This document shows, piece by piece, positions 1 to 64,000 of a stretch of DNA of 64,000 nt. The notes beneath the pieces were generated by a model. It saw nothing but the letters and a program-made list of their open reading frames with translations, searched no databases and was not told the DNA's origin. Every line of letters begins with the position of its first letter. Position 1 is the stretch's first letter. Source of the DNA: an uncultured Winogradskyella sp. (GTDB taxonomy: Bacteria > Bacteroidota > Bacteroidia > Flavobacteriales > Flavobacteriaceae). A program made the position numbers and the translations under genes. Location of the stretch: positions 1 to 64,000 of the forward strand of contig CAJXLB010000006.1 in assembly GCA_913055905.1 (NCBI GenBank), read 5' to 3'.

Positions 1-940
<940 letters not shown>

Positions 941-1034
941 GTACTTTTGTCTTTTCAATGAGTTATAATTGCTCGTTACAATTATCTTAGTTCTATTAAA
1001 TATTTCTATCTAATCTTGTTTCATGTATCTTTTC

Positions 1035-1050
1035 CAATATGTCAATGAAC
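1035..1050 (-). promoter_or_regulatory. boxA-like motif in the tRNA-Ala to 23S spacer
   Basis: The minus strand reads GTTCATTGACATATTG about 95 bases upstream of the 23S 5' end. It differs by one base from a motif in the leader upstream of 16S (3050-3065). The core resembles the boxA antitermination element of E. coli rRNA operons (GCTCTTTAACA), and the placement before both 16S and 23S is where boxA is expected. Function is inferred from position and resemblance. Confidence 0.65.
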
Positions 1051-1070
1051 GTTCGCGGCAATCGGCCGCA

Positions 1071-1146
<76 letters not shown>

Positions 1147-1224
1147 ATGACCGGTTGTCGGTAATGAGCAGTCAGTAGTCGGTACATGACTACATACCCA
1201 ACCTCTAGAATTTCCTTTAACCAG

Positions 1225-1298
1225 TAGTCTCAGGCAGACTCGAACTGCCGACCTCTACATTATCAGTGTAGCGCTCTAACCAGCTGAGCTATGAGACT
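1225..1298 (-). tRNA. tRNA-Ile (GAT anticodon)
   Basis: The minus strand folds into a cloverleaf with acceptor AGTCTCA paired to TGAGACT, discriminator A, and an anticodon loop CTGATAA giving anticodon GAT. The T arm contains AGTTCGAGTCT. It is the first tRNA of the 16S-23S spacer. The acceptor begins with A rather than the more usual G, but the pairing is complete. Confidence 0.97.
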
Positions 1299-1380
1299 CT
1301 ACTTAATTATTGATATCTTTAAATTGACAGCAAAGAACAGTCCATCCCTTTCCCCTTCCAATACCATATCGCCGTCTTCC

Positions 1381-1410
1381 TGCCTACGCACCGGATCGCT
1401 CCGGTAGGCA
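1381..1410. repeat. spacer hairpin between 16S and tRNA-Ile
   Basis: An inverted repeat sits just beyond the 16S 3' end. The outer arms TGCCTA and TAGGCA enclose inner arms CCGGA and TCCGG around a TCGC loop, with a four-base bulge on one side. It could be part of the processing signal of the precursor, or a dispersed palindromic element. No second copy was noticed in the window. Confidence 0.5.
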
Positions 1411-1419
1411 AGTCTCTAG

Positions 1420-2943
<1,524 letters not shown>

Positions 2944-3049
2944 TGTATCTTCAATATCTCAACGACCTATGGAATCTCCAAAGTACTCAAAATGGCTTGT
3001 TCTTTGTCTTGGCAAACGCACATAGTGCGCCCGCCTTACGCTGTCAATT

Positions 3050-3065
3050 CAATATGTCTATGAAC
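3050..3065 (-). promoter_or_regulatory. boxA-like motif in the 16S leader
   Basis: The minus strand reads GTTCATAGACATATTG, 107 bases upstream of the 16S 5' end and about 45 bases downstream of the -7 box. It matches the 23S spacer motif at 1035-1050 in 15 of 16 positions. A boxA-like antitermination role is inferred; NusB, the protein that binds boxA, is encoded at 49305-50249. Confidence 0.65.
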
Positions 3066-3109
3066 TTCTCTCTCTCAACCAAAACAGCCCTTCGGCGTTT
3101 TAGCGGGTG

Positions 3110-3140
3110 CAAATATAAAACCCTTTTTTTATTCCCACAA
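3110..3140 (-). promoter_or_regulatory. rRNA operon promoter
   Basis: On the minus strand a TTG (3140-3138) is followed after 20 bases by TATATTTG (3117-3110). This matches the -33/-7 promoter of Bacteroidota. The 166-base leader between it and 16S contains the boxA-like motif. The tRNA-Lys promoter at 21338-21367 has nearly the same elements and spacing. Confidence 0.85.
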
Positions 3141-3420
3141 TAAGAAATCAGAAAAAAAATTGAAACATTTTTTTTCGTAAAAATTAAGTTCTAAAAATCA
3201 AGTGATTGGAGAATATCAAAGATAAGAAAAAAATTATTTCTAACTTATATTTTACATCAATAAATTGTTCTACATCAAAAAGGCCGTTTACACTAACCCA
3301 CTCCCAAGCAAAAATTTTCAAGTTTCAACACTAATTTCACAATAGGAGTTGATTTATACACCTCTTAAGTTTACAATCCATTACTTTTATAGGTGACACA
3401 TTTAATATAAGTTTCGCGCT
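3141..3420. other. AT-rich region between divergent rRNA and thrS promoters
   Basis: These 280 bases separate the leftward rRNA promoter from the rightward thrS promoter. They are very AT-rich with several A or T runs, as expected upstream of a strong rRNA promoter. No open frame with coding character, no hairpin terminator and no repeat was found. Confidence 0.6.
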
Positions 3421-3450
3421 TTGCGAATTAATCATATAGAACTATCTTTG
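3421..3450 (+). promoter_or_regulatory. promoter of thrS-infC-rpmI-rplT
   Basis: TTG at 3421-3423 is followed by a 19-base spacer and TATCTTTG at 3443-3450, a close match to the Bacteroidota -33/-7 consensus. The thrS start codon is 28 bases further on. No T-box-like structure was recognised in the short leader. Confidence 0.8.
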
Positions 3451-3477
3451 TCCGCTAAATTATTCTAGAGATACAAC

Positions 3478-5418
3478 ATGATCACAATCACACTACCAGA
3501 CAACAGTCAACGCACCTATAATAAAGGTATAACTCCAATGGAGGTTGCAAGAGACATCAGCGAAGGTTTTGCTCGGAATGTCATTTCGGCAAAATTTAAC
3601 GATGATGTGGTGGAAACCGCAACTCCCTTGGATGAAAATGGTAGTCTCGTTCTTTTTACTTGGAATGATGATGAAGGAAAAAAAGCTTTTTGGCATTCAT
3701 CTGCTCATGTTCTTGCCCAGGCTCTTGAAGAACTTTATCCTGGTGTTAAACTGTGGGTTGGTCCTGCCATTGAAAACGGATTTTATTATGATGTAGACCT
3801 CGGTGACAACACCATCTCTGAAAAAGATTTCAAAACAATTGAATCAAAAATGCTAGAAATCGCTCGTGGCAAGCATGATTTTAAAATGAGAGCGGTCTCT
3901 AAACAAGAAGCCCTAGCCTATTACGAGAATAAGAATGAATACAAAGTTGAACTCATAGAAAATTTAGAGGATGGCACAATAACATTTTGTGATCACGATA
4001 CATTTACAGATCTCTGCAGGGGCGGTCACATCCCTAATACAGGCAAAATCAAAGCGGTTAAAATCATGGCCGTTGCGGGAGCCTATTATAAAGGTGACGA
4101 AAATGAAAAACAACTTACAAGAGTTTATGGGATCTCATTCCCTAAACAAAAGGAACTTACAGAATACTTACACCTTTTGGAGGAGGCAAAAAAGAGAGAT
4201 CACAGAAAGTTGGGTAAGGAATTGGAATTATTCACTTTTTCTCAAAAAGTGGGGCAAGGACTTCCTCTGTGGCTTCCTAAAGGTGCCGCCTTGCGCGAGC
4301 GACTTGAAAACTTTTTAAAAGCAGCTCAAAAAAAAGCTGGTTATGAGATGGTAGTAACTCCCCACATTGGACAAAAAGAACTCTATGTAACTTCCGGGCA
4401 CTATGCAAAATATGGCGAGGATAGTTTTCAACCTATCTCTACACCGGCCGAAGGCGAGGAGTTTCTGCTTAAGCCCATGAACTGCCCTCATCATTGTGAA
4501 ATATACAACACGAAGCCTTTTTCTTATAAGGACTTACCAAAACGCTATGCAGAATTTGGAACCGTATATAGATACGAACAAAGCGGAGAACTCCATGGAC
4601 TTACTCGGGTCCGTGGATTCACTCAAGACGATGCTCATATTTTCTGTACACCTGATCAACTAGACCAAGAGTTTAAAGAGGTTATAGATTTAGTCCTATA
4701 TGTATTTGGTTCTCTAGGTTTTGAAGACTTCACTGCTCAGGTCTCAGTAAGGGACCCAAAGCAACCTGAGAAGTATATTGGCAGTTCTGAAAATTGGGAC
4801 AAGGCTGAGAAAGCTATACTAAATGCGGCAAAAGATAAAGGATTGGATTTTGTGGTTGAGGAAGGTGAAGCGGCCTTTTATGGTCCAAAATTAGATTTTA
4901 TGGTAAAAGATGCCTTAGGCAGAAAATGGCAGCTGGGCACTATTCAAGTTGATTACAACCTACCCGAAAGGTTTGACCTTACTTATAAAGGGGCGGATAA
5001 TGAATTTCACAGACCAGTAATGATTCACCGAGCACCTTTTGGAAGTATGGAACGCTTTGTGGCCATATTACTAGAACACACGGCAGGAAACTTCCCGCTT
5101 TGGCTTATGCCCGAACAAGCTGTTGTGATTTCTATTAGCGAGAAATATGAAAAATACGCTCAAAAAGTTTTAAATTTGCTAGAAAATAACGAAATTCGCG
5201 CCCTCGCAGACGACAGAAATGAAACTGTGGGTAAAAAAATTAGGGAAGCCGAATTAGCCAAAATTCCTTACATGATTATTGTTGGAGAAGAAGAAAAACA
5301 AAACAACAAGATTAACGTAAGAAAACATGGTGGAGAAGAAATTGGCGCCCTTAGCGTTGAAGAATTCGTTGAGCATATCAACGAAGAAGTAGACAAAAGC
5401 TTAAAAACATTTAAATAA
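3478..5418 (+). CDS. thrS: threonine--tRNA ligase
   Basis: This cytoplasmic class II synthetase charges tRNA-Thr. At 646 residues it has the normal length and all domains in order: TGS (about 1-62), the SAD editing domain with HSSAH at 73-77 and DLCRGGH around 178-184, the catalytic core with MNCPHH near 334-339 (Cys336 is the expected zinc ligand that selects threonine), and a C-terminal anticodon-binding domain from about 535. The ATG follows the promoter at 3421-3450. It is the first gene of an operon with infC, rpmI and rplT, an arrangement common in bacteria, so its supply is tied to the translation machinery. Confidence 0.98.
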
Positions 5419-5434
5419 TTAAAACCGATAAGTC

Positions 5435-5992
5435 ATAGCAATAAGAAGAAACCGAAGAAAAAATTACAGAAGGGAATCTCAAGAAGACAAACACAGAATC
5501 AACTCTAAAATTAGAGCTGAAGAAGTGAGAGTTGTAGGAGATAATGTAGAAGTTGGTATTTATCCATTAAAAAAAGCGCTCGCTATAGCAGATGAGCAAG
5601 GTTTAGATTTGGTTGAAATTTCACCGAGTGCTAACCCTCCTGTTTGCAAGGTAATGGATTATAAAAAGTTTCTTTACGAGCAAAAGAAACGAGAAAAGGC
5701 ACTTAAAGCAAAAGCGTCTAAAGTGGTTGTGAAAGAAATCCGTTTTGGGCCACAAACAGATGACCACGACTATGAATTTAAGAAAAAGCACGCCATTAAA
5801 TTTTTAAAAGATGGGGCTAAATTGAAAGCCTTTGTATTTTTCAAAGGACGTTCAATAGTTTTTAAGGAGCAAGGTCAAATCTTGTTATTAAGATTAGCCC
5901 AAGATCTTGAAGAGTACGGTAAAGTAGAGCAAATGCCTAAATTAGAAGGTAAACGAATGATAATGTTCATTGCTCCCAAAAAGACAAAATAA
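5435..5992 (+). CDS. infC: translation initiation factor IF-3, probable AUA start
   Basis: IF-3 binds the 30S subunit and checks start-codon pairing. The protein shows both classic blocks: [20 protein letters not shown] in the N-domain, and the C-domain with [14 protein letters not shown] and [12 protein letters not shown]. The first ATG or GTG in frame (GTG at 5525) would cut off a conserved stretch, since [14 protein letters not shown] lies upstream and is typical of IF-3. Reading back to the in-frame stop at 5429, the only sensible start is ATA at 5435, giving (M)AIRRNRRK and 185 residues. Non-AUG starts in infC are a known autoregulatory device, because IF-3 rejects them. The gene sits 16 bases after thrS. 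The AUA choice is an inference. Confidence 0.93.
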
Positions 5993-6039
5993 TAAAGTAA
6001 TAAAAAACATAAGCGAAACGTAACAAAAACTAGGAGACA

Positions 6040-6237
6040 ATGCCTAAAATGAAAACCAATTCAAGTGCCAAGAAAAGATTTAAACTTACTGGCACGGGTA
6101 AGATTAAAAGAAAGCACGCTTTTAAGAGTCATATTTTGACTAAAAAATCTAAAAAGCGTAAGCTAGCTTTAACTCATGATACTTTGGTACACAAAGCAGA
6201 TGAAGATAATGTTAAACATATGTTACGCTTGAAGTAA
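6040..6237 (+). CDS. rpmI: 50S ribosomal protein L35
   Basis: L35 is a small basic protein of the large subunit. The 65-residue product starts [20 protein letters not shown], the family signature, and ends with the typical lysine/arginine-rich tail. It sits 47 bases downstream of infC and 100 bases upstream of rplT, the universal order. In E. coli and Bacillus this operon is feedback-controlled by L20 binding to mRNA. A 14-base palindrome (TTTAACCGGTTAAA, 6243-6256) follows the stop codon. Confidence 0.98.
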
Positions 6238-6337
6238 CCTTGTTTAACCGGTTAAAATAATTATAAACCATGGAGTTAGGCAAAATTATTTAGCAAGTAC
6301 CATAATTGGTCGCCTACTACAAAAAACAATTAAAAAA

Positions 6338-6682
6338 ATGCCAAGATCAGTAAATTCAGTTGCGAAAAGAGCTAGAAGAAAAAAGGTTCTAAAGCAAGCA
6401 AAAGGCTACTGGGGAAGACGTAAAAACGTTTGGACCGTAGCAAAAAATGCGGTTGATAAAGCGATGCAATATTCGTACAGAGACCGTAGAAACAAAAAAA
6501 GAACATTCCGTGCGTTATGGATTATGCGTATTAACGCAGGTGCAAGACAACATGGAATGAGCTATTCCAAGTTTATGGGTCAATTAAAAGCTAATAATAT
6601 TGAGCTTAACCGTAAGGTGTTAGCAGACTTAGCTATGAACCACCCAGAAGCTTTTGAAGCTATCGTAAAAAAAGTAAAGTAA
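6338..6682 (+). CDS. rplT: 50S ribosomal protein L20
   Basis: L20 binds 23S rRNA early in large-subunit assembly and often represses its own operon. The 114-residue product has the hallmark [20 protein letters not shown] start, the YWGRRKN segment and a normal C-terminal globular part. It is the last gene of the thrS operon, and a strong terminator follows at 6722-6754. The 100-base gap before it is the longest inside the operon and could hold an L20-binding structure; this is a suggestion only. Confidence 0.98.
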
Positions 6683-6721
6683 GGCGTTTAAGCCCATAAA
6701 ACAACAACATTTCGCTTATAA

Positions 6722-6754
6722 AAAGCCCAAATCAAATGATTTGGGCTTTTTTTT
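6722..6754. terminator. bidirectional terminator between rplT and the YjbQ gene
   Basis: A perfect 13-base-pair stem (AAAGCCCAAATCA with TGATTTGGGCTTT) with a tiny loop is flanked by A and T runs. It ends the rplT operon on the plus strand and overlaps the end of the leftward yjbQ-like gene, so it can serve both. Confidence 0.9.
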
Positions 6755-7175
6755 ATTGTCCAAAGGCGGTTAAGACAAGGTGTCTTCCCGAGGCACTATT
6801 TCTATGCTCACATAAATAAATTCCTTGCCATATGCCTAAATTTAACTTTCCATTACTAATAGGAATTTGAACTGACGGCCCTAACACCGCAGCTTTGATG
6901 TGCGCTGGCATATCGTCGGAGCCCTCGTATGTGTGTTTATAATAAGACTGATTTTCTGGAACCATGAAGTTAAAATGAGATTCAAAATCCTGCCTAACGG
7001 TAGGGTCGGCATTTTCATTTATAGTTAAACTAGCCGAAGTATGTTTTATAAACACTTGCAACTGCCCCAGCCTGATCTCCTCTATCTCTGGTAGAGCTTT
7101 TAAAATATCTTCTGTAATGATATGAAACCCTCTAGGTTTGGCTAAAAGTTGTATTTCTTTCTGATATAGCTTCAC
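6753..7175 (-). CDS. YjbQ/UPF0047 family protein
   Basis: The 140-residue product matches the YjbQ (secondary thiamine-phosphate synthase) family. It has the core KHTSASLTINENADPTVRQD and the C-terminal GKLNLGIWQGIYLCEHRN. E. coli YjbQ has a weak thiamine-phosphate synthase side activity, but the true role of the family is unknown. The conserved His and Asp residues suggest a metal or phosphate site. It follows the exported protein at 7195-8454 by 19 bases and is probably co-transcribed with it. Family assignment is firm; function is open. Confidence 0.9.
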   Translation of the reverse strand: MKLYQKEIQLLAKPRGFHIITEDILKALPEIEEIRLGQLQVFIKHTSASLTINENADPTVRQDFESHFNFMVPENQSYYKHTYEGSDDMPAHIKAAVLGPSVQIPISNGKLNLGIWQGIYLCEHRNSASGRHLVLTAFGQ

Positions 7176-7194
7176 CTTTAAATCACATTTTTAT

Positions 7195-8454
7195 TTAGGT
7201 CTTTTGCTTTTTCTTTTTTGCGGCCGGAAATAGCACATTATTAAGGATCAGACGATATCCTGGAGATGTTGGATGTAAATCCAGTTCAGTTTTAGGATCA
7301 CCAACCCTATGTGTATAATCTTCTGGGTCATGACCTCCATAAAAGGTGAAAAAACCTTTTCCTTTTATACCATGAATGTATTTGGCTTCACCATTAGCGC
7401 GGTTTTCTCCCATGACCAGGACGTTAGATTTTATTTGGTCCCTAGTGAAGGATGTCGTCTGTCCCATGAACCCCTTAACCAAAGCGGTATGGTTTTGTGT
7501 GAGCATTGTAGGTATTGGGTCCCACTTCGCTGAATATTCCATAAGACTAAAATAATCGGTAGTCATAGGGATTTGGCGCTTTCTTGTCATATCTATGGAT
7601 GAGAACTCGTATACATTTGGACTCTGTTCTAAAATGAAATCCCTAAAAGCAAAGGTCTTAGAATAGTCTATTTTATTTTGGTAGCCAGGATCACTGCCAT
7701 CGCCATCAAACATAGGCTCACAGATGTCAATACCTTCTGCAGCTAAGGCAATATCAAAACTATCCGTTGCGGAACACATCGCAAACATAAAACCACCTCC
7801 AACAACATAATCTCTAATCTTTAGTGCAACCGCCAATTTGGCTTCAGACACTTTTGAATAACCAAGTTTGGAGGCTAATTCTTCCGCTTGTTTTTTCTCC
7901 TCTATATACCAAGCGGCAGACCGATACGCACGGTAGAACTTACCGTATTGTCCCGTAAAATCTTCATGATGCAAATGCAACCAATCATAGAGCAAAAGTT
8001 CGTCATTCAATACCTCTTCATCGTAGACCGTTTCGTATGGTATTTCTGCGTAGGTGAGCACCATGGTTACTGCATCATCCCAAGGCTGCTTCCCATAAGG
8101 TGTATACACAGCAATTTTTGGTGCTTTTTCTAAAACCACCGCTTCTTGATTGACAGCAGGACTACTTATGTCTTCTAGAATTTGAGCTGCTTGGTTATCT
8201 GAAATAACTTCAAACGACACGCCTCTAATTTGACATTCCTTTCTAATAATCTCTGCATCTGGCAATAGAAAAGAGCCTCCTCGGTAATTCAATAACCATT
8301 TGACTTTTAGTTCTCTTTCCAAAGTCCAGTAGGTAACACCATAAGCCTTGAGGTGATTCTCTTGGGTCTCCGCATCCATCGGAATTAAAATATAAGATGC
8401 AAAACAATGGCTACTTAATAATATGGCGAAGAGTATGAAAAGTACCTTTTTCAC
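7195..8454 (-). CDS. exported conserved protein, usually annotated as asparagine synthetase B
   Basis: The 419-residue protein begins with a clear signal peptide (MKKVLFILFAILLSSHCFAS), so the mature form is exported. From memory, close relatives in Flavobacteria are labelled asparagine synthetase B. The sequence does not support that: the catalytic Cys2 glutaminase and the ATP-binding SGGVDS loop of AsnB are both absent. Visible instead are KIAVYTPYGKQPWDDA (about 110), YDWLHLHHEDFTGQYGKFY (about 156) and GGGFMFAMCSATDSFD (about 220). These suggest a flavodoxin-like or class I amidotransferase-like fold with a possible Cys nucleophile. The C-terminus is very lysine-rich. A TATCTTTC box on the minus strand near 8471-8479 is a probable -7 element. 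Function unknown. Confidence 0.85.
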   Translation of the reverse strand: MKKVLFILFAILLSSHCFASYILIPMDAETQENHLKAYGVTYWTLERELKVKWLLNYRGGSFLLPDAEIIRKECQIRGVSFEVISDNQAAQILEDISSPAVNQEAVVLEKAPKIAVYTPYGKQPWDDAVTMVLTYAEIPYETVYDEEVLNDELLLYDWLHLHHEDFTGQYGKFYRAYRSAAWYIEEKKQAEELASKLGYSKVSEAKLAVALKIRDYVVGGGFMFAMCSATDSFDIALAAEGIDICEPMFDGDGSDPGYQNKIDYSKTFAFRDFILEQSPNVYEFSSIDMTRKRQIPMTTDYFSLMEYSAKWDPIPTMLTQNHTALVKGFMGQTTSFTRDQIKSNVLVMGENRANGEAKYIHGIKGKGFFTFYGGHDPEDYTHRVGDPKTELDLHPTSPGYRLILNNVLFPAAKKKKQKT

Positions 8455-8605
8455 TTTTTGAATTTTAAAATGAAAGATACTTAAATTTAACTCGTAGCGA
8501 AAAGGAATTATAAATCTTTTAATATTCTAAAGGACATATGAGCTGATTATAATATGGTAGACATTTTAACAATAGCGGTTCTAAGTGCTGAGGGAAATGG
8601 CGATG

Positions 8606-9655
8606 TTACAGCTTCTCAATTTTAGTTTCATTGCCTGATAATAGGCTGGCGATTATCTTAGTACTGGAAAACTGCTCTAAAATTATTTTTATAAAAACCG
8701 TAATAGGAATGGCCATAATGAGCCCTGGAATTCCCCATAAAAAGCCCCAAAACATTAGCATTACTAAAACCGCTATAATATTTATAGAAAAGGACTTGCC
8801 CATAAATATTGGCTCTAAAATGGCGCCAAACAGCACTTGAACCATGGTTATTGATAAAATAAAGAAAAATAAGGTGCTCGTAGGATCCAGTTCCACAAAA
8901 GAAAAGATAGACAACAGTATCACTGATATAAAAGAGCCTACCATCTGAACAAAATTGATGGCAAAAGCGAATAGACCCCAAAATATTGGGAAACTCACAT
9001 CAAATAAAACACACATTAAGCCTGTGAACAAACCGGTTAAAGCACTCACCAAAAACTTCACTTTAATAAATTTAATCAAATCCTTTTCAATCTTCATAAA
9101 AGCTTTTATGGAAGTATGCTTTTGTTTCAGAATGGTGTTGTTAAGTAGCTTATGAACATTTATGGATTCGGCCAGCCAGAGTACAACAAAAAATGCAGTC
9201 ATTAATAAAGATGTTACAAAACTCCTCAAAAATCCAATCGTAGAGCCAATATTGTCCTTTTTAAAAAACTCAGCAAATACACTTTGCTCAGTATCCAATT
9301 CAATACCAAAATTATCGAAGAGATAGGTTCTCAGCACCTCTAGCTTTGGTTCTACTTTTTGCATAAAGTCGGCATTGTTAGCCAAGATTTCCTTACTTGA
9401 TAACTGTATGAGTTCAAAGCCGATCTTAAGGCCACCTGCCACTAGAAGGAGTACCACTAAAATGCTTAAAAATTTAGGCACTCTTCTCCTCCCTAGCTCT
9501 CTCATTATAGGCAGAAATAGCAAGGCGATAAACATCGAAAAAATAAGAGGAATAAATATAAAAGACAGTACCTTGAGCAGGTAAAATACCAAGGGAATGG
9601 CTATAACTAACAAAAGTACATTGGTGGTACGTCTTTGGTCTAACATGAGGCTCAA
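8606..9655 (-). CDS. AI-2E family transporter
   Basis: This polytopic inner-membrane protein has 349 residues and about eight hydrophobic segments, including paired ones at the N-terminus (about 13-60). The C-terminal half carries the family signature GLFAFAINFVQMVGSFIS, and a PIFMGKSFSINIIAVLVMLM segment follows. The family (PF01594) includes PerM, YdiK and TqsA, and substrates vary; autoinducer export should not be assumed. It has its own leader with TATCTTTA on the minus strand near 9677-9684 and is separated from dnaB, so it is probably a single-gene unit. Confidence 0.92.
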   Translation of the reverse strand: MSLMLDQRRTTNVLLLVIAIPLVFYLLKVLSFIFIPLIFSMFIALLFLPIMRELGRRRVPKFLSILVVLLLVAGGLKIGFELIQLSSKEILANNADFMQKVEPKLEVLRTYLFDNFGIELDTEQSVFAEFFKKDNIGSTIGFLRSFVTSLLMTAFFVVLWLAESINVHKLLNNTILKQKHTSIKAFMKIEKDLIKFIKVKFLVSALTGLFTGLMCVLFDVSFPIFWGLFAFAINFVQMVGSFISVILLSIFSFVELDPTSTLFFFILSITMVQVLFGAILEPIFMGKSFSINIIAVLVMLMFWGFLWGIPGLIMAIPITVFIKIILEQFSSTKIIASLLSGNETKIEKL

Positions 9656-9719
9656 TTTCTTTTAAATAGCGAACGGTAAAGATACGTTAAAAAGAAATTT
9701 TAAGACTTATAATGCTGTG

Positions 9720-11252
9720 TTAAAACGGCACATCGTCGTCTTCTGGCGAGTCAAAGGCATCAGATGCTGAAGGATAGGAATCTGGCTTAAAAGTATCGTC
9801 ATTTGCTGCTGCATTCATTTTAGAATGGAACTCTCCAAAAGAAGTTTCAAAATCATCCAGATTGTCAAATTTACCTAAGTGACCAATGAATTTTAATCGA
9901 ATATTATCCAAGCCACCATTTCTGTGTTTAGCAACAATAAACTCTGCCTGACCTTCTGTAGGTGAGCGCTCTTCATCATCCCACTCATCTATCTTGTAAT
10001 ATTCAGGTCTGTATATAAACGAGACAATATCTGCGTCTTGTTCAATAGCTCCAGATTCTCTTAAATCTGAAAGCAGTGGGCGCTTGCTTCCTCCTCTCGT
10101 TTCCACAGCACGTGACAATTGCGATAGAGCAATAACCGGAACATTAAGTTCCTTGGCCAAAGCCTTGAGGTTTCTTGAAATGGTTGATATTTCCTGTTCT
10201 CGATTTCCGCCTTTTAAACTTCCACCTGCCGTCATTAATTGCAGGTAATCAATGACTATTAATTTTATGCCATACTGTGATGCTAAACGCCTAGCCTTAG
10301 CACGTAAATCAAATATAGACAGTGACGGCGTATCATCTATATATAGCGGTGCCTTTTCAAGCGTTTTTACTTTGACGTTCAACTGCTCCCATTCATGCTT
10401 CTCCAATCTTCCTGTACGAAGTTTTTCTGAAGACAAGTGGGTTTCACTTGAAATTAATCTGGTAATTAACTGAACGGACGACATTTCTAATGAGAAAAAG
10501 GCCACTGGAATATTACTGTTAACGGCCATGTTCCTTGCCATGGTAAGGGTTAATGCCGTTTTACCCATACCTGGCCGTGCAGCAACGATAATTAAATCTG
10601 AAGGTTGCCACCCTGACGTTAGTTTATCCAGCTTATCGAATCCACTAGGTATTCCACTTAAACCTTCCTTATTTGAGATTTCCTCAATTTTCTTCTTAGC
10701 TTGAAGTACAAGATTTTGAGCTGTCTCAGTAGATTTCTTTACATTACCCTGGGTTACTTCATAGAGCTTAGCCTCTGCATTATCAAGAAGGTCAAAAACG
10801 TCCTTTGTTTCATCGTAGGCGTCTTCAATGATTTCATTGGAGATCTTTATCAAACTTCGCTGTATATACTTTTGAAGTATAATACGCGCGTGAAATTCTA
10901 TGTGTGCCGATGACGATACGCGCTGGGTTAAAGAAATCAAATAAAAATCACCTCCTACGATATCTAATTTCTCATCCTTTTTAAGCTGGCTAGAAACGGT
11001 TAATAAGTCTACTGGTTCGCTATTTTCAAATAATTTAAAAATAGCTTCAAAAATATATTTGTGGGCGTCCTTGTAGAATGCTTCTGGGCTTAAAATATCA
11101 ATGACCTCATCAACACCCTTTTTATCAATCATCATGGCACCAAGAACAACTTCCTCTAAATCAACTGCTTGAGGTGGTATTTTACCTTTCTCTAGATTGA
11201 TAATAGTGCTTTTATCTACTTTAAAACCTTTTATGGACTTAGGTTGTTTCAT
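9720..11252 (-). CDS. dnaB: replicative DNA helicase DnaB
   Basis: DnaB is the ring helicase that unwinds DNA ahead of the replisome. The product has the N-terminal primase-interacting domain (about 20-125) and a RecA-like domain with Walker A ARPGMGKTA near 225-233, Walker B LIVIDYLQLM and the DnaB motif LSQLSRAVE. The C-terminus ends in an acidic, disordered tail. The frame opens at a TTG (11261), but that codon is part of the -7 box TACATTTG (11266-11259), so I place the start at ATG 11252, giving 510 residues. Only six bases separate the -7 box from the ATG, so the mRNA may be leaderless. Confidence 0.97.
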   Translation of the reverse strand: MKQPKSIKGFKVDKSTIINLEKGKIPPQAVDLEEVVLGAMMIDKKGVDEVIDILSPEAFYKDAHKYIFEAIFKLFENSEPVDLLTVSSQLKKDEKLDIVGGDFYLISLTQRVSSSAHIEFHARIILQKYIQRSLIKISNEIIEDAYDETKDVFDLLDNAEAKLYEVTQGNVKKSTETAQNLVLQAKKKIEEISNKEGLSGIPSGFDKLDKLTSGWQPSDLIIVAARPGMGKTALTLTMARNMAVNSNIPVAFFSLEMSSVQLITRLISSETHLSSEKLRTGRLEKHEWEQLNVKVKTLEKAPLYIDDTPSLSIFDLRAKARRLASQYGIKLIVIDYLQLMTAGGSLKGGNREQEISTISRNLKALAKELNVPVIALSQLSRAVETRGGSKRPLLSDLRESGAIEQDADIVSFIYRPEYYKIDEWDDEERSPTEGQAEFIVAKHRNGGLDNIRLKFIGHLGKFDNLDDFETSFGEFHSKMNAAANDDTFKPDSYPSASDAFDSPEDDDVPF

Positions 11253-11366
11253 AAGATACAAATGTAGCTAATAAGTATCGATGAACTGCATTTACAAGCA
11301 ATTCTAATCTTAACAGTTCTTCAACAATTGAACTGTTAATAAGTTAAAAATATTGTTGATATCCAT

Positions 11367-11399
11367 AAAAAAAACCGAAGCCAAACACTTCGGTTTTTT
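11367..11399. terminator. terminator after accA
   Basis: AAACCGAAG and CTTCGGTTT form a strong stem around a short loop, flanked by A and T runs on both sides. On the minus strand it lies about 25 bases beyond the accA stop codon and just upstream of the dnaB region. Confidence 0.88.
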
Positions 11400-11421
11400 A
11401 ATATGCTTGCAATTAGAGGTT

Positions 11422-12375
11422 TTAGTCCTTAAAGACACCCATATTCTCATATTTTGCCATTCGGGTCTTCACCAATTCTTTTGGTGATAAGTTTTTAAGT
11501 TCATCATAAGCAGTTACAATAGCATCCCTTACAGCTACAAATGTTTTTTCCCTGTCTCTATGCGCACCACCAAGTGGCTCTTTAACAATTTTATCTACCA
11601 ACTTCATGCGCTTCATATCTTTAGCGGTAAGCTTTAACGCCTCTGCTGCTTGCTCTTTATACTCCCAACTTCGCCATAAAATGGAAGAACATGATTCTGG
11701 CGATATAACGGAATACCAAGTATTTTCAAGCATTAAAACCTTATCACCTACACCTATACCCAAAGCACCACCAGAGGCACCTTCACCAATGATTACTGTA
11801 ATGATTGGAACTTTAAGACGTGTCATTTCTAGGATATTTCTGGCAATAGCCTCACCTTGCCCTCGTTCTTCTGCTTCCAATCCTGGGTAAGCTCCAGGTG
11901 TATCAATTAAGGTGACAACAGGAATTCCGAACTTCTCTGCAGACTTCATAAGGCGTAGTGCCTTTCTATATCCCTCTGGGTTAGACATACCAAAATTCCT
12001 GTACTGTCTTGTTTTGGTGTTATAGCCTTTTTGCTGTCCAATAAACATATAGGACTGATCGCCTATTTTGCCCAAACCGCCTATCATGGCCTTATCGTCC
12101 TTAACACTTCTATCACCGTGAAGTTCTAGCCAAGAGTCACCACAAAGCGCTTTAATATGATCCAAAGTATAAGGCCTATCCGGATGCCGTGATAATTGCA
12201 CACGCTGCCATGCAGAAAGGTTTTTATATATATCCTTTTTGGTTTCCTCTAATTTTTTTTCTATTTGTTTACAAGTCTCCGTGACATCTACATCGCTCTC
12301 CTCGCCTATAATTTGACATTTTTGAAGCTGTTCTTCCAACTCCTTGATTGGTAATTCAAACTCTAAATATTCCAT
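11422..12375 (-). CDS. accA: acetyl-CoA carboxylase carboxyltransferase subunit alpha
   Basis: AccA pairs with AccD to move the carboxyl group from biotin to acetyl-CoA, the first step of fatty-acid synthesis in the cytoplasm. The 317-residue product has the full family pattern: an N-terminal helical region, [33 protein letters not shown] and [15 protein letters not shown], which shape the oxyanion holes. Transcription probably starts at TATATTTG on the minus strand (12420-12413), in the 50-base gap after the EamA gene, so accA can be expressed apart from the genes upstream. A terminator follows. Confidence 0.97.
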
Positions 12376-12425
12376 ACGATTTGACCTTGGTTTTGTTTAG
12401 TTAGTGTGATGACAAATATAAAACT

Positions 12426-13334
12426 TTAATCCGTTACTACTTTTCTTTTGCGCCTTACCGAGTCCTTATATTTTAGATAGGCATCCAATAACACAGTCAT
12501 TAACACGAGAGCAGCTCCCATGTAAAACTCTGCCGACATAATCTCAGATTCTGGAAAAAAAAGCAAAGCTAGTGCTATACCATATATGGGTTCTAGATTG
12601 TAGCTAAGAATTACTGTAAAAGGACTAATATAGCGCATAACCTCCACGGCACCAATGAATGCGTAAGCCGTACAAACTGAGGCCAGAATTAAAAGGTATA
12701 TCCAATCTGATTTTTGTAATGTAAAAAACTCAGAATTGAAGGAGTGCCCCGTGACTATGAGAAAAACAGTTAAAAAAATTACGCCACTTACAAATTCGTA
12801 GAACGATATAACGCTTGCTCTATGTCTTAATATGAATCGACCATTGATAACGGCAAACAGCGTGGAAAAAAAGGCGGAAAACAAACCCAAAACTATCCCG
12901 TTGATATATTCAAACTCACTGCTCGTTATCAAAATAACTCCGACAATCACCAAAATCCCAAAGAGAATTTCATACCACAAAATGGCACGTTTAAAAAATA
13001 GAGGCTCTATGAAAGATGCAAAAAATGCACCCGTTGAAAACATGGCCAACGCTATTGATACATTCGCTTGATTGATGGCCTCAAAAAATGTAACCCAATG
13101 CAAGGCTATAATCACCCCTGCAACTGCGAATTGCAACAGCACTTTTAAAGGTATTTTAAGACTTAGCTTTACAGCTTTTATATAGAAAAGCATTAAAACT
13201 CCAGCAATTGACATTCTGAACCAGACGAGTTCCAAAGCTCCAATGGTAATTAACTCCCCTAAAATTGCAGTGAAACCGGCAATGAAAACCAGAAAATGTA
13301 AGTGCAAATAGTTTTTCAGCTTAGCGTTTGGCAT
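12426..13334 (-). CDS. DMT-superfamily (EamA) permease
   Basis: This inner-membrane protein of 302 residues has ten predicted hydrophobic segments arranged as two EamA repeats, the drug/metabolite transporter layout. Recognisable pieces are FRMSIAGVLMLFY in the first half and SYNLEPIYGIALALLFF in the second. The substrate cannot be told from sequence. Its start overlaps the end of the LptF/LptG-type gene by 14 bases, so it is translated from the tgt-lptG transcript. Confidence 0.9.
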   Translation of the reverse strand: MPNAKLKNYLHLHFLVFIAGFTAILGELITIGALELVWFRMSIAGVLMLFYIKAVKLSLKIPLKVLLQFAVAGVIIALHWVTFFEAINQANVSIALAMFSTGAFFASFIEPLFFKRAILWYEILFGILVIVGVILITSSEFEYINGIVLGLFSAFFSTLFAVINGRFILRHRASVISFYEFVSGVIFLTVFLIVTGHSFNSEFFTLQKSDWIYLLILASVCTAYAFIGAVEVMRYISPFTVILSYNLEPIYGIALALLFFPESEIMSAEFYMGAALVLMTVLLDAYLKYKDSVRRKRKVVTD

Positions 13335-14397
13335 TTTGCAACAGGTATATAGCTAAAATACCAAATAATGTATTGGGAAACCACACAGCAATAACAGCAG
13401 GGAAATTGGATTGCGCAGCCATCACTCCAAAGACTTTATCAAAAAAAACAAATATCATGGCAATGGTAATACCTAAAGCCAAATTAACACCCATGCCACC
13501 ACGACGTTTTACGGAGGATACGGCGACCGCGATAATGGTTAATATAAAGATAGACACAGGCAAACTCCATTTTTTAAGTTTTACCACCTCGTAGCGCCCA
13601 ATGTTAGATGAGCCTCTTCTTTTTTCGGCCTCAATAAATTTTATAAGATCACCATAGGTTTTTGTTTCGGCGGCGTATTCTACCGGTGTTAAATCTTCAA
13701 GTTCAAACGGAAAATTCATCTCCTTTCTATTCGCTTCCTCTATAGTTTCTATACCATTATCGAAACTTCTTTTTACATAACGCGTTAATCTATAGATGCT
13801 GTCTTCTTCGATATATCTAATATTATCTGCAAAAATCTTGAATTTTAGCTCATTGCCTTCAAAATGCTCGTAAGTAAAATTCATTCCGGATTTACTTCTC
13901 AAAACGAAATTGCTCACATATATAATGTCATTATCGTTTATTTGCCTGTATACATCCTTTGTCTTTTGGATTTGTTTGTTTTTCTTTAAATAACTATATC
14001 TAAATTCATTGAATCCTTGACTCGCATAAGGAGCCAAAAACATTCCTAAGAAAAGAGCAATAGTTGCAACAATGGTGGCTCCAATGAGATAGGGCCTCAG
14101 GAATCTTGAAAATGATACACCAGAACTCAAGAACGCCACTATTTCAGTGTTATTGGCAAGCTTGGAGGTAAACCAAATGACCGATAAAAATAAGAATAAC
14201 GGAAATAGAAGATTAGCAAAATATATGGTGAAATCAATATAATAAGCGACCACCTCGTCAAACGGTGCTTTATTCTCGATCATCTTTCCAATTTTTTCAG
14301 CCAAGTCAACCGTAATGCCAATTGGAATAAAGAGCAACAGCATCATCAAAAAAGTGAGCAGATAGCGTTTTAATATGTACCAATCTAAAATTTTCAC
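13321..14397 (-). CDS. LptF/LptG family permease (YjgP/YjgQ)
   Basis: LptF and LptG form the membrane part of the LPS export ABC complex LptB2FG. The 358-residue product has the family design: an N-terminal helix with LDWYILKRYLLTF, three membrane segments before residue 120, a periplasmic jellyroll region (about 130-265), and three C-terminal membrane segments, here with SSVKRRGGMGVNLALG and AVWFPNTLFGILA. The sequence alone does not separate LptF from LptG; the C-terminal placement and tgt neighbour favour the LptG-like member of Bacteroidota. Only two bases separate it from the tgt stop. Confidence 0.9.
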   Translation of the reverse strand: MKILDWYILKRYLLTFLMMLLLFIPIGITVDLAEKIGKMIENKAPFDEVVAYYIDFTIYFANLLFPLFLFLSVIWFTSKLANNTEIVAFLSSGVSFSRFLRPYLIGATIVATIALFLGMFLAPYASQGFNEFRYSYLKKNKQIQKTKDVYRQINDNDIIYVSNFVLRSKSGMNFTYEHFEGNELKFKIFADNIRYIEEDSIYRLTRYVKRSFDNGIETIEEANRKEMNFPFELEDLTPVEYAAETKTYGDLIKFIEAEKRRGSSNIGRYEVVKLKKWSLPVSIFILTIIAVAVSSVKRRGGMGVNLALGITIAMIFVFFDKVFGVMAAQSNFPAVIAVWFPNTLFGILAIYLLQNAKR

Positions 14398-14399
14398 CT

Positions 14400-15530
14400 C
14401 TACAACCGCTTATTCATTTGTTTTACCATTTTATCCTTCCATGTTCTAAAATTGCCGTCTACGATTTGCTTACGCGCCTCACGAACAAGCCAAATATAAA
14501 ATCCTAAATTATGAATGGTAGCGATTTGTTTACCTAAAAGTTCATTAACGGAAAACAAATGCTTTAAGTAGGCTTTAGTATAATCTAAATCAACATAGGT
14601 AATACCCATCTCATCTATTGGACTAAAATCATTCTCCCATTTTTTGTTTTTTATGTTTATAGTGCCATGAGCCGTAAATAGCATTCCATTTCTTGCATTG
14701 CGAGTAGGCATTACACAATCGAACATGTCTACTCCTAACGCTATATTCTCCAAAATATTTATTGGCGTTCCCACGCCCATTAAATAACGTGGTTTCTCCT
14801 CTGGCAAAATATCACAAACAATCTCCGTCATAGCATACATTTCTTCCGCTGGTTCACCAACGGAAAGTCCTCCTATGGCATTACCTTCTGCATTGCATTC
14901 AGCAATATATTCTGCCGATTGTTTCCTTAGGTCTTTATAGGTGCTTCCTTGAACTATTGGAAAAAACGTTTGTTCATAATCATATTTAAATGGGAGCTTT
15001 TCTAAATGGCTCAGACAGCGATCCAACCAGCGATGCGTCATGTGCATTGAACGCTTGGCATAATTGTAATCGCAGGGATAAGGTGTGCACTCGTCAAAAG
15101 CCATAATAATATCAGCACCAATACTCCTTTGGATTTCCATTACATTCTCTGGAGTGAAGACATGGTAACTACCATCTATATGGGATTTAAACTTTACGCC
15201 CTCTTCTTTTATTTTCCTGTTCGCAGACATAGAATACACTTGATAGCCACCGGAATCGGTTAGAATATTTCTATCCCAGTTCATAAATTTGTGCAGTCCA
15301 CCTGCTTGCTCCAGAATATGTGTTTTTGGCCTTAGATAAAGGTGATAGGTGTTCCCTAAAATAATATCGGGATTGATATCCTCCTTCAATTCACGCTGAT
15401 GCACTCCTTTAACGGATGCAACAGTGCCAACAGGCATAAATATTGGAGTTTCTATGATACCATGGTCTGTTGTTATAAGGCCAGCCCTTGCCTTAGAATT
15501 GATGTCTTGTCCTACGCGCTCAAATTTCAT
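14400..15530 (-). CDS. tgt: tRNA-guanine transglycosylase
   Basis: Tgt swaps guanine-34 for the queuosine precursor preQ1 in Tyr, His, Asp and Asn tRNAs. The product shows TDHGVIETPIFMPVGT-type N-terminal residues (here ITTDHGIIETPIFMPVGTVA), DSGGYQVYS with the catalytic Asp, GGLSVGEP, and the zinc site near DCVMPTRNARNG. The frame opens at TTG 15551, but that codon lies in the -7 box TATATTTG (15556-15549), so ATG 15530 is the start, giving 376 residues, the usual length. It leads a tgt-lptG-eamA operon. Confidence 0.97.
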   Translation of the reverse strand: MKFERVGQDINSKARAGLITTDHGIIETPIFMPVGTVASVKGVHQRELKEDINPDIILGNTYHLYLRPKTHILEQAGGLHKFMNWDRNILTDSGGYQVYSMSANRKIKEEGVKFKSHIDGSYHVFTPENVMEIQRSIGADIIMAFDECTPYPCDYNYAKRSMHMTHRWLDRCLSHLEKLPFKYDYEQTFFPIVQGSTYKDLRKQSAEYIAECNAEGNAIGGLSVGEPAEEMYAMTEIVCDILPEEKPRYLMGVGTPINILENIALGVDMFDCVMPTRNARNGMLFTAHGTINIKNKKWENDFSPIDEMGITYVDLDYTKAYLKHLFSVNELLGKQIATIHNLGFYIWLVREARKQIVDGNFRTWKDKMVKQMNKRL

Positions 15531-15642
15531 CGGGTCAATGTATGACAGCAAATATAATTAACTCAAAAACATTGCCATCTTAATTAAAATCAAAATTGTT
15601 AGCAATTCCCTTAAATCGTTAATAAGTGTCGTTATCGCTTAC

Positions 15643-15672
15643 TTGTGGGACTTTTTTAAAAACTTATTTTTG
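15643..15672 (+). promoter_or_regulatory. promoter of the transketolase pair
   Basis: TTG at 15643-15645, a 19-base spacer and TATTTTTG at 15665-15672 match the Bacteroidota promoter. The start codon lies 24 bases downstream. The tgt promoter runs the other way from 15556. Confidence 0.8.
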
Positions 15673-15696
15673 CAGTGATTATTTAACCTATAGCAA

Positions 15697-16542
15697 ATGC
15701 CAAATATTAAAGAATTAGAAGATTTAACCACGCAAGTACGGCGTGATATTTTGAGGATGGTCCATAAGGTCAATTCTGGTCACCCTGGAGGTTCACTTGG
15801 ATGTGCAGAATTTTTTGTTTGTCTTTACAAGGAAATTCTTAATACAAAACCAGGTTTTGATATGGACGGAATCGGCGAAGACCTTTTCTTTTTATCCAAT
15901 GGCCACATATCACCAGTTTATTATAGCGTTCTAGCACGCTCTGGATACTTTCCAATTGACGAATTGAATACGTTCAGGCTTATAGACTCCAGATTGCAAG
16001 GCCACCCAACTACTCATGAAGGCTTGCCAGGAGTAAGAATAGCCTCTGGGTCTTTAGGCCAGGGCATGTCCGTTGCCATTGGCGCAGCCCAAACCAAAAA
16101 ACTAAATAATGATGCGCATTTGATATACAGCTTGCACGGCGATGGCGAGTTACAAGAAGGACAAAATTGGGAAGCCATAATGTATGCCGCTGGTAATAAG
16201 GTGGATAATTTAATTGCTACCGTTGACTTAAACGGACAACAAATTGATGGCTCTACGGATAGTGTACTTCCAATGGGGAATCTAAGGGCTAAGTTTGAAG
16301 CGTTTGGATGGACCGTCTTAGATATTGAAGAAGGAAACAACATATCGGCAATACTTGAAGGTATGGCCAAAGCCAAGTCATTGACTGGTCAAGGAAAACC
16401 CGTCTGTGTTTTGCTTAAAACAGTTATGGGTAATGGTGTTGACTTTATGATGCATACCCATGCATGGCACGGAAAAGCTCCAAATGACGAACAGCTTGAA
16501 ATTGGATTAGCTCAAAATCCAGAAACTATTGGTGATTATTAA
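15697..16542 (+). CDS. transketolase, N-terminal subunit
   Basis: This is the thiamine-diphosphate-binding half of a split transketolase, an enzyme of the non-oxidative pentose phosphate pathway. The 281 residues contain HKVNSGHPGGSLGCAEFFV near 23-41, the GHISPVYYS segment, and the diphosphate/magnesium motif LHGDGELQEGQNWEAIMYA, with DLNGQQIDG as the N ligand region. A partner subunit follows after 18 bases. Whether the pair acts as transketolase or on another ketose donor, as some split transketolase-like enzymes do, cannot be told here. Confidence 0.95.
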   Translation: MPNIKELEDLTTQVRRDILRMVHKVNSGHPGGSLGCAEFFVCLYKEILNTKPGFDMDGIGEDLFFLSNGHISPVYYSVLARSGYFPIDELNTFRLIDSRLQGHPTTHEGLPGVRIASGSLGQGMSVAIGAAQTKKLNNDAHLIYSLHGDGELQEGQNWEAIMYAAGNKVDNLIATVDLNGQQIDGSTDSVLPMGNLRAKFEAFGWTVLDIEEGNNISAILEGMAKAKSLTGQGKPVCVLLKTVMGNGVDFMMHTHAWHGKAPNDEQLEIGLAQNPETIGDY

Positions 16543-16560
16543 GATTTATCTACAACAATT

Positions 16561-17514
16561 ATGAAGACGTACACAAATACAGGAAATAAAGATACAAGAT
16601 CAGGGTTTGGAGCAGGTCTAACAGAACTCGGAAAAAGCAATGAAAACGTTGTGGCATTATGTGCCGATCTTACGGGATCATTAAAAATGGATGAATTTCA
16701 AGCCAATCACCCAGAACGTTTCTTCCAAGTTGGCATTGCAGAAGCTAACATGATGGGGATTGCTGCCGGAATGACAATAGGTGGTAAAATTCCCTTTACC
16801 GGAACGTTTGCAAATTTTTCCACAGGAAGAGTTTATGACCAAATTAGACAGAGCATTGCCTACTCTGGTAAAAACGTAAAAATCTGCGCTTCGCATGCTG
16901 GTGTTACCCTTGGAGAAGATGGTGCAACCCACCAAATCCTTGAAGATATTGGCTTAATGAAAATGCTCCCAGGGATGACGGTTATCAATACCTGTGATTT
17001 TAATCAAACCAAGGCTGCAACTTTGGCTATTGCAGAACACGAAGGACCAGTATATTTGAGGTTTGGAAGACCAAAAGTGCCGAATTTTACTCCCGAAACT
17101 CAAGATTTTCAAATTGGAAAAGCCATTCAGCTTACCGAAGGGACTGATGTAACCATTGTCGCCACAGGCCATCTGGTTTGGGAAGCCCTCGAAGCTGCAA
17201 AATCGCTTTCAGATTCAGGTATTTCTTCAGAGGTTATCAATATCCACACTATAAAACCTTTAGATAAAGACGCCATACTAGAGTCCGTAAAAAAGACGGG
17301 CTGTATTGTTACGGCAGAAGAACACAACTACTTTGGTGGTCTTGGAGAAAGCGTGGCACGTGTCTTAAGCCAAAACCATCCAGCTCCTCAAGAATTTGTG
17401 GCTACCATGGATACTTTTGGCGAATCTGGAACACCTGCGCAGCTCATGGATAAATATGGATTAAATAGCGCCGCCATTGAAAAAGCGGTAAAAAGTGTTC
17501 TTAAAAGAAAATAA
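16561..17514 (+). CDS. transketolase, C-terminal subunit
   Basis: The 317-residue product supplies the pyrimidine-binding domain (about 10-175) and the C-terminal transketolase domain (about 190-315). Key blocks are FFQVGIAEANMMGIAAGMT, with the catalytic Glu that activates thiamine diphosphate, SHAGVTLGEDGATHQ, and EEHNYFGGLGESVARVL. It is translated from the same mRNA as the N-terminal subunit and should form a heterotetramer with it. The split arrangement is common in this phylum and in archaea. Confidence 0.95.
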   Translation: MKTYTNTGNKDTRSGFGAGLTELGKSNENVVALCADLTGSLKMDEFQANHPERFFQVGIAEANMMGIAAGMTIGGKIPFTGTFANFSTGRVYDQIRQSIAYSGKNVKICASHAGVTLGEDGATHQILEDIGLMKMLPGMTVINTCDFNQTKAATLAIAEHEGPVYLRFGRPKVPNFTPETQDFQIGKAIQLTEGTDVTIVATGHLVWEALEAAKSLSDSGISSEVINIHTIKPLDKDAILESVKKTGCIVTAEEHNYFGGLGESVARVLSQNHPAPQEFVATMDTFGESGTPAQLMDKYGLNSAAIEKAVKSVLKRK

Positions 17515-17570
17515 TATAGTTCTGGCAACGTTTTTGATTAGTACAATATCTAATCTTTAAAACGAACGTT

Positions 17571-18170
17571 ATGAGAACACCTAAAACAATAGCGCTTTTG
17601 GCCTTGTCCTTAGCGCTTTTTTCTTTTGCAGGACACAGCCAAAACGGAACGGCATTTGGGCTTAGAGCTGGACTAAATTATGGTGCCAATGGTGATTATT
17701 TTGAATCCATAGGAAGCAACGCCCAAAATCCAGAGCGCAATATTGGTTATCATGTGGGCCTTTTTGGAAAGTTTGGAAATTCTATTTTCTTTAAACCAGA
17801 ATTGGTTTACACAGCTACCAAAAGTGACTACGATAGTGACGAGTTTTCAGTAAAAAAATTAGACTTACCGCTGTTAGTAGGACTTAAAGTATTAGGACCA
17901 CTAAATGTCTTTGGAGGACCTTCAGTTCAATATATTCTAGATATAGACTTTGAAGGGCTGTCCGCTAGAAATATTGAGAATGACCTTACACTTGGTCTAA
18001 ATTTCGGAATAGGCGTGAGCTTCAATAAATTTGGTGTTGATTTAAGGTATGAACGCGGCTTTAACTCCAATGAAGCCACATTCATCACTAATAACTTCGG
18101 CACTAATGTTAGTAGTAGAATAGACACGAGGCCAGAGCAATTAATATTGAGTTTGTCCCTTGCCTTATAA
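17571..18170 (+). CDS. outer-membrane beta-barrel protein (PorT-like)
   Basis: The 199-residue product begins with a signal peptide ending near AGHSQ (about residue 24). Alternating polar and hydrophobic strands typical of an eight-strand barrel follow: FGLRAGLNYGAN, NIGYHVGLFGKFG, IFFKPELVYT and GLNFGIGVSFNKFGVDLRYERGF. The final residues (LILSLSLAL) form a C-terminal strand ending in a hydrophobic residue. It fits the outer membrane beta-barrel (PorT/OmpA-like barrel) family; its role is unknown. It has a 56-base gap from the transketolase genes and its own terminator at 18175-18202. Confidence 0.85.
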   Translation: MRTPKTIALLALSLALFSFAGHSQNGTAFGLRAGLNYGANGDYFESIGSNAQNPERNIGYHVGLFGKFGNSIFFKPELVYTATKSDYDSDEFSVKKLDLPLLVGLKVLGPLNVFGGPSVQYILDIDFEGLSARNIENDLTLGLNFGIGVSFNKFGVDLRYERGFNSNEATFITNNFGTNVSSRIDTRPEQLILSLSLAL

Positions 18171-18174
18171 AAAA

Positions 18175-18202
18175 AGGCTGCGTAATTATCGCAGCCTCTT
18201 TT
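18175..18202. terminator. shared terminator of two convergent genes
   Basis: AGGCTGCG and CGCAGCCT form an eight-base-pair stem around a seven-base loop, with A-rich and T-rich flanks. It lies between the barrel gene (plus) and the FKBP lipoprotein gene (minus) and can work for both. Confidence 0.9.
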
Positions 18203-18210
18203 ATTTTGCT

Positions 18211-19179
18211 TTAATCTTGGTTTGAGTCCGTTGCTTCAGGGTCTAGATACCTTGGAAGGTCAGGATTAACAGGACTCATATCATTAGTTGGGTCACCATC
18301 ACCATCAATATCTTCGAATCGTGTTGGTACACCATCGCCATCATCATCTGCATCTCTAAAGTTTTGCAAGCCATCACCATCTGTATCATCATCAATTACT
18401 TCACCACTGTTATCTATATCCTCAAGAAAAGATGGTACTCCGTCACCATCGTGATCTACAACTTCATATTGCAATAAATCAAATTTAAATACGAGATTGG
18501 AATATGGCGGGATTCCAGCGACAAAATTGGCATAGTACCCAAGGCCAGAAGGCAAGAACATTACTCCTGTACCATAATTATTAAAAGTTACGGCACCATC
18601 ATCTTCGATAGTAAAATTTTCGGCCGTTTTAAACATTGGCATCACTAATTGCCACCCCTTGATAGTCCCAAGAGACGTGACTCCATCACCTTGTAGCGTA
18701 AGCTCAGTTGGCTCACCACTTTCATCAAATACGTTACCAGTTGTTGAAGCCAAACTGCCTTCGTAACGAACCCGAACTGCATCTGTAAAAGCAGGAGATT
18801 CTCCTCCTCCTTCATTAATTTGTAGTATGTAATATTGATATTCGGCACCTGCAAACTCCACTGTAAGTGGGTCTCCGACAGCATCGATTAATAAGGTATT
18901 TTCTTCTGGATTAGGCAGTGACTCAAAATTCCCATCTTCATCTTGTTCTAATTGTGTAATAACTATGTCACTATAAGTGTAATTTCCTGGCGTCTCAAAT
19001 AGACTGGAATTATAGTAGTGTGTAGACAAATATTCTAACAACAATTGGTTGTCTTCTAACTGCTGTTCCGTTCTATCATTTTCAACAATGGTTGTTGGCC
19101 CATCATCATCGGGAGAACAAGCTAAGATTCCTATTACAACCAAAACGATAAAGACTAGGAATGAATTTTTTATTTTCAT
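18211..19179 (-). CDS. FKBP-type prolyl isomerase lipoprotein with calcium-binding repeats
   Basis: The 322-residue protein has a lipoprotein signal with the acylated Cys at residue 21, directly followed by SPDDDG. An acidic tag after the Cys is the Bacteroidota lipoprotein export signal, so a surface or outer-membrane location is likely. Residues about 125-240 form an FKBP domain (VRVRYEGSL, NVFDES, GIPPYSNLVFKFDLL). The C-terminus (about 243-310) is a run of DxDxDG-type thrombospondin type 3 repeats (DHDGDGVPSF, DTDGDGLQNF, DDDGDGVPTRF) that bind calcium in other proteins. It may be a surface folding factor. Confidence 0.88.
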   Translation of the reverse strand: MKIKNSFLVFIVLVVIGILACSPDDDGPTTIVENDRTEQQLEDNQLLLEYLSTHYYNSSLFETPGNYTYSDIVITQLEQDEDGNFESLPNPEENTLLIDAVGDPLTVEFAGAEYQYYILQINEGGGESPAFTDAVRVRYEGSLASTTGNVFDESGEPTELTLQGDGVTSLGTIKGWQLVMPMFKTAENFTIEDDGAVTFNNYGTGVMFLPSGLGYYANFVAGIPPYSNLVFKFDLLQYEVVDHDGDGVPSFLEDIDNSGEVIDDDTDGDGLQNFRDADDDGDGVPTRFEDIDGDGDPTNDMSPVNPDLPRYLDPEATDSNQD

Positions 19180-19301
19180 AGATTTTCGGGTTACTTACAA
19201 TTTTATGTTGTAAGGTTCATTATTGCTTTTTTCAGTGCGCAAGATACAATATTATAATATTTTTGCACTAAGGATATAACGGTGAATTATAAGAATTCAA
19301 T

Positions 19302-19676
19302 ATGCGGATAGATAAATATTTGTGGGCTGTTAGGTATTATAAAACAAGGAGTTTAGCCACGAGGGCATGCAAAAAAGGACAGGTTAAGATAAATGAAGCT
19401 ATAGCTAAACCTTCTAGGGAAGTTTATCCTACCGATAAAATTGAACTCCGTAAAAACCAAATTAACTATAAGCTCACTGTAAATGATATACCACCCAACC
19501 GTGTGGGAGCGAAGCTTGTGGATATTTACAGGACCGATACAACACCAAAGGAGGCCTTCGAAGCTCAGGATTTACTAAAGTATAGTAAGGATTATTACCG
19601 AAAAAAGGGTACCGGAAGACCAACTAAAAAAGACAGACGCGATTTAGATGACTTTTATGAACAAGATGCTGAATAA
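19302..19676 (+). CDS. RNA-binding S4 domain protein (Hsp15/HslR type)
   Basis: The 124-residue product starts MRIDKYLWAVRYYKTRSLAT, the S4 domain signature of Hsp15, and ends in a charged, lysine-rich tail. Hsp15 in E. coli binds stalled 50S subunits that carry nascent chains. It is the first gene of a tight three-gene unit. A TATTTTTG -7 box lies at 19258-19265. The 3' end overlaps the methyltransferase frame. Confidence 0.9.
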   Translation: MRIDKYLWAVRYYKTRSLATRACKKGQVKINEAIAKPSREVYPTDKIELRKNQINYKLTVNDIPPNRVGAKLVDIYRTDTTPKEAFEAQDLLKYSKDYYRKKGTGRPTKKDRRDLDDFYEQDAE

Positions 19677-20250
19677 AGATTATTGGAAAGGACGCTACGA
19701 ATCCGAAAATACAGGTTGGGACATTGGTTATGTTTCTCCTGCACTTAAACAATTTGTTGATGGATTGGATGACAAAGCAATGAAGATTTTAATTCCTGGA
19801 GCTGGAAATGGTTATGAAGTTGAATATTTATGGAAAAAAGGCTTTAAAAACGTCTATGCGGCAGATTATGCAGAAGTACCGCTACAAAATCTTAAGAAAA
19901 GATTGACAGACTTCCCAAAAAGCCAACTAATAAGTTCTAACTTTTTTGAGATTAATAGGTCTTTTGACCTTGTTTTGGAACAAACATTTTTCTGTGCCTT
20001 AGACCCTGATTTAAGACAAGATTACGTGAGCAAAATGCACGATTTGCTCAACCCAAATGGCCTTTTGGCTGGTTTGCTTTTCAATTTTCCGTTAACGGAA
20101 TCCGGTCCCCCTTTTGGAGGCAGTTTGGGAGAGTACAAAAATTTGTTTGAACCTCTATTTCACCTGCATAAATTGGAAACATCATATAATTCCATAGAAG
20201 CACGGCAAGGTAAAGAACTCTTTTTTATCTTTGAAAAAAAGAACATATGA
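19648..20250 (+). CDS. SAM-dependent methyltransferase (thiopurine methyltransferase-like)
   Basis: The 200-residue frame resembles TPMT-family methyltransferases. It has WKGRYESENTGWDIGYVSPA at the N-terminus, the SAM-binding glycine motif ILIPGAGNGYEVEYL, and a later EQTFFCALDP segment. The natural substrate is unknown. The start is uncertain: ATG 19648, 19657 and 19666 are in frame, and all lie inside the end of the S4 gene (stop 19676), so translation is probably coupled. The stop codon overlaps the next ATG. Confidence 0.88.
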   Translation: MTFMNKMLNKDYWKGRYESENTGWDIGYVSPALKQFVDGLDDKAMKILIPGAGNGYEVEYLWKKGFKNVYAADYAEVPLQNLKKRLTDFPKSQLISSNFFEINRSFDLVLEQTFFCALDPDLRQDYVSKMHDLLNPNGLLAGLLFNFPLTESGPPFGGSLGEYKNLFEPLFHLHKLETSYNSIEARQGKELFFIFEKKNI

Positions 20251-20750
20251 GCCTCTCTAAAAATACCATCCTTAGCCATAAGGAAATTCAGCATAAGATA
20301 AAACGTATCGCTTATCAAATTTACGAGAGCAATGTGAATGAAACGGAGCTTATCATTGCAGGCATAGAAAGTAATGGCTACTTACTTGCAAAAAAAATAA
20401 AATCCAATCTAGATAAAATATCAGATATTGAGTCCACACTCTGTAAAGTAAATATCAATAAAGCACAACCTATCGAACCCATTACTACTTCATTAAATGC
20501 TGAAGAGTATACGAATAAATCCTTGGTTTTAGTTGACGACGTGCTCAATTCAGGAAGCACCTTGATTTACGGTATTAAGCACTTTTTAGACGTACCACTA
20601 AAACAGTTTAAAACAGCGGTACTTGTTAACAGAAACCATAAAAAATATCCTGTAAAGGCAGACTTTAAAGGCATCAGCCTATCTACATCGTTGTTTGAAC
20701 ATGTTCATGTAAATCTATCTAAGCAGCCCTACGAGGCCTACCTAGACTAA
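20247..20750 (+). CDS. PyrR-like phosphoribosyltransferase
   Basis: A type I phosphoribosyltransferase of 167 residues. The PRPP loop LVLVDDVLNSGSTLIYGI is clear, and the C-terminal ADFKGISLSTSLFEHVHV resembles the PyrR/hypoxanthine class. It could be a uracil or purine salvage enzyme or a regulator; no upstream attenuator that PyrR would bind was seen. It starts within an ATGA overlap with the methyltransferase, and its end overlaps the convergent aroK by nine bases. Confidence 0.85.
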   Translation: MSLSKNTILSHKEIQHKIKRIAYQIYESNVNETELIIAGIESNGYLLAKKIKSNLDKISDIESTLCKVNINKAQPIEPITTSLNAEEYTNKSLVLVDDVLNSGSTLIYGIKHFLDVPLKQFKTAVLVNRNHKKYPVKADFKGISLSTSLFEHVHVNLSKQPYEAYLD

Positions 20751-21263
20751 TTTGGCGGCAACGGCTCCCGAAATTTGTTCAACCGAAAGGTTTTCAACAT
20801 CTATGATATGGTCTGCCATAGTGTAGAAGTTATTGCGTTCAAAGAGATGCTTTCCAATAAATTCCAATAAATCTTCTTTCGATTTTAAATGCGCGATCAA
20901 AGGCCTACCTCCTTTATCCGATATCAACCTTTCGCTTAAGCTATTGATGGATAATTTAAGATAAAATGAAGTAACATTGGGAGATGTCTTTAACAAGTTC
21001 ATGTTATTAGCGTAGCAAGGCGTACCACCACCAAGAGCCAAAACCATATCATTGTTATTTTGTAGCAAATCTTTTAAATATTGTGATTCCCTTTGCCTAA
21101 AATAGACTTCGCCTTTGGACTTAAAAATTTCTGAAATTGAAACCTTCTCACTATCAGAAATATACTCATCCAGATCTACAAATTCGTACCCTAGCAAATC
21201 AGCAATTTTCTTACCAACACTAGTTTTACCGACACCCATATACCCTATTAAAACCACTATCAT
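20742..21263 (-). CDS. aroK: shikimate kinase
   Basis: This 173-residue enzyme phosphorylates shikimate in the pathway to chorismate and aromatic amino acids. It has Walker A GYMGVGKTSVGK near 7-18, the shikimate-binding FVDLDEYI (Asp pair) and the YFRQRES segment, and the ALGGGTPCY glycine-rich motif. It is a normal-length enzyme. It is monocistronic, transcribed toward the phosphoribosyltransferase gene, with tRNA-Lys behind it. Confidence 0.96.
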   Translation of the reverse strand: MIVVLIGYMGVGKTSVGKKIADLLGYEFVDLDEYISDSEKVSISEIFKSKGEVYFRQRESQYLKDLLQNNNDMVLALGGGTPCYANNMNLLKTSPNVTSFYLKLSINSLSERLISDKGGRPLIAHLKSKEDLLEFIGKHLFERNNFYTMADHIIDVENLSVEQISGAVAAKLV

Positions 21264-21337
21264 TGCTCTATTTTTTTAGTTTGAATTATACATCGAAATC
21301 TCTTGGCAAAAAAACGAAAATTTAAATTAAAAAAGTA

Positions 21338-21367
21338 TTGTAATATAAATTAAACCTTATATATTTG
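21338..21367 (+). promoter_or_regulatory. promoter of tRNA-Lys
   Basis: TTG at 21338-21340 is followed after 19 bases by TATATTTG at 21360-21367. The arrangement closely matches the rRNA promoter at 3110-3140, as expected for stable RNA genes. Confidence 0.85.
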
Positions 21368-21395
21368 CACCCTCGTTTAGGGCATCTAAATGAAA

Positions 21396-21468
21396 GACCG
21401 GGTAGCTCAGTTGGTAGAGCATCTCCCTTTTAAGGAGAGGGTCCTGGGTTCGAGCCCCAGCCCGGTCA
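21396..21468 (+). tRNA. tRNA-Lys (TTT anticodon)
   Basis: The sequence folds as a 73-base cloverleaf: acceptor GACCGGG with CCCGGTC, discriminator A, anticodon loop CTTTTAA (anticodon TTT) and T arm CTGGGTTCGAGCCCCAG. CCA is not encoded. A terminator follows at once. Confidence 0.98.
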
Positions 21469-21471
21469 CTT

Positions 21472-21500
21472 AAGTTAAGCTTTTGGCTTAACTTTTTTTT
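21472..21500 (+). terminator. terminator after tRNA-Lys
   Basis: AAGTTAAGC and GCTTAACTT make a nine-base-pair stem with a five-base loop, followed by an eight-T run. It separates tRNA-Lys from tRNA-Leu, though read-through into tRNA-Leu cannot be excluded. Confidence 0.85.
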
Positions 21501-21522
21501 ATCTTTACACTCTGAAAATTTT

Positions 21523-21607
21523 GCGCACGTGGCGGAATTGGTAGACGCGCTGGCTTGAGGGGCCAGTGACCGTTTAGGTCGTGGAAGTTCGAGTCTTCTC
21601 GTGCGCA
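21523..21607 (+). tRNA. tRNA-Leu (GAG anticodon)
   Basis: An 85-base class II tRNA with the long variable arm expected for leucine. Acceptor GCGCACG pairs with CGTGCGC, discriminator A. The anticodon arm CTGGC-TTGAGGG-GCCAG gives GAG. No convincing separate -33/-7 pair lies upstream; TATCTTTA at 21500-21507 is a weak -7 candidate. Confidence 0.97.
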
Positions 21608-21618
21608 CTTCTTTAAAC

Positions 21619-21648
21619 TTCACTCAGATACCATTCACTCAGATACCA
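21619..21648. repeat. 15-base tandem direct repeat
   Basis: TTCACTCAGATACCA occurs twice in direct succession (21619-21633 and 21634-21648), 12 bases after tRNA-Leu. A tRNA 3' flank is a usual integration site, but no integrase is near and the repeat does not copy the tRNA end, so simple slippage duplication is more likely. Confidence 0.8.
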
Positions 21649-21661
21649 CTTAGCATCACTT

Positions 21662-21682
21662 CATAATTTTATTTAAATTATG
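21662..21682. promoter_or_regulatory. inverted repeat, candidate operator of the MerR-type regulator
   Basis: CATAATTT and AAATTATG are perfect inverted arms separated by five bases (TATTT). The repeat ends 31 bases before the probable -7 box TATTTTTG (21714-21721) of the regulator-crtIBZ unit, so a bound protein would cover the -33 region. Spaced palindromes near promoters are typical MerR-family sites. The role is inferred. Confidence 0.5.
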
Positions 21683-21742
21683 TTAATTATATGAATGATG
21701 TTACTATAAACCTTATTTTTGTTTAAGCATTTTTTATAAAAA

Positions 21743-22642
21743 ATGAACAACATAAAGAATAGATTCAGCATAAAAGATTTAGAGAATTTAACTGGTATAA
21801 AAGCGCATACCATACGCATTTGGGAAAAGCGCTATAATTTATTACAGCCCAAACGTACCGAAACCAATATTAGATATTACGATTTGGCAAGCTTTCAAAA
21901 GCTGTTGAACGTTAGCTACCTTAACAGGAACGGTTACAAAATTTCTAAGATTGCCACCATTGACGAGCATAAAATACCATTATTGGTTAGAGAAATAGCC
22001 GCAGAAAATAATATTGAAAGCCATGCCATTAATTCGTTTAAGTTGGCTATGCTCAATTTCGACCAGATTTTATTCTACAATACTTATGAGTCTTTATTAA
22101 AGGAAAAATCTTTTGATAAGGTTTTTTATGACGTCTTTATTCCTTTATTAACCGAAATAGGACTGCTTTGGCAAACAGACACCATTACTGAGGCTCATGA
22201 GCATTTCCTCACTACTTTGATAAGGCAGAAAATTCTTGTAAATACAGAAAAAGCACAATCGAGAAAAGTAAATGCATCCAAAAAAACATTTGTCCTGTAT
22301 TTACCAGACAATGAGATTCATGAGCTTGGACTTATGTTTATCAATCACGAAATAGTGCATAGAGGTTACCAATCCATATTTCTCGGTCAGAGTGTACCCT
22401 TAAATAGCCTAACAGCCTTATTTAATTATTACGAGGATATCACCTTTATTTCTTATTTTACGGTCAAGCCAGAAAAGGGAATGATCGATCAATACATCGA
22501 AGATTTTAACAAGACTATACTAAGCAGGCCAAAAACAGAATTTTGGATTTTGGGTCAAATGCTAAATGCACTAGATTTAAAGTGTTTACCGCCAAAAATA
22601 AAGCCGTTTAAGAGCATTGAATCATTAATAAAAGAACTTTAA
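21743..22642 (+). CDS. MerR-type regulator with CarH-like cobalamin-binding domain
   Basis: The 299-residue protein has an N-terminal MerR winged helix (about 8-75, with HTIRIWEKRYNLLQPKR), a four-helix segment and a Rossmann-like domain. Two signatures of B12 photoreceptors of the CarH/LitR type are kept exactly: Trp143 followed after nine residues by Glu153-His154 (W-x9-EH), and Glu191-x-His193-x-x-Gly196 (E-x-H-x-x-G), where the His would hold cobalt. In Thermus and Myxococcus, CarH represses crt genes in the dark and light breaks the tetramer. Here Gln144 follows the Trp, where I recall Thermus CarH having a second His ligand. The gene is five bases upstream of crtI, so carotenoid control is very likely; light sensing is an inference. 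Confidence 0.9.
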   Translation: MNNIKNRFSIKDLENLTGIKAHTIRIWEKRYNLLQPKRTETNIRYYDLASFQKLLNVSYLNRNGYKISKIATIDEHKIPLLVREIAAENNIESHAINSFKLAMLNFDQILFYNTYESLLKEKSFDKVFYDVFIPLLTEIGLLWQTDTITEAHEHFLTTLIRQKILVNTEKAQSRKVNASKKTFVLYLPDNEIHELGLMFINHEIVHRGYQSIFLGQSVPLNSLTALFNYYEDITFISYFTVKPEKGMIDQYIEDFNKTILSRPKTEFWILGQMLNALDLKCLPPKIKPFKSIESLIKEL

Positions 22643-22647
22643 TTAAA

Positions 22648-24111
22648 ATGGGTAAATCAATTTCTATAATTGGCTCTGGCTTTTCAGCTCTTTCGGCATC
22701 GTGCTATCTCGCACAAGCAGGTCACCATGTTTCCATTTATGAGAAAAACAAAACCGTAGGTGGACGCGCTCGCCAATTAAAAAGAGACGGATTTACGTTT
22801 GATATTGGTCCGAGCTGGTATTGGATGCCAGATATTTTTGAAAAATTTTTTAATGATTTTGGAAAAAGTACGAGCGACTACTATCAACTTGATAAACTCA
22901 ATCCAGCTTACAAAATATTCTTTTCTGATGAGGTCATTACCATCGGAGATCATCTCGATCAGATTTGTGAAGAATTTGAACGAATAGAAACAGGAAGTTC
23001 AAAACCTTTACGAAAATTCATTGCTCGAGCACAAGAGCATTATGATATTGCTATCAATAAAGTTGTTTTAAAACCAGGTTTAAGTCCATTTGAGCTTGTA
23101 ACTAAAGATACGGTTACCAGAGTAGACCAGTTTTTTAAAACAATAAGTTCAGAGGTTAGAAAAAATTTCAAAAACCCTAAGCTAATATCCACTTTAGAAT
23201 TTCCCGTTCTATTTCTTGGAGCCAAACCAAATCAAACGCCATCATTCTACTCTTTTATGAATTTTGCGGATTTTGGATTAGGTACATGGCACCCACAAGG
23301 CGGCATGTATGAAATTATAAAAGGCATGACAAAACTTGCTGAAAGTCTTGGCGTACAAATTAACACCGAAAGCAATGTTGAAAAAATCCATGTAGAAAAC
23401 GGCAAAACTACAGGTATCAGCGTAAACGGAAAATTCATAGCCTCTGATATAGTATTGAGTGGTGCAGATTATCACCATTCTGAAACACTTTTAGACAAAG
23501 AACACAGACAATACAGTGAAGCCTACTGGGATAAACGCACCTTTGCACCGTCTTCACTTCTATTTTACGTTGGTTTTGACAAAAAACTGCAAAATATAGA
23601 GCATCACAACCTGTTTTTTGATACAGACTTTGAAGAACATGCCAAAGAGATTTATGATAAGCCCAAATGGCCAAAAGACCCTCTTTTTTATGTCAATTTC
23701 CCTTCCGTTACGGATAGCAGTATGGCTCCGGAAGGCTGTGAAGCTGGCTTCTTCTTAATTCCAATTGCGCCAGGACTTGAAGACACGCCAGAGTTAAGAC
23801 AGCAGTATTTTGACCTAATTATAAATAGATTTGAGAAACGCACCAATCAAAATGTACTCAATCATATCATGTTTAAGGAATCATTTTGTGTTAAGGATTT
23901 TATAGATGAATACAACTCCTATAAAGGCAATGCCTATGGTATGGCAAATACCTTAATGCAAACGGCATTTCTTAGACCAAAATTAAAAAGTAAAAAGGTG
24001 GATAATCTTTACTTTACAGGACAATTAACGGTACCTGGACCAGGAGTGCCACCTTCTTTAATATCCGGAAAATTAGTGGCAGAACTCATTCAGAAGAACC
24101 AAAACATATGA
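22648..24111 (+). CDS. crtI: phytoene desaturase
   Basis: CrtI introduces four double bonds into phytoene to make lycopene, using FAD at the membrane. The 487-residue product has the N-terminal dinucleotide fold (IIGSGFSALSASCYLA), GGRARQLKRDGFTFDIGPSW, and the C-terminal carotenoid signature LYFTGQLTVPGPGVPPSLISGK. Its length is normal. It starts five bases after the MerR-type gene and precedes crtB. A second CrtI-like gene at 38063-39547 differs in sequence and context and is called crtD; this one, beside crtB, is the better candidate for phytoene desaturation. Confidence 0.95.
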   Translation: MGKSISIIGSGFSALSASCYLAQAGHHVSIYEKNKTVGGRARQLKRDGFTFDIGPSWYWMPDIFEKFFNDFGKSTSDYYQLDKLNPAYKIFFSDEVITIGDHLDQICEEFERIETGSSKPLRKFIARAQEHYDIAINKVVLKPGLSPFELVTKDTVTRVDQFFKTISSEVRKNFKNPKLISTLEFPVLFLGAKPNQTPSFYSFMNFADFGLGTWHPQGGMYEIIKGMTKLAESLGVQINTESNVEKIHVENGKTTGISVNGKFIASDIVLSGADYHHSETLLDKEHRQYSEAYWDKRTFAPSSLLFYVGFDKKLQNIEHHNLFFDTDFEEHAKEIYDKPKWPKDPLFYVNFPSVTDSSMAPEGCEAGFFLIPIAPGLEDTPELRQQYFDLIINRFEKRTNQNVLNHIMFKESFCVKDFIDEYNSYKGNAYGMANTLMQTAFLRPKLKSKKVDNLYFTGQLTVPGPGVPPSLISGKLVAELIQKNQNI

Positions 24112-24151
24112 TTAAGTAATCGTATAAATCTACAAGCTAAAAAAATTATCT

Positions 24152-24991
24152 ATGAAATCAATTTTTGACAACGTATCCAAAGAGTGCAGCAAATTAGTTA
24201 CCAATGCTTACAGCACGTCTTTTTCTATGGCTACAAAAATGCTATCAGATAGCATAAGACAGGATATATACAACATTTACGGGTTTGTGAGATTTGCAGA
24301 TGAGATTGTAGATACCTTCCATGATTATGATAAAGAAACCCTCTTTAAACATTTTGAAGATGATTTAGAACGTGCGTTGCGTGATAAAATTAGTCTAAAT
24401 CCAATTTTAAATGCGTTTCAGGAGACCTATCATAAATACAATATAGATAAGCATTTAGTTGATGCCTTTATGAATAGTATGCGATTAGACCTTCATAAAA
24501 AAGATTACTTAAGTGAAGAGGAATACAGAAACTATATCTACGGCTCTGCTGATGTCGTTGGATTAATGTGCCTAAAGGTATTTGTAAAAGGAGATAACAC
24601 TAAGTACAACGAACTAAAGGACTCTGCGATGCGTCTAGGTTCTGCGTTTCAAAAGGTAAATTTCCTCAGGGATTTAAAAGCAGACTTTGAGGATTTGAGC
24701 AGAACATATTTCCCAAATACGGATTTAAACCACTTAGATGAAGCGTCTAAGCAAGCCATTATTACTGATATAGAAAATGATTTTGCCGAAGGACTAAAAG
24801 GAATCAAACGCTTACCCTTAGAGGCTAGATTTGGTGTCTTCATGGCGTACCGCTATTACAGTAAACTTTTGGAAAAACTGAAGAAAACGCCTGCTTTGGA
24901 AATAAAATCTACTAGAATTAGGGTACCTAACTATAAAAAAGTAGAGTTACTCACTCGAAGTTACGTGAAATATCAATTAAATTTGCTCTAA
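24152..24991 (+). CDS. crtB: phytoene synthase
   Basis: CrtB condenses two geranylgeranyl diphosphates into phytoene, the first committed carotenoid step. The 279-residue product has both Asp-rich motifs for magnesium-diphosphate binding: DEIVDTFHDYD near 46-56 and FLRDLKADFEDLSRTYFP near 170-187. No crtE (geranylgeranyl diphosphate synthase) lies in the window, so it must be elsewhere. The gene is 40 bases after crtI and 11 bases before crtZ. Confidence 0.95.
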   Translation: MKSIFDNVSKECSKLVTNAYSTSFSMATKMLSDSIRQDIYNIYGFVRFADEIVDTFHDYDKETLFKHFEDDLERALRDKISLNPILNAFQETYHKYNIDKHLVDAFMNSMRLDLHKKDYLSEEEYRNYIYGSADVVGLMCLKVFVKGDNTKYNELKDSAMRLGSAFQKVNFLRDLKADFEDLSRTYFPNTDLNHLDEASKQAIITDIENDFAEGLKGIKRLPLEARFGVFMAYRYYSKLLEKLKKTPALEIKSTRIRVPNYKKVELLTRSYVKYQLNLL

Positions 24992-25002
24992 ACTCCACAA
25001 GA

Positions 25003-25449
25003 ATGCAAACTGTTTATTGGATTTTAATTTTTCTAACAACCTTTTTCGTTATGGAATTTAATGCGTGGTTTACGCACAAGTACATCATGCACGGCTTTTT
25101 ATGGAGCCTACATAAAGACCATCACCACAAGGACCACGACAGTTGGTTTGAACGAAATGATGCGTTTTTTATATTTTATGCGGTTGTGTCCATAGCGTGC
25201 TGGATCCTATGGGGAGAATATAATCTATGGTACTTTTTACCCATAGGTATAGGAATTATGGCTTACGGACTCGCCTACTTTATAGTACATGACATTTTTA
25301 TCCATCAGCGCATCAAATGGCTTAGAAATATTGATAATAAATACGCACGAGCCGTAAGACGCGCACACAAAATACATCATAAACATTTAGGTAAAGATGA
25401 TGGTGAAAACTTTGGGATGCTTATAGTACCTCTCAAGTACTTTAAATGA
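25003..25449 (+). CDS. crtZ: beta-carotene 3-hydroxylase
   Basis: This is a di-iron membrane hydroxylase that adds a 3-hydroxyl to beta-ionone rings. The 148 residues hold the expected histidine clusters: HKYIMHG, HKDHHHKDHDSW, HDIFIHQR and RRAHKIHHKHLGK, within four membrane segments. It is the last gene of the crtIBZ group. Its stop codon directly abuts the stop of the convergent thioredoxin-like gene, leaving no room for a conventional terminator. Confidence 0.95.
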   Translation: MQTVYWILIFLTTFFVMEFNAWFTHKYIMHGFLWSLHKDHHHKDHDSWFERNDAFFIFYAVVSIACWILWGEYNLWYFLPIGIGIMAYGLAYFIVHDIFIHQRIKWLRNIDNKYARAVRRAHKIHHKHLGKDDGENFGMLIVPLKYFK

Positions 25450-26022
25450 TTATTGCTCTAAAAGGTCATTCAAAGTTTGGTGTACGTCTTTACTATTCCA
25501 ATCTAACGCTCCTTTTTCGTCTACAACAATTTCACCCGCTTTATTTAAAATAAAGGTTCTTGGTATAGACTTCGTTTCAAATTCCTGTGGAATTTGGGAA
25601 ACCGGATTATATACTGGTAAGGTATAGCCTTTTTTAGTTTTAAACGCATCAACCAGCTCCATGTCATCGTTGGTGACAAAGAGAAAAACAACTTCACTTC
25701 CATAGGCCTTATAAAGATCTTCCAAGCTGTCCATTTCTGCGATACACGGAGGACACCATGTTGCCCAAAAATTAACAAGTACGACCTTTCCCTTAGCCTT
25801 TGAAAAATTTATATGTTGACCATCCTCATCTAATAAATTCCAATTAAAAGTGCTTAGCATTACTCTGTTTTCAGGCTCAAGGATTTCTGCGGAATTTACC
25901 TTAGAAAAAAGACTGTGCATTGTAACTTGTATGGCCTTTCGACTTTGTGGAATAATTAAAGCTACTATTAAGATTAACCATAATAGGTTGGACTTCAGTC
26001 TATTTGATTTTTTTTCTGCCAT
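25450..26022 (-). CDS. TlpA-like membrane-anchored thioredoxin
   Basis: The 190-residue protein has one N-terminal membrane anchor (LLWLILIVALIIP, about 14-26) and a periplasmic thioredoxin domain with the active site FWATWCPPCIAEMD. Such proteins reduce cysteines in cytochrome c maturation or in other periplasmic thiol systems. A longer frame opens at 26067, but its first 15 codons cross the aconitase terminator hairpin (26049-26073), so ATG 26022 is the better start. Confidence 0.9.
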   Translation of the reverse strand: MAEKKSNRLKSNLLWLILIVALIIPQSRKAIQVTMHSLFSKVNSAEILEPENRVMLSTFNWNLLDEDGQHINFSKAKGKVVLVNFWATWCPPCIAEMDSLEDLYKAYGSEVVFLFVTNDDMELVDAFKTKKGYTLPVYNPVSQIPQEFETKSIPRTFILNKAGEIVVDEKGALDWNSKDVHQTLNDLLEQ

Positions 26023-26048
26023 ATTGCAATTCAAACTATTAAAATAAA

Positions 26049-26073
26049 AAGCCCTTGTCCAATGCAAGGGCTT
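26049..26073 (-). terminator. terminator after aconitase
   Basis: AAGCCCTTG and CAAGGGCTT form a nine-base-pair stem with a seven-base loop; on the minus strand a T-rich tract follows. It lies 30 bases beyond the aconitase stop codon. Confidence 0.88.
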
Positions 26074-26102
26074 AATTTTACTTTATTTAAAGCTCTATAA
26101 AT

Positions 26103-28370
26103 TTAAGCATTTTGTTTTTTAATCAAATTCAAAGCAGAGCCTTCTTTATACCATTGAATTTGAGCATCGTTATACGTATGATTTAATTCAATAACATCTT
26201 TACTTCCGTCATTGTGCACAACTTCTACATGCAAAGGTGTATCAGGAGCGAATTTATCTAAATCCAAGAAGTTAAAAGTATCATCCTCCTGAATTAAATC
26301 GTAATCGTTCTCATTAGCAAATGTTAAGGCTAACATCCCTTGTTTTTTAAGGTTTGTTTCGTGAATTCGAGCAAACGACTTCACAATAACCGCTGCTACA
26401 CCAAGGTGCCTAGGCTGCATTGCTGCGTGTTCTCGAGAGGACCCTTCTCCATAGTTGTGATCTCCTACCACAACGGACCAAATACCATTCTTTTTGTATT
26501 CGCGTTGTGTATCTGGGACACCACCATATTCACCAGTTAATTGATTTTTAACGAAATTGGTCTTTTGGTTGAAAGCATTTACAGCACCTATTAAGGTATT
26601 GTTGGAGATATTATCCAAATGTCCTCTAAATCTTAACCAAGGTCCAGCCATGGATATGTGGTCTGTTGTACATTTTCCAAAGGCCTTTATTAATAGTTTT
26701 GCTCCCTGGATGGTGTCTCCAATAGGCTCGAAAGGCGTTAATAATTGCAGTCGCTCAGAGTCTGGCTTAACCGTTACTTCAACATTGCTACCATCCTTAA
26801 CTGGCTCTAAATAACCATTTTCCTCAACTTCAAAACCTTTAGGAGGTAATTCCCATCCTGTTGGTTCGTCTAACATCACTTCTTCCCCATCTTCATTAAT
26901 TAAAGTGTCCGTCATTGGATTAAAATCTAAACGACCTGCAATGGCAATTGCGGCTGTAATCTCTGGAGAGGCTACAAAGGCATGTGTATTTGGGTTGCCA
27001 TCAGCACGTTTTGCAAAGTTTCTATTGAAAGAATGCACAATACTGTTTTTAGGTGCATTTTTAGGATCGCTATAGCGTGCCCATTGCCCAATACATGGAC
27101 CACACGCATTCGTGAAAATAGTAGCATCTAATTTTTCGAAAACCTGTAAAATACCATCTCGTTCTGCGGTAAACCTCACTTGTTCTGATCCAGGGTTAAT
27201 TCCAAACTCCGCTTTGGTTTTTAATCCTTTATCCAAAGCTTGCTGCGCAATCGATGACGCTCTAGACAAATCTTCATAAGAAGAGTTGGTACAAGATCCT
27301 ATTAAGCCCCATTCTACCTGCATTGGCCAATCATTTTCTTTGGCTTTATTAGTCATCTCCTTACCTACTGTAGTAGATAAATCCGGAGTAAAAGGACCAT
27401 TTAACAATGGACTTAATTCTGAAAGGTTGATGTCTATGACCTGATCAAAATACTGCTCTGGGTTTTCATAAACCTCAGCATCAGCTGTAAGATATTCTTT
27501 TATTTTATTGGCTTCATCTGCCACATCTGCTCTATCTGTAGCTCTTAAGTACCGCTCCATGGAGTCGTCATAACCAAAAGTAGATGTTGTAGCTCCTATT
27601 TCAGCTCCCATGTTACAAATGGTACCCTTTCCTGTACAGGACATTGAAAGCGCACCTGGTCCAAAATATTCAACAATGGCTCCAGTACCTCCTTTAACGG
27701 TTAATATTTCTGCCACTTTTAAGATAACATCTTTAGGAGCTGTCCAACCTGATAACTTACCAGTTAATCTAACTCCTATCAATTTTGGAAACTTAAGCTC
27801 CCAAGGCATACCAGCCATGACATCAACAGCATCAGCACCACCTACACCTATAGCTACCATTCCTAAACCGCCAGCATTTACGGTATGCGAATCTGTACCG
27901 ATCATCATACCACCTGGAAAAGCGTAATTCTCCAATACCACTTGATGAATAATACCAGCGCCTGGTTTCCAAAATCCAATTCCGTATTTATTAGAAACCG
28001 ACTCTAAAAAATTAAAAACTTCGCTGCTTGTATCATTAGCATGTTTCAAATCAATTTCTGCTCCACTTTTGGCTTGGATTAAATGATCACAATGTACCGT
28101 GGTAGGCACAGCCACCTTTGGTTTACCAGCTTGCATAAATTGCAATAAGGCCATTTGAGCTGTTGCATCTTGACATGCCACGCGATCTGGCGCAAATTCC
28201 ACGTAATCCTTTCCTCTTATATAGGCCTTATTAGGCATACCATCCCAGAGGTGGGAATAAAGTATTTTTTCTGAAAGTGTAAGTGGTTTCCCCACAATGT
28301 CCCTCGCCTTATCAACACGTTCTGCCATGTTAGCGTAGACCTTTTTTATCATTTCAATATCAAATGCCAT
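26103..28370 (-). CDS. acn: aconitate hydratase
   Basis: Aconitase interconverts citrate and isocitrate in the TCA cycle through a [4Fe-4S] cluster. The 755-residue product resembles the mitochondrial-type enzyme. Cluster ligands appear in [12 protein letters not shown] (first Cys) and [12 protein letters not shown] (two more), and active-site blocks [13 protein letters not shown] and [12 protein letters not shown] are present. Length is normal for this subgroup. The gene has its own promoter, with TATTTTTG on the minus strand at 28420-28413, and a terminator. Confidence 0.97.
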
Positions 28371-28561
28371 ATTAGGATGTTTTTTTGTTGCTTAATGGTT
28401 TTTAAAGTAACGCAAAAATAAGGATTTGGAAGCACATTTAAAAATATGTAACAAAATGTAAAAAATGATGAAATATCATTATCAAAACTGTAAATTAACG
28501 ACTCATTTTTGTGATATTTTTACATTTTTATATAAATAATTACGACAAATATAGATTTAGG

Positions 28562-29104
28562 TTAAGAGAACCTTTTTTTAATGAAGGAACTTTCCCTGAA
28601 GTCCATCATAGGTTTTTCAAATATGCTGTACAGCGCATAAGAACTTAAAATTGTGAGGCACAAATAAACAATAACATAAACCAAAAGGTCAAATCCAGAC
28701 CAGCCTTCTGTTGGGATGTAATATTTCATTAACTGAAGTATCACGGAGTAATGCAATAGGTACATTGAATAGGATATAAGGCTTATATACGTTATTGGTT
28801 TTAAAAATAACTTAGGTGCCGTTTTAATTTTAGATAGTAAAGGTAGTGTTAAGGCAATGGCTACAGAGTTTATGGGAAGATAGCATACATTCCAAAAAAA
28901 CGGATATTGCTCTATATAAATTTGCCTCTTAGATATTATAACATTCAATAGGACAAAAGTGAAAATACCTAGGCTGAAAAAAACATAGCGCCCTTTGTTC
29001 CAAAGTTTTGGATTTTGTATGCACCAAAAGCGGACATGAAGCATATTGCCCATCAGTACATGACTAATTTTAAACCAAACAATGATGGAAGTGATTTTCT
29101 TCAC
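28562..29104 (-). pseudogene. acyltransferase-3 family remnant, N-terminal half missing
   Basis: The frame encodes 180 residues that look like the C-terminal half of an acyltransferase-3 (OafA/OatA-type) membrane protein, normally about 350 residues. It has four or five membrane segments, LISYSMYLLHYSVILQL, and the ending YALYSIFEKPMM. The N-terminal half with the catalytic His and Arg is absent. The first about 27 codons (29104-29024) are antisense to a SCO-like remnant on the plus strand, so the true break is near 29020-29035. It is best explained as a deletion remnant, not a working gene. Confidence 0.8.
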
Positions 29105-29230
29105 AGTAGCTACGCTGCCCTATTAGATCAAAAACAACGCATAAGAGGCTTCTACAATCTTCTTGTAACCGAAGATGTTGATAGGTTAGAACAAGACATC
29201 AAGTTTTTAATTAATGAAGGCTCTCTATAA
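29015..29230 (+). pseudogene. SCO1/SenC-like remnant, C-terminal part only
   Basis: The 71-residue frame resembles the C-terminal third of a SCO family copper chaperone for cytochrome oxidase. FLHSSYAALLDQKQRIRGFY holds the conserved copper-binding His, and TEDVDRLEQDIKFLI is the usual final helix. The CxxxC copper site and the first two thirds of the domain are missing because the acyltransferase remnant begins on the other strand at the same place. It has no signal peptide or membrane anchor. Read as a broken gene created by the same deletion. Confidence 0.78.
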
Positions 29231-30164
29231 TCTGTTCGTCTGTCATTCCCTCCGCCTCTGCTTTGTAGTTCTTTATTACCCTATGCCTTAAAATTCCTGT
29301 GGCAACTGCTTGAACATCTTCAATATCGGGAGAGAACTTACCTTTTGTGGCCGCATGCGTTTTAGCAGCCAAAATTAAGTTCTGAGATGCTCGTGGCCCA
29401 GCGCCCCAATCTACATACTCTTTAACTATTTCTGCCGCACTTGGCATATTAGGTCTTGTTTTAGCCACCAGGTTAACTGCATACTCTACGACATTATCTG
29501 CAACGGGAATACGCCTAATTACATTTTGAAAATCGATGATTTCCTCTGCTGTAAATAGAGCATTTACAGTCCAATTTGTGTCTGTAGTAGTCGTTTTTAC
29601 GACTTCAACCTCTTCTTTAAATGAAGGGTATTGCAATTTAATAGCGAACATAAATCTATCCAATTGAGCCTCTGGTAAGGGATAGGTACCTTCTTGTTCA
29701 ATGGGATTTTGAGTCGCAAGCACAAAATAAGGAAGACTTAATTTGTATTGATGCCCAGCAACCGTTACAGCCCTCTCTTGCATAGCTTCAAGTAGCGCTG
29801 CTTGTGTTTTAGGAGGGGTTCTATTGATCTCGTCTGCCAAAATTATATTGGCGAATATTGGCCCTTTTATAAATTTAAATTTGCGTTCTTCATCCAATAT
29901 TTCACTCCCCAAAATATCACTAGGCATAAGGTCTGGCGTGAACTGAATACGCTTAAAATCGAGGCCTAGAGCTTGGGCTATGGTATTTACCATCAATGTT
30001 TTTGCCAATCCGGGTACACCAATCAACAACGAATGTCCTCCAGAAAAAATAGAAATTAATATTTGGTCTATGACATCTTCTTGGCCAATAATTACTTTAG
30101 AAATTTCCTCTTTAAGTGCGGTATATTTTTCAACAAAAGTTTCTATTAACTTAACGTCTGACAT
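29211..30164 (-). CDS. MoxR family AAA ATPase
   Basis: The 317-residue protein is an AAA+ ATPase with Walker A GVPGLAKTL near 46-54, Walker B IILADEINRTPPKTQAALLEAM, sensor ATQNPIEQEGTYPLPEAQLDRF, and a C-terminal lid domain. MoxR proteins act as chaperones, often with VWA-domain proteins; none is seen in this part of the window, and the next gene is a SCO remnant. It starts four bases after the SurA-like gene, so it is the last gene of the parvulin operon. Its end overlaps the SCO remnant by 20 bases. Confidence 0.93.
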   Translation of the reverse strand: MSDVKLIETFVEKYTALKEEISKVIIGQEDVIDQILISIFSGGHSLLIGVPGLAKTLMVNTIAQALGLDFKRIQFTPDLMPSDILGSEILDEERKFKFIKGPIFANIILADEINRTPPKTQAALLEAMQERAVTVAGHQYKLSLPYFVLATQNPIEQEGTYPLPEAQLDRFMFAIKLQYPSFKEEVEVVKTTTTDTNWTVNALFTAEEIIDFQNVIRRIPVADNVVEYAVNLVAKTRPNMPSAAEIVKEYVDWGAGPRASQNLILAAKTHAATKGKFSPDIEDVQAVATGILRHRVIKNYKAEAEGMTDEQIIESLH

Positions 30165-30167
30165 TTA

Positions 30168-31610
30168 TTATTGATTTTTAAGCCAGTTACTTTCAAACTC
30201 GCAATCCCTGTATTCGCCATTGATTTTAATATAAGTATCTAATATCGTGGCCTCTTGCCATTTCTCAATAGCCTTAATCTGTTTGTCTTGAAGCGCCAAT
30301 TCTTTAATTTTCAGATAGTCCTTTGCAAAGTCTGCCTCGTGGTCATCAATTCTATCTGTTACTGTAAGAATCTTGAATTTTATTCTGTTGACTCTATCTT
30401 CATCCTGAAAGATTTCACTAATCTCATTATCCTTTAAATCTTGTATCTGCGAATAAAGCTCAGGCTCCATTTTTGTCAGCTCGAAATTGAAATCCTGAGT
30501 TACAGGATTAGTAAGCTGACCGCCTTCAAATTTGGTTTCTTTTTCATCACTGAATTCCCTTGCGGCTTCAGCAAAAGAAACTTCACCATCAACAATCATT
30601 TTGCGCACTTTCTCAATTTTCTCGCGTGCTTCCGCGATGGCTTCTTGCGTTAGCTCTGGTCTTAAAAGAATATGCCTTACATCATACTCCTGTCCACGAA
30701 TTTTCTCTAACAATATGATGTGATATCCAAACTCCGTTTCAAAAGGCTCTGAAATTTCGCCTTCCTGTAAAGAAAATGCAACATCCCTAAACTCTTTTAC
30801 CATCCTTGGTTGTTTTCTATTTAAGGTATACAAGCCTCCTGTTGGCTTAGATGCCGTATCCTCTGTGTAAAACAACACTTTGGTTGTAAAGCTACTTCCA
30901 TTTTCTTCCACGTCCTTTTTAAAGCCTTTCAACTTTTCTATGACCTCTTGCTTTGCCTCTTCTGTAACCTCAGGTATGACAACAATTTGAGCAATTTTTA
31001 GCTCGGTACCAAAGGTTGGACGTTCATCTTTAGGGATATCATTAAAAAAGGTTCTCACCTCTTCTGGTGTTATTTCTATTTCACTGATAACCTTATCCTG
31101 CATTTCCTTAGCGAGATAGGCATTTTTGTTAATCTCATACATCTCTTCTCTTAAGGCTTTCTCAGAATCTTTCTTGTAGAAATTCAAAAGCCCTTCCATA
31201 TCGCCTTTAGTTTGCGCCAAAATACCTTGAATTTGTTGCTCGACAAGGGATTGGATATACAACTCATTAACCAATACACTATCTTGGATGGCCTGATGTG
31301 CATATAATTTCTGCTCGAGGAGACGACCAAATAGCTGACACCGTGTTACACCCTCTAAATCGGCTCCTTGAGCTTCGAGCTGGGCGATTTCCCTATTGAG
31401 GTCGGATTCCAAAATGATAAACTCACCAACCACTGCAGCCACTCCTTCTGCCTTAATTTTTGTAGAATCAATGGATGTACTCTTTGTTTTCTCTTCTAAA
31501 GGCTTTTCGTCCGGAATGATCTCTTGAGCGCTTATGCTCAATATCGAAGAACAAAATAAAATGTAAAAAAAGCTAATCGTAAATTTCAAATTGGTTATTC
31601 TTAATGGCAT
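30168..31610 (-). CDS. SurA-like peptidylprolyl isomerase with two parvulin domains
   Basis: This periplasmic protein helps outer-membrane proteins fold. After a signal peptide (ending near SILSISAQ) come a SurA N-terminal helical domain (about 55-165) and two parvulin domains, the first around KIAQIVVIPE and ending FGYHIILLE, the second starting DVRHILLRPEL. The frame can be extended to ATG 31625, but ATG 31610 gives a better signal peptide (MPLRITNLKFTISFFYILF). The N-terminus overlaps the preceding gene by about 38 bases, so the two are translationally linked. Confidence 0.9.
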   Translation of the reverse strand: MPLRITNLKFTISFFYILFCSSILSISAQEIIPDEKPLEEKTKSTSIDSTKIKAEGVAAVVGEFIILESDLNREIAQLEAQGADLEGVTRCQLFGRLLEQKLYAHQAIQDSVLVNELYIQSLVEQQIQGILAQTKGDMEGLLNFYKKDSEKALREEMYEINKNAYLAKEMQDKVISEIEITPEEVRTFFNDIPKDERPTFGTELKIAQIVVIPEVTEEAKQEVIEKLKGFKKDVEENGSSFTTKVLFYTEDTASKPTGGLYTLNRKQPRMVKEFRDVAFSLQEGEISEPFETEFGYHIILLEKIRGQEYDVRHILLRPELTQEAIAEAREKIEKVRKMIVDGEVSFAEAAREFSDEKETKFEGGQLTNPVTQDFNFELTKMEPELYSQIQDLKDNEISEIFQDEDRVNRIKFKILTVTDRIDDHEADFAKDYLKIKELALQDKQIKAIEKWQEATILDTYIKINGEYRDCEFESNWLKNQ

Positions 31611-32427
31611 CTTTAGTAATCTCATATTTCAGTTGTTTTATTAGCTCCAACTTGCGCTTGTTGATAACAATCTGATTTATTGAAGAATTGACGTATTCTA
31701 AGGGCGCATAATCATTTCTAATCTTCACATCCTTCACCGACACCAAATATAGGTTTATTGAATCTTTGAGTTGTAAGAAATTAGTTTTTTTTAACAGTTG
31801 GTTTTTGTTGTCTGGTGTGATCACCGGAACTTTATCAATTACACTATTGAGTTTTACCCAAATGGAGTCATTGAGAAGGTACGATTTAAACTGCACAGCG
31901 ATGGAATCTAAGTACCATTGATCATTTGATTCAAACCTCTTGAAACGTTTAATGATGGTATCTAAATTAATAGGATTTAAAGGCATACTTATATACCTGA
32001 ACTGAATGAGGTCATCATTGAGTTTATAAGATTCCTTATTAGCTTCATAGAATTTTAGAGCCTCTTCATCACTTACCGTTGTATCTATGCTTTTCTTAAC
32101 CAATGCATCTAAATAGGCCTTTGTATATAAATCATTCTTGTACTGCTCCACTAATTTTGAAAACTCTTCTTGTTTTCGCTCTGGTAAATTTTGAAGCGCT
32201 CCTTCCATAAGCAATTTTTGCGTGGCCCAGCGATTAATGTAGGACGTCATTATAGCAGCGCTATCTTGAGGATTAGTTCCTTCAGGAACGACATTTTTTA
32301 CATCCTCCAAGTACAAAAAAGTATCATTAACACGAGCGACAGGTGTTCCCGGTTCCTTAGGTTTGAAGAAATCACAATTCCAAACCAAAAGGCATAGAAT
32401 TATGAGCAATGATACGTTTCTAGACAA
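31573..32427 (-). CDS. SurA N-terminal-like folding factor, putative lipoprotein
   Basis: The 284-residue product has a lipoprotein signal (Cys at residue 18 in LLVWNC), an initial VARVNDTFLYLEDV segment typical of SurA-type chaperones, and a long helical region, but no recognisable parvulin domain. It is the middle gene of three related ones on this operon. I infer a periplasmic chaperone that has kept only the SurA substrate-binding part. It starts four bases after the 646-residue isomerase gene and overlaps the next gene. Confidence 0.82.
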   Translation of the reverse strand: MSRNVSLLIILCLLVWNCDFFKPKEPGTPVARVNDTFLYLEDVKNVVPEGTNPQDSAAIMTSYINRWATQKLLMEGALQNLPERKQEEFSKLVEQYKNDLYTKAYLDALVKKSIDTTVSDEEALKFYEANKESYKLNDDLIQFRYISMPLNPINLDTIIKRFKRFESNDQWYLDSIAVQFKSYLLNDSIWVKLNSVIDKVPVITPDNKNQLLKKTNFLQLKDSINLYLVSVKDVKIRNDYAPLEYVNSSINQIVINKRKLELIKQLKYEITKDAIKNNQFEIYD

Positions 32428-32431
32428 AAAC

Positions 32432-34372
32432 TTATTCTTTTAATTCTGATTTAACTTCATTTAAGACATCATCAAAAACAGTTACCTTAAATCTCGATTT
32501 TAAGGCATCAATCCATTCCTTTTCAATTTGGGCCTGATAGTCATTAATAACCGCACCCTTAGCTTCTTCAAACGTTTTTTCCTCTTCCGGTAAAATCGAT
32601 TTCACATGGACTACATGAAAGGCATCATTATGTTTATAAATTTTAGAGACTCCTTTCTCTGCGACAAAATCTTTAGGTAATTTTTCACTGTCAATAGGAA
32701 ATATACCATTGGTAAATATTATATTTTGAGCGTCTTCTGTGTTGAGTGTATTGGCTATCTCATCCTTGGTTTTATTGGCCTTTAACATCGCCTGAGCTTT
32801 TTTAACAAACGATTTATCTGCAGAACTTACCATAGCCATATCGATACGGGTTGGCCATAAATAATTGCCAGTGTTTTTCTCGTAAAAGTTTTTAAGCCCT
32901 ACAGTATCTTCCGCAGCCCTATTCCAAACTTCCTTTTCCATAAGGTCAAATAACAATAATCCGTCTCTATATTCCTTAAGGATATTGGCAAAGTCTTCAT
33001 TTTCATTCTCGAGATTCTCTTCTCTGAACTTCAATATCGATTTCTCGAAGAAATCATTGTATTCCTTATCTATTAAAGCTTCAGGTGAGGTCTCCTTGTT
33101 AGTATAAATACGTTGCGCATTCAATAGGTGTTTTGCAAATTGGTCGTAGGTGAAAGTCCTGTCATTTATTTTGAACAAAACCTTGTCTTCATCAAGGGAT
33201 TCTGGAACATTCCATTGGCGCTTAAAAAACGCGTCCGTGATTAATGCCTGAAATTCTGTTTTCGCCTTGTCGTTGTAGGTTATGGTGTAGCGCTTTTTGA
33301 GCTCCTCTACCATAGCCTCATTTATAAGTTTAGATCTGGAGTCGCGCTTCACTCTATTCTCCAATAAGGGTTTAACCTCATTGAAAGGTTTGCTAGGCTC
33401 CAAATTTATACGCTTTACAATATGCCAGCCGTAGTTGGTTTTAAAAGGCTTGCTAATATCTCCATCATTTTGTAGGGCAAAAGCCTGGTCCTCAAAAACA
33501 ACAGAGCTTAATTGGCCACTCTTAAAAGGCGCTAACTTCCCTCCATTTCGAGCGGAGCTTTTATCATCTGAGAATTGCTTTGCAAGGGACTCAAAGTTTT
33601 CGCCTTGTTCAATTTTTGCATATATTTCTTTAATGCGCTCTTCCGGCACTACTGTTGAATCTTTTTGATTAGCGGCAACCATAATATGCGCGGCTGTAAT
33701 TGTACCTCGGGACGGTCGTTTGTCCTTAACTATCACCACATGGTAACCAAACTGTGTTCTAAATGGCATGGAAATCTCTCCAACAGGTGTGTTGTATGCG
33801 GCATTTTCAAAATCGTAAACCATTTTAAAGGCTGAAAAATAGCCAAGGTCTTCCAAAAAAACGGTCTTGCCATCATGGACATCGGCTTTAACTTTATCAA
33901 ACCCTTCTTTCAATACGCGGTCTCTTAACTCCAAAAGCCTGTTATAAGACTGCAGGGTATCATTTGCTGTTTGGTCTAACCTAACTAAAATATGAGCTGC
34001 ATTTATATCTGTTTTACTGCGGTCATAAGCCTGAGCAACAAGAGCGTCCGTTACCTTATTCTCCGACAGGTAATTTTGGGTAAGCTGTTTTTTGTAGCGC
34101 TGAAACTCCCTTAAATACTGCTTGTCTTCATCCAGTTTAAGGCGTTTCGCTTCCTTAAGCTTTAACTGATATTCTGTAAATAGTTTGAGGTAGCCATCAA
34201 CATCTTTTTGGCTTTCATCTTGAACCAAATCCAGATTCTTCTTGTAAACCCTTAAAAATTCGGCAGCTGAGATGGAATCACCGCTTACTGTCATCAACAC
34301 TCGATTGGTTTTTTGACTATGAGCAAAATGAACAACAAAAATCACATACAACAAAAGCTTAATTGTCTTCAT
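32432..34372 (-). CDS. large periplasmic peptidylprolyl isomerase with two parvulin domains
   Basis: The 646-residue protein starts with a signal peptide (ending near VHFAHSQ). It has a SurA-like helical domain around 25-120, two parvulin repeats (first with AAHILVRLDQ and FGYHVVIVKDK, second with AAHIMVAANQ, SDDKSSARNGG and YGWHIVKR), and a long C-terminal extension of about 280 residues with a further foldase-like element (DAFHVVHVKSI). It is the first gene of the four-gene unit. A -7 box TATTTTTG lies on the minus strand at 34434-34427. The role is likely folding of exported proteins. Confidence 0.9.
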   Translation of the reverse strand: MKTIKLLLYVIFVVHFAHSQKTNRVLMTVSGDSISAAEFLRVYKKNLDLVQDESQKDVDGYLKLFTEYQLKLKEAKRLKLDEDKQYLREFQRYKKQLTQNYLSENKVTDALVAQAYDRSKTDINAAHILVRLDQTANDTLQSYNRLLELRDRVLKEGFDKVKADVHDGKTVFLEDLGYFSAFKMVYDFENAAYNTPVGEISMPFRTQFGYHVVIVKDKRPSRGTITAAHIMVAANQKDSTVVPEERIKEIYAKIEQGENFESLAKQFSDDKSSARNGGKLAPFKSGQLSSVVFEDQAFALQNDGDISKPFKTNYGWHIVKRINLEPSKPFNEVKPLLENRVKRDSRSKLINEAMVEELKKRYTITYNDKAKTEFQALITDAFFKRQWNVPESLDEDKVLFKINDRTFTYDQFAKHLLNAQRIYTNKETSPEALIDKEYNDFFEKSILKFREENLENENEDFANILKEYRDGLLLFDLMEKEVWNRAAEDTVGLKNFYEKNTGNYLWPTRIDMAMVSSADKSFVKKAQAMLKANKTKDEIANTLNTEDAQNIIFTNGIFPIDSEKLPKDFVAEKGVSKIYKHNDAFHVVHVKSILPEEEKTFEEAKGAVINDYQAQIEKEWIDALKSRFKVTVFDDVLNEVKSELKE

Positions 34373-34556
34373 CAGTTGAGAAATTTAAATTTCATAAAAA
34401 TTGAATACGTTGAATCTAAGGCTACGCAAAAATAACATATTTCGTTGCATTTAAAACAGTAAGAAACGAGCTATATTGTGCGATAAATGCTTAAAATCTT
34501 ATAATTTCAAACCTTCTCACCTTCACTAGTTACCTATGGTATTGTAAGTTATTAAC

Positions 34557-34572
34557 ACGAAAACGTTTTCGT
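34557..34572. promoter_or_regulatory. 16-base palindrome of LacI-operator type
   Basis: ACGAAAACGTTTTCGT is a perfect palindrome with the central CG of LacI-family operators. It lies upstream of the promoter of the T9SS protein gene (-7 box 34608-34615). A near-identical site occurs at 42243-42258. No LacI-family gene is in the window. Confidence 0.6.
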
Positions 34573-34585
34573 AATACATATAATG

Positions 34586-34615
34586 TTCAGTAATTCAAAT
34601 AAATAAATAACTTTG
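34586..34615 (+). promoter_or_regulatory. promoter of the T9SS-sorted protein gene
   Basis: TTC at 34586-34588 (one mismatch to TTG), a 19-base spacer and TAACTTTG at 34608-34615. The palindrome at 34557-34572 lies about 14 bases upstream of the -33 element, so its binding could activate or hinder RNA polymerase. Confidence 0.65.
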
Positions 34616-34638
34616 AAATTAAACCAATTCTAAATTTT

Positions 34639-35541
34639 ATGATGAAAAACTACTTTTTTGCTTTATTGTTTTGTTTTGCTGTTTCCTTAACTGCGCAAGT
34701 GAGTTACAATGGAAATGGTAATTCAGGTTTTGGCGGTGTCATTGGTACAGGTACTTTAGTTATAAATGATGACGGTACCACAATTACTATGGAAGTTACA
34801 CGCGGTAGTGGTGACTTTAACGACGCCATGGTTCTTTATTTAGATACCACACCAGGTGGTCGCGCAAGCATTGATGGCGATGTTAACGACCAAGCAGATG
34901 CTTTGCGACGTGCTATTTCAAGTGCCGGAGATTTTGCCTCTGTATTAACCTTCCCAGTAGGTTTTGAACCGGATTATGCAGTTGCTGTTGATGTTAATTT
35001 TGGTGGACTTTGGTCTATACCACCCAGTGGCCCTGTTGGCGATGGTGAATTACCTTTTGTAACATCTATGAACTCGACATTAATGGCGACGACCGATGCA
35101 TCATTCACAATGGATGTGGATTGGACCGAGTTGGGACTTACTTCCGGTGATAGCTTTGACTTTATTGGTATATACCTAAACCCTGGTAATGGTTTTACCT
35201 CGAATGAATCTTTTGGTTCACCAATATCTACAGGAAATGTAGCTGACGCCGACCTTGAATTTACTGGATTCTTTACGTATTCTAACACCTTAGGCACAGA
35301 CAATGAACTCTTGTCTAATGTAAAAATTGTTACCAACAACAAACAAATCAATGTTTTAGGGCTTAATAAAGAAATTAGCCTTGAGGTATACAATATGTTA
35401 GGTCAAAATGTTTACAACAGAGAAAGTATTTTTGTTTCTGACAATCAGACTATAGAACTGAATAACATAAATACAGGTATGTATTTACTCAGGATAGGCC
35501 ACAATGGTACTACAAAAACATTTAAAATCCTCTTAGATTAA
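34639..35541 (+). CDS. secreted protein with T9SS type A sorting domain
   Basis: The 300-residue product has a signal peptide (ending near VSLTAQ, residue 20), a beta-rich domain of about 200 residues, and a C-terminal type A sorting domain (about 225-300; EVYNMLGQNVYNR, NINTGMYLLRI and the ending TKTFKILLD). This predicts Sec export, then type IX secretion with removal of the tail. The central domain (GTLVINDDGT, MVLYLDTTPGGRAS, LTFPVGFEPDYA) is not recognised with confidence; it may be a carbohydrate- or matrix-binding module. The LacI-like palindrome upstream hints at sugar-dependent control. A terminator follows. Confidence 0.88.
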   Translation: MMKNYFFALLFCFAVSLTAQVSYNGNGNSGFGGVIGTGTLVINDDGTTITMEVTRGSGDFNDAMVLYLDTTPGGRASIDGDVNDQADALRRAISSAGDFASVLTFPVGFEPDYAVAVDVNFGGLWSIPPSGPVGDGELPFVTSMNSTLMATTDASFTMDVDWTELGLTSGDSFDFIGIYLNPGNGFTSNESFGSPISTGNVADADLEFTGFFTYSNTLGTDNELLSNVKIVTNNKQINVLGLNKEISLEVYNMLGQNVYNRESIFVSDNQTIELNNINTGMYLLRIGHNGTTKTFKILLD

Positions 35542-35563
35542 TAGCTTAAAAACTCTTAGAGTT

Positions 35564-35598
35564 AAAAAAGGCGTCTGTAAAACTCAGACGCTTTTTTT
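35564..35598 (+). terminator. terminator after the T9SS gene
   Basis: GCGTCTG and CAGACGC form a seven-base-pair stem with a seven-base loop and a seven-T run. A second small palindrome (AACTCTTAGAGTT, about 35551-35563) lies just before it. Confidence 0.88.
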
Positions 35599-35621
35599 AT
35601 TTTTACTATCAATTAAAACGC

Positions 35622-36077
35622 ATGAAATATACGTCTGAAATTGTCATCAATGCCTCCTTAGAGGATGTGGTTGGGAAGATGAATTCTGCCGATAACATGA
35701 AACATTGGCAAAAAGGTCTGGTGCATGTAGAACACATCTCTGGCATTCCCGGCACTTTCGGTGCCAAAATGAAGTTGCATTACGATTTTGGAAACCGCAA
35801 AATGGTACTGCTCGAAACTATAACAAAGCAAAACCTCCCTCACGAAATACATACCACTTACAACACCAAAGGTGTGCAAAATATACAGCAAAATTATTTT
35901 GAATCTTTAGATGCAACTACAACCAAATGGACCTCTGTAAATGAGTTTCAACCCACTTCATTTTTTATGAGAGCGATGTTGCTGCTAATGCCCAAATCTT
36001 TTAAGAAACAAACGGCTCAATATATGTATGATTTTAAGAACTTTGTAGAAAATGATATATCTGTATGCGACGATTAA
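35622..36077 (+). CDS. SRPBCC family protein
   Basis: The 151-residue protein begins with the START/SRPBCC pattern KYTSEIVINASLEDVVGKMN, then alternating strands (GTFGAKMKLHYDFG, LLETITKQNLP) and a final long helix. The fold makes a deep pocket for hydrophobic ligands, but the ligand is unknown. No signal peptide, so cytoplasmic. Its last 13 bases overlap the next small gene, and the pair probably share a transcript. Confidence 0.85.
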   Translation: MKYTSEIVINASLEDVVGKMNSADNMKHWQKGLVHVEHISGIPGTFGAKMKLHYDFGNRKMVLLETITKQNLPHEIHTTYNTKGVQNIQQNYFESLDATTTKWTSVNEFQPTSFFMRAMLLLMPKSFKKQTAQYMYDFKNFVENDISVCDD

Positions 36078-36301
36078 AATTGATTTGGGACTTTAGAGGG
36101 CCAGCAAGCCAAAAAACGGCCGAACATCATGAAATTCACCTAAAGGATTTTATAAGGCGAAGTCAATTAAAGCATAATATTACAGGAGTAGAAACAATAA
36201 GTGACATGCATAGTCTCGCATTTTTGGTAGTTGAAGAATCTGAAATGATTAGTGTTAGAGATGCCTTAAAACCACATCGAGGTCAACTCTATCAAAATTA
36301 G
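36065..36301 (+). CDS. small conserved protein of unknown function
   Basis: A 78-residue soluble protein starting MRRLKLIWDFRGPASQKTAE and rich in His/Glu (EHHEIHLKDF). It reads like a compact ferredoxin-like alpha/beta domain. I recall similar short proteins in Flavobacteria but no assigned role. Coupling to the SRPBCC gene by overlap suggests related action. It converges with crtY and overlaps its end by four bases. Confidence 0.75.
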   Translation: MRRLKLIWDFRGPASQKTAEHHEIHLKDFIRRSQLKHNITGVETISDMHSLAFLVVEESEMISVRDALKPHRGQLYQN

Positions 36302-37437
36302 AACAGTCGTCTAAAAAAGGCCTTAATGAAATTCCATGAGGGCACCGAGGCCATAATCTGAAGTTCTTCGCCGAAATGGGATTCCTCATCTAAAAACCGA
36401 AATATGGCTTGAAGTTTGGAGTTTTTGAACAAACTTGAAAACAACAGGGCACCTATCTCATTATTCTTGGCGAGCACATCCAACATAAGCATATCGTAAA
36501 AAGCAAATCTTGTCCTTTTTTCGAAGCCAGACAAATCCGTTTGAGATTTAAGATAAGTCGCCAAGGCCTTGGTTTTCTTTGTTGTATTTCTAAAGGTATA
36601 TCCTGTACTGGCTTTTGTCCAGCCGCCAGCGGTTCCTATATAAAGAATATTTTTGGTGTTTTTCTGAGAAAACCTAAATGCCGTCATTGGTATGGACCCT
36701 TGCTCCTTCTCCTCTACGCTGTATTCAGTTATTCCTCTTTTTTGAAGGTAATCTTTAATCGTCTCTTCGTATTCTTCGCGTGGCAATAAATCCTTAGAAA
36801 ACAACGTGTATTCAAAAAGTGCTTCGGTTTTACTTGTTGGAAGAATATACATAAATCTTGTATTCCCTTTCTGAGGAATATCAAAATCCATAAAGGTGGC
36901 CACCGTATCATCAAAGGTGGGTTGTTTGGTTCGTATAAACCACCCAATGAAATGCTGTTTTAAAACAGGATAGGTGACCTGTGTATTCATTTCATTATCA
37001 AAACGTAGGCTACTAAAGACTTTCTTTCCCTCATATAATTCCGTTTGGGTTTTAACTTTTACCCTATTGCCTTCGTCTTCTAGTTGAAGCACTTCATCTT
37101 CAACAAATGTAATATTGGATTTCAATTTTAATTCTCTCCAAATTTTGGCATAAAAGGATTCACTGCGTATCATTTTATAACTATAAGCTCCTAAGGGCAG
37201 TTGCTGCGAATAGAACTTACTACCAAAATATATGGCATCCCAAGTTTTAAAGAGAATATCGTCCCATTCTCCAGCGCCATCCTCCCAATAGCACCAAGTG
37301 CGGTCATTACCCTTATCTGCGGTCTTATCAATTATAATAATCGAATATTTATCAAAATAGGAGTCTTTAGCCATTCGGTAGGCCAACATAAGGCCAGAGG
37401 CTCCAGCTCCTAATATGATGTAATCCGCTTTTACCAT
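36298..37437 (-). CDS. crtY: lycopene beta-cyclase
   Basis: CrtY closes the ends of lycopene into beta-ionone rings. The 379-residue product has the FAD-binding start DYIILGAGASGLMLAYRM and typical CrtY blocks such as TADKGNDRTWCYWEDG and GTAGGWTKASTGYTFRNT. The gene is the third of a leftward unit after crtD and cruF. Its ATG directly follows the cruF stop codon (TAAATG). Confidence 0.94.
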   Translation of the reverse strand: MVKADYIILGAGASGLMLAYRMAKDSYFDKYSIIIIDKTADKGNDRTWCYWEDGAGEWDDILFKTWDAIYFGSKFYSQQLPLGAYSYKMIRSESFYAKIWRELKLKSNITFVEDEVLQLEDEGNRVKVKTQTELYEGKKVFSSLRFDNEMNTQVTYPVLKQHFIGWFIRTKQPTFDDTVATFMDFDIPQKGNTRFMYILPTSKTEALFEYTLFSKDLLPREEYEETIKDYLQKRGITEYSVEEKEQGSIPMTAFRFSQKNTKNILYIGTAGGWTKASTGYTFRNTTKKTKALATYLKSQTDLSGFEKRTRFAFYDMLMLDVLAKNNEIGALLFSSLFKNSKLQAIFRFLDEESHFGEELQIMASVPSWNFIKAFFRRLF

Positions 37438-38073
37438 TTAAAATATTGTGAAAACCGCAAAAAATACAGTAATTGAAATTAAGATGTGCCACGAAATAGC
37501 CAGGTCTGTTTTTACCTTGAAATATTGATAGCCTAAATGGGCAACAAATGCTGTGGCAAACCATCCTATATAATTCTCTAGTGGCACGTCACCGTTTTCA
37601 AATTCCCAAAAATCAAAACGCGGCGCGGAGATTTCCAAAAGCACATCCAAAGCGGTCATCATTGCAGCACCTATTAACGCCGTGATTATTGAATTTTTAG
37701 AAATGAGTTTGGCAACATCTGCTGTAACCGCTGTAAGCAAGGCCCAATTCAAACAAATCATTACTGGAACTCCTGCAATTTTATAGCCCAAGTTTTTTCC
37801 GTAGGCATAATTGCCAAAAATCAATCCGAAATTAACACCAAGTGCTTCGGTGATAAACCCTAAGAAAAATGGAATGGCCATGGCAGCTGCCACTTTCCAA
37901 CTGTACTCATGGATATTTGCCAATAAAATAACAAAGGTCAAAAGTAAATTGACTGGTGTCATACTTAAAAACCAATCTGAATACTCGGGTGATAAAATAC
38001 CTGTTATTCCTGAAATGGAAAATAACCAAATCAGGAACACCGAGAAATATTTGATAAATTTTCTATCTACCAT
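37438..38073 (-). CDS. cruF: CruF-like carotenoid 1,2-hydratase
   Basis: CruF adds water to the psi end of a carotenoid, giving a 1'-hydroxy group. The 211-residue protein is a membrane protein with about six segments and carries the family blocks ANIHEYSWKVAAAMAI, the VPVMICLNWALLT segment, and VPLENYIGWFATAF. It overlaps the end of crtD by 11 bases and abuts crtY. The pairing with CrtD-type desaturases is known from bacterioruberin, flexixanthin and saproxanthin makers. Confidence 0.88.
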   Translation of the reverse strand: MVDRKFIKYFSVFLIWLFSISGITGILSPEYSDWFLSMTPVNLLLTFVILLANIHEYSWKVAAAMAIPFFLGFITEALGVNFGLIFGNYAYGKNLGYKIAGVPVMICLNWALLTAVTADVAKLISKNSIITALIGAAMMTALDVLLEISAPRFDFWEFENGDVPLENYIGWFATAFVAHLGYQYFKVKTDLAISWHILISITVFFAVFTIF

Positions 38074-39547
38074 TATTGGATTTATATATTAAATCTGACA
38101 CTATTTTACCCGAAAGTAAACATAAGGGAATTCCGCCTCCTGGATGCACGCTGCCTCCACAGAAGTATAAATTTTTAATGCTTTGCTTAAAATTTGGGTG
38201 TCTTAAAAAAGCGGCATACTTGTTATTGCTAGAGGCGCCATAGAGCGCACCTTGATAACTTTGGGTGTTTGACTCTATTCGTCGTGGGTCCAATACATCT
38301 TCAAAGTCAATAAGCTTTGAGACATCTTCATTCAGCAAGCGGCTTAATTTGGCAATAATATTGTTACGTGCTTTTTTGATGATACCATCCCAATCTTGAC
38401 CAGTATTGCTGGGAACATTGATCATAGTAAACCAATTCTCGCAACCCTTTGGTGCATCGCTCGGTTGGTCCTTAGATGTAATATTAATGTAAACCGTAGG
38501 ATCCTCGTGTACGGTTTTCTTGTTAAATATGTAATCGAACTCGTTCTTGTAATCTTTTGAGAAAAAGATGTTGTGTAAATCCAACTGCGGAAACTGCTTG
38601 GTAATTCCCCAATAAAAAATTAACGCAGAGCTACTTCGCGGTTGCTTCAAGACCTTCTCGGGTGCCTTATGTCCTTTTAACAACTTACGGTAGGTAGGCA
38701 CCACATCAGAGTTGGTTACCACGATATCGGCGTCTACTCGCTTTCCTCCAACCTCTATTCCTATTGCCTTTTTGTTCGCTACAGTAATCTTGTCAACCTT
38801 TGAGTTAAAATGAAATTTCACACCAATATCTTTAGCCAACTCAAACAGGCTCATAGTTATTTGATGCATTCCGCCTTTTGGAAAGTAAGTTCCGAAATAC
38901 TGCTCTAAATGTGGAATCATACTCATTATACCAGGCGTTTGATATGGCGATGATCCGTTGTATGTTGCAAATCTATTGTAGAATTGCTGTAGACGCTCGT
39001 CTTTAAAGACTTCTGCATTGTAGTCGGCCAAAGTTGAATTAAGGTTAAGACTATTTATTCTAAAAATAGCATTTAAAGTGTCCTTAGATAGGTAGGTTGA
39101 AAATTTATGTAGTGACTTCTCCAAAAACAGAGAAGCCGTTAAGTCGTACTTTGCTTTACTACGTTCTAAATATTTTAGAACCGTTTCTTTATCAACTTCA
39201 AAGGTTTTTGAAGCTTCCTCTGCAAATAGGTCTTGGTTGGCCGGAGCAGAAAACGTGCTTCCATCTTCATAAAAATAGTTGCAAACAATGGACTTCCTTT
39301 TATACTGAAAATAATTGTCTACAGGTTTATTTGCGACTTCAAACAACTCTTCAATAAACTGTGGCATGGTAAATAAGGAAGGACCCATATCAAAACGATA
39401 TCCCTTTTGCTCAAAAGCAGTGAGTTTTCCCCCAGGATAACCGTTGGCCTCATAAACCTCAACGTTATGTCCTTGAGATTTGAGTCTAATACTCGCCGAG
39501 AGCCCAGCAATGCCAGCGCCAATAATAACAATTTTTTGTTGCTTCAT
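38063..39547 (-). CDS. crtD: CrtD-like carotenoid 3,4-desaturase
   Basis: A 494-residue CrtI-family flavoprotein with the FAD fold IVIIGAGIAGLSASIRL, the GYRFDMGPSLFTMP block and the C-terminal CGGSVHPGGGIPLCLLSGK. In the same genome region a separate crtI sits beside crtB, and this copy sits beside cruF and crtY, so I call it crtD, a 1-hydroxycarotenoid 3,4-desaturase. A role as a second lycopene-forming desaturase cannot be excluded. A -7 box TATCTTTG (39562-39555 on the minus strand) lies seven bases before the ATG, which implies a very short or absent 5' leader. Confidence 0.85.
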   Translation of the reverse strand: MKQQKIVIIGAGIAGLSASIRLKSQGHNVEVYEANGYPGGKLTAFEQKGYRFDMGPSLFTMPQFIEELFEVANKPVDNYFQYKRKSIVCNYFYEDGSTFSAPANQDLFAEEASKTFEVDKETVLKYLERSKAKYDLTASLFLEKSLHKFSTYLSKDTLNAIFRINSLNLNSTLADYNAEVFKDERLQQFYNRFATYNGSSPYQTPGIMSMIPHLEQYFGTYFPKGGMHQITMSLFELAKDIGVKFHFNSKVDKITVANKKAIGIEVGGKRVDADIVVTNSDVVPTYRKLLKGHKAPEKVLKQPRSSSALIFYWGITKQFPQLDLHNIFFSKDYKNEFDYIFNKKTVHEDPTVYINITSKDQPSDAPKGCENWFTMINVPSNTGQDWDGIIKKARNNIIAKLSRLLNEDVSKLIDFEDVLDPRRIESNTQSYQGALYGASSNNKYAAFLRHPNFKQSIKNLYFCGGSVHPGGGIPLCLLSGKIVSDLIYKSNNGR

Positions 39548-39658
39548 TCCTTAACAAAGATAAGAGGAAATAAAGGATAGAGCCCTAATCAGAAATGCTA
39601 AATATGCGTTAATAAGCTACCCTAATGGATTTAAACAAACAGTAATGGCAGAGGTTAG

Positions 39659-39835
39659 TTATTCAGTCCTTTTATTCCTAGCCTGAATATAAAGTGCATA
39701 AACAAAGATGGATAAACCCGAAACCTTTAAAATGAATGCCCAAATATTATACTTTAAGCCGTTACCAAAAAGAACAATGATACTTGCAATAATAAGACAG
39801 GCTGCAAGTAAAATTAATTTATTGGATTTGACCAT
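39659..39835 (-). CDS. small membrane protein downstream of guaB
   Basis: A short frame not long enough for most gene callers encodes 58 residues: MVKSNKLILLAACLIIASII, then a hydrophobic helix and a second one (SGLSIFVYALYI), ending in RNKRTE. Two membrane segments with a positive-inside pattern support a real protein. It starts 11 bases after the guaB stop codon on the same strand, so co-transcription is likely. No function can be assigned. Confidence 0.7.
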   Translation of the reverse strand: MVKSNKLILLAACLIIASIIVLFGNGLKYNIWAFILKVSGLSIFVYALYIQARNKRTE

Positions 39836-39845
39836 TTATCTTTAC

Positions 39846-41318
39846 TTATCTGGAGTAATTTGGCGCCTCTTTGGTTATAGTAACATCATGTGGGTGACTT
39901 TCATGAATACCACTAGACGTTATTTTAACAAATCGGCCGGTTTGCTTAAGAGTTTCAATGTCCTTTGCTCCACAATAACCCATTCCTGCTCTAAGTCCAC
40001 CAACAAATTGGTGAATACTCTCGTAAAGTTCGCCTTTGTATGGCACACGACCCACGATACCTTCTGGAACTAATTTTTTAATATCATCCTCAACGTCTTG
40101 GAAGTAGCGGTCTTTACTACCTTCTTTCATAGCTTCTACAGAACCCATTCCTCGGTAGGACTTAAATTTACGACCCTCATAAATAATTGTTTCACCAGGA
40201 CTTTCCTTCGTACCTGCGAGCAAAGAACCAAGCATCACAGTATCCGCTCCTGCCGCAATAGCTTTTGGTATATCGCCTGTATATCTAATACCGCCGTCTG
40301 CAATAACAGGAACTCCAGACCCTTTAATAGCATTGGATACTTCCAACACTGCAGAAAACTGTGGAAATCCTACACCTGCCACAACGCGTGTGGTACAAAT
40401 AGAGCCTGGTCCTATACCAACCTTAACAGCATCTGCACCAGCTTCTACCAAATATTTTGCAGCCTCTGCAGTTGCTATGTTACCAACGATAACTTCTAAA
40501 TCTGGGAAATTTGTTTTTACTTCCTTAAGAACAGCAACAACACCCTTGGTATGACCGTGAGCCGTATCGATAACAATGGCATCTACGCTAGACCCAACTA
40601 GAGCCTCTACCCTGTCCAAAACATCTCCTGTTACACCTACAGCTGCGGCAACCCTGAGGCGACCATATGAGTCTTTATTAGCTATGGGCTTTTGGGTTAC
40701 TTTCGTGATATCCCTAAAGGTTATTAAACCTGCCAATTTATAGTCGTCCTCAACAATGAGTAACTTTTCGATTTTGTGTGCTTGCAGAATGGCTTCGGCA
40801 TCTTTTAACGATGTTCCAACAGGAGCTGTCACCAAGTCTTCGCCAGTCATCACTTCTACTATAGGCCTGCTCTCATCGTGTTCAAACCTCAGGTCACGAT
40901 TGGTAACAATTCCTTTTAATTTACCATTTTCGTCAACAATAGGTATACCGCCTATACTATGCTCTCGCATAGCATTGTTAGCATCCAATACTTTGGCATC
41001 TAAAGGTAGCGTTACGGGATCTATGATCATACCACTCTCGGCACGTTTTACCTTGCGCACTTTTGCAGCTTGCTGCTCAATGGTCATGTTCTTGTGCAAT
41101 ACACCAATACCACCTTCTCTTGCCATGGCAATTGCCATTTTACTTTCTGTTACGGTATCCATGGCAGCGGAAACAATTGGGATATTTATGGTGATATTCC
41201 TAGTGAATTTAGTTTGAATATTTACTTCTCTAGGTAAAACTTGTGAGTAAGCTGGTACTAAAAGGACGTCGTCATAGGTTAGACCTTCACCTAAGATTTT
41301 ATTTTGATGTGCTTGCAT
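39846..41318 (-). CDS. guaB: IMP dehydrogenase
   Basis: GuaB oxidises IMP to XMP, the committed step to guanine nucleotides. The 490-residue product has the TIM barrel with catalytic loop [15 protein letters not shown] (active-site Cys), two CBS domains (about 95-205; PVDEN-type segments [20 protein letters not shown] and [22 protein letters not shown]), and the flap with [10 protein letters not shown]. The frame opens at GTG 41342, which overlaps the -7 box TATCTTTG (41349-41342), so I use ATG 41318 ([17 protein letters not shown]), giving the normal length. Confidence 0.97.
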
Positions 41319-41358
41319 AGCAATTAGGATATAATTGCGCACAAAGATACGTTATTTT

Positions 41359-42222
41359 TTAATGATATGTAGTAAATATCTTGGTTGCCTCATTGTAGGC
41401 ACTCTCAAAGGACATGGCATTTAGGTTATGTGCTTTTCTCTGTGTAAAATAGGACAAAAGCTTCTCAGTTGGCATGTTGCCCGTGAGCTCATCCTTTGCC
41501 ATTGGACAGCCTCCAAAACCTTGTATTGCTCCGTCAAATCTTCGACATCCAGAGTTATAGGCGGCATCAATTTTTTCGAACCAAGTCGATGGTGTGGTAT
41601 GTAAATGCGCACCAAATTCTATGTGTGGATATTTTGGAATCAAATTAGAAAATAAATATTGAATGTTTTCAGGGTCTGAGGTACCAATGGTATCGCTTAG
41701 CGAAAGTATCTTCACTCCCATTTTAGAGAGTTTGTCCGTCCATTCGCCAACAATTTCCACATTCCAAGGGTCACCGTAGGGATTCCCAAAACCCATAGAA
41801 ATGTAAACTACAACTTTTTTATGCGATGCATCTGCAATCTCTAAGATTTCATTTAGGGTAACAACGGACTCCGCAATAGTTTTGTGCGTATTGCGCATTT
41901 GAAAGTTTTCTGAAATAGAAAACGGAAAACCCAAATAATCTATTTGTGCATGTTGAGCGGCGTCCTTGGCTCCCCTAGTATTTGCGATAATAGCCAGAAG
42001 TTTACTTTCTGTTTTACTTAAATCCAGATTTGAGAGCACCTCTGCTGTATCAGCCATTTGGGGAATAGCTTTTGGCGATACAAAACTGCCAAAATCGATA
42101 GTGTCGAAACCAACACGTAACAAAGATTGAATATATTGGACCTTCTTCTCTGTTGGAATGAAATCCTTGATTCCCTGCATGGCATCCCTCGGGCACTCAA
42201 TAAGTTTTACTTTATTATCCAT
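41359..42222 (-). CDS. hydroxymethylglutaryl-CoA lyase
   Basis: HMG-CoA lyase splits HMG-CoA into acetyl-CoA and acetoacetate in leucine breakdown. The product has the DRE-TIM fold, with ECPRDAMQGIKDFIPT at the start (ligand Arg/Asp), LSDTIGTSDPENI, GAHLHTTPSTWFEKI and the active-site region GCRRFDGAIQGFGGCPMAKDELTGN, which holds the Cys of the family. ATG 42222 is chosen because the longer frame opens at a TTG inside the -7 box TATCTTTG (42236-42229). Six bases between that box and the ATG imply a near-leaderless mRNA. A LacI-type palindrome covers the -33 area. Confidence 0.93.
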   Translation of the reverse strand: MDNKVKLIECPRDAMQGIKDFIPTEKKVQYIQSLLRVGFDTIDFGSFVSPKAIPQMADTAEVLSNLDLSKTESKLLAIIANTRGAKDAAQHAQIDYLGFPFSISENFQMRNTHKTIAESVVTLNEILEIADASHKKVVVYISMGFGNPYGDPWNVEIVGEWTDKLSKMGVKILSLSDTIGTSDPENIQYLFSNLIPKYPHIEFGAHLHTTPSTWFEKIDAAYNSGCRRFDGAIQGFGGCPMAKDELTGNMPTEKLLSYFTQRKAHNLNAMSFESAYNEATKIFTTYH

Positions 42223-42228
42223 TAAGCG

Positions 42229-42258
42229 CAAAGATATGGTTTACGAAAACGTTTTCAT
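42229..42258 (-). promoter_or_regulatory. HMG-CoA lyase promoter overlapped by a LacI-type operator
   Basis: The minus strand carries TATCTTTG (42236-42229). The palindrome ACGAAAACGTTTTCAT (42243-42258) covers the -33 position. It matches 14 to 15 positions of the palindrome at 34557-34572, so a common LacI-family protein may bind both. Confidence 0.65.
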
Positions 42259-42265
42259 AACCTTT

Positions 42266-42883
42266 TTAAAGGAGTATAAATATGGCAATACCTACGAAAA
42301 CCAAAATCTGCACCCATTTAAAAACGACACCGGAATTTTTATGGCTTAAGGTATATGACTTTATCTGCGAAGCGAGCAAAGCAATACCGGAGAAAATAAT
42401 AAAGGATACGAGCATAAATATACCTCCAAGGATATAGAATTGCCATATGGTATTCAAAGTATCGCTAAACAAAAAGCCCGGAAAGAAAGCCAAAAAGAAG
42501 ATAGTGACTTTAGGGTTGAGCACATTCATGAAGAAACCTTGCACAAATAAAGCCTTTAAACTTTTTTTGGGAGCACCAGTGGAACCAAATTCGATATGAG
42601 GGTCAGACCTAAATACCTTATAAGCCAAAAAAAGTAGGTAGAGCGCACCAGCAATTTTTATGGCTAAAAATATGTTTTCGTTGTTTTTTATAATGGCAGA
42701 CACGCCAAAGGCCAATAAACTTGTATGAACGATACATCCCGTTATTAACCCGCTGACCGTTGCTAGGCCATATGATTTTCCATTAGTGAGACTTTGGACC
42801 AAAACATAAATATTGTCAGGTCCAGGAGAAATGGCAAGTGCTGCTGTTGCTCCAATAAATGCTATCAGTGTTTCAATATTCAA
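42266..42883 (-). CDS. LysE/RhtB family amino-acid exporter
   Basis: A 205-residue inner-membrane protein with about six hydrophobic segments, starting [23 protein letters not shown], the hallmark of LysE/RhtB exporters (conserved SPGPD). The loop with [26 protein letters not shown] is also typical. The exported amino acid is unknown. It overlaps the end of pyrD by four bases and shares its transcript. Confidence 0.9.
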
Positions 42884-43902
42884 CGTGTCGGGTTAAGTAG
42901 TGCTTTGTTGATGTCTTTTACTAATTTGGGCCCCTCGTAGACAAAACCTGTATATATTTGGATTAAACTTGCTCCTGCCTCTAATTTTTCAATAGCGTCC
43001 TCTACAGAATGAATTCCGCCTACACCAATTATAGGAAAAGCAGCATTGCTTTTATCACGGAGGAATTTTATAACCTCAGTGCTTCGCTTTGCCAGAGGCT
43101 TTCCGCTTAAACCACCAACCTCTACTCTATTTTCGCTTTTTAGACCTTCTCTTGCTATCGTTGTATTGGTCGCAATAATTCCATCTATTTTTGTTTCCCT
43201 AACTATATCGATGATATCCAAAAGTTGGTCATCAGTTAAATCTGGGGCAATTTTTAGAAGTATAGGTTTTGCTTTTTCCTTTTGAAAATTTAAAACCTGT
43301 AGATGTTTCAACAATTTGGTTAAAGGCGCCTTGTCTTGCAATTCCCTTAATCCAGGAGTATTTGGAGAGCTTACATTAACTACAAAATAATCCACGTAAT
43401 CAAACAATCCGTTAAAGCAAATTTCATAATCGTTTACAGCCTTATCATTCGGTGTAATCTTATTTTTGCCTATGTTTCCACCAATGAGAACTCCTTCATT
43501 CTTTTTCAAACGGGCTACTGCTGCTTCAAGTCCTTTATTATTGAATCCCATCCTATTAATAATGGCTGAATCTTGCTTTAATCTAAATAATCGTTTTTTA
43601 GGGTTTCCATCTTGAGGCTTAGGAGTAATAGTACCTATTTCTATAAAACCAAATCCGAAATTAGACAACTCATTAAATAGTTGGGCATCCTTATCGAATC
43701 CAGCGGCTAAGCCCACAGGATTCTTAAATTTTAAACCGAAAACTTCCCGTTCTAAAGTTTTGTCCTCTAGCACATATAAGCGTTTAAAAAGGGATTTAAC
43801 ACCAGGTATTTTGGATAAAAATCGGATTAACGCAAAGGTGAAATAATGGACTTTTTCTGGGTCAAATCGAAAGAGAATAGGTCTTAAAATAGCTTTATAC
43901 AT
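42880..43902 (-). CDS. pyrD: dihydroorotate dehydrogenase (quinone), class 2
   Basis: PyrD oxidises dihydroorotate to orotate and passes electrons to the quinone pool at the membrane. The 340-residue product has the class 2 N-terminal amphipathic region ([23 protein letters not shown]) and catalytic pieces [32 protein letters not shown] (Ser base), [11 protein letters not shown] and [16 protein letters not shown]. The frame opens at a TTG in the -7 box TATTTTTG (43928-43921), so ATG 43902 is the start. It is followed by lysE. Confidence 0.95.
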
Positions 43903-44027
43903 AGGACTAGATTTGCAGTGCAAAAATAGCGATACAAACAGTATTTTTTAACATAATATGGTAATTATCCCAATTAATTTATGCACAAATGCTTAACTTT
44001 AGAACCTAATTAAATCATTAAGACTTT

Positions 44028-44858
44028 ATGAAAAAAATCATTATTCCAGTAGATTTTTCAAAACACTCCGAATATGCCCTAGAAACTGCAGCTGCTCTGG
44101 CAAAAACACATAATGCCGAATTAATAGTTATGCACATGCTAGAGTTATCAGACTCTATCTTTTCCTCTACGAGCTCTCAAAAAAATGAAGAAACCCACTT
44201 TATGCTCATGGTAGCTAAAAAGAATTTTGAGGAATTTTTAAACAAACCTTATCTAGAGGGAATTACCGTAACACCAATGGTTAAGCACCATAAAGTTTTA
44301 AAGGAAGTATCAGAGGTAGCCAGCAGTGTAAAAGCTGATTTAATTGTTATTGGATCTAGAGGACACAATGATTTTGACGGGATCTTTACTGGGTCTAACA
44401 CAGAGAAAGTTGTACGCTACTCTTCAACTCCCGTTCTTGTGGTTAAGTCGAAGCCTAAAAATGTTGACTTTAATCACGTTGTCTTGGCGATAGATTTTAA
44501 TGCCAATAGTGTTTCTCCAGTTAAAAATGCTTTGGAATTGCTAAAGCAACTGGCTAAAAAGGTCACTTTACTGCATATAAACTTACCCAATCTTGGATTT
44601 TTAAGTACAGATGAAATACAGGAGCAAGTTGATGAATTCCTTAAATTAGGGAAATTGGAGCATATTAAGGACAGTATCGACTTTACGGCAGACCACAACG
44701 TTGAGGACGGTATTATTAATTATGCCAAAAGAGAGGATGCAGATGTCTTGGCCATCATAACCCATGGTAGAACTGGATTGAATCACTTTTTTGGTGGTAG
44801 TATTTCAGAAGATTTAGTAAATCATTCTAAATTACCAGTGGTAACGTTTAAAAAATAA
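44028..44858 (+). CDS. universal stress protein with two Usp domains
   Basis: The 276-residue protein has two tandem universal stress domains: the first with IIPVDFSKHSEYALETAAAL and GSRGHNDFDGIFTGSNTEKVVRYS, the second with VVLAIDFNANSVSPVKNAL and ITHGRTGLNHFFGGSISEDL. The G-2x-G-9x-G-type ATP motif is present in both, with small deviations. It is cytoplasmic, single-gene, with TAACTTTA as a probable -7 element near 43994-44001 and a terminator behind it. Confidence 0.92.
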   Translation: MKKIIIPVDFSKHSEYALETAAALAKTHNAELIVMHMLELSDSIFSSTSSQKNEETHFMLMVAKKNFEEFLNKPYLEGITVTPMVKHHKVLKEVSEVASSVKADLIVIGSRGHNDFDGIFTGSNTEKVVRYSSTPVLVVKSKPKNVDFNHVVLAIDFNANSVSPVKNALELLKQLAKKVTLLHINLPNLGFLSTDEIQEQVDEFLKLGKLEHIKDSIDFTADHNVEDGIINYAKREDADVLAIITHGRTGLNHFFGGSISEDLVNHSKLPVVTFKK

Positions 44859-44872
44859 TACAGACTACAAAT

Positions 44873-44901
44873 AAAAAGCCCTGCACGATCAGGGCTTTTT
44901 T
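44873..44901 (+). terminator. terminator after the universal stress gene
   Basis: AAAAGCCCTG and CAGGGCTTTT form a ten-base-pair stem around a six-base loop, followed by T residues. Confidence 0.9.
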
Positions 44902-44948
44902 AGTTTACGTCACAATAAATTTAAAGTGCTCTAATACCGTTAGTTCCT

Positions 44949-45380
44949 TTAGTCTAAATCCCACTTCCAATTATTTTTTCGGTAGGCAGCTTTGAGTCCA
45001 TCATTAAAGTTCTTTACATGAAGCTTAAACTGTTCTTCATTTAGGACCGTGCGTATTTCGGAATTCATTTTTTTGATTAAGGCTTTTAGCTTTGATTTTA
45101 TCTCTTCCTCTGAATTATCCTGATCCTTATCGTTGAGACGGTTCATATCATAGGTATAATGAAGTAAAATCCTGTAATACTCTGCCTCATCCTCATCGTT
45201 AAGTCCTAATTCCTTAGTCTTTAGATAAAAATAATATTGAAGGTTGGCCTTTTCTTCATGACCGAAAATCTCAACCTTGTTTTTTTCAAGCTCAATTTCT
45301 TTTTGTGATTTTTGGGCGTTTATCTTAAAGGAGAGCATAAAGGCAGTTGCAACGATGTATACTATCCGTATTCTCTTCAT
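44949..45380 (-). CDS. exported helical protein of unknown function
   Basis: The 143-residue product has a signal peptide ending near FKINA (about residue 22) and then a strongly helical, charged stretch (KEIELEKNKVEIFGHEEKA through the middle). It resembles no family I can name. It is the last gene of a three-gene leftward unit after a lipoprotein and an ion channel, four bases behind the lipoprotein gene. A heptad-like pattern suggests coiled coil. Confidence 0.7.
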   Translation of the reverse strand: MKRIRIVYIVATAFMLSFKINAQKSQKEIELEKNKVEIFGHEEKANLQYYFYLKTKELGLNDEDEAEYYRILLHYTYDMNRLNDKDQDNSEEEIKSKLKALIKKMNSEIRTVLNEEQFKLHVKNFNDGLKAAYRKNNWKWDLD

Positions 45381-45384
45381 GGTA

Positions 45385-46083
45385 CTACTTGCTTATTTGT
45401 TTTGCTATTGTTTTAGTGAAATGGTTTCTAATATCGTCTGTAGATCTGGGTTCGACATATTCAACTTCATATATGCTAACGAGCTCCTCCTTGTTTTTTC
45501 GTTGTAAATCATATAAAAGCGCCTCCAGATAATAGGTATTATAACTAGCGTTAGTTTGAATATTCATGTCTGTATTATCATCGGTGTCGGTGTACCTGTT
45601 TATATCCTTTGATAAATATTCTATGGAATGAACATTGTAATAATCTACAAAACTTACACCATAACGTCCCTTGTCGTATATCATGTTATCGCCAGAGCTC
45701 GGTTTATTAGTACTGACATAGGTAGTCTTTGTGTCTTTCAAGGCCATAAGCAACACCGTTCTAAATCCACTGGACTCAATCTTTTCTTTAATAGCATTAC
45801 TTTCTTCAGGAGTTATATTTTCTTTTTCAACCAACTCCGGAAAACGTGCTAAACCCGAAACCGCTTCAATTTTTTGTTTGTTAAGGTTTTGGACCATAGC
45901 ATCCTCGAAGGACTTTCTTACTTCTAAATCTGGTGACCTAGCGATAACTAAAACACCACCTAAATTTTTATCATATCCATCTGCACTCCATGATTTTACA
46001 AGCTTGCCTGAACCGCAGCCAAAGCATACCATAAACAAAACCCAAACTAGACCACTGAAACTACTTTTTAATTGTAAGCGCAT
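45385..46083 (-). CDS. putative lipoprotein of unknown function
   Basis: The 232-residue product has a lipoprotein signal with Cys23 (VCFGC followed by GSGK). The rest is a mixed alpha/beta domain with SWSADGYDKNLGGVLVIARS near the start, resembling DUF4136-type periplasmic lipoproteins, though this is not certain. It lies between the potassium channel gene (17 bases upstream) and the helical exported protein (four bases downstream). Confidence 0.75.
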   Translation of the reverse strand: MRLQLKSSFSGLVWVLFMVCFGCGSGKLVKSWSADGYDKNLGGVLVIARSPDLEVRKSFEDAMVQNLNKQKIEAVSGLARFPELVEKENITPEESNAIKEKIESSGFRTVLLMALKDTKTTYVSTNKPSSGDNMIYDKGRYGVSFVDYYNVHSIEYLSKDINRYTDTDDNTDMNIQTNASYNTYYLEALLYDLQRKNKEELVSIYEVEYVEPRSTDDIRNHFTKTIAKQISK

Positions 46084-46100
46084 TATTAGAATTATTAAAT

Positions 46101-46766
46101 TTAATTATTTTGTTGATTAACATATTTACCTACCACTATCGCTGTGAGTATCACCACATAAAATTGACCGACAAGAGCGACCATAATTGCACCCTTTTGT
46201 GCTAAATCTGAAATAGGCAAAATCTCGCCGTATCCTATAGTCAACAAAGTTACGTAGCTAAAATACATTAATTTATCGTTTAGCTCTGCTGTATCATTCA
46301 AATCTGTTTGTATTCCTGAAAACGAGTTCGGTTCAATGATATTTATGGTTAAAAACATAAAAAAAGCTATAAATCCAAGAGCTATATAACCACTGATGAG
46401 TCCGAAGATTAGGTTTCGGCTTATGGTTTTAGCCCTTGCCACTTGTTTGATAATTTCCAGTGTTACGATAGCATAAAACAGGAAAAAACATGTTAATCTA
46501 GCAAAACTGTAAAGCCTCATATCAGTGTTGCCAAACATGGACTCAATTGATAGCAATCCTATTATAATCAATAGTGTGGACAAGAATATAAATGTGGCCT
46601 TTTTATTAAGAAAAAACACCAATCCTACTGCGATATTTACAATAAACAATATGGGAGAAATCCAATTTTCAAACCAAATGTTAGGCACAAACAAGGAACC
46701 AAAAAGTATTGAGACTTGCGTTAGTAAAAAAAGTTCAAATCGGTATGGATAAAGAAATTTTGTCAC
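46101..46766 (-). CDS. potassium channel family protein
   Basis: A membrane protein of 221 residues with about six hydrophobic segments. The last pair encloses a pore loop with the potassium selectivity filter TLLTIGYGEI (TIGYG at 176-180), so it belongs to the ion-channel (PF07885) family. No cytoplasmic RCK domain follows. The start codon is GTG. It heads a unit with two exported proteins of unknown function, an uncommon pairing. Confidence 0.88.
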   Translation of the reverse strand: MTKFLYPYRFELFLLTQVSILFGSLFVPNIWFENWISPILFIVNIAVGLVFFLNKKATFIFLSTLLIIIGLLSIESMFGNTDMRLYSFARLTCFFLFYAIVTLEIIKQVARAKTISRNLIFGLISGYIALGFIAFFMFLTINIIEPNSFSGIQTDLNDTAELNDKLMYFSYVTLLTIGYGEILPISDLAQKGAIMVALVGQFYVVILTAIVVGKYVNQQNN

Positions 46767-46996
46767 AACAACCTTAAGGTTTGATTAGAACATTTTTTAA
46801 AATTGGCAACTATCATAGTTATGTTTAGCTCAGTGTCTTTCAACATCTTTAAAAAATCAAATCGCGTGCAATAAATTTTTGCCGTCGATAACATCTTGGT
46901 CTAAAATGCTAAAGTAATTTATATTTTAAATAAATTCCAATTATCCCTAATTTTACAGGCTAAACTTGTTAATTTCACTTCGCTAAAAAAGAAATT

Positions 46997-48229
46997 ATGA
47001 AACCAATTATCGAAAGATTTATTAGTTACGTTACAATAGATACTGAATCCGATCCAAATTCAGACACAACACCAAGTACAGAAAAGCAGTGGAATTTAGC
47101 CAAAAAGCTCGTAGAAGAATTAAAGGCCATGGGAATGAGCAATGTTTCTATTGACGATAACGCCTATGTTATGGCTACACTACCTAGCAATGTAGATCAT
47201 GAGGTCCCGACTATTGGATTCATTTCGCACTTTGATACCTCGCCAGATTTTTCTGGTGCAAATGTTAAGCCTCAAATTATAGAAAATTATAATGGCAAGG
47301 ACATCGTACTAAATAAAGAGCAAGATATTGTCCTGTCCCCTGATTACTTTGATGACCTTTTATTGTACAAAGGGCAAACCCTAATTACCACCGACGGAAC
47401 AACATTACTAGGTGCTGATGACAAGGCTGGAATTACAGAAATAATGACTGCCATGGAGTACCTCATCAATAATCCTGATATTAAACATGGTGAAATAAGG
47501 GTAGGTTTTACGCCTGATGAGGAAATTGGGCGTGGGGCTCACAAATTTGATGTTAAAAAATTCGGTGCAGACTGGGCTTATACTATGGATGGCAGTCAAA
47601 TTGGAGAGTTGGAATACGAAAATTTCAATGCTGCGAGCGCTGTCATTAAAATAAAAGGTAAAATAGTTCATCCTGGCTATGCAAAAGGAAAAATGGTTAA
47701 TAGTATGTACTATGCCAGTGAGTTTATCAATGCGCTTCCACGTTTGGAAACGCCTGAGCATACGGAAGGGTATCAAGGATTTTTTCATTTAACGTCGATA
47801 GACGGCAAAGTGGAAGAAACAAAGCTGCAGTATATTATAAGAGACCATGATGCCACCAAATTTGAAGCCCGTAAGGAATTAATGAAAAAGATTACCAAAG
47901 ATCTCAATGAAAAATTTGAAGCTGATATTTTTGAGATCACCATAAAGGACCAATATTTCAATATGAGAGAAAAGGTAGAACCTGTAATGCATATTGTAGA
48001 TATTGCAGAAGAAGCCTTAAAATCCCTTGGCATCAAGCCAATAATAAAGCCCATTCGTGGCGGCACAGATGGTTCACAGTTATCTTACATGGGCTTACCT
48101 TGCCCAAATATTTTTGCTGGCGGACACAATTTTCACGGCCGTTATGAATATGTCCCTGTTGAAAGTATGGAGAAGGCGGTAGAAGTTATTTGTAAAATTG
48201 CGGAATTAACGGCAGAAAAATTTGAGTAA
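46997..48229 (+). CDS. pepT: peptidase T (tripeptide aminopeptidase)
   Basis: PepT removes the first residue of tripeptides using two zinc ions, in the cytoplasm. The 410-residue product has the M20 metal-binding blocks [45 protein letters not shown] (catalytic Glu pair) and [27 protein letters not shown]. Length is normal. It is monocistronic, with a shared terminator behind it. Confidence 0.97.
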
Positions 48230-48268
48230 TTACAACAAGCAAATAATTGTAGAGTTAATGAAAACAAA

Positions 48269-48298
48269 AAAAATCCGTCTTTTCAGACGGATTTTTTA
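48269..48298. terminator. shared terminator between pepT and yajC
   Basis: AAAAATCCGTCT and AGACGGATTTTT form a twelve-base-pair stem with a TTTC loop, flanked by A and T runs. It lies between the convergent pepT and yajC genes. Confidence 0.92.
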
Positions 48299-48327
48299 GT
48301 ACTTCTAAGCGATGTTGCTAAACGTTT

Positions 48328-48618
48328 TTATTTTTTAGAAACAGGTGCATTTAACTTCTGACTCATTTCCATTGAAATCGCTGATCTATCGAACTTCAAC
48401 TTGCCGGCCATGGTCTCAATAACACAACTGTTATCTTTATCATTTAGTTCAACAACTTTTCCGTGTAAACCGCTTTTTGTTATGATACGATCGCCACGTT
48501 TCATTTCGCTTGCAAATTTCTTTTCCTTTTTTGCGCGTTTCATCTGCGGTGCTATCATAAAGAAATACATCACCGCAAAGATGGCTATAAAGGGTAAAAA
48601 AGAACTTAAACCTTCCAT
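48328..48618 (-). CDS. yajC: preprotein translocase subunit YajC
   Basis: YajC is an accessory of the SecDF-YajC complex in the inner membrane. The 96-residue protein has a single N-terminal membrane helix (FLPFIAIFAVMYFFMIAPQMKRAKKEK) and the GDRIITKSGLHGKVVEL beta domain, both typical. It is 5 bases downstream of the DUF1573 gene, at the end of the nusB group. Confidence 0.96.
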   Translation of the reverse strand: MEGLSSFLPFIAIFAVMYFFMIAPQMKRAKKEKKFASEMKRGDRIITKSGLHGKVVELNDKDNSCVIETMAGKLKFDRSAISMEMSQKLNAPVSKK

Positions 48619-48623
48619 TAAAA

Positions 48624-49178
48624 TTAGTCGTGATTATGGCCTTCGTGACCTGGTTGGGTAGACGACTTTTTTACTGGCGTAGCTAATGGATTGGTTGAAG
48701 TTGGCTGGGCAGCAGCCTTAGTTGGAGCATTAGGGTCTTTTTCAACAAAAGCCATAATTTTAACCACTTCTTTTCCTTTTTCGGTATTTGTTGTCATCGT
48801 AACAGACTTGGTTACTTTGTTACCGTTACCTTTTCCGTTGAACTTTACAGTAAACTCACCTGTTTCACCAGGAGCAACCTCTTTTGTCCAGTTTGATGGC
48901 ACTGTACAACCACAGGTACTTTTAATGTTGCTCACCACGAGCATGGAGTTACCTGTATTGGTATACTTAAAGGTGGTCTCTACAGGAGTGCCATTTTCAA
49001 TAGTACCAAAATCATGTTCGGTCTTATCAAAGGTAATCACAGGGAAGTTTCCTGCATTGGCATCTCTTTCTGCTGCTACAGCAACATTTTCAGATTTAAT
49101 TTTAGACTCTGCGTTGTCCTTACATGATGTAAAGGCTAGCATACAAAGTGCACCTAATCCTAGAATTACTTTTTTCAT
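48624..49178 (-). CDS. DUF1573 lipoprotein
   Basis: The 184-residue protein has a lipobox (LAFTSC, Cys19), then a DUF1573 immunoglobulin-like domain with DKTEHDFGTIENGTPVETTF and IKSTCGCTVPSNW, and ends in a proline/serine-rich, His-containing tail (GHEGHNHD). Its job is unknown. It is in a group nusB-DUF1573-yajC that I recall as conserved in Flavobacteria. It also has its own promoter at 49220-49249. Confidence 0.88.
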   Translation of the reverse strand: MKKVILGLGALCMLAFTSCKDNAESKIKSENVAVAAERDANAGNFPVITFDKTEHDFGTIENGTPVETTFKYTNTGNSMLVVSNIKSTCGCTVPSNWTKEVAPGETGEFTVKFNGKGNGNKVTKSVTMTTNTEKGKEVVKIMAFVEKDPNAPTKAAAQPTSTNPLATPVKKSSTQPGHEGHNHD

Positions 49179-49219
49179 TGCTATGTTTTGTTTAATTATT
49201 ATTTTATTAATTCAGCCGC

Positions 49220-49249
49220 CAAAGTTAAGAATTATTTACGCCAATTGAA
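49220..49249 (-). promoter_or_regulatory. promoter of DUF1573-yajC
   Basis: On the minus strand, TTC (49249-49247) is followed after 19 bases by TAACTTTG (49227-49220). The same one-mismatch -33 and same -7 appear at the T9SS gene (34586-34615). Confidence 0.65.
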
Positions 49250-49304
49250 ACTTTAATCGCTAAGTTAACCTCTATTAGTAAGAAATAGATTTCAGGCGTT
49301 TAGG

Positions 49305-50249
49305 TTATAACAACCCTCGGCCCACCTTAGGGTAAAGGTTTTGGGCATTATATTCTTTAACGATACGGTCCAAAATACCATTGATAAAAATACTGCTCTT
49401 GGGCGTTGAATATTCCTTTGCTATTTCTAGATATTCATTAATCGTTACCTTATGCGGAATGGAGGGAAATTTTTGAAATTCGCATAGTGCCATTTTAAGC
49501 AATACACCGTCGATGCTGGCCAAACGCTCTGTATCCCAATTTTTGGTTTTTAGTGCAATTTCCTCGCTAAACTTGGTTCCATTTAAAAGGGTTTTCCTAA
49601 GAAGTGACACAGCAAAATCTTTATCGTCCTTGTCTTTGTATAATTCTGGAAGCAAAAAAGTGTCGGGTGCCTTTTCCTTCATCTTTCGTATCAACTTAAC
49701 AAGAACCGTATTAACGATAGGCAAGTCGTCTACCCAAGTTAATTTTTTATCTTCAAAATAATCGTACAACTTATCGTTGGGTGCTATAACTTCTGTGTAC
49801 AGCTCAATGAAAAAATTCTTGTCGCCCTCAAAACTGTCTGCCACTGAGTTCAAATGGTTTTTATAGCTCTCACTATTTTTTATGGCCTTGAACAAGAGGT
49901 CTACGTATTCAAAGTCTAAATCCCAAAAATTAAGCTTGCGCTTAGTAATTATCTCTTGAAGTAATTTATTGTTTACAATTTTAAGTAAGATTCTATTAGA
50001 CGCTAATACAGAAGGCTCATTGTTACCATCGTCCTCATTAGATAACCTGTTCTGAAGTTTAGTGTTATAGGCAATGCTTTTCTTATGGAGTTCCGTTAAT
50101 AATGCCAATATAGAAAGGTACAGATCATACATGCTGTCTAAACTATTAAGCAAGAATTTTTCGTCTTTAGTGATGTCATCACTTTCAGAACCTCTAAAGG
50201 CATAAAGGGATTGCATGACCTTTATTCTAATATGTCTTCGGTTAAGCAT
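49305..50249 (-). CDS. nusB: transcription antitermination factor NusB, long form
   Basis: NusB binds boxA RNA together with S10 and helps rRNA transcripts escape termination. The C-terminal about 140 residues are the classic NusB domain: IALKTKNWDTERLASIDGVLLKMALCEF, PHKVTINEYLEIAKEYSTPKSSIFINGILD. The N-terminus adds about 150 residues not found in the roughly 140-residue E. coli protein; long NusB is usual in Bacteroidota. A strong hairpin stands in front of the gene (50284-50309). The rRNA boxA-like motifs at 1035 and 3050 are its expected targets. Confidence 0.93.
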   Translation of the reverse strand: MLNRRHIRIKVMQSLYAFRGSESDDITKDEKFLLNSLDSMYDLYLSILALLTELHKKSIAYNTKLQNRLSNEDDGNNEPSVLASNRILLKIVNNKLLQEIITKRKLNFWDLDFEYVDLLFKAIKNSESYKNHLNSVADSFEGDKNFFIELYTEVIAPNDKLYDYFEDKKLTWVDDLPIVNTVLVKLIRKMKEKAPDTFLLPELYKDKDDKDFAVSLLRKTLLNGTKFSEEIALKTKNWDTERLASIDGVLLKMALCEFQKFPSIPHKVTINEYLEIAKEYSTPKSSIFINGILDRIVKEYNAQNLYPKVGRGLL

Positions 50250-50283
50250 GTTGAAAGAACCTTCTTATGTATTGTTTATTAAA

Positions 50284-50309
50284 AAGGTGAACCTCTTTAG
50301 ATTCACCTT
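50284..50309 (-). terminator. hairpin between leucine dehydrogenase and nusB
   Basis: On the minus strand an eleven-base-pair stem (AAGGTGAATCT with AGGTTCACCTT, one U-G pair) has a four-base loop and is followed by TTTAAT. It fits an intrinsic terminator for the dehydrogenase, whose stop is 33 bases upstream. However, a -7 box TATTTTTG (50318-50311) lies just in front, so the hairpin may instead open the nusB transcript. Confidence 0.8.
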
Positions 50310-50341
50310 GCAAAAATACTATTATTTGATATCGAAAAAAA

Positions 50342-51454
50342 TTATTTAGAATTTTCTCGCTTTCGTGTTTCTATGCGCTCTCTTGCGATATTCAGCGCTG
50401 CATTATGCGTAGTGAGGTTATTCACCTTTGCATTATCCAAAATCTCTAAAGTGGTATTATAGATATTTTCGGTTTTTCGCATAATCTCTTGTTTATCATA
50501 ATTTTCCAATTCTGCATAAACGTTTATAATTCCTCCTGCATTGATGAGAAAATCTGGAGCGTAAACAATACCGCGTTCTTGAAGAATTCGACCATGCTTA
50601 GCCTCATTAGCTAACTGATTGTTTGCAGCACCAGCTATTATTTTGGCACGTAATTTATAAATGGTATAGTCATTAATGGTTGCGCCTAAGGCACAAGGTG
50701 CATAAATGTCCATATCCTCACTGTAGATATCCATTCCACCGTAAATGGTAACATCATATTTAGACCTAACCTCTTCCAAGCGTTCTTGGCTAATGTCTGC
50801 AATGGTTACATTTGCTCCCTCGTTAACGAGATGCTCCACAAGCGCTTCACCCACATTGCCAATACCCTGAACATATACTGATTTATCTTCTAAAATATCA
50901 GATCCAAACCTAAATTTGGCTGCCGCCTTCATACCCATGAAAACACCATACGCTGTAATCGGAGAAGGGTTTCCTGCGCCACCTTTACTTTCAGAAATCC
51001 CAGTAACGTAAGGCGTAACCTCTCGGACTAAATCCATATCCTCGGTTTCCATACCTACATCTTCGGCAGTAATATATTTACCGCTAAGGGAATGCACAAA
51101 TTCACCGAATTTCTTCATTAATTCCGGTGTTTTCTGGGTTTTGGCATCACCTATGATTACGGCCTTTCCTCCACCAAGGTCCAAGCCTGTTATGGCCGAT
51201 TTAAAAGTCATGCCACGCGACAAGCGAAGCACGTCGTTTAACGCCTCCCATTCATTTTTGTATTGCCACATTCTTGTACCACCAAGAGCTGGGCCTAAAA
51301 CCGTGTTGTGGATTCCTATTATAGCTTTTAAACCAGTATCTTTGTCGTGGCAAAAAACAATTTGTTCGTGATCATCAAAAGACGGTTGGCCAAAAACAGG
51401 GTCAATTTGTGTGAGGTCTTTTGAAGTTATAACTTCTGAAGTCATATCGTACAT
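50342..51454 (-). CDS. leucine (Glu/Leu/Phe/Val) dehydrogenase
   Basis: This NAD-dependent enzyme deaminates branched-chain amino acids, or the reverse. The 370-residue product has the N-terminal LGGTRMWQYKNEWEALNDVLRLSRGMTFKSAITGLDLGGGKAVIIGD with the catalytic Lys, and the Rossmann segment VYVQGIGNVGEALVEHLVNEGANVTIAD. The start may be ATG 51454 or 51445. Its promoter is at 51495-51525. Together with the HMG-CoA lyase it hints at active branched-chain amino-acid use. Confidence 0.93.
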   Translation of the reverse strand: MYDMTSEVITSKDLTQIDPVFGQPSFDDHEQIVFCHDKDTGLKAIIGIHNTVLGPALGGTRMWQYKNEWEALNDVLRLSRGMTFKSAITGLDLGGGKAVIIGDAKTQKTPELMKKFGEFVHSLSGKYITAEDVGMETEDMDLVREVTPYVTGISESKGGAGNPSPITAYGVFMGMKAAAKFRFGSDILEDKSVYVQGIGNVGEALVEHLVNEGANVTIADISQERLEEVRSKYDVTIYGGMDIYSEDMDIYAPCALGATINDYTIYKLRAKIIAGAANNQLANEAKHGRILQERGIVYAPDFLINAGGIINVYAELENYDKQEIMRKTENIYNTTLEILDNAKVNNLTTHNAALNIARERIETRKRENSK

Positions 51455-51494
51455 ATAGATTTAGGCCGCTTATAAATAATTTAAAAACGGCTCG

Positions 51495-51525
51495 CAAAAT
51501 TAAATTAATATTAGAGGATTAGCAA
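51495..51525 (-). promoter_or_regulatory. promoter of leucine dehydrogenase
   Basis: The minus strand carries TTG (51525-51523), a 20-base spacer and TAATTTTG (51502-51495), a good Bacteroidota promoter. The start codon is 40 bases downstream. Confidence 0.75.
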
Positions 51526-51579
51526 AATATTAACGCAAAAATGGGATTATCATAATACTTTTATCCGACCAACGGCACT

Positions 51580-53337
51580 ATGAAGGCACTCCAACATCTC
51601 AATAAGTATTTCTATAAGTATCGTTATCGCTTAATAGTTGGTATTATCATCACTATTGTTGCGAAGATTTTTGCACTTTTTACCCCTCGTCTTATAGGTG
51701 CCTCAATCAATGTGGTATCTAATAGACTGGATGGCGAAATTACCAACGAGGTTTTTAAAACCGAATTGATGACCAACATTCTTTATCTGTTGGGAGCTGC
51801 TATAATTGCTGGATTATTCACATTTTTAATGCGGCAGACCATTATAAACGTGTCTAGGTATATAGAATATGATTTGAAGAATGAAATTTACCAACACTAC
51901 CAAGTGCTCTCCTTAAATTTCTATAAATCCAATAGAACAGGTGATCTTATGAATAGAATAAGTGAGGATGTTGGAAAAGTTAGGATGTATGTTGGACCAG
52001 CAATAATGTATACCATGAATACCATAACACTCTTTGTGGTAGCCTTGATATATATGATAAATGCAGCACCCAAATTAACCTTGTACACCTTACTGCCCTT
52101 GCCCATACTTTCGTTGGCGATATACAAATTGAGCCGATTGATAAATCATCGCAGTACCATTGTGCAAGAATCCTTATCAACGCTATCTACCTATTCACAA
52201 GAAATCTTTAGTGGTATTTCCGTAATTAAATCCTATGGAATAGAACCAAGAACCAACGCGACTTTTGAAGCGCTTTCAGCCGAAAACAGACAAAAGCAAA
52301 TCGATTTAACAAAAGTACAAGCGCTATTTTTCCCTATGATGATTCTACTTATAGGTATCAGTAATTTATTGGTCATCTATATCGGCGGAATGCAATATAT
52401 GAATGGTGAGATTGAAGATATCGGAACCATTGCAGAGTTCATTATTTATGTCAATATGCTTACCTGGCCAGTGGCAACCGTAGGTTGGGTAACCTCATTG
52501 GTCCAACAAGCAGAAGCCTCTCAAAAACGAATTAACCAATTTTTAGAGACAGAACCAGAAATTAAAAATAAAACTCCTGAGCCCACTCCTATCAAAGGTG
52601 CAATTGAATTTAAAAACGTCTCCTTTACCTATCCAGACACCAATATTGAAGCCTTACATAACATTAGCTTTTCATTACCAGCTGGTGACACGCTAGCCAT
52701 ATTGGGAAAAACAGGCTCCGGCAAATCAACGATCTTAGATCTTATTGGCCGCTTATATGATGTTGATAATGGAATCATCCTGGTGGATAATACACCTATT
52801 GAAGAATTAAATCTTAACAGTCTGAGAGAAAGTATAGGGTATGTGCCTCAAGATGCTTTTTTGTTTTCAGATACCATTAAGAACAATATAAAGTTCGGTA
52901 AGGAAGATGCTACGGACGAGGAAGTTGTTCAGGCTGCTAAAAACGCAAGAGTACATAAAAATATCATAGGCTTTAGCAAGGGTTACGATACTGTTTTAGG
53001 AGAACGAGGTATTACACTGTCAGGCGGACAAAAACAACGCGTATCTATTGCTAGAGCCATTATAAAAACACCCGAAATCCTTCTTTTTGACGATTGTTTG
53101 TCGGCCGTAGATACAGAAACTGAAGAGAAAATTCTAAAGAATCTTATTAAGCTAACTCAGGGCAAAACAACCATAATTGTTAGCCATAGAGTATCTTCAG
53201 CCAAAAACGCCGATAAGATTATTGTTTTGGAAGATGGCCAGATTCTACAATCAGGAAAGCACGAAGAATTAATTAACATTGACGGCTATTACAAGGACCT
53301 TTACATGAAACAGCTATCGGAAAAAGAAATGCTATAA
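51580..53337 (+). CDS. ABC transporter with fused permease and ATPase (MsbA-like)
   Basis: The 585-residue half-transporter has six membrane segments (about 20-300) and a C-terminal ATPase with Walker A LAILGKTGSGKST, Q-loop YVPQDAFLFSD, signature LSGGQKQRVSIARAI and Walker B ILLFDDCLSAVD. It functions as a homodimer or with a partner. Substrate is unknown; lipid or peptide export is typical of this class. It is followed after 65 bases by a DUF3276 gene with its own promoter. Confidence 0.93.
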   Translation: MKALQHLNKYFYKYRYRLIVGIIITIVAKIFALFTPRLIGASINVVSNRLDGEITNEVFKTELMTNILYLLGAAIIAGLFTFLMRQTIINVSRYIEYDLKNEIYQHYQVLSLNFYKSNRTGDLMNRISEDVGKVRMYVGPAIMYTMNTITLFVVALIYMINAAPKLTLYTLLPLPILSLAIYKLSRLINHRSTIVQESLSTLSTYSQEIFSGISVIKSYGIEPRTNATFEALSAENRQKQIDLTKVQALFFPMMILLIGISNLLVIYIGGMQYMNGEIEDIGTIAEFIIYVNMLTWPVATVGWVTSLVQQAEASQKRINQFLETEPEIKNKTPEPTPIKGAIEFKNVSFTYPDTNIEALHNISFSLPAGDTLAILGKTGSGKSTILDLIGRLYDVDNGIILVDNTPIEELNLNSLRESIGYVPQDAFLFSDTIKNNIKFGKEDATDEEVVQAAKNARVHKNIIGFSKGYDTVLGERGITLSGGQKQRVSIARAIIKTPEILLFDDCLSAVDTETEEKILKNLIKLTQGKTTIIVSHRVSSAKNADKIIVLEDGQILQSGKHEELINIDGYYKDLYMKQLSEKEML

Positions 53338-53341
53338 TTTG

Positions 53342-53372
53342 TTGGTTACTTTACTTTTTTTTTAGATTTTTG
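53342..53372 (+). promoter_or_regulatory. probable promoter of the DUF3276 gene
   Basis: TTG (53342-53344), a 20-base spacer and GATTTTTG (53365-53372) lie upstream of the start codon at 53403. The first base of the -7 box departs from consensus. Confidence 0.5.
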
Positions 53373-53402
53373 GACGGAAATTTTAATACTAAAGATTGAT
53401 TT

Positions 53403-53795
53403 ATGAGTGATTATGGTATGAGCGATAAGGAAGAAATTTATTCTAAGGTCCTACGTGCGGGAAGACGTACTTATTTTTTTGATGTAAGAGCAACTAAAGC
53501 TGGTGATTACTATCTCACAATTACAGAAAGTAAAAAATTCACTAACGATGATGGGTCTTACCATTACAAGAAGCACAAAATTTACCTTTACAAAGAAGAC
53601 TTTACTGAGTTTAAGGAAATCTTAGGTGAAATGACAGATTACATCATCAATGAGAAAGGTGAAGAAGTAATTAGCGAACGTCACCAAAAAGATTTTAAAC
53701 GCGAAGATGACTTTGTTAAGAACGAGGCCAAAACCTCAGAAGACGCCAACAAAGGGACAGAAAACTTCACTGATATTAGTTTTGATGATATTTAA
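53403..53795 (+). CDS. DUF3276 (PUR-alpha-like) protein
   Basis: The 130-residue product carries the DUF3276 pattern EEIYSKVLRAGRRTYFFDVRATKAGDYYLTITESKK, a single PUR-like repeat that in other bacteria binds single-stranded nucleic acid. The C-terminus is acidic and probably disordered. Such proteins are widespread in Bacteroidota, but their role is not settled. A terminator follows. Confidence 0.9.
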   Translation: MSDYGMSDKEEIYSKVLRAGRRTYFFDVRATKAGDYYLTITESKKFTNDDGSYHYKKHKIYLYKEDFTEFKEILGEMTDYIINEKGEEVISERHQKDFKREDDFVKNEAKTSEDANKGTENFTDISFDDI

Positions 53796-53821
53796 ACTGA
53801 TGTGTTAAATTATAACAAAAA

Positions 53822-53848
53822 GCCGTTACCTCCAGTAACGGTTTTTTT
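53822..53848 (+). terminator. terminator after the DUF3276 gene
   Basis: CCGTTAC and GTAACGG form a seven-base-pair stem around a five-base loop, followed by seven T. Confidence 0.9.
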
Positions 53849-53880
53849 ATTTTTAAACCCTAACTAACTTTAAAAACCAT

Positions 53881-56388
53881 ATGATGCGTACTATTTTATT
53901 GGTGTTACTAGTTTTTACTACCAATTTATTTTCACAAAACTCTACAGATTTAGCTTACTACTTACCTTCAAATGTCACTTACGATCCAAACATACCACAA
54001 CCAGAGGATGTTGTGAGACATCAAGTTGGAGAATGGCACATCACCCATGATAAGTTAGTGGAGTATATGTATGTATTGGCCAAAGCATCCAAACGCATCA
54101 GAATTGAGGAAACAGGCGAAACATTTGAAGATAGACCGCTCCTGCTTTTAACGATAACCTCACCAGAAAATCATGAGTCCATTGAACAGCTAAGGCAAAA
54201 ACACCTCGAAGCGACATCAACGGATAATTTTAGTGACGACAGACCTGTAGTTGTTTACCAAGGATTTTCCATACATGGCAATGAGCCCAGTGGCGCCAAC
54301 GCTGCGTTACTAGTTGCCTATTATTTAGCTGCTGCACAAGGGCCAGAAATTGACGATTTGCTATCCAACACCATTATACTGTTTGATCCTTCGTATAACC
54401 CAGATGGGTTACAGAGATTTGCTTATTGGGCCAACAGCAATAGGTCCATGAATTTAAACCCAGACCCTAACGACCGCGAGTACAGTGAGGTTTGGCCAGG
54501 CGGGCGCACCAACCACTATTGGTTCGATTTAAACAGGGACTGGCTTCCGGTACAACTCCCGGAATCTAGAGCTAGAATTGCCAATTTCCACAAATGGATG
54601 CCCAATATCCTAACAGACCACCATGAAATGGGTACCAATTCAACGTTCTTTTTTCAGCCTGGGATACCATCTAGAACACATCCCCTGACACCAAAATTAA
54701 ATCAGGAGTTGACAAAAAAGGTTGGAACATACCACGCTAAGGCTTTAGATAAAATAGGATCCTTATACTATACTGAGGAAAGCTACGACGATTTTTATTA
54801 TGGTAAGGGGTCTACATTTCCGGATATCAATGGCGGTATTGGAATCCTTTTTGAACAAGCGAGTTCCAGAGGACATTTACAGGAAAGCGATAATGGCATA
54901 CTTACCTTTCCTTTTACGATAAGAAATCAGTTTACTGCAGCTTTATCTACATTGGAGGCCGCTAAAAACATGCGCAAGGAATTATTGGAATATCAACATA
55001 ATTTCTTTAAGAATGCCAGAAAAGAAGCCAGAAAAGAAGGAAACGCTGCCTTTATTTTTGGCGATGAAAAAGATGCTGCAAAAACCTATCACCTTGCCGA
55101 AGTTTTAAAGCGTCACAATATCAAATTTCACCATTTAAAAAGCGATACAGATATTAATGGTAAGCATTTTAAGAAAGATTATGCGTTTGTAGTGCCAAAA
55201 AACCAAAATAAAACAAGACTTGTAAATGCCATGTTTGAAAAGCGAACAACATTCCAAGACAGTCTTTTCTACGACATCTCTGCTTGGACCTTCCCGCTGG
55301 CATTTAATGTAGATTACGAACTCACTACCACTAAAATCGCTGGAGATGAAGTGGAAACCTTAAAGCATAACGTCGGTGGTGTATCCACAAAAAGCGACTA
55401 CGCGTATCTTTTTGAGTGGCACGAATATTATTCGCCCAAACTGTTAAATGCTATTTTAAACAAAGGATTGCGTGCTAAAGTGAGCATGAAACGTTTTAGT
55501 GCAAATGGCAAACCCTATGACTATGGAACAATTATGGTGCCTGTACAAAATCAAAATCTCTCCTCTCAAGATCTGTATTCGTTTTTAGATAAAGCGGCAA
55601 AAGAAAGCCATATTTCGGTTGATGCCGTTGCAACAGGATTAAATGAAGGCATCGATTTGGGCAGTAACAATTTTAGGCTTTTAGAAAAAACACAAATCGC
55701 ACTATTGGTAGGAGACGGCATATCGTCCTATGATGCTGGGGAAATATGGCACCTTCTGGATACAAGATATGATATAAGAGTTACAAAATTAGACACCAAA
55801 AATTTTGGTCGGGCTGACTTGTCTCGATACGACGCCATGATTATGGTAAATTCTTATTCTGGACTTAATGACAGTAACACCAAAAAACTGAAAGACTGGA
55901 TTCAAAATGGAGGGAAGTTAATAGCTTACAGAAATACACTTAAATGGTTAGATAGGAATAAGCTCTTAAATCTTGATTTTAAAACAAGTAAACTTATTGC
56001 CAAAAATGTGAGTTTTGAGGACAGACGAAACTTTAGAGGTGCCCAAGGCATAGGAGGCGCTATTTTTGAAGCGCGTTTAGACCGTTCTCACCCAATCAAT
56101 TTTGGTTATAAAAATGATAAATTGGCCTTATTTAGAAATACAACCCTATTTGTAAAACCAGACAAGAACAGCTATAACAATCCCATTCAATACACAGAAG
56201 ACCCTCTATTAAGTGGTTATATTTCTGAACAAAACCTTGATAGCTTAGCTAAATCAGTACCGTTAAAAATCGGAGGATTGGGCAGAGGCACGGTTGTTGG
56301 GTTTACCGATAACACAAATTTTAGGGCCTTTTGGTATGGCACCAATAAATTGCTCATGAACGCTATCTTTTTTAGGGACGAGTTATAG
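53881..56388 (+). CDS. secreted M14 family zinc carboxypeptidase
   Basis: The 835-residue protein has a signal peptide (ending near NLFSQ, residue 19) and an M14 peptidase domain (about 50-370). The zinc site HGNE at 132-135 and a later His in TDHHEMG near 240 are visible. The segment FEQASSRGHL near 325 supplies the catalytic Glu region. The C-terminal part (about 610 onward, ALLVGDGISSYDAGEIWHLLD) looks like an amidotransferase-like fold. The protein is probably periplasmic or secreted and degrades peptides. No T9SS tail is seen. Confidence 0.93.
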   Translation: MMRTILLVLLVFTTNLFSQNSTDLAYYLPSNVTYDPNIPQPEDVVRHQVGEWHITHDKLVEYMYVLAKASKRIRIEETGETFEDRPLLLLTITSPENHESIEQLRQKHLEATSTDNFSDDRPVVVYQGFSIHGNEPSGANAALLVAYYLAAAQGPEIDDLLSNTIILFDPSYNPDGLQRFAYWANSNRSMNLNPDPNDREYSEVWPGGRTNHYWFDLNRDWLPVQLPESRARIANFHKWMPNILTDHHEMGTNSTFFFQPGIPSRTHPLTPKLNQELTKKVGTYHAKALDKIGSLYYTEESYDDFYYGKGSTFPDINGGIGILFEQASSRGHLQESDNGILTFPFTIRNQFTAALSTLEAAKNMRKELLEYQHNFFKNARKEARKEGNAAFIFGDEKDAAKTYHLAEVLKRHNIKFHHLKSDTDINGKHFKKDYAFVVPKNQNKTRLVNAMFEKRTTFQDSLFYDISAWTFPLAFNVDYELTTTKIAGDEVETLKHNVGGVSTKSDYAYLFEWHEYYSPKLLNAILNKGLRAKVSMKRFSANGKPYDYGTIMVPVQNQNLSSQDLYSFLDKAAKESHISVDAVATGLNEGIDLGSNNFRLLEKTQIALLVGDGISSYDAGEIWHLLDTRYDIRVTKLDTKNFGRADLSRYDAMIMVNSYSGLNDSNTKKLKDWIQNGGKLIAYRNTLKWLDRNKLLNLDFKTSKLIAKNVSFEDRRNFRGAQGIGGAIFEARLDRSHPINFGYKNDKLALFRNTTLFVKPDKNSYNNPIQYTEDPLLSGYISEQNLDSLAKSVPLKIGGLGRGTVVGFTDNTNFRAFWYGTNKLLMNAIFFRDEL

Positions 56389-56415
56389 GTTTGCCGAACA
56401 GTATAGAGAATAGAT

Positions 56416-56751
56416 TTATGATACCTTAGAACCGTTTTTGACCTTTACCTCTGGACTTAACAAAAATACGTCATTGGCTTTTACTGCACCTAACACCAAA
56501 CATTCGCTCATGAAACTGGCAATTTGTTTCTTGGGCAAATTAACTACGGCAACAATTTGACGGCCTTTTAAGTCATCCTTGGTATAAAGGGATGTGATTT
56601 GGGCGGAGGAACGTTTTATACCAAGCGCTCCAAAATCTATCTCTAGTTTATAAGATGGATTATTGGCCTCATGGAAATCGTTCACCTCTATGATAGTCCC
56701 AATCCTTAAATCTACTTTTGAGAAGTCTTCAAATGTTAGTATATTCTCCAT
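56416..56751 (-). CDS. csaA: tRNA-binding protein CsaA
   Basis: CsaA-type proteins bind tRNA and may act as chaperones. The 111-residue product has FSKVDLRIGTIIEVNDFHEANNPSYKLEIDFGALG and ITSLYTKDDLKGRQIVAVVNLPKKQIASF, the EMAP-like OB-fold signature. A longer frame opens at 56790, but the family starts at ATG 56751 (MENILTFEDF), which leaves a 32-base divergent gap to the thioredoxin-fold gene. Confidence 0.93.
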   Translation of the reverse strand: MENILTFEDFSKVDLRIGTIIEVNDFHEANNPSYKLEIDFGALGIKRSSAQITSLYTKDDLKGRQIVAVVNLPKKQIASFMSECLVLGAVKANDVFLLSPEVKVKNGSKVS

Positions 56752-56783
56752 GCTTAAATATAGTCTTTTTAAAATATAAAAAT

Positions 56784-57338
56784 ATGGCATTAACTCCCTC
56801 TAATATGTTACCGCTTGGTACCAAAGCTCCTGATTTTACTCTTACAGATACCAAAGATGGTCATTTAAAATCATTACAGGAGCTCAAAGGAGCCCAAGGT
56901 ACATTGGTGATGTTTATTTGCAATCATTGTCCGTTTGTTATTCATGTTAACGAACATTTGGTGAAATTAGCCAATGACTATGCTCCAAAAGGCATTAATT
57001 GCATCGCCATTTCAAGCAATGATGTTGAAAACTATCCACAGGATAGTCCCGACTTGATGAAAGCTAGAGCAAAAGAACTAAATTACCCCTTTCCATATCT
57101 CTATGACGAAACACAGAATGTCGCTAAGGCCTACGATGCCGCCTGTACTCCAGATTTTTTCCTCTTTAACGCTGGATTAGAGTTAGTTTACACTGGGCAA
57201 CTTGATGGCTCAAGACCTGGAAATGATATTCCTGTTACGGGCAAAGATTTGCGTAATGCCATAGACGCCATGCTTAAAGATGGCTCTATTGTCTCCAACC
57301 AACAACCTAGTATGGGCTGTAATATTAAATGGAAGTGA
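56784..57338 (+). CDS. thioredoxin-fold (AhpC/TSA-like) protein
   Basis: The 184-residue product resembles resA- or peroxiredoxin-like proteins: KAPDFTLTDTKDGHLKSLQELKG and the redox segment MFICNHCPFVIHVNEHL (CNHC). The function of this CNHCPF group is not well known. It begins at ATG 56784, not at the earlier in-frame codons that would run into the divergent csaA gene. The broken GNAT gene follows after 12 bases. Confidence 0.9.
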   Translation: MALTPSNMLPLGTKAPDFTLTDTKDGHLKSLQELKGAQGTLVMFICNHCPFVIHVNEHLVKLANDYAPKGINCIAISSNDVENYPQDSPDLMKARAKELNYPFPYLYDETQNVAKAYDAACTPDFFLFNAGLELVYTGQLDGSRPGNDIPVTGKDLRNAIDAMLKDGSIVSNQQPSMGCNIKWK

Positions 57339-57350
57339 TTTTAAAGTCCT

Positions 57351-57875
57351 ATGGAAGTCTCAATTGAAACCGAGCGATTGCTTCTGCGGCCCTTCACCCT
57401 TGAAGATGCAGATGATTTATTTGAAATGGATTCAAACCCGAAGGTTCACCAGTTTTTGGGAAATCGACCAATGACAACTAAATCTGAGGCAACAGATACG
57501 ATTACAAATATTTTGAAGCAATACGAGAGATATGGAATTGGCAGACTAGCCATAAGTCTTAAAGCAACTGAAGAATTTGTAGGGTGGTCTGGACTGAAGT
57601 ATGAATGCAACGTAAGAAAAGAATTTAATTACTATGATTTGGGCTAAAGGTTGAAGGAGCAATTTTGGGGTCAAGGCATCGCAACTGAATCTGCTATTGC
57701 AGCGTTAAATTTTGGTTTTAAATCCTTACAACTTAAGACGATTTGTGCAGCTGCAGATATCAACCATACCGCGAGCAACGTCATTTTAAGAAAAATAGGT
57801 ATGACCAAAAATGGCGTTTTTACTTTTGAAGACGCTAGCTGCAACTGGTACACAAAAGATAATCCTTATAACTAA
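57351..57875 (+). pseudogene. GNAT acetyltransferase interrupted by an in-frame stop
   Basis: A RimJ/RimL-type acetyltransferase gene of about 174 codons is split by a TAA at 57645-57647. Both halves lie in the same frame: ETERLLLRPFTLEDADDLFEMD through YYDLG, then RLKEQFWGQGIATESAIAAL through NPYN. The expected residue at the stop is Tyr (YDLGYRLKE... pattern, TAC or TAT), so one base change made the stop. The acetyl-CoA loop WGQGIATE lies in the second half, so neither piece should work alone. A terminator follows. Confidence 0.88.
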
Positions 57876-57876
57876 C

Positions 57877-57900
57877 AAAACCCCTTTTTCAAGGGGTTTT
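57877..57900 (+). terminator. terminator after the GNAT gene
   Basis: AAAACCCCTT and AAGGGGTTTT form a ten-base-pair stem around a four-base loop, ending in TTTTGC. Confidence 0.85.
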
Positions 57901-57945
57901 GCATCAATCAAATTACTCTAAAACCAAATCTTATGATTATAAGTG

Positions 57946-58674
57946 TTATTGAGCTTGTAGTTTAAAATTAATAGGTATGCTGTAAGGAACACCTACGGCT
58001 TTATTACGCTGCTTACCTGGCTCCATTTTAGGTAGTAAGCCTATGATGCGCTCAGCCTCTTTTTCTAAAAGCTTATCTGGTCCTCTACTCTTCACTTTAG
58101 ATACTTTACCTTCTTTATCTATTAAGAAGAATACAAATACTTTTCCTTGAATATTAAGATCCTTTGCAACATCTGGATATCTAAAGTGCTTTTGAAGGTG
58201 TTCTTGCATTTTTCGTTGGAAACAAGCCCTTAGTTCAGCATTATTACCAGTACATCCAGGGAATTGCGGTACACGCTCGATCACTGCAAAAGGTACTTCT
58301 ATATCTTCTTCTACCTCTTCTACTTCAACCTCATCTACAGATATTTCGCGTTCTTCTATAATATCATCTTGACCTAACTCGGTACTTTCAACAAAAGTCT
58401 CCTCAATTTCCTCTACGTCTTCTACAACCTGAATCGCTTCTGTAACTATAGTTTTTGGAGGTGGTGGTGGAGGCGGAATATTGATATGTGTTATCGGTAT
58501 ATCTTCCTCCAACTGATCTTGCAACATTAAGATATCAATCTTTGTGGCATCCTGTTCGTAAGTCTTATGTTCTAATCCTAAATATGTAAGGAGTAACATT
58601 ACGTTTAAGCCAACAGCAAAATATAAACTACTGTTTCGACCTACATTGGCTTTTGGGTTCTTCTTGAGTTCCAT
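57946..58674 (-). CDS. energy transducer TonB
   Basis: The 242-residue protein spans the periplasm to power outer-membrane receptors. It has a short cytoplasmic N-terminus, one membrane helix (about 15-33, SSLYFAVGLNVMLLLTYLGL), a proline run PPPPPPPK near 66-73, a long acidic linker, and a C-terminal TonB domain with GKVFVFFLIDKEGKVSKVKS. It lies downstream of the TonB-dependent receptor gene on the same strand, separated by 93 bases, and has its own promoter candidate. Confidence 0.92.
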   Translation of the reverse strand: MELKKNPKANVGRNSSLYFAVGLNVMLLLTYLGLEHKTYEQDATKIDILMLQDQLEEDIPITHINIPPPPPPPKTIVTEAIQVVEDVEEIEETFVESTELGQDDIIEEREISVDEVEVEEVEEDIEVPFAVIERVPQFPGCTGNNAELRACFQRKMQEHLQKHFRYPDVAKDLNIQGKVFVFFLIDKEGKVSKVKSRGPDKLLEKEAERIIGLLPKMEPGKQRNKAVGVPYSIPINFKLQAQ

Positions 58675-58767
58675 GACGTTTAATTTTATAGTATAAAGCT
58701 AACAAGCATTAGGCGAAAAAAGCATGATAAAAGTCATGTTTGAAAAATTGTTAATTTTTTTAACAAT

Positions 58768-60942
58768 TTAGAGGTTGTCCAATTGGTTATCCTGGCCATC
58801 TTCGCTTATGGTCCAAAAGAAGCCTATAAAAAAGAACTGGTCGGTAGCGGGTCTAAAAGCCAACCGATCAAATTGACCATTAGAATTAGGTGTATTGGAA
58901 TATTGATAACCATTAATGTTTCTAAAACCCAAAACATTATTTACTGAGAAATACAATATTTTCTGTTGGTCTAATAGATAGGCCCAATTTAAACTGATAC
59001 TATTAAAGGGTTTGGTTCGCTCTGCTAAAAATTGGTCGGTATTGGGATTGTTGAATGGTCGGCCAGAGGCAAATGTGTAATCAATACCTAGCTGGCTCTT
59101 CCAACTATCTATCCAGTATTTGCCCACTATAGAAAAGTTGTGATTTGTAGCAAAGTTGGGCTGTGCCGCCTCTGGAAAATTAAGATGGTTTCTTTTTGTG
59201 TCCAAATAGGAATAACTAACCCAATAGTCTAGATTCTTAATACTGGTGTTATCACGCCAAAATAAATCCACGCCTTGGGCATAACCATCTCCAGAACTAT
59301 TAAAGCTCGTATTTACAGTATTATTTAAGCCATTGTTCACGTTTGTGAATTCACCATCGAATTTCACTAAGTTATCGTAATCCTTTCGGTAGGCCTCTGC
59401 CCTAAATATTCTACCGTCGTTAACGTATTGGTAGTTGAGAATGTACTGCGTTGTTTTTTGAGCTTCGAGGTCTTGATCAAACCTTAGGATATCATTGCCA
59501 GGGTTTTGAAAAAAGTTTCCGTAGGCTAGGGAAAACTGTCCGTTTTTAGATGTTTTATAGGCCAAGGCCATTCTTGGCGCAACTTCAATTGTTTTAAAGA
59601 TGGAGCTATAATCGGCTCTAACTCCAGCCTTCAACGCCAACTTTTTTGAGAAAATAACATCAGCTTCTGCGAAGCCAGCCGTAATAGTATTGTCAAAACC
59701 GTATGAAACATCAAAAGCGTTTTCGGTAAACGTTTCGTTATACCCTGTTATAAACTGTTCTGCACCAAACCCGATTTTAAAACGGCTACTAAACCGTTTT
59801 TTCAATTTTAATTTAAGGTGTGCCGAATTTTCGAAACTGTTAATAGTAATGTCTTCGATACCATTTTCGGTATTGTCGTGGGTAAAACTCAATCCGGAAT
59901 GAATGGACCAACCACTGCCAAGCGTCCCTTTATAGGACGAATTGAGATAAAAATTTCTGTTGTTTAAACTAAAATTTATACCGTCTTCAAAGTTGATGTC
60001 TTCTTGCGTCAATTGAAAGGTTGTAGTGTCAAATGCCGAATAAAACTTAAAGAGTCCACTGTTTAGCTTTTGTCTAAACACCATTTCTCCTTGGGCAGCT
60101 TCAAATGGCTTTTGAAAGGTGTTGCGGTTATCAAAAATTTCAAAATAAGGTGCCAAATTTGTATAGGACGCATTAAAGCTCAGAGATGATTTCTCCCATT
60201 TTTGAGTATTGCCCAAAGTGGCGCCAACAGTCATAATACTGATGTCGGTTTTTTCCTGGTCGGGCTCGTCAATCGTATTTAATAATAGGACACTAGACAG
60301 GGCTTGACCGTACTCCGCTGAATAACCTCCTGTGGAAAAGGTAATTCCATCAAACAAAAATGGCGAATACCGACCGCGAGCAGGAAAATTATTTGTAGTG
60401 GGTGTAAATGGCGTAAATACTCGAATACCATCGATGAAAATTTGGGTTTCATTGGCAGCCCCACCACGGACAAATAAGCGGCCATCTTCGGCGTTGTTCG
60501 ACGTTCCTGGCAGCGTTTGAAGCGCACCAACAAAATCACCTAAAGCACTTGCAGTGGTTACCACGTCCAAAGGTTTTAAAACTGAGACTTTGCTATTGTC
60601 GTTAGCTTCGAAAGTACCAGCGTTGAGAACAACTGTATCTAAAGACTCAACATCTTCCCTTAATGTAATGTTTAAGCCAGATAACTTGGTTACATCTTCG
60701 AAAATTGTTTTGGTTTCATAGGAGAGAAAAGATACAATTAAAGCCTTCTTGCCCTGCTCTTCCGTAGAAAATTGAAATTCACCATTTTCATCGGTCGTAG
60801 CACCATCATAAGTACCTTCTAGATAAACATTTGCCCCTGGAATAGGCTGCTTCTTTCCATCAAGCACCTTTCCAGATATGACCACTTGAGAACCTCCTAA
60901 TTGAAAAAGGCAAAGTAAAAATATAACGACTAATTGTTTCAT
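58768..60942 (-). CDS. TonB-dependent receptor with carboxypeptidase-like domain
   Basis: This outer-membrane barrel has a signal peptide (MKQLVVIFLLCLFQLGGSQ), a carboxypeptidase-like CarbopepD domain (about 20-110: VVISGKVLDGKKQPIPGANV), a plug (about 125-230: GTSNNAEDGRLFVRGGAANETQIFIDGI) and a 22-strand barrel ending near FFFIGFFWTISEDGQ. ATG 60942 is used; the longer frame from 60999 has no signal peptide at its start. It is probably an uptake receptor; the cargo is not known, and no SusD partner is seen. Such receptors are usually powered by TonB/ExbBD; a tonB-like gene follows. Confidence 0.93.
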   Translation of the reverse strand: MKQLVVIFLLCLFQLGGSQVVISGKVLDGKKQPIPGANVYLEGTYDGATTDENGEFQFSTEEQGKKALIVSFLSYETKTIFEDVTKLSGLNITLREDVESLDTVVLNAGTFEANDNSKVSVLKPLDVVTTASALGDFVGALQTLPGTSNNAEDGRLFVRGGAANETQIFIDGIRVFTPFTPTTNNFPARGRYSPFLFDGITFSTGGYSAEYGQALSSVLLLNTIDEPDQEKTDISIMTVGATLGNTQKWEKSSLSFNASYTNLAPYFEIFDNRNTFQKPFEAAQGEMVFRQKLNSGLFKFYSAFDTTTFQLTQEDINFEDGINFSLNNRNFYLNSSYKGTLGSGWSIHSGLSFTHDNTENGIEDITINSFENSAHLKLKLKKRFSSRFKIGFGAEQFITGYNETFTENAFDVSYGFDNTITAGFAEADVIFSKKLALKAGVRADYSSIFKTIEVAPRMALAYKTSKNGQFSLAYGNFFQNPGNDILRFDQDLEAQKTTQYILNYQYVNDGRIFRAEAYRKDYDNLVKFDGEFTNVNNGLNNTVNTSFNSSGDGYAQGVDLFWRDNTSIKNLDYWVSYSYLDTKRNHLNFPEAAQPNFATNHNFSIVGKYWIDSWKSQLGIDYTFASGRPFNNPNTDQFLAERTKPFNSISLNWAYLLDQQKILYFSVNNVLGFRNINGYQYSNTPNSNGQFDRLAFRPATDQFFFIGFFWTISEDGQDNQLDNL

Positions 60943-61057
60943 GATTTGATTGATGTTGGTTTGCAAAACTTTTCCTTCATGACCACAAACTTCCATCATA
61001 AAACCACAACCAAAAACTCTAATGTACCCAACTGTAATATTTAAATGATGAATTGAA

Positions 61058-61065
61058 TATATTTG
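61058..61065 (+). promoter_or_regulatory. -7 box of the lysoplasmalogenase gene
   Basis: TATATTTG at 61058-61065 is only four bases before the ATG at 61070, which implies a leaderless or near-leaderless mRNA. No good -33 TTG is visible at the expected distance. Confidence 0.6.
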
Positions 61066-61069
61066 CTAC

Positions 61070-61753
61070 ATGCGCATTCTAAGGCTTACAACACAAGAAT
61101 TACGATTCACACTTTTCTTTGCAGTAATTGTTCTCATTGAATTGGTTAGTGGAAGTACAAACGCTTTGTTTGATGTGCATTTCATTGCCAAACCTGCCAT
61201 AGTGAGCAGTTTGATAATTGCCTTTTATAGTTTTTCAAAATCCGCAGATAAAACCGTAAACAAATTAGTACTTACAGGTCTAACCTTATCCCTACTTGGT
61301 GATATTATCCTTATGCTTGTAGATGCCTGGCAATATGCCTTTACTTTAGGACTAGTGGCATTCCTTTTGGCGCATGTATGTTATAGTGCTGCATTCTGGA
61401 AACAAAGAAGCACAGAAAAATCACCGTGGATAATTATAATGGTCTTATTGGCCTATGCGCTTTTTCTCTTTTCTATGCTTAAAGACAATTTGGGCGCCAT
61501 GATGGTTCCTGTGGTTTTATATATGCTGGTAATCCTCACGATGGCCACGTTGGCATTTCTTAGAAAAAAGTCGCATCATCCTCTTGGCTATTGGCTTGTT
61601 TTTACTGGAGCCATTCTCTTCTTGATTTCTGATAGTTTGTTGGCCATCAATAAATTTTTAAACCCTCTACCTCTTGCCCATATTGGTATCATGGCTACTT
61701 ATGCTTTAGCACAATACGGAATAGTTTTAGGAATTTTAAAATCCAAAGTGTAA
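61070..61753 (+). CDS. lysoplasmalogenase family (YhhN/TMEM86) membrane protein
   Basis: The 227-residue protein has about eight membrane segments and the family blocks FIAKPAIVSSLIIAFYSF, LLGDIILM and LGYWLVFTGAILFLISDSLLAIN. In animals TMEM86 cleaves vinyl-ether lysoplasmalogens; bacterial function is not settled. It stands alone, with a very short 5' leader. The sigma factor gene follows 49 bases later. Confidence 0.88.
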   Translation: MRILRLTTQELRFTLFFAVIVLIELVSGSTNALFDVHFIAKPAIVSSLIIAFYSFSKSADKTVNKLVLTGLTLSLLGDIILMLVDAWQYAFTLGLVAFLLAHVCYSAAFWKQRSTEKSPWIIIMVLLAYALFLFSMLKDNLGAMMVPVVLYMLVILTMATLAFLRKKSHHPLGYWLVFTGAILFLISDSLLAINKFLNPLPLAHIGIMATYALAQYGIVLGILKSKV

Positions 61754-61802
61754 CAATGGGTAAGGCAATGCTACTAATTAGTCATCTAACCAATCTCATC
61801 AA

Positions 61803-62297
61803 TTGAATAAGGAACTCGAACATAGTTTTGTTGAGCAGTTGCAAAAACATCAAAACATTGTGCATAAGGTTTGTCGGTTGTACACGGACAATGCAGATGC
61901 CCATAACGACTTATTCCAAGAAATTACCATTCAGTTATGGCGTGCATATCCGAAATTTAGGGGTGATTCTAAATTTAGCACATGGATGTATCGCGTAGGA
62001 CTCAATACGGCCATTACGCTGTACCGCAAATCCAAAAGACGTGTCAAAACACAAGCTTTTGACAGTGTTCAATTTAAAATAAAGGCCGATGCATATGACG
62101 ATACCGAAGAAGAACAGCTTAAGCTTATGTACAATGCCATAAGACAATTAAACGACATAGATAAAGCGCTTGTCTTTTTGTATTTAGAAGATAAAAACTA
62201 TAAAGAGATAAGTGAAACCCTAGGAATATCTGAAGTGAACGCGCGCGTGAAAATGAATAGGGTTAAAAAGAAATTGAAAACAATATTAAATCCGTAA
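61803..62297 (+). CDS. ECF-type RNA polymerase sigma factor
   Basis: The 164-residue protein has sigma region 2 (HKVCRLYTDNADAHNDLFQEITIQLWRAYPKFRG, then KFSTWMYRVGLNTAIT) and region 4 (LNDIDKALVFLYLEDKNYKEISETLGISEVNARVKMNRVKKKL). An in-frame TAG at 61779 and lack of any ATG before region 2 make TTG 61803 the likely start. It is followed 4 bases later by a membrane protein gene that may encode its regulator. Target promoters are unknown. Confidence 0.92.
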   Translation: MNKELEHSFVEQLQKHQNIVHKVCRLYTDNADAHNDLFQEITIQLWRAYPKFRGDSKFSTWMYRVGLNTAITLYRKSKRRVKTQAFDSVQFKIKADAYDDTEEEQLKLMYNAIRQLNDIDKALVFLYLEDKNYKEISETLGISEVNARVKMNRVKKKLKTILNP

Positions 62298-62301
62298 GCT
62301 T

Positions 62302-62934
62302 ATGGATGAATTAGATTTATTAAAACAGGATTGGAATAAAGATCATAGTGACTATAAAAATTATGAAGCTCCTGAAATATATTCCTTACTGCATAAGAAA
62401 TCGTCAAGTATAGTAAAGACACTGTTTTATATAAGTGTTGCCGAGCTCGTGTTTTGGGTACTTATAAGCTATGTGCCCTATTTCTGCTCGGACAGCATGA
62501 AGCAACGGCTAGAAGAAAGTTATGAAAACCCATGGTTTGTTGGCTTAACCGTTTTGGGTTTTGTGGTCATTGCCGTTTTTGTATATCTGTTGTACAGCTC
62601 ATATAAGTCCATTTCTACCACAGACAATGTGAGGCGCTTAATGAAGCGTATTTTGCGCACCCGAAAAGTTATAAAGTACTATGTGCTCTATAATTTAATA
62701 ATGATTTTTATTTCCGTACCTCTATCCTTGTATTTTGAATTTGAGCAAAATCCTGTATTTCATGACGAAGTAGAACACATGAACAATACTCAAATGATGA
62801 TTCTTCTAGGCGTAACTATAGTGGTAACTGCGATACTGGTAGGTCTTATTTGGCTTTTTTACAGACTTCTTTATGGTATTCTACTAAAACGGCTTAATAG
62901 AAATTATGAAGAACTAAAACGATTTGAAGTTTAG
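62302..62934 (+). CDS. membrane protein next to the sigma factor, possible anti-sigma
   Basis: The 210-residue protein begins with a short acidic-charged cytoplasmic part (MDELDLLKQDWNKDHSDYKN) and has four membrane segments (about 43-60, 75-97, 123-145 and 165-190). It is not an anti-sigma domain I can recognise. The tight linkage to the sigma gene (four-base gap) is the main argument that it controls it. Its end overlaps the convergent plsC-like gene by four bases. Confidence 0.75.
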   Translation: MDELDLLKQDWNKDHSDYKNYEAPEIYSLLHKKSSSIVKTLFYISVAELVFWVLISYVPYFCSDSMKQRLEESYENPWFVGLTVLGFVVIAVFVYLLYSSYKSISTTDNVRRLMKRILRTRKVIKYYVLYNLIMIFISVPLSLYFEFEQNPVFHDEVEHMNNTQMMILLGVTIVVTAILVGLIWLFYRLLYGILLKRLNRNYEELKRFEV

Positions 62935-63737
62935 CGATACCAATCCCTGAGCTCCCTATTTAAACGTTCTTTTTCTTCGAGTTCTTCTTCAGGAATAACT
63001 TTAAGGAAGGAAGGGTGCTGCTCAATGGCATATTCTATTTTCTCAACGATTTCTGGAATCGTAGCGTTTTCATAATCGATATCCAATGGTGCTTTTATTT
63101 CCATGGACTGATAAATATTTTTCTTTTTTACGCGTAGACCTTTTTTATCAAAAGAACGCCTAAACCCATCAATTACTATCGGCACTACAATAGGTTTGTA
63201 AGTTTTGATAATGTGGGCCGTACCTTTTCTAATGGGCTTAAATGGCGTCGTGGTACCTTGAGGAAAAGTAATCACCCAACCATCATCTAAAGCCTTTTTT
63301 ATATTGGTAATATCGCTCATCTTAACCTGCCTATTGACAGCCTGTCCCTTGCTTCTCCAAGTGCGCTCTATGCTAATGGAGCCTGTGTAGGCAAATATCT
63401 TTGGGAGTAAACCCGATTTCATAGTTTCCTTTGCTGCGACGTAATAAATATTGAGTTTCGGATTCCATAAGTAGCCAACATTCTTAATACTATCCAACCT
63501 GCCGCTCAAACTTGCATTGAATACATGAAACATCGCTATAACATCTGCAAAATAGGTTTGGTGGTTAGATATGAAAAGTACATTGGTTTCTGGTAGGTTC
63601 TTAATGATTTCAGAGCCTTCTATCTGAAGTTCGTTAAATCCTCTAAACCTCCTATGGGTAAGTAATCCGAGGATTCTAATTAACCATTTTTTTACAAAAA
63701 GTATATGACCAAATGGATTGGTTTTAAATAAGCCCAT
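62931..63737 (-). CDS. 1-acyl-sn-glycerol-3-phosphate acyltransferase-like protein
   Basis: PlsC-family enzymes add the second acyl chain to glycerol phosphate lipids. The 268-residue protein has the acceptor motif NVLFISNHQTYFADVIAMF (H-x4-D: HQTYFAD) near 54-72 and the GTTTPF loop after ITFPQG, which matches the EGT region in modified form. The N-terminal segment is hydrophobic and should sit on the membrane. Substrate could also be another lysophospholipid. Confidence 0.87.
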   Translation of the reverse strand: MGLFKTNPFGHILFVKKWLIRILGLLTHRRFRGFNELQIEGSEIIKNLPETNVLFISNHQTYFADVIAMFHVFNASLSGRLDSIKNVGYLWNPKLNIYYVAAKETMKSGLLPKIFAYTGSISIERTWRSKGQAVNRQVKMSDITNIKKALDDGWVITFPQGTTTPFKPIRKGTAHIIKTYKPIVVPIVIDGFRRSFDKKGLRVKKKNIYQSMEIKAPLDIDYENATIPEIVEKIEYAIEQHPSFLKVIPEEELEEKERLNRELRDWYR

Positions 63738-63785
63738 ACATTGATTTTGGCATTACAGATTTACAAATGTAATAATTTCAAATTC

Positions 63786-64000
63786 CTATAATACTTGTTT
63801 TAACAAGTCTTTTATTTCCCCTAACATCATGGCTGTAGCGCCCCAAACGACATGGCCATTAAGGCGAAAGGCAGGAACTTCAACCTCAACATTATACGAG
63901 GTTGGCACTTTCGTGCTGATCCTATTGGACTCCAATAAAAACTCCTGTAGGCCAATCTCTATGATAGCTTCTACCTCATCATCTTGTTTTCTAAATTGAG
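63786..64000 (-). CDS. NUDIX hydrolase, C-terminal part (cut by window end)
   Basis: Reading leftward from base 64000, an open frame runs to a TAG at 63788-63786 and encodes about 71 residues. The final segment VPAFRLNGHVVWGATAMMLG matches the tail of CoA pyrophosphatase-type NUDIX proteins. The start and the Nudix box lie beyond the window. It is transcribed leftward toward the plsC-like gene at 63737. Confidence 0.8.
   Translation of the reverse strand, partial: QFRKQDDEVEAIIEIGLQEFLLESNRISTKVPTSYNVEVEVPAFRLNGHVVWGATAMMLGEIKDLLKQVL

What the first reader, a model, noticed from the sequence alone, without database searches (positions are those of the whole stretch)
21662..25449. CarH-type B12 photoreceptor candidate controlling a crtIBZ cluster in a Flavobacterium-like genome
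The MerR-type regulator keeps W-x9-EH (Trp143, Glu153, His154) and E-x-H-x-x-G (His193), the two signatures that hold adenosylcobalamin in CarH. It is five bases from crtI, and an inverted repeat (CATAATTT/AAATTATG) lies just upstream of its -7 box. The residue after the Trp is Gln144, where I recall a second cobalt-ligating His in Thermus CarH, so the light-exposed state could differ from the Thermus protein. This would be a light- or B12-driven pigment switch.
Basis: partly seen in the sequence, partly recalled or inferred. Interest (0 to 1): 0.75.

Follow-up and report, generated by a model that had tools for sequence, protein, structure and literature searches.

The report
Flavobacterial CarH-like light-switch candidate and operator
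A marine flavobacterium carries a probable vitamin-B12 light sensor in front of its pigment genes, and the DNA site it most likely binds recurs in related bacteria in front of other light-related genes, among them the light-driven proton pump proteorhodopsin, which would give this family a shared light switch if confirmed at the bench.

Summary
The ORF at 21743-22642 is a MerR regulator with a CarH-like effector domain; W143, E153, E191 and H193 are invariant in 150 of 150 homologues read, H154 kept in 133, Q144 in 142. The AlphaFold model's twelve best PDB matches are Thermus CarH.

The conserved element lies at 21714-21750: a -7 box fused to TGTTTA-N18-TnnACA, whose second arm overlaps the start codon. 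In 82 loci with fixed spacing codon 2 is AAC in 80 and AAT in none; other Asn codons are 694 AAC, 1314 AAT. Many relatives carry a second copy before crtI as TTGTTTAAC-N14-GTTAAACAA. That palindrome tracks the regulator (68 of 87 genomes with it, 1 of 24 without) and recurs before fasciclin lipoproteins, a crtW-like desaturase, blh and proteorhodopsin; 13 of 20 hold-out sites hit families seen before.

Verdict: a divergent CarH/LitR-like photoregulator, not strictly CarH (the SxT/V...GG half of the B12 motif and the direct-repeat operator are not met). B12 binding, light response and repression are inferred. Against: the window's own genome shows no excess of loose operator matches.

The parts
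21743..22642 (+). CarH-like MerR regulator, 299 aa (stop included in the range): MerR DNA-binding domain about residues 8-74, four-helix B12 cap about 97-174, Rossmann-like half about 182-298
21719..21750 (+). operator candidate TTGTTTA-N18-TnnACAA; arms TGTTTA 21720-21725 and TGAACA 21744-21749, the second overlapping the start codon
21714..21721 (+). -7 box TATTTTTG (flavobacterial consensus TAnnTTTG, recalled), overlapping the operator
21681..21688 (+). TGTTAATT, a possible further half-site; seen in most of the nearest Winogradskyella loci printed, not tested statistically
   Evidence: by eye
22648..24111 (+). crtI, phytoene desaturase (NCBIfam CrtID above cut-off)
24152..24991 (+). crtB, phytoene synthase family (SQS_PSY)
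25003..25449 (+). probable crtZ, 148 aa with several His-box motifs (name by recall; no family match)

Best explanation
A divergent CarH/LitR-like photoregulator. In the dark an AdoCbl-loaded oligomer binds TGTTTA-N18-TnnACA across the -7 box and the start of its own gene, which in this genome heads a regulator-crtI-crtB-crtZ operon, and blocks transcription. Light breaks the Co-C bond, the protein leaves the DNA, and regulator plus pigment enzymes are made. In relatives the same operator, as a palindrome, also stands before crtI and before a set of light-related genes that includes proteorhodopsin. Shown by computation: conservation of the cofactor-contact residues, the CarH-like fold, DNA-level conservation of the operator, and the operator tracking the regulator. 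Inferred: AdoCbl binding, light response, repression, oligomer state, and that this protein is what binds the site.
For: W143, E153, E191, H193 invariant in 150 of 150; PF02607 in 86 of 86; PDB ranks 1-12 all full-length Thermus CarH, B12 domains up to TM(target) 0.84. Operator: at most 1 mismatch in 102 of 148 upstream regions against 11 of 1480 shuffles, distance to the start codon 15 nt in 82 of these 102; codon 2 AAC in 80 of 82 and AAT in 0, against 694 AAC and 1314 AAT elsewhere in the same genes; each arm carries the CarH half-site TnnACA (PMC9304148). Palindrome before the next crt gene, in 68 of 87 genomes with the regulator against 1 of 24 without. A crt gene is next in 146 of 150. 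The genome has a PduO-type adenosyltransferase and two other B12 proteins.
Against: No binding, spectrum or light data. The Rossmann half departs from the classic motif (x40, SxF, x30, LG) and 0 of 86 members match PF02310 at E<=0.01. H154 is lost in 17 of 150, mostly one clade. Four of 15 genomes without a PduO match still carry the regulator, two of them 99% complete and with intact pocket residues. In the window's genome loose operator matches are no more frequent than controls (5 against 5; 5 against 18), so a wider regulon is not shown there. Many of the 68 genomes' sites are the crt copy beside the regulator, so co-occurrence is partly by linkage (34 of 87 have two or more).
Confidence: 0.66

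Rival explanations
1. A CarA-like regulator: it binds the same operator, but B12 is not needed for its function, and light reaches it through another protein or through singlet oxygen.
For: Divergent Rossmann half; regulator kept in 4 of 15 genomes without PduO; CarA of Myxococcus is the B12-independent paralogue (PMC9304148, passages).
Against: By the published criterion CarA lacks the Trp of Wx9EH; here Trp, Glu and the ligand His are invariant in 150 of 150. The 4 exceptions all have other B12 proteins, so they can use B12.
Confidence: 0.15
2. A B12 (not light) sensor: the regulator matches pigment and other genes to AdoCbl supply, light being incidental.
For: The pocket residues predict AdoCbl binding but do not by themselves prove a light role.
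Against: The recurrent targets are light-related: carotenoid genes, blh, proteorhodopsin, cryptochrome; the signature residues are those of tested photoreceptors.
Confidence: 0.1
3. The palindrome belongs to another regulator, for instance the TetR_C_23 protein whose gene it precedes; the CarH-like protein uses other DNA.
For: The site stands 44-73 bp before that gene in 6 of 40 and 45-48 bp in 2 of 20 loci read.
Against: The site flanks and overlaps the start of the CarH-like gene in most relatives, tracks that gene and carries the CarH half-site. The distribution of the TetR-like gene was not tested.
Confidence: 0.08

Closest known systems
Thermus thermophilus CarH (PDB 5c8d, 5c8e; class I LitR)
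   Same: MerR domain plus helical cap and Rossmann-like half; Wx9EH and ExHxxG; crt control expected; TnnACA half-site
   Different: Gln instead of His after the Trp; SxF...LG instead of SxT/V...GG; half-sites divergent with N18 between them instead of tandem 11-bp direct repeats; operator on the -7 box and start codon
CtMerR of Chloracidobacterium and SasPcob photocobilin (PMC11796333)
   Same: Light-responsive AdoCbl domains without His after the Trp (Arg in CtMerR, Gln in SasPcob); both are in the Foldseek list
   Different: CtMerR and SasPcob carry the GxxH signature by that paper; the window has Asn where the Gly stands (N190); SasPcob has a biliverdin domain and is no MerR protein
Cystobacter CarH and Myxococcus CarA (PMC9304148)
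   Same: CarH/CarA relatives that act as dimers; perfect or imperfect inverted repeats are described at the Myxococcus operator
   Different: CarA lacks the Trp of Wx9EH; myxobacterial operators are about 55 bp with several 11-bp repeats
Class II LitR of Pseudomonas (PMC9758184)
   Same: The published light-inducible genes include photolyase, cryptochrome-like CryB, FolE and a short-chain dehydrogenase, kinds that also appear among the sites read here
   Different: Class II keeps only the four-helix bundle and works with LOV proteins; here a Rossmann-like half is predicted

Membership tests
CarH (class I LitR) | MerR DNA-binding domain with RxWERRY-type recognition helix | tested here: met
   MerR_1 54.7 bits; window reads RIWEKRY; W27, E28, R30, Y31 invariant in 150
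CarH (class I LitR) | Intact Wx9EH in the four-helix cap | tested here: met
   W143, E153, H154 in the window; in relatives W and E 150 of 150, H 133 of 150
CarH (class I LitR) | D/ExHx2G with the cobalt-ligating His | tested here: met
   E191, H193 in 150 of 150, G196 in 143 of 150
CarH (class I LitR) | x41-SxT/V-x22-27-GG, rest of the classic B12 motif (PMC9304148) | tested here: not met
   x40, SxF (F239), x30, L270-G271; no Gly at 270 among the 149 rows shown; PF02310 in 0 of 86 at E<=0.01
CarH (class I LitR) | NCBIfam CarH equivalog cut-off | tested here: not met
   66.2 bits against 400
CarH (class I LitR) | Operator of tandem 11-bp direct repeats nnnnTnnACAn | tested here: not met
   Half-site TnnACA is there, but two copies diverge with N18 between
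CarH (class I LitR) | AdoCbl binding, photolysis, light-driven change of oligomer and DNA release | not testable with these tools
   needs purified protein
Light-responsive B12 domains (SignatureFinder: GxxW, EH, GxxH, GxxxP) | All four signature motifs | tested here: not met
   GLLW 140-143, EH 153-154 and GQSVP 215-219 are met; GxxH is NEIH (N190), Gly in only 10 of 150
CarA | EH kept but Trp of Wx9EH lost | tested here: not met
   Trp in 150 of 150
Class II LitR | Only the four-helix bundle, no Rossmann half | tested here: not met
   Five strands alternating with helices predicted at 182-298, blocks of pLDDT above 90

The most novel reading that the evidence does not exclude
Flavobacteriaceae share one CarH-like light switch that B12-domain mining has missed because its Rossmann half is divergent. 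It uses a new operator form (divergent TnnACA half-sites, one arm written into the start codon of its own gene) and commands a light regulon of carotenoid synthesis, blh, proteorhodopsin, cryptochrome and fasciclin lipoproteins, so that a B12 photoreceptor decides when marine flavobacteria build their light-driven proton pump.
Probability: 0.5. Interest if true: 0.85.

Novelty: new variant of a known kind. Interest (0 to 1): 0.7.

Why it matters
Proteorhodopsin phototrophy is much studied in marine flavobacteria, yet my searches of the held library turned up no named regulator of the proteorhodopsin gene there (listings only, apart from passages of two papers; subscription papers are mostly not held). 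This work names a candidate sensor, an exact DNA site and a target list that can be tested in one cultured strain. It would tie pigment and proton-pump expression to B12. It also shows how a family can slip through published mining: that mining started from IPR006158 proteins, and none of 86 members here matches PF02310 at E<=0.01 (that PF02310 underlies IPR006158 is recalled).

Tried and rejected
TAnnTTTGTTTAA alone was uninformative in the own genome: 16 hits against 14 in the reversed control. The looser two-arm pattern gave 5 rows against 5 in the control there, and the palindrome with up to 3 mismatches 5 against 18: no sign of a wide regulon in the window's genome. Its one 1-mismatch site (C5:108146) has no ORF start close by, and its 2-mismatch site (C11:21693) stands 26 bp before an 82-aa ORF. 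The own rhodopsin (C12:35579; NaR-like by recall) and two similar genes lack the operator: 6, 6 and 7 mismatches. Tandem 11-bp repeats were looked for by eye in the window promoter: TGTTAA, TGTTAC and TGTTTA stand 18 and 21 bp apart, not 11. A first rhodopsin script missed most ORFs and was replaced. CobA-type adenosyltransferase was a poor marker (3 of 199 genomes, 1 over cut-off); PduO was used. A first residue count read 12 of 30 loci on the wrong strand and was replaced. MliR, a MerR-like regulator of Bizionia, lacks an effector domain and is unrelated (PMC9478572, passages).

Limits of the counts. The 40 non-crt sites were picked by me from a truncated list, not at random; in 5 or so of them the recurrent gene starts more than 100 bp from the site. 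The hold-out covered 36 genomes; 20 of 34 non-crt sites were read, in listing order, leaving out one proteorhodopsin site already counted; 13 of 20 match first-set targets, of which 12 belong to families named in the written prediction and one (L417) does not; none of the 20 was a proteorhodopsin, blh or photolyase gene. Those genomes had served in the protein and rhodopsin counts. The 80 named loci overlap the unnamed ones, so one search is no independent replicate. Rhodopsins: 54 matches, 50 loci read, 1 dropped for short upstream DNA, 3 NaR-like, 46 left. Lists of genomes with and without the regulator were typed by hand; 'with the regulator' means either lineage. Relatedness of the genomes is not corrected for in the Fisher tests.
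Full report
OBSERVATION. The ORF at 21743-22642 encodes 299 aa and ends five bases before crtI. It matches MerR_1 and the helical B12 cap PF02607 above cut-off, not the Rossmann B12 model PF02310. NCBIfam's CarH model gives 66 bits, far under its cut-off of 400. The best PDB sequence matches are Thermus CarH, E about 1e-12, aligned over residues 8-229.

FAMILY. Of 199 genomes of the same family (198 genera), 165 have a match at E<=1e-3, 161 of them strong (my hand count). I read 150 homologues from 149 genomes. G140, W143, E153, P188, E191, H193 and G215 are among 22 invariant positions; H154 is kept in 133, Q144 in 142, G196 in 143, P219 in 138. The nearest crt gene found on the same strand in the fetched flank is crtI in 134, crtB in 11, crtZ in 1, none in 4. 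A second lineage, about 30-38% identical to the window protein, is present in 12 genomes, 11 of them without the first; its 12 rows form one supported group. The nearest named relative is Winogradskyella luteola, 78% identity. AlphaFold with 86 sequences gave pLDDT 91.6 and a five-stranded alpha/beta C-terminal half. PDB ranks 1-12 are full-length Thermus CarH; B12 domains of CarH match with TM(target) up to 0.84 among the 50 shown.

OPERATOR. TAnnTTTGTTTAAC is found with at most one mismatch in 102 of 148 upstream regions, against 11 of 1480 shuffles; it ends exactly 15 nt before the start codon in 82 of these 102. One search suggests why. In the 82 loci whose GTTTAA-type arm begins 22 bp before the start codon, codon 2 is AAC 80 times and AAT never, and its last C is kept in 82 of 82. 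Elsewhere in the same genes Asn is AAC 694 and AAT 1314 times. In the other 68 loci codon 2 is AAC 17 and AAT 7 times. So it is the DNA that is conserved: the start region carries a second arm, TnnACA. The window has TGTTTA at 21720-21725, 18 bases, and TGAACA at 21744-21749. Of 80 loci from named genomes 71 have TGTnnA-N18-TnnACA at this place.

SECOND COPY. Of 100 loci with at least 30 bp before the next crt gene, TTTGTTTAAC is found with at most one mismatch in 75 and GTTAAACAA in 76; shuffles give 42 and 40 of 1000. Both arms with at most two mismatches occur in 81; the spacing is 21 bp in 61, and in 10 the two patterns fall on the same half-site. The typical form is TTGTTTAAC-N14-GTTAAACAA. 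In the window the gap to crtI is 5 bp, so there is no room for it and the genes look like one operon. Known CarH operators are tandem 11-bp repeats nnnnTnnACAn (PMC9304148, passages); here the same half-site TnnACA is arranged divergently.

REGULON IN RELATIVES. The palindrome with at most one mismatch occurs in 71 of 120 genomes: 151 sites against 7 for the reversed pattern. It is in 68 of 87 genomes with the regulator, 2 of 9 with only the second lineage, 1 of 24 with neither; that one (G079) is 81% complete. Two or more sites occur in 34 of the 87. Among 40 further sites read, recurrent neighbours are fasciclin lipoproteins (a BLAST cluster of 12; one checked by Pfam), a TetR_C_23 protein (6), a 142-aa protein without Pfam match (4), a secreted repeat protein (4), Porph_ging (2), a DUF2867 dehydrogenase (2), htpG (2, more than 130 bp away), and blh with proteorhodopsin on either side of one site (2). 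Single cases are a cryptochrome/photolyase, a GHMP kinase, a desaturase that I read as crtW-like, and a pterin synthase. I then wrote down a prediction and searched 36 more genomes: 27 have sites, 50 sites against 1 control. Of 20 non-crt sites read out of 34, 13 stand before a relative of a first-set target (12 of them in families named in the prediction); another is folE. In 7 of 20 no first-set target was found.

PROTEORHODOPSIN. 52 of 199 genomes have a rhodopsin. Of 46 proteorhodopsin-like genes with readable upstream DNA, 30 have the palindrome with at most 4 mismatches and 25 with at most 3; shuffles give 55 and 7 of 2300. In 24 of the 30 its centre lies 29-44 bp before the start codon. 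With the regulator present 28 of 38 have it, without 2 of 8 (Fisher p 0.015, no correction for relatedness); the two exceptions, G079 and G147, are 81% and 73% complete (tables). The window genome's own rhodopsin and two like it lack the site.

B12. The genome has a PduO-type adenosyltransferase and two other B12-binding frames of 716 and 1153 aa. Across the family 157 of 184 genomes with PduO have the regulator (either lineage), 4 of 15 without it; genome size and completeness confound this. The four exceptions all have B12-binding proteins.

HOW IT MOST LIKELY WORKS. The site lies on the -7 box and start codon, which fits repression. AdoCbl held by W143, E153, H154 and H193 would keep the dark, DNA-binding state; light would end it. 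Gln144 cannot give the bis-His light state of Thermus CarH, but SasPcob has Gln and CtMerR Arg there and both photolyse AdoCbl; CtMerR falls from tetramer to monomer in solution, while SasPcob without biliverdin stays a monomer (PMC11796333: part of section 5 and sections 9-12 read). All steps of this paragraph are inference for the window protein.

KNOWN OR NEW. A MerR gene before flavobacterial crt genes is in print for Nonlabens spongiae (PMC11855829, passages) and Sediminicola (PMC4732338, passage), without a CarH reading in what I saw. Light-induced pigment is known in Chryseobacterium lacus, whose authors report no car or lit genes (PMC7064467, passages). Class II LitR of Pseudomonas controls photolyase, CryB and FolE among others (PMC9758184, passages). 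Ten library searches listed no report of this system; I saw mainly titles and abstract starts, some lists were capped, and most subscription papers are not held. By strict criteria the protein is CarH-like rather than CarH.

Noticed in passing
21619-21648: A perfect tandem repeat, TTCACTCAGATACCA twice, right after the tRNA-Leu gene and before the regulator's promoter.
   Followed up: no
L234, L239, L246, L248, L414: A 142-145 aa protein without Pfam match (one member scanned) recurrently follows the palindrome: a possible unknown light-response gene.
   Followed up: partly
L109, L112, L114, L117, L118, L120, L122, L125, L126, L134-L136, L141-L143, L147: One clade has lost H154 of the EH pair (mostly Arg) but keeps W143 and H193; some of its genomes still have the palindrome. 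L105 lost it separately.
   Followed up: partly
L161-L171, L177: A second, distant CarH-like lineage with Gly, Ser, Thr or similar after the Trp and GG-like motifs in some members; crtI is near in some of the loci.
   Followed up: partly
own genome C12:35579-36295 (L278): The window's genome has a rhodopsin, NaR-like by recall, whose upstream DNA lacks the operator.
   Followed up: partly
L385, L390: Contigs titled Bifidobacterium breve and Klebsiella pneumoniae (metagenome bins) carry this flavobacterial regulator at 57-58% identity; probably mislabelled bins.
   Followed up: no
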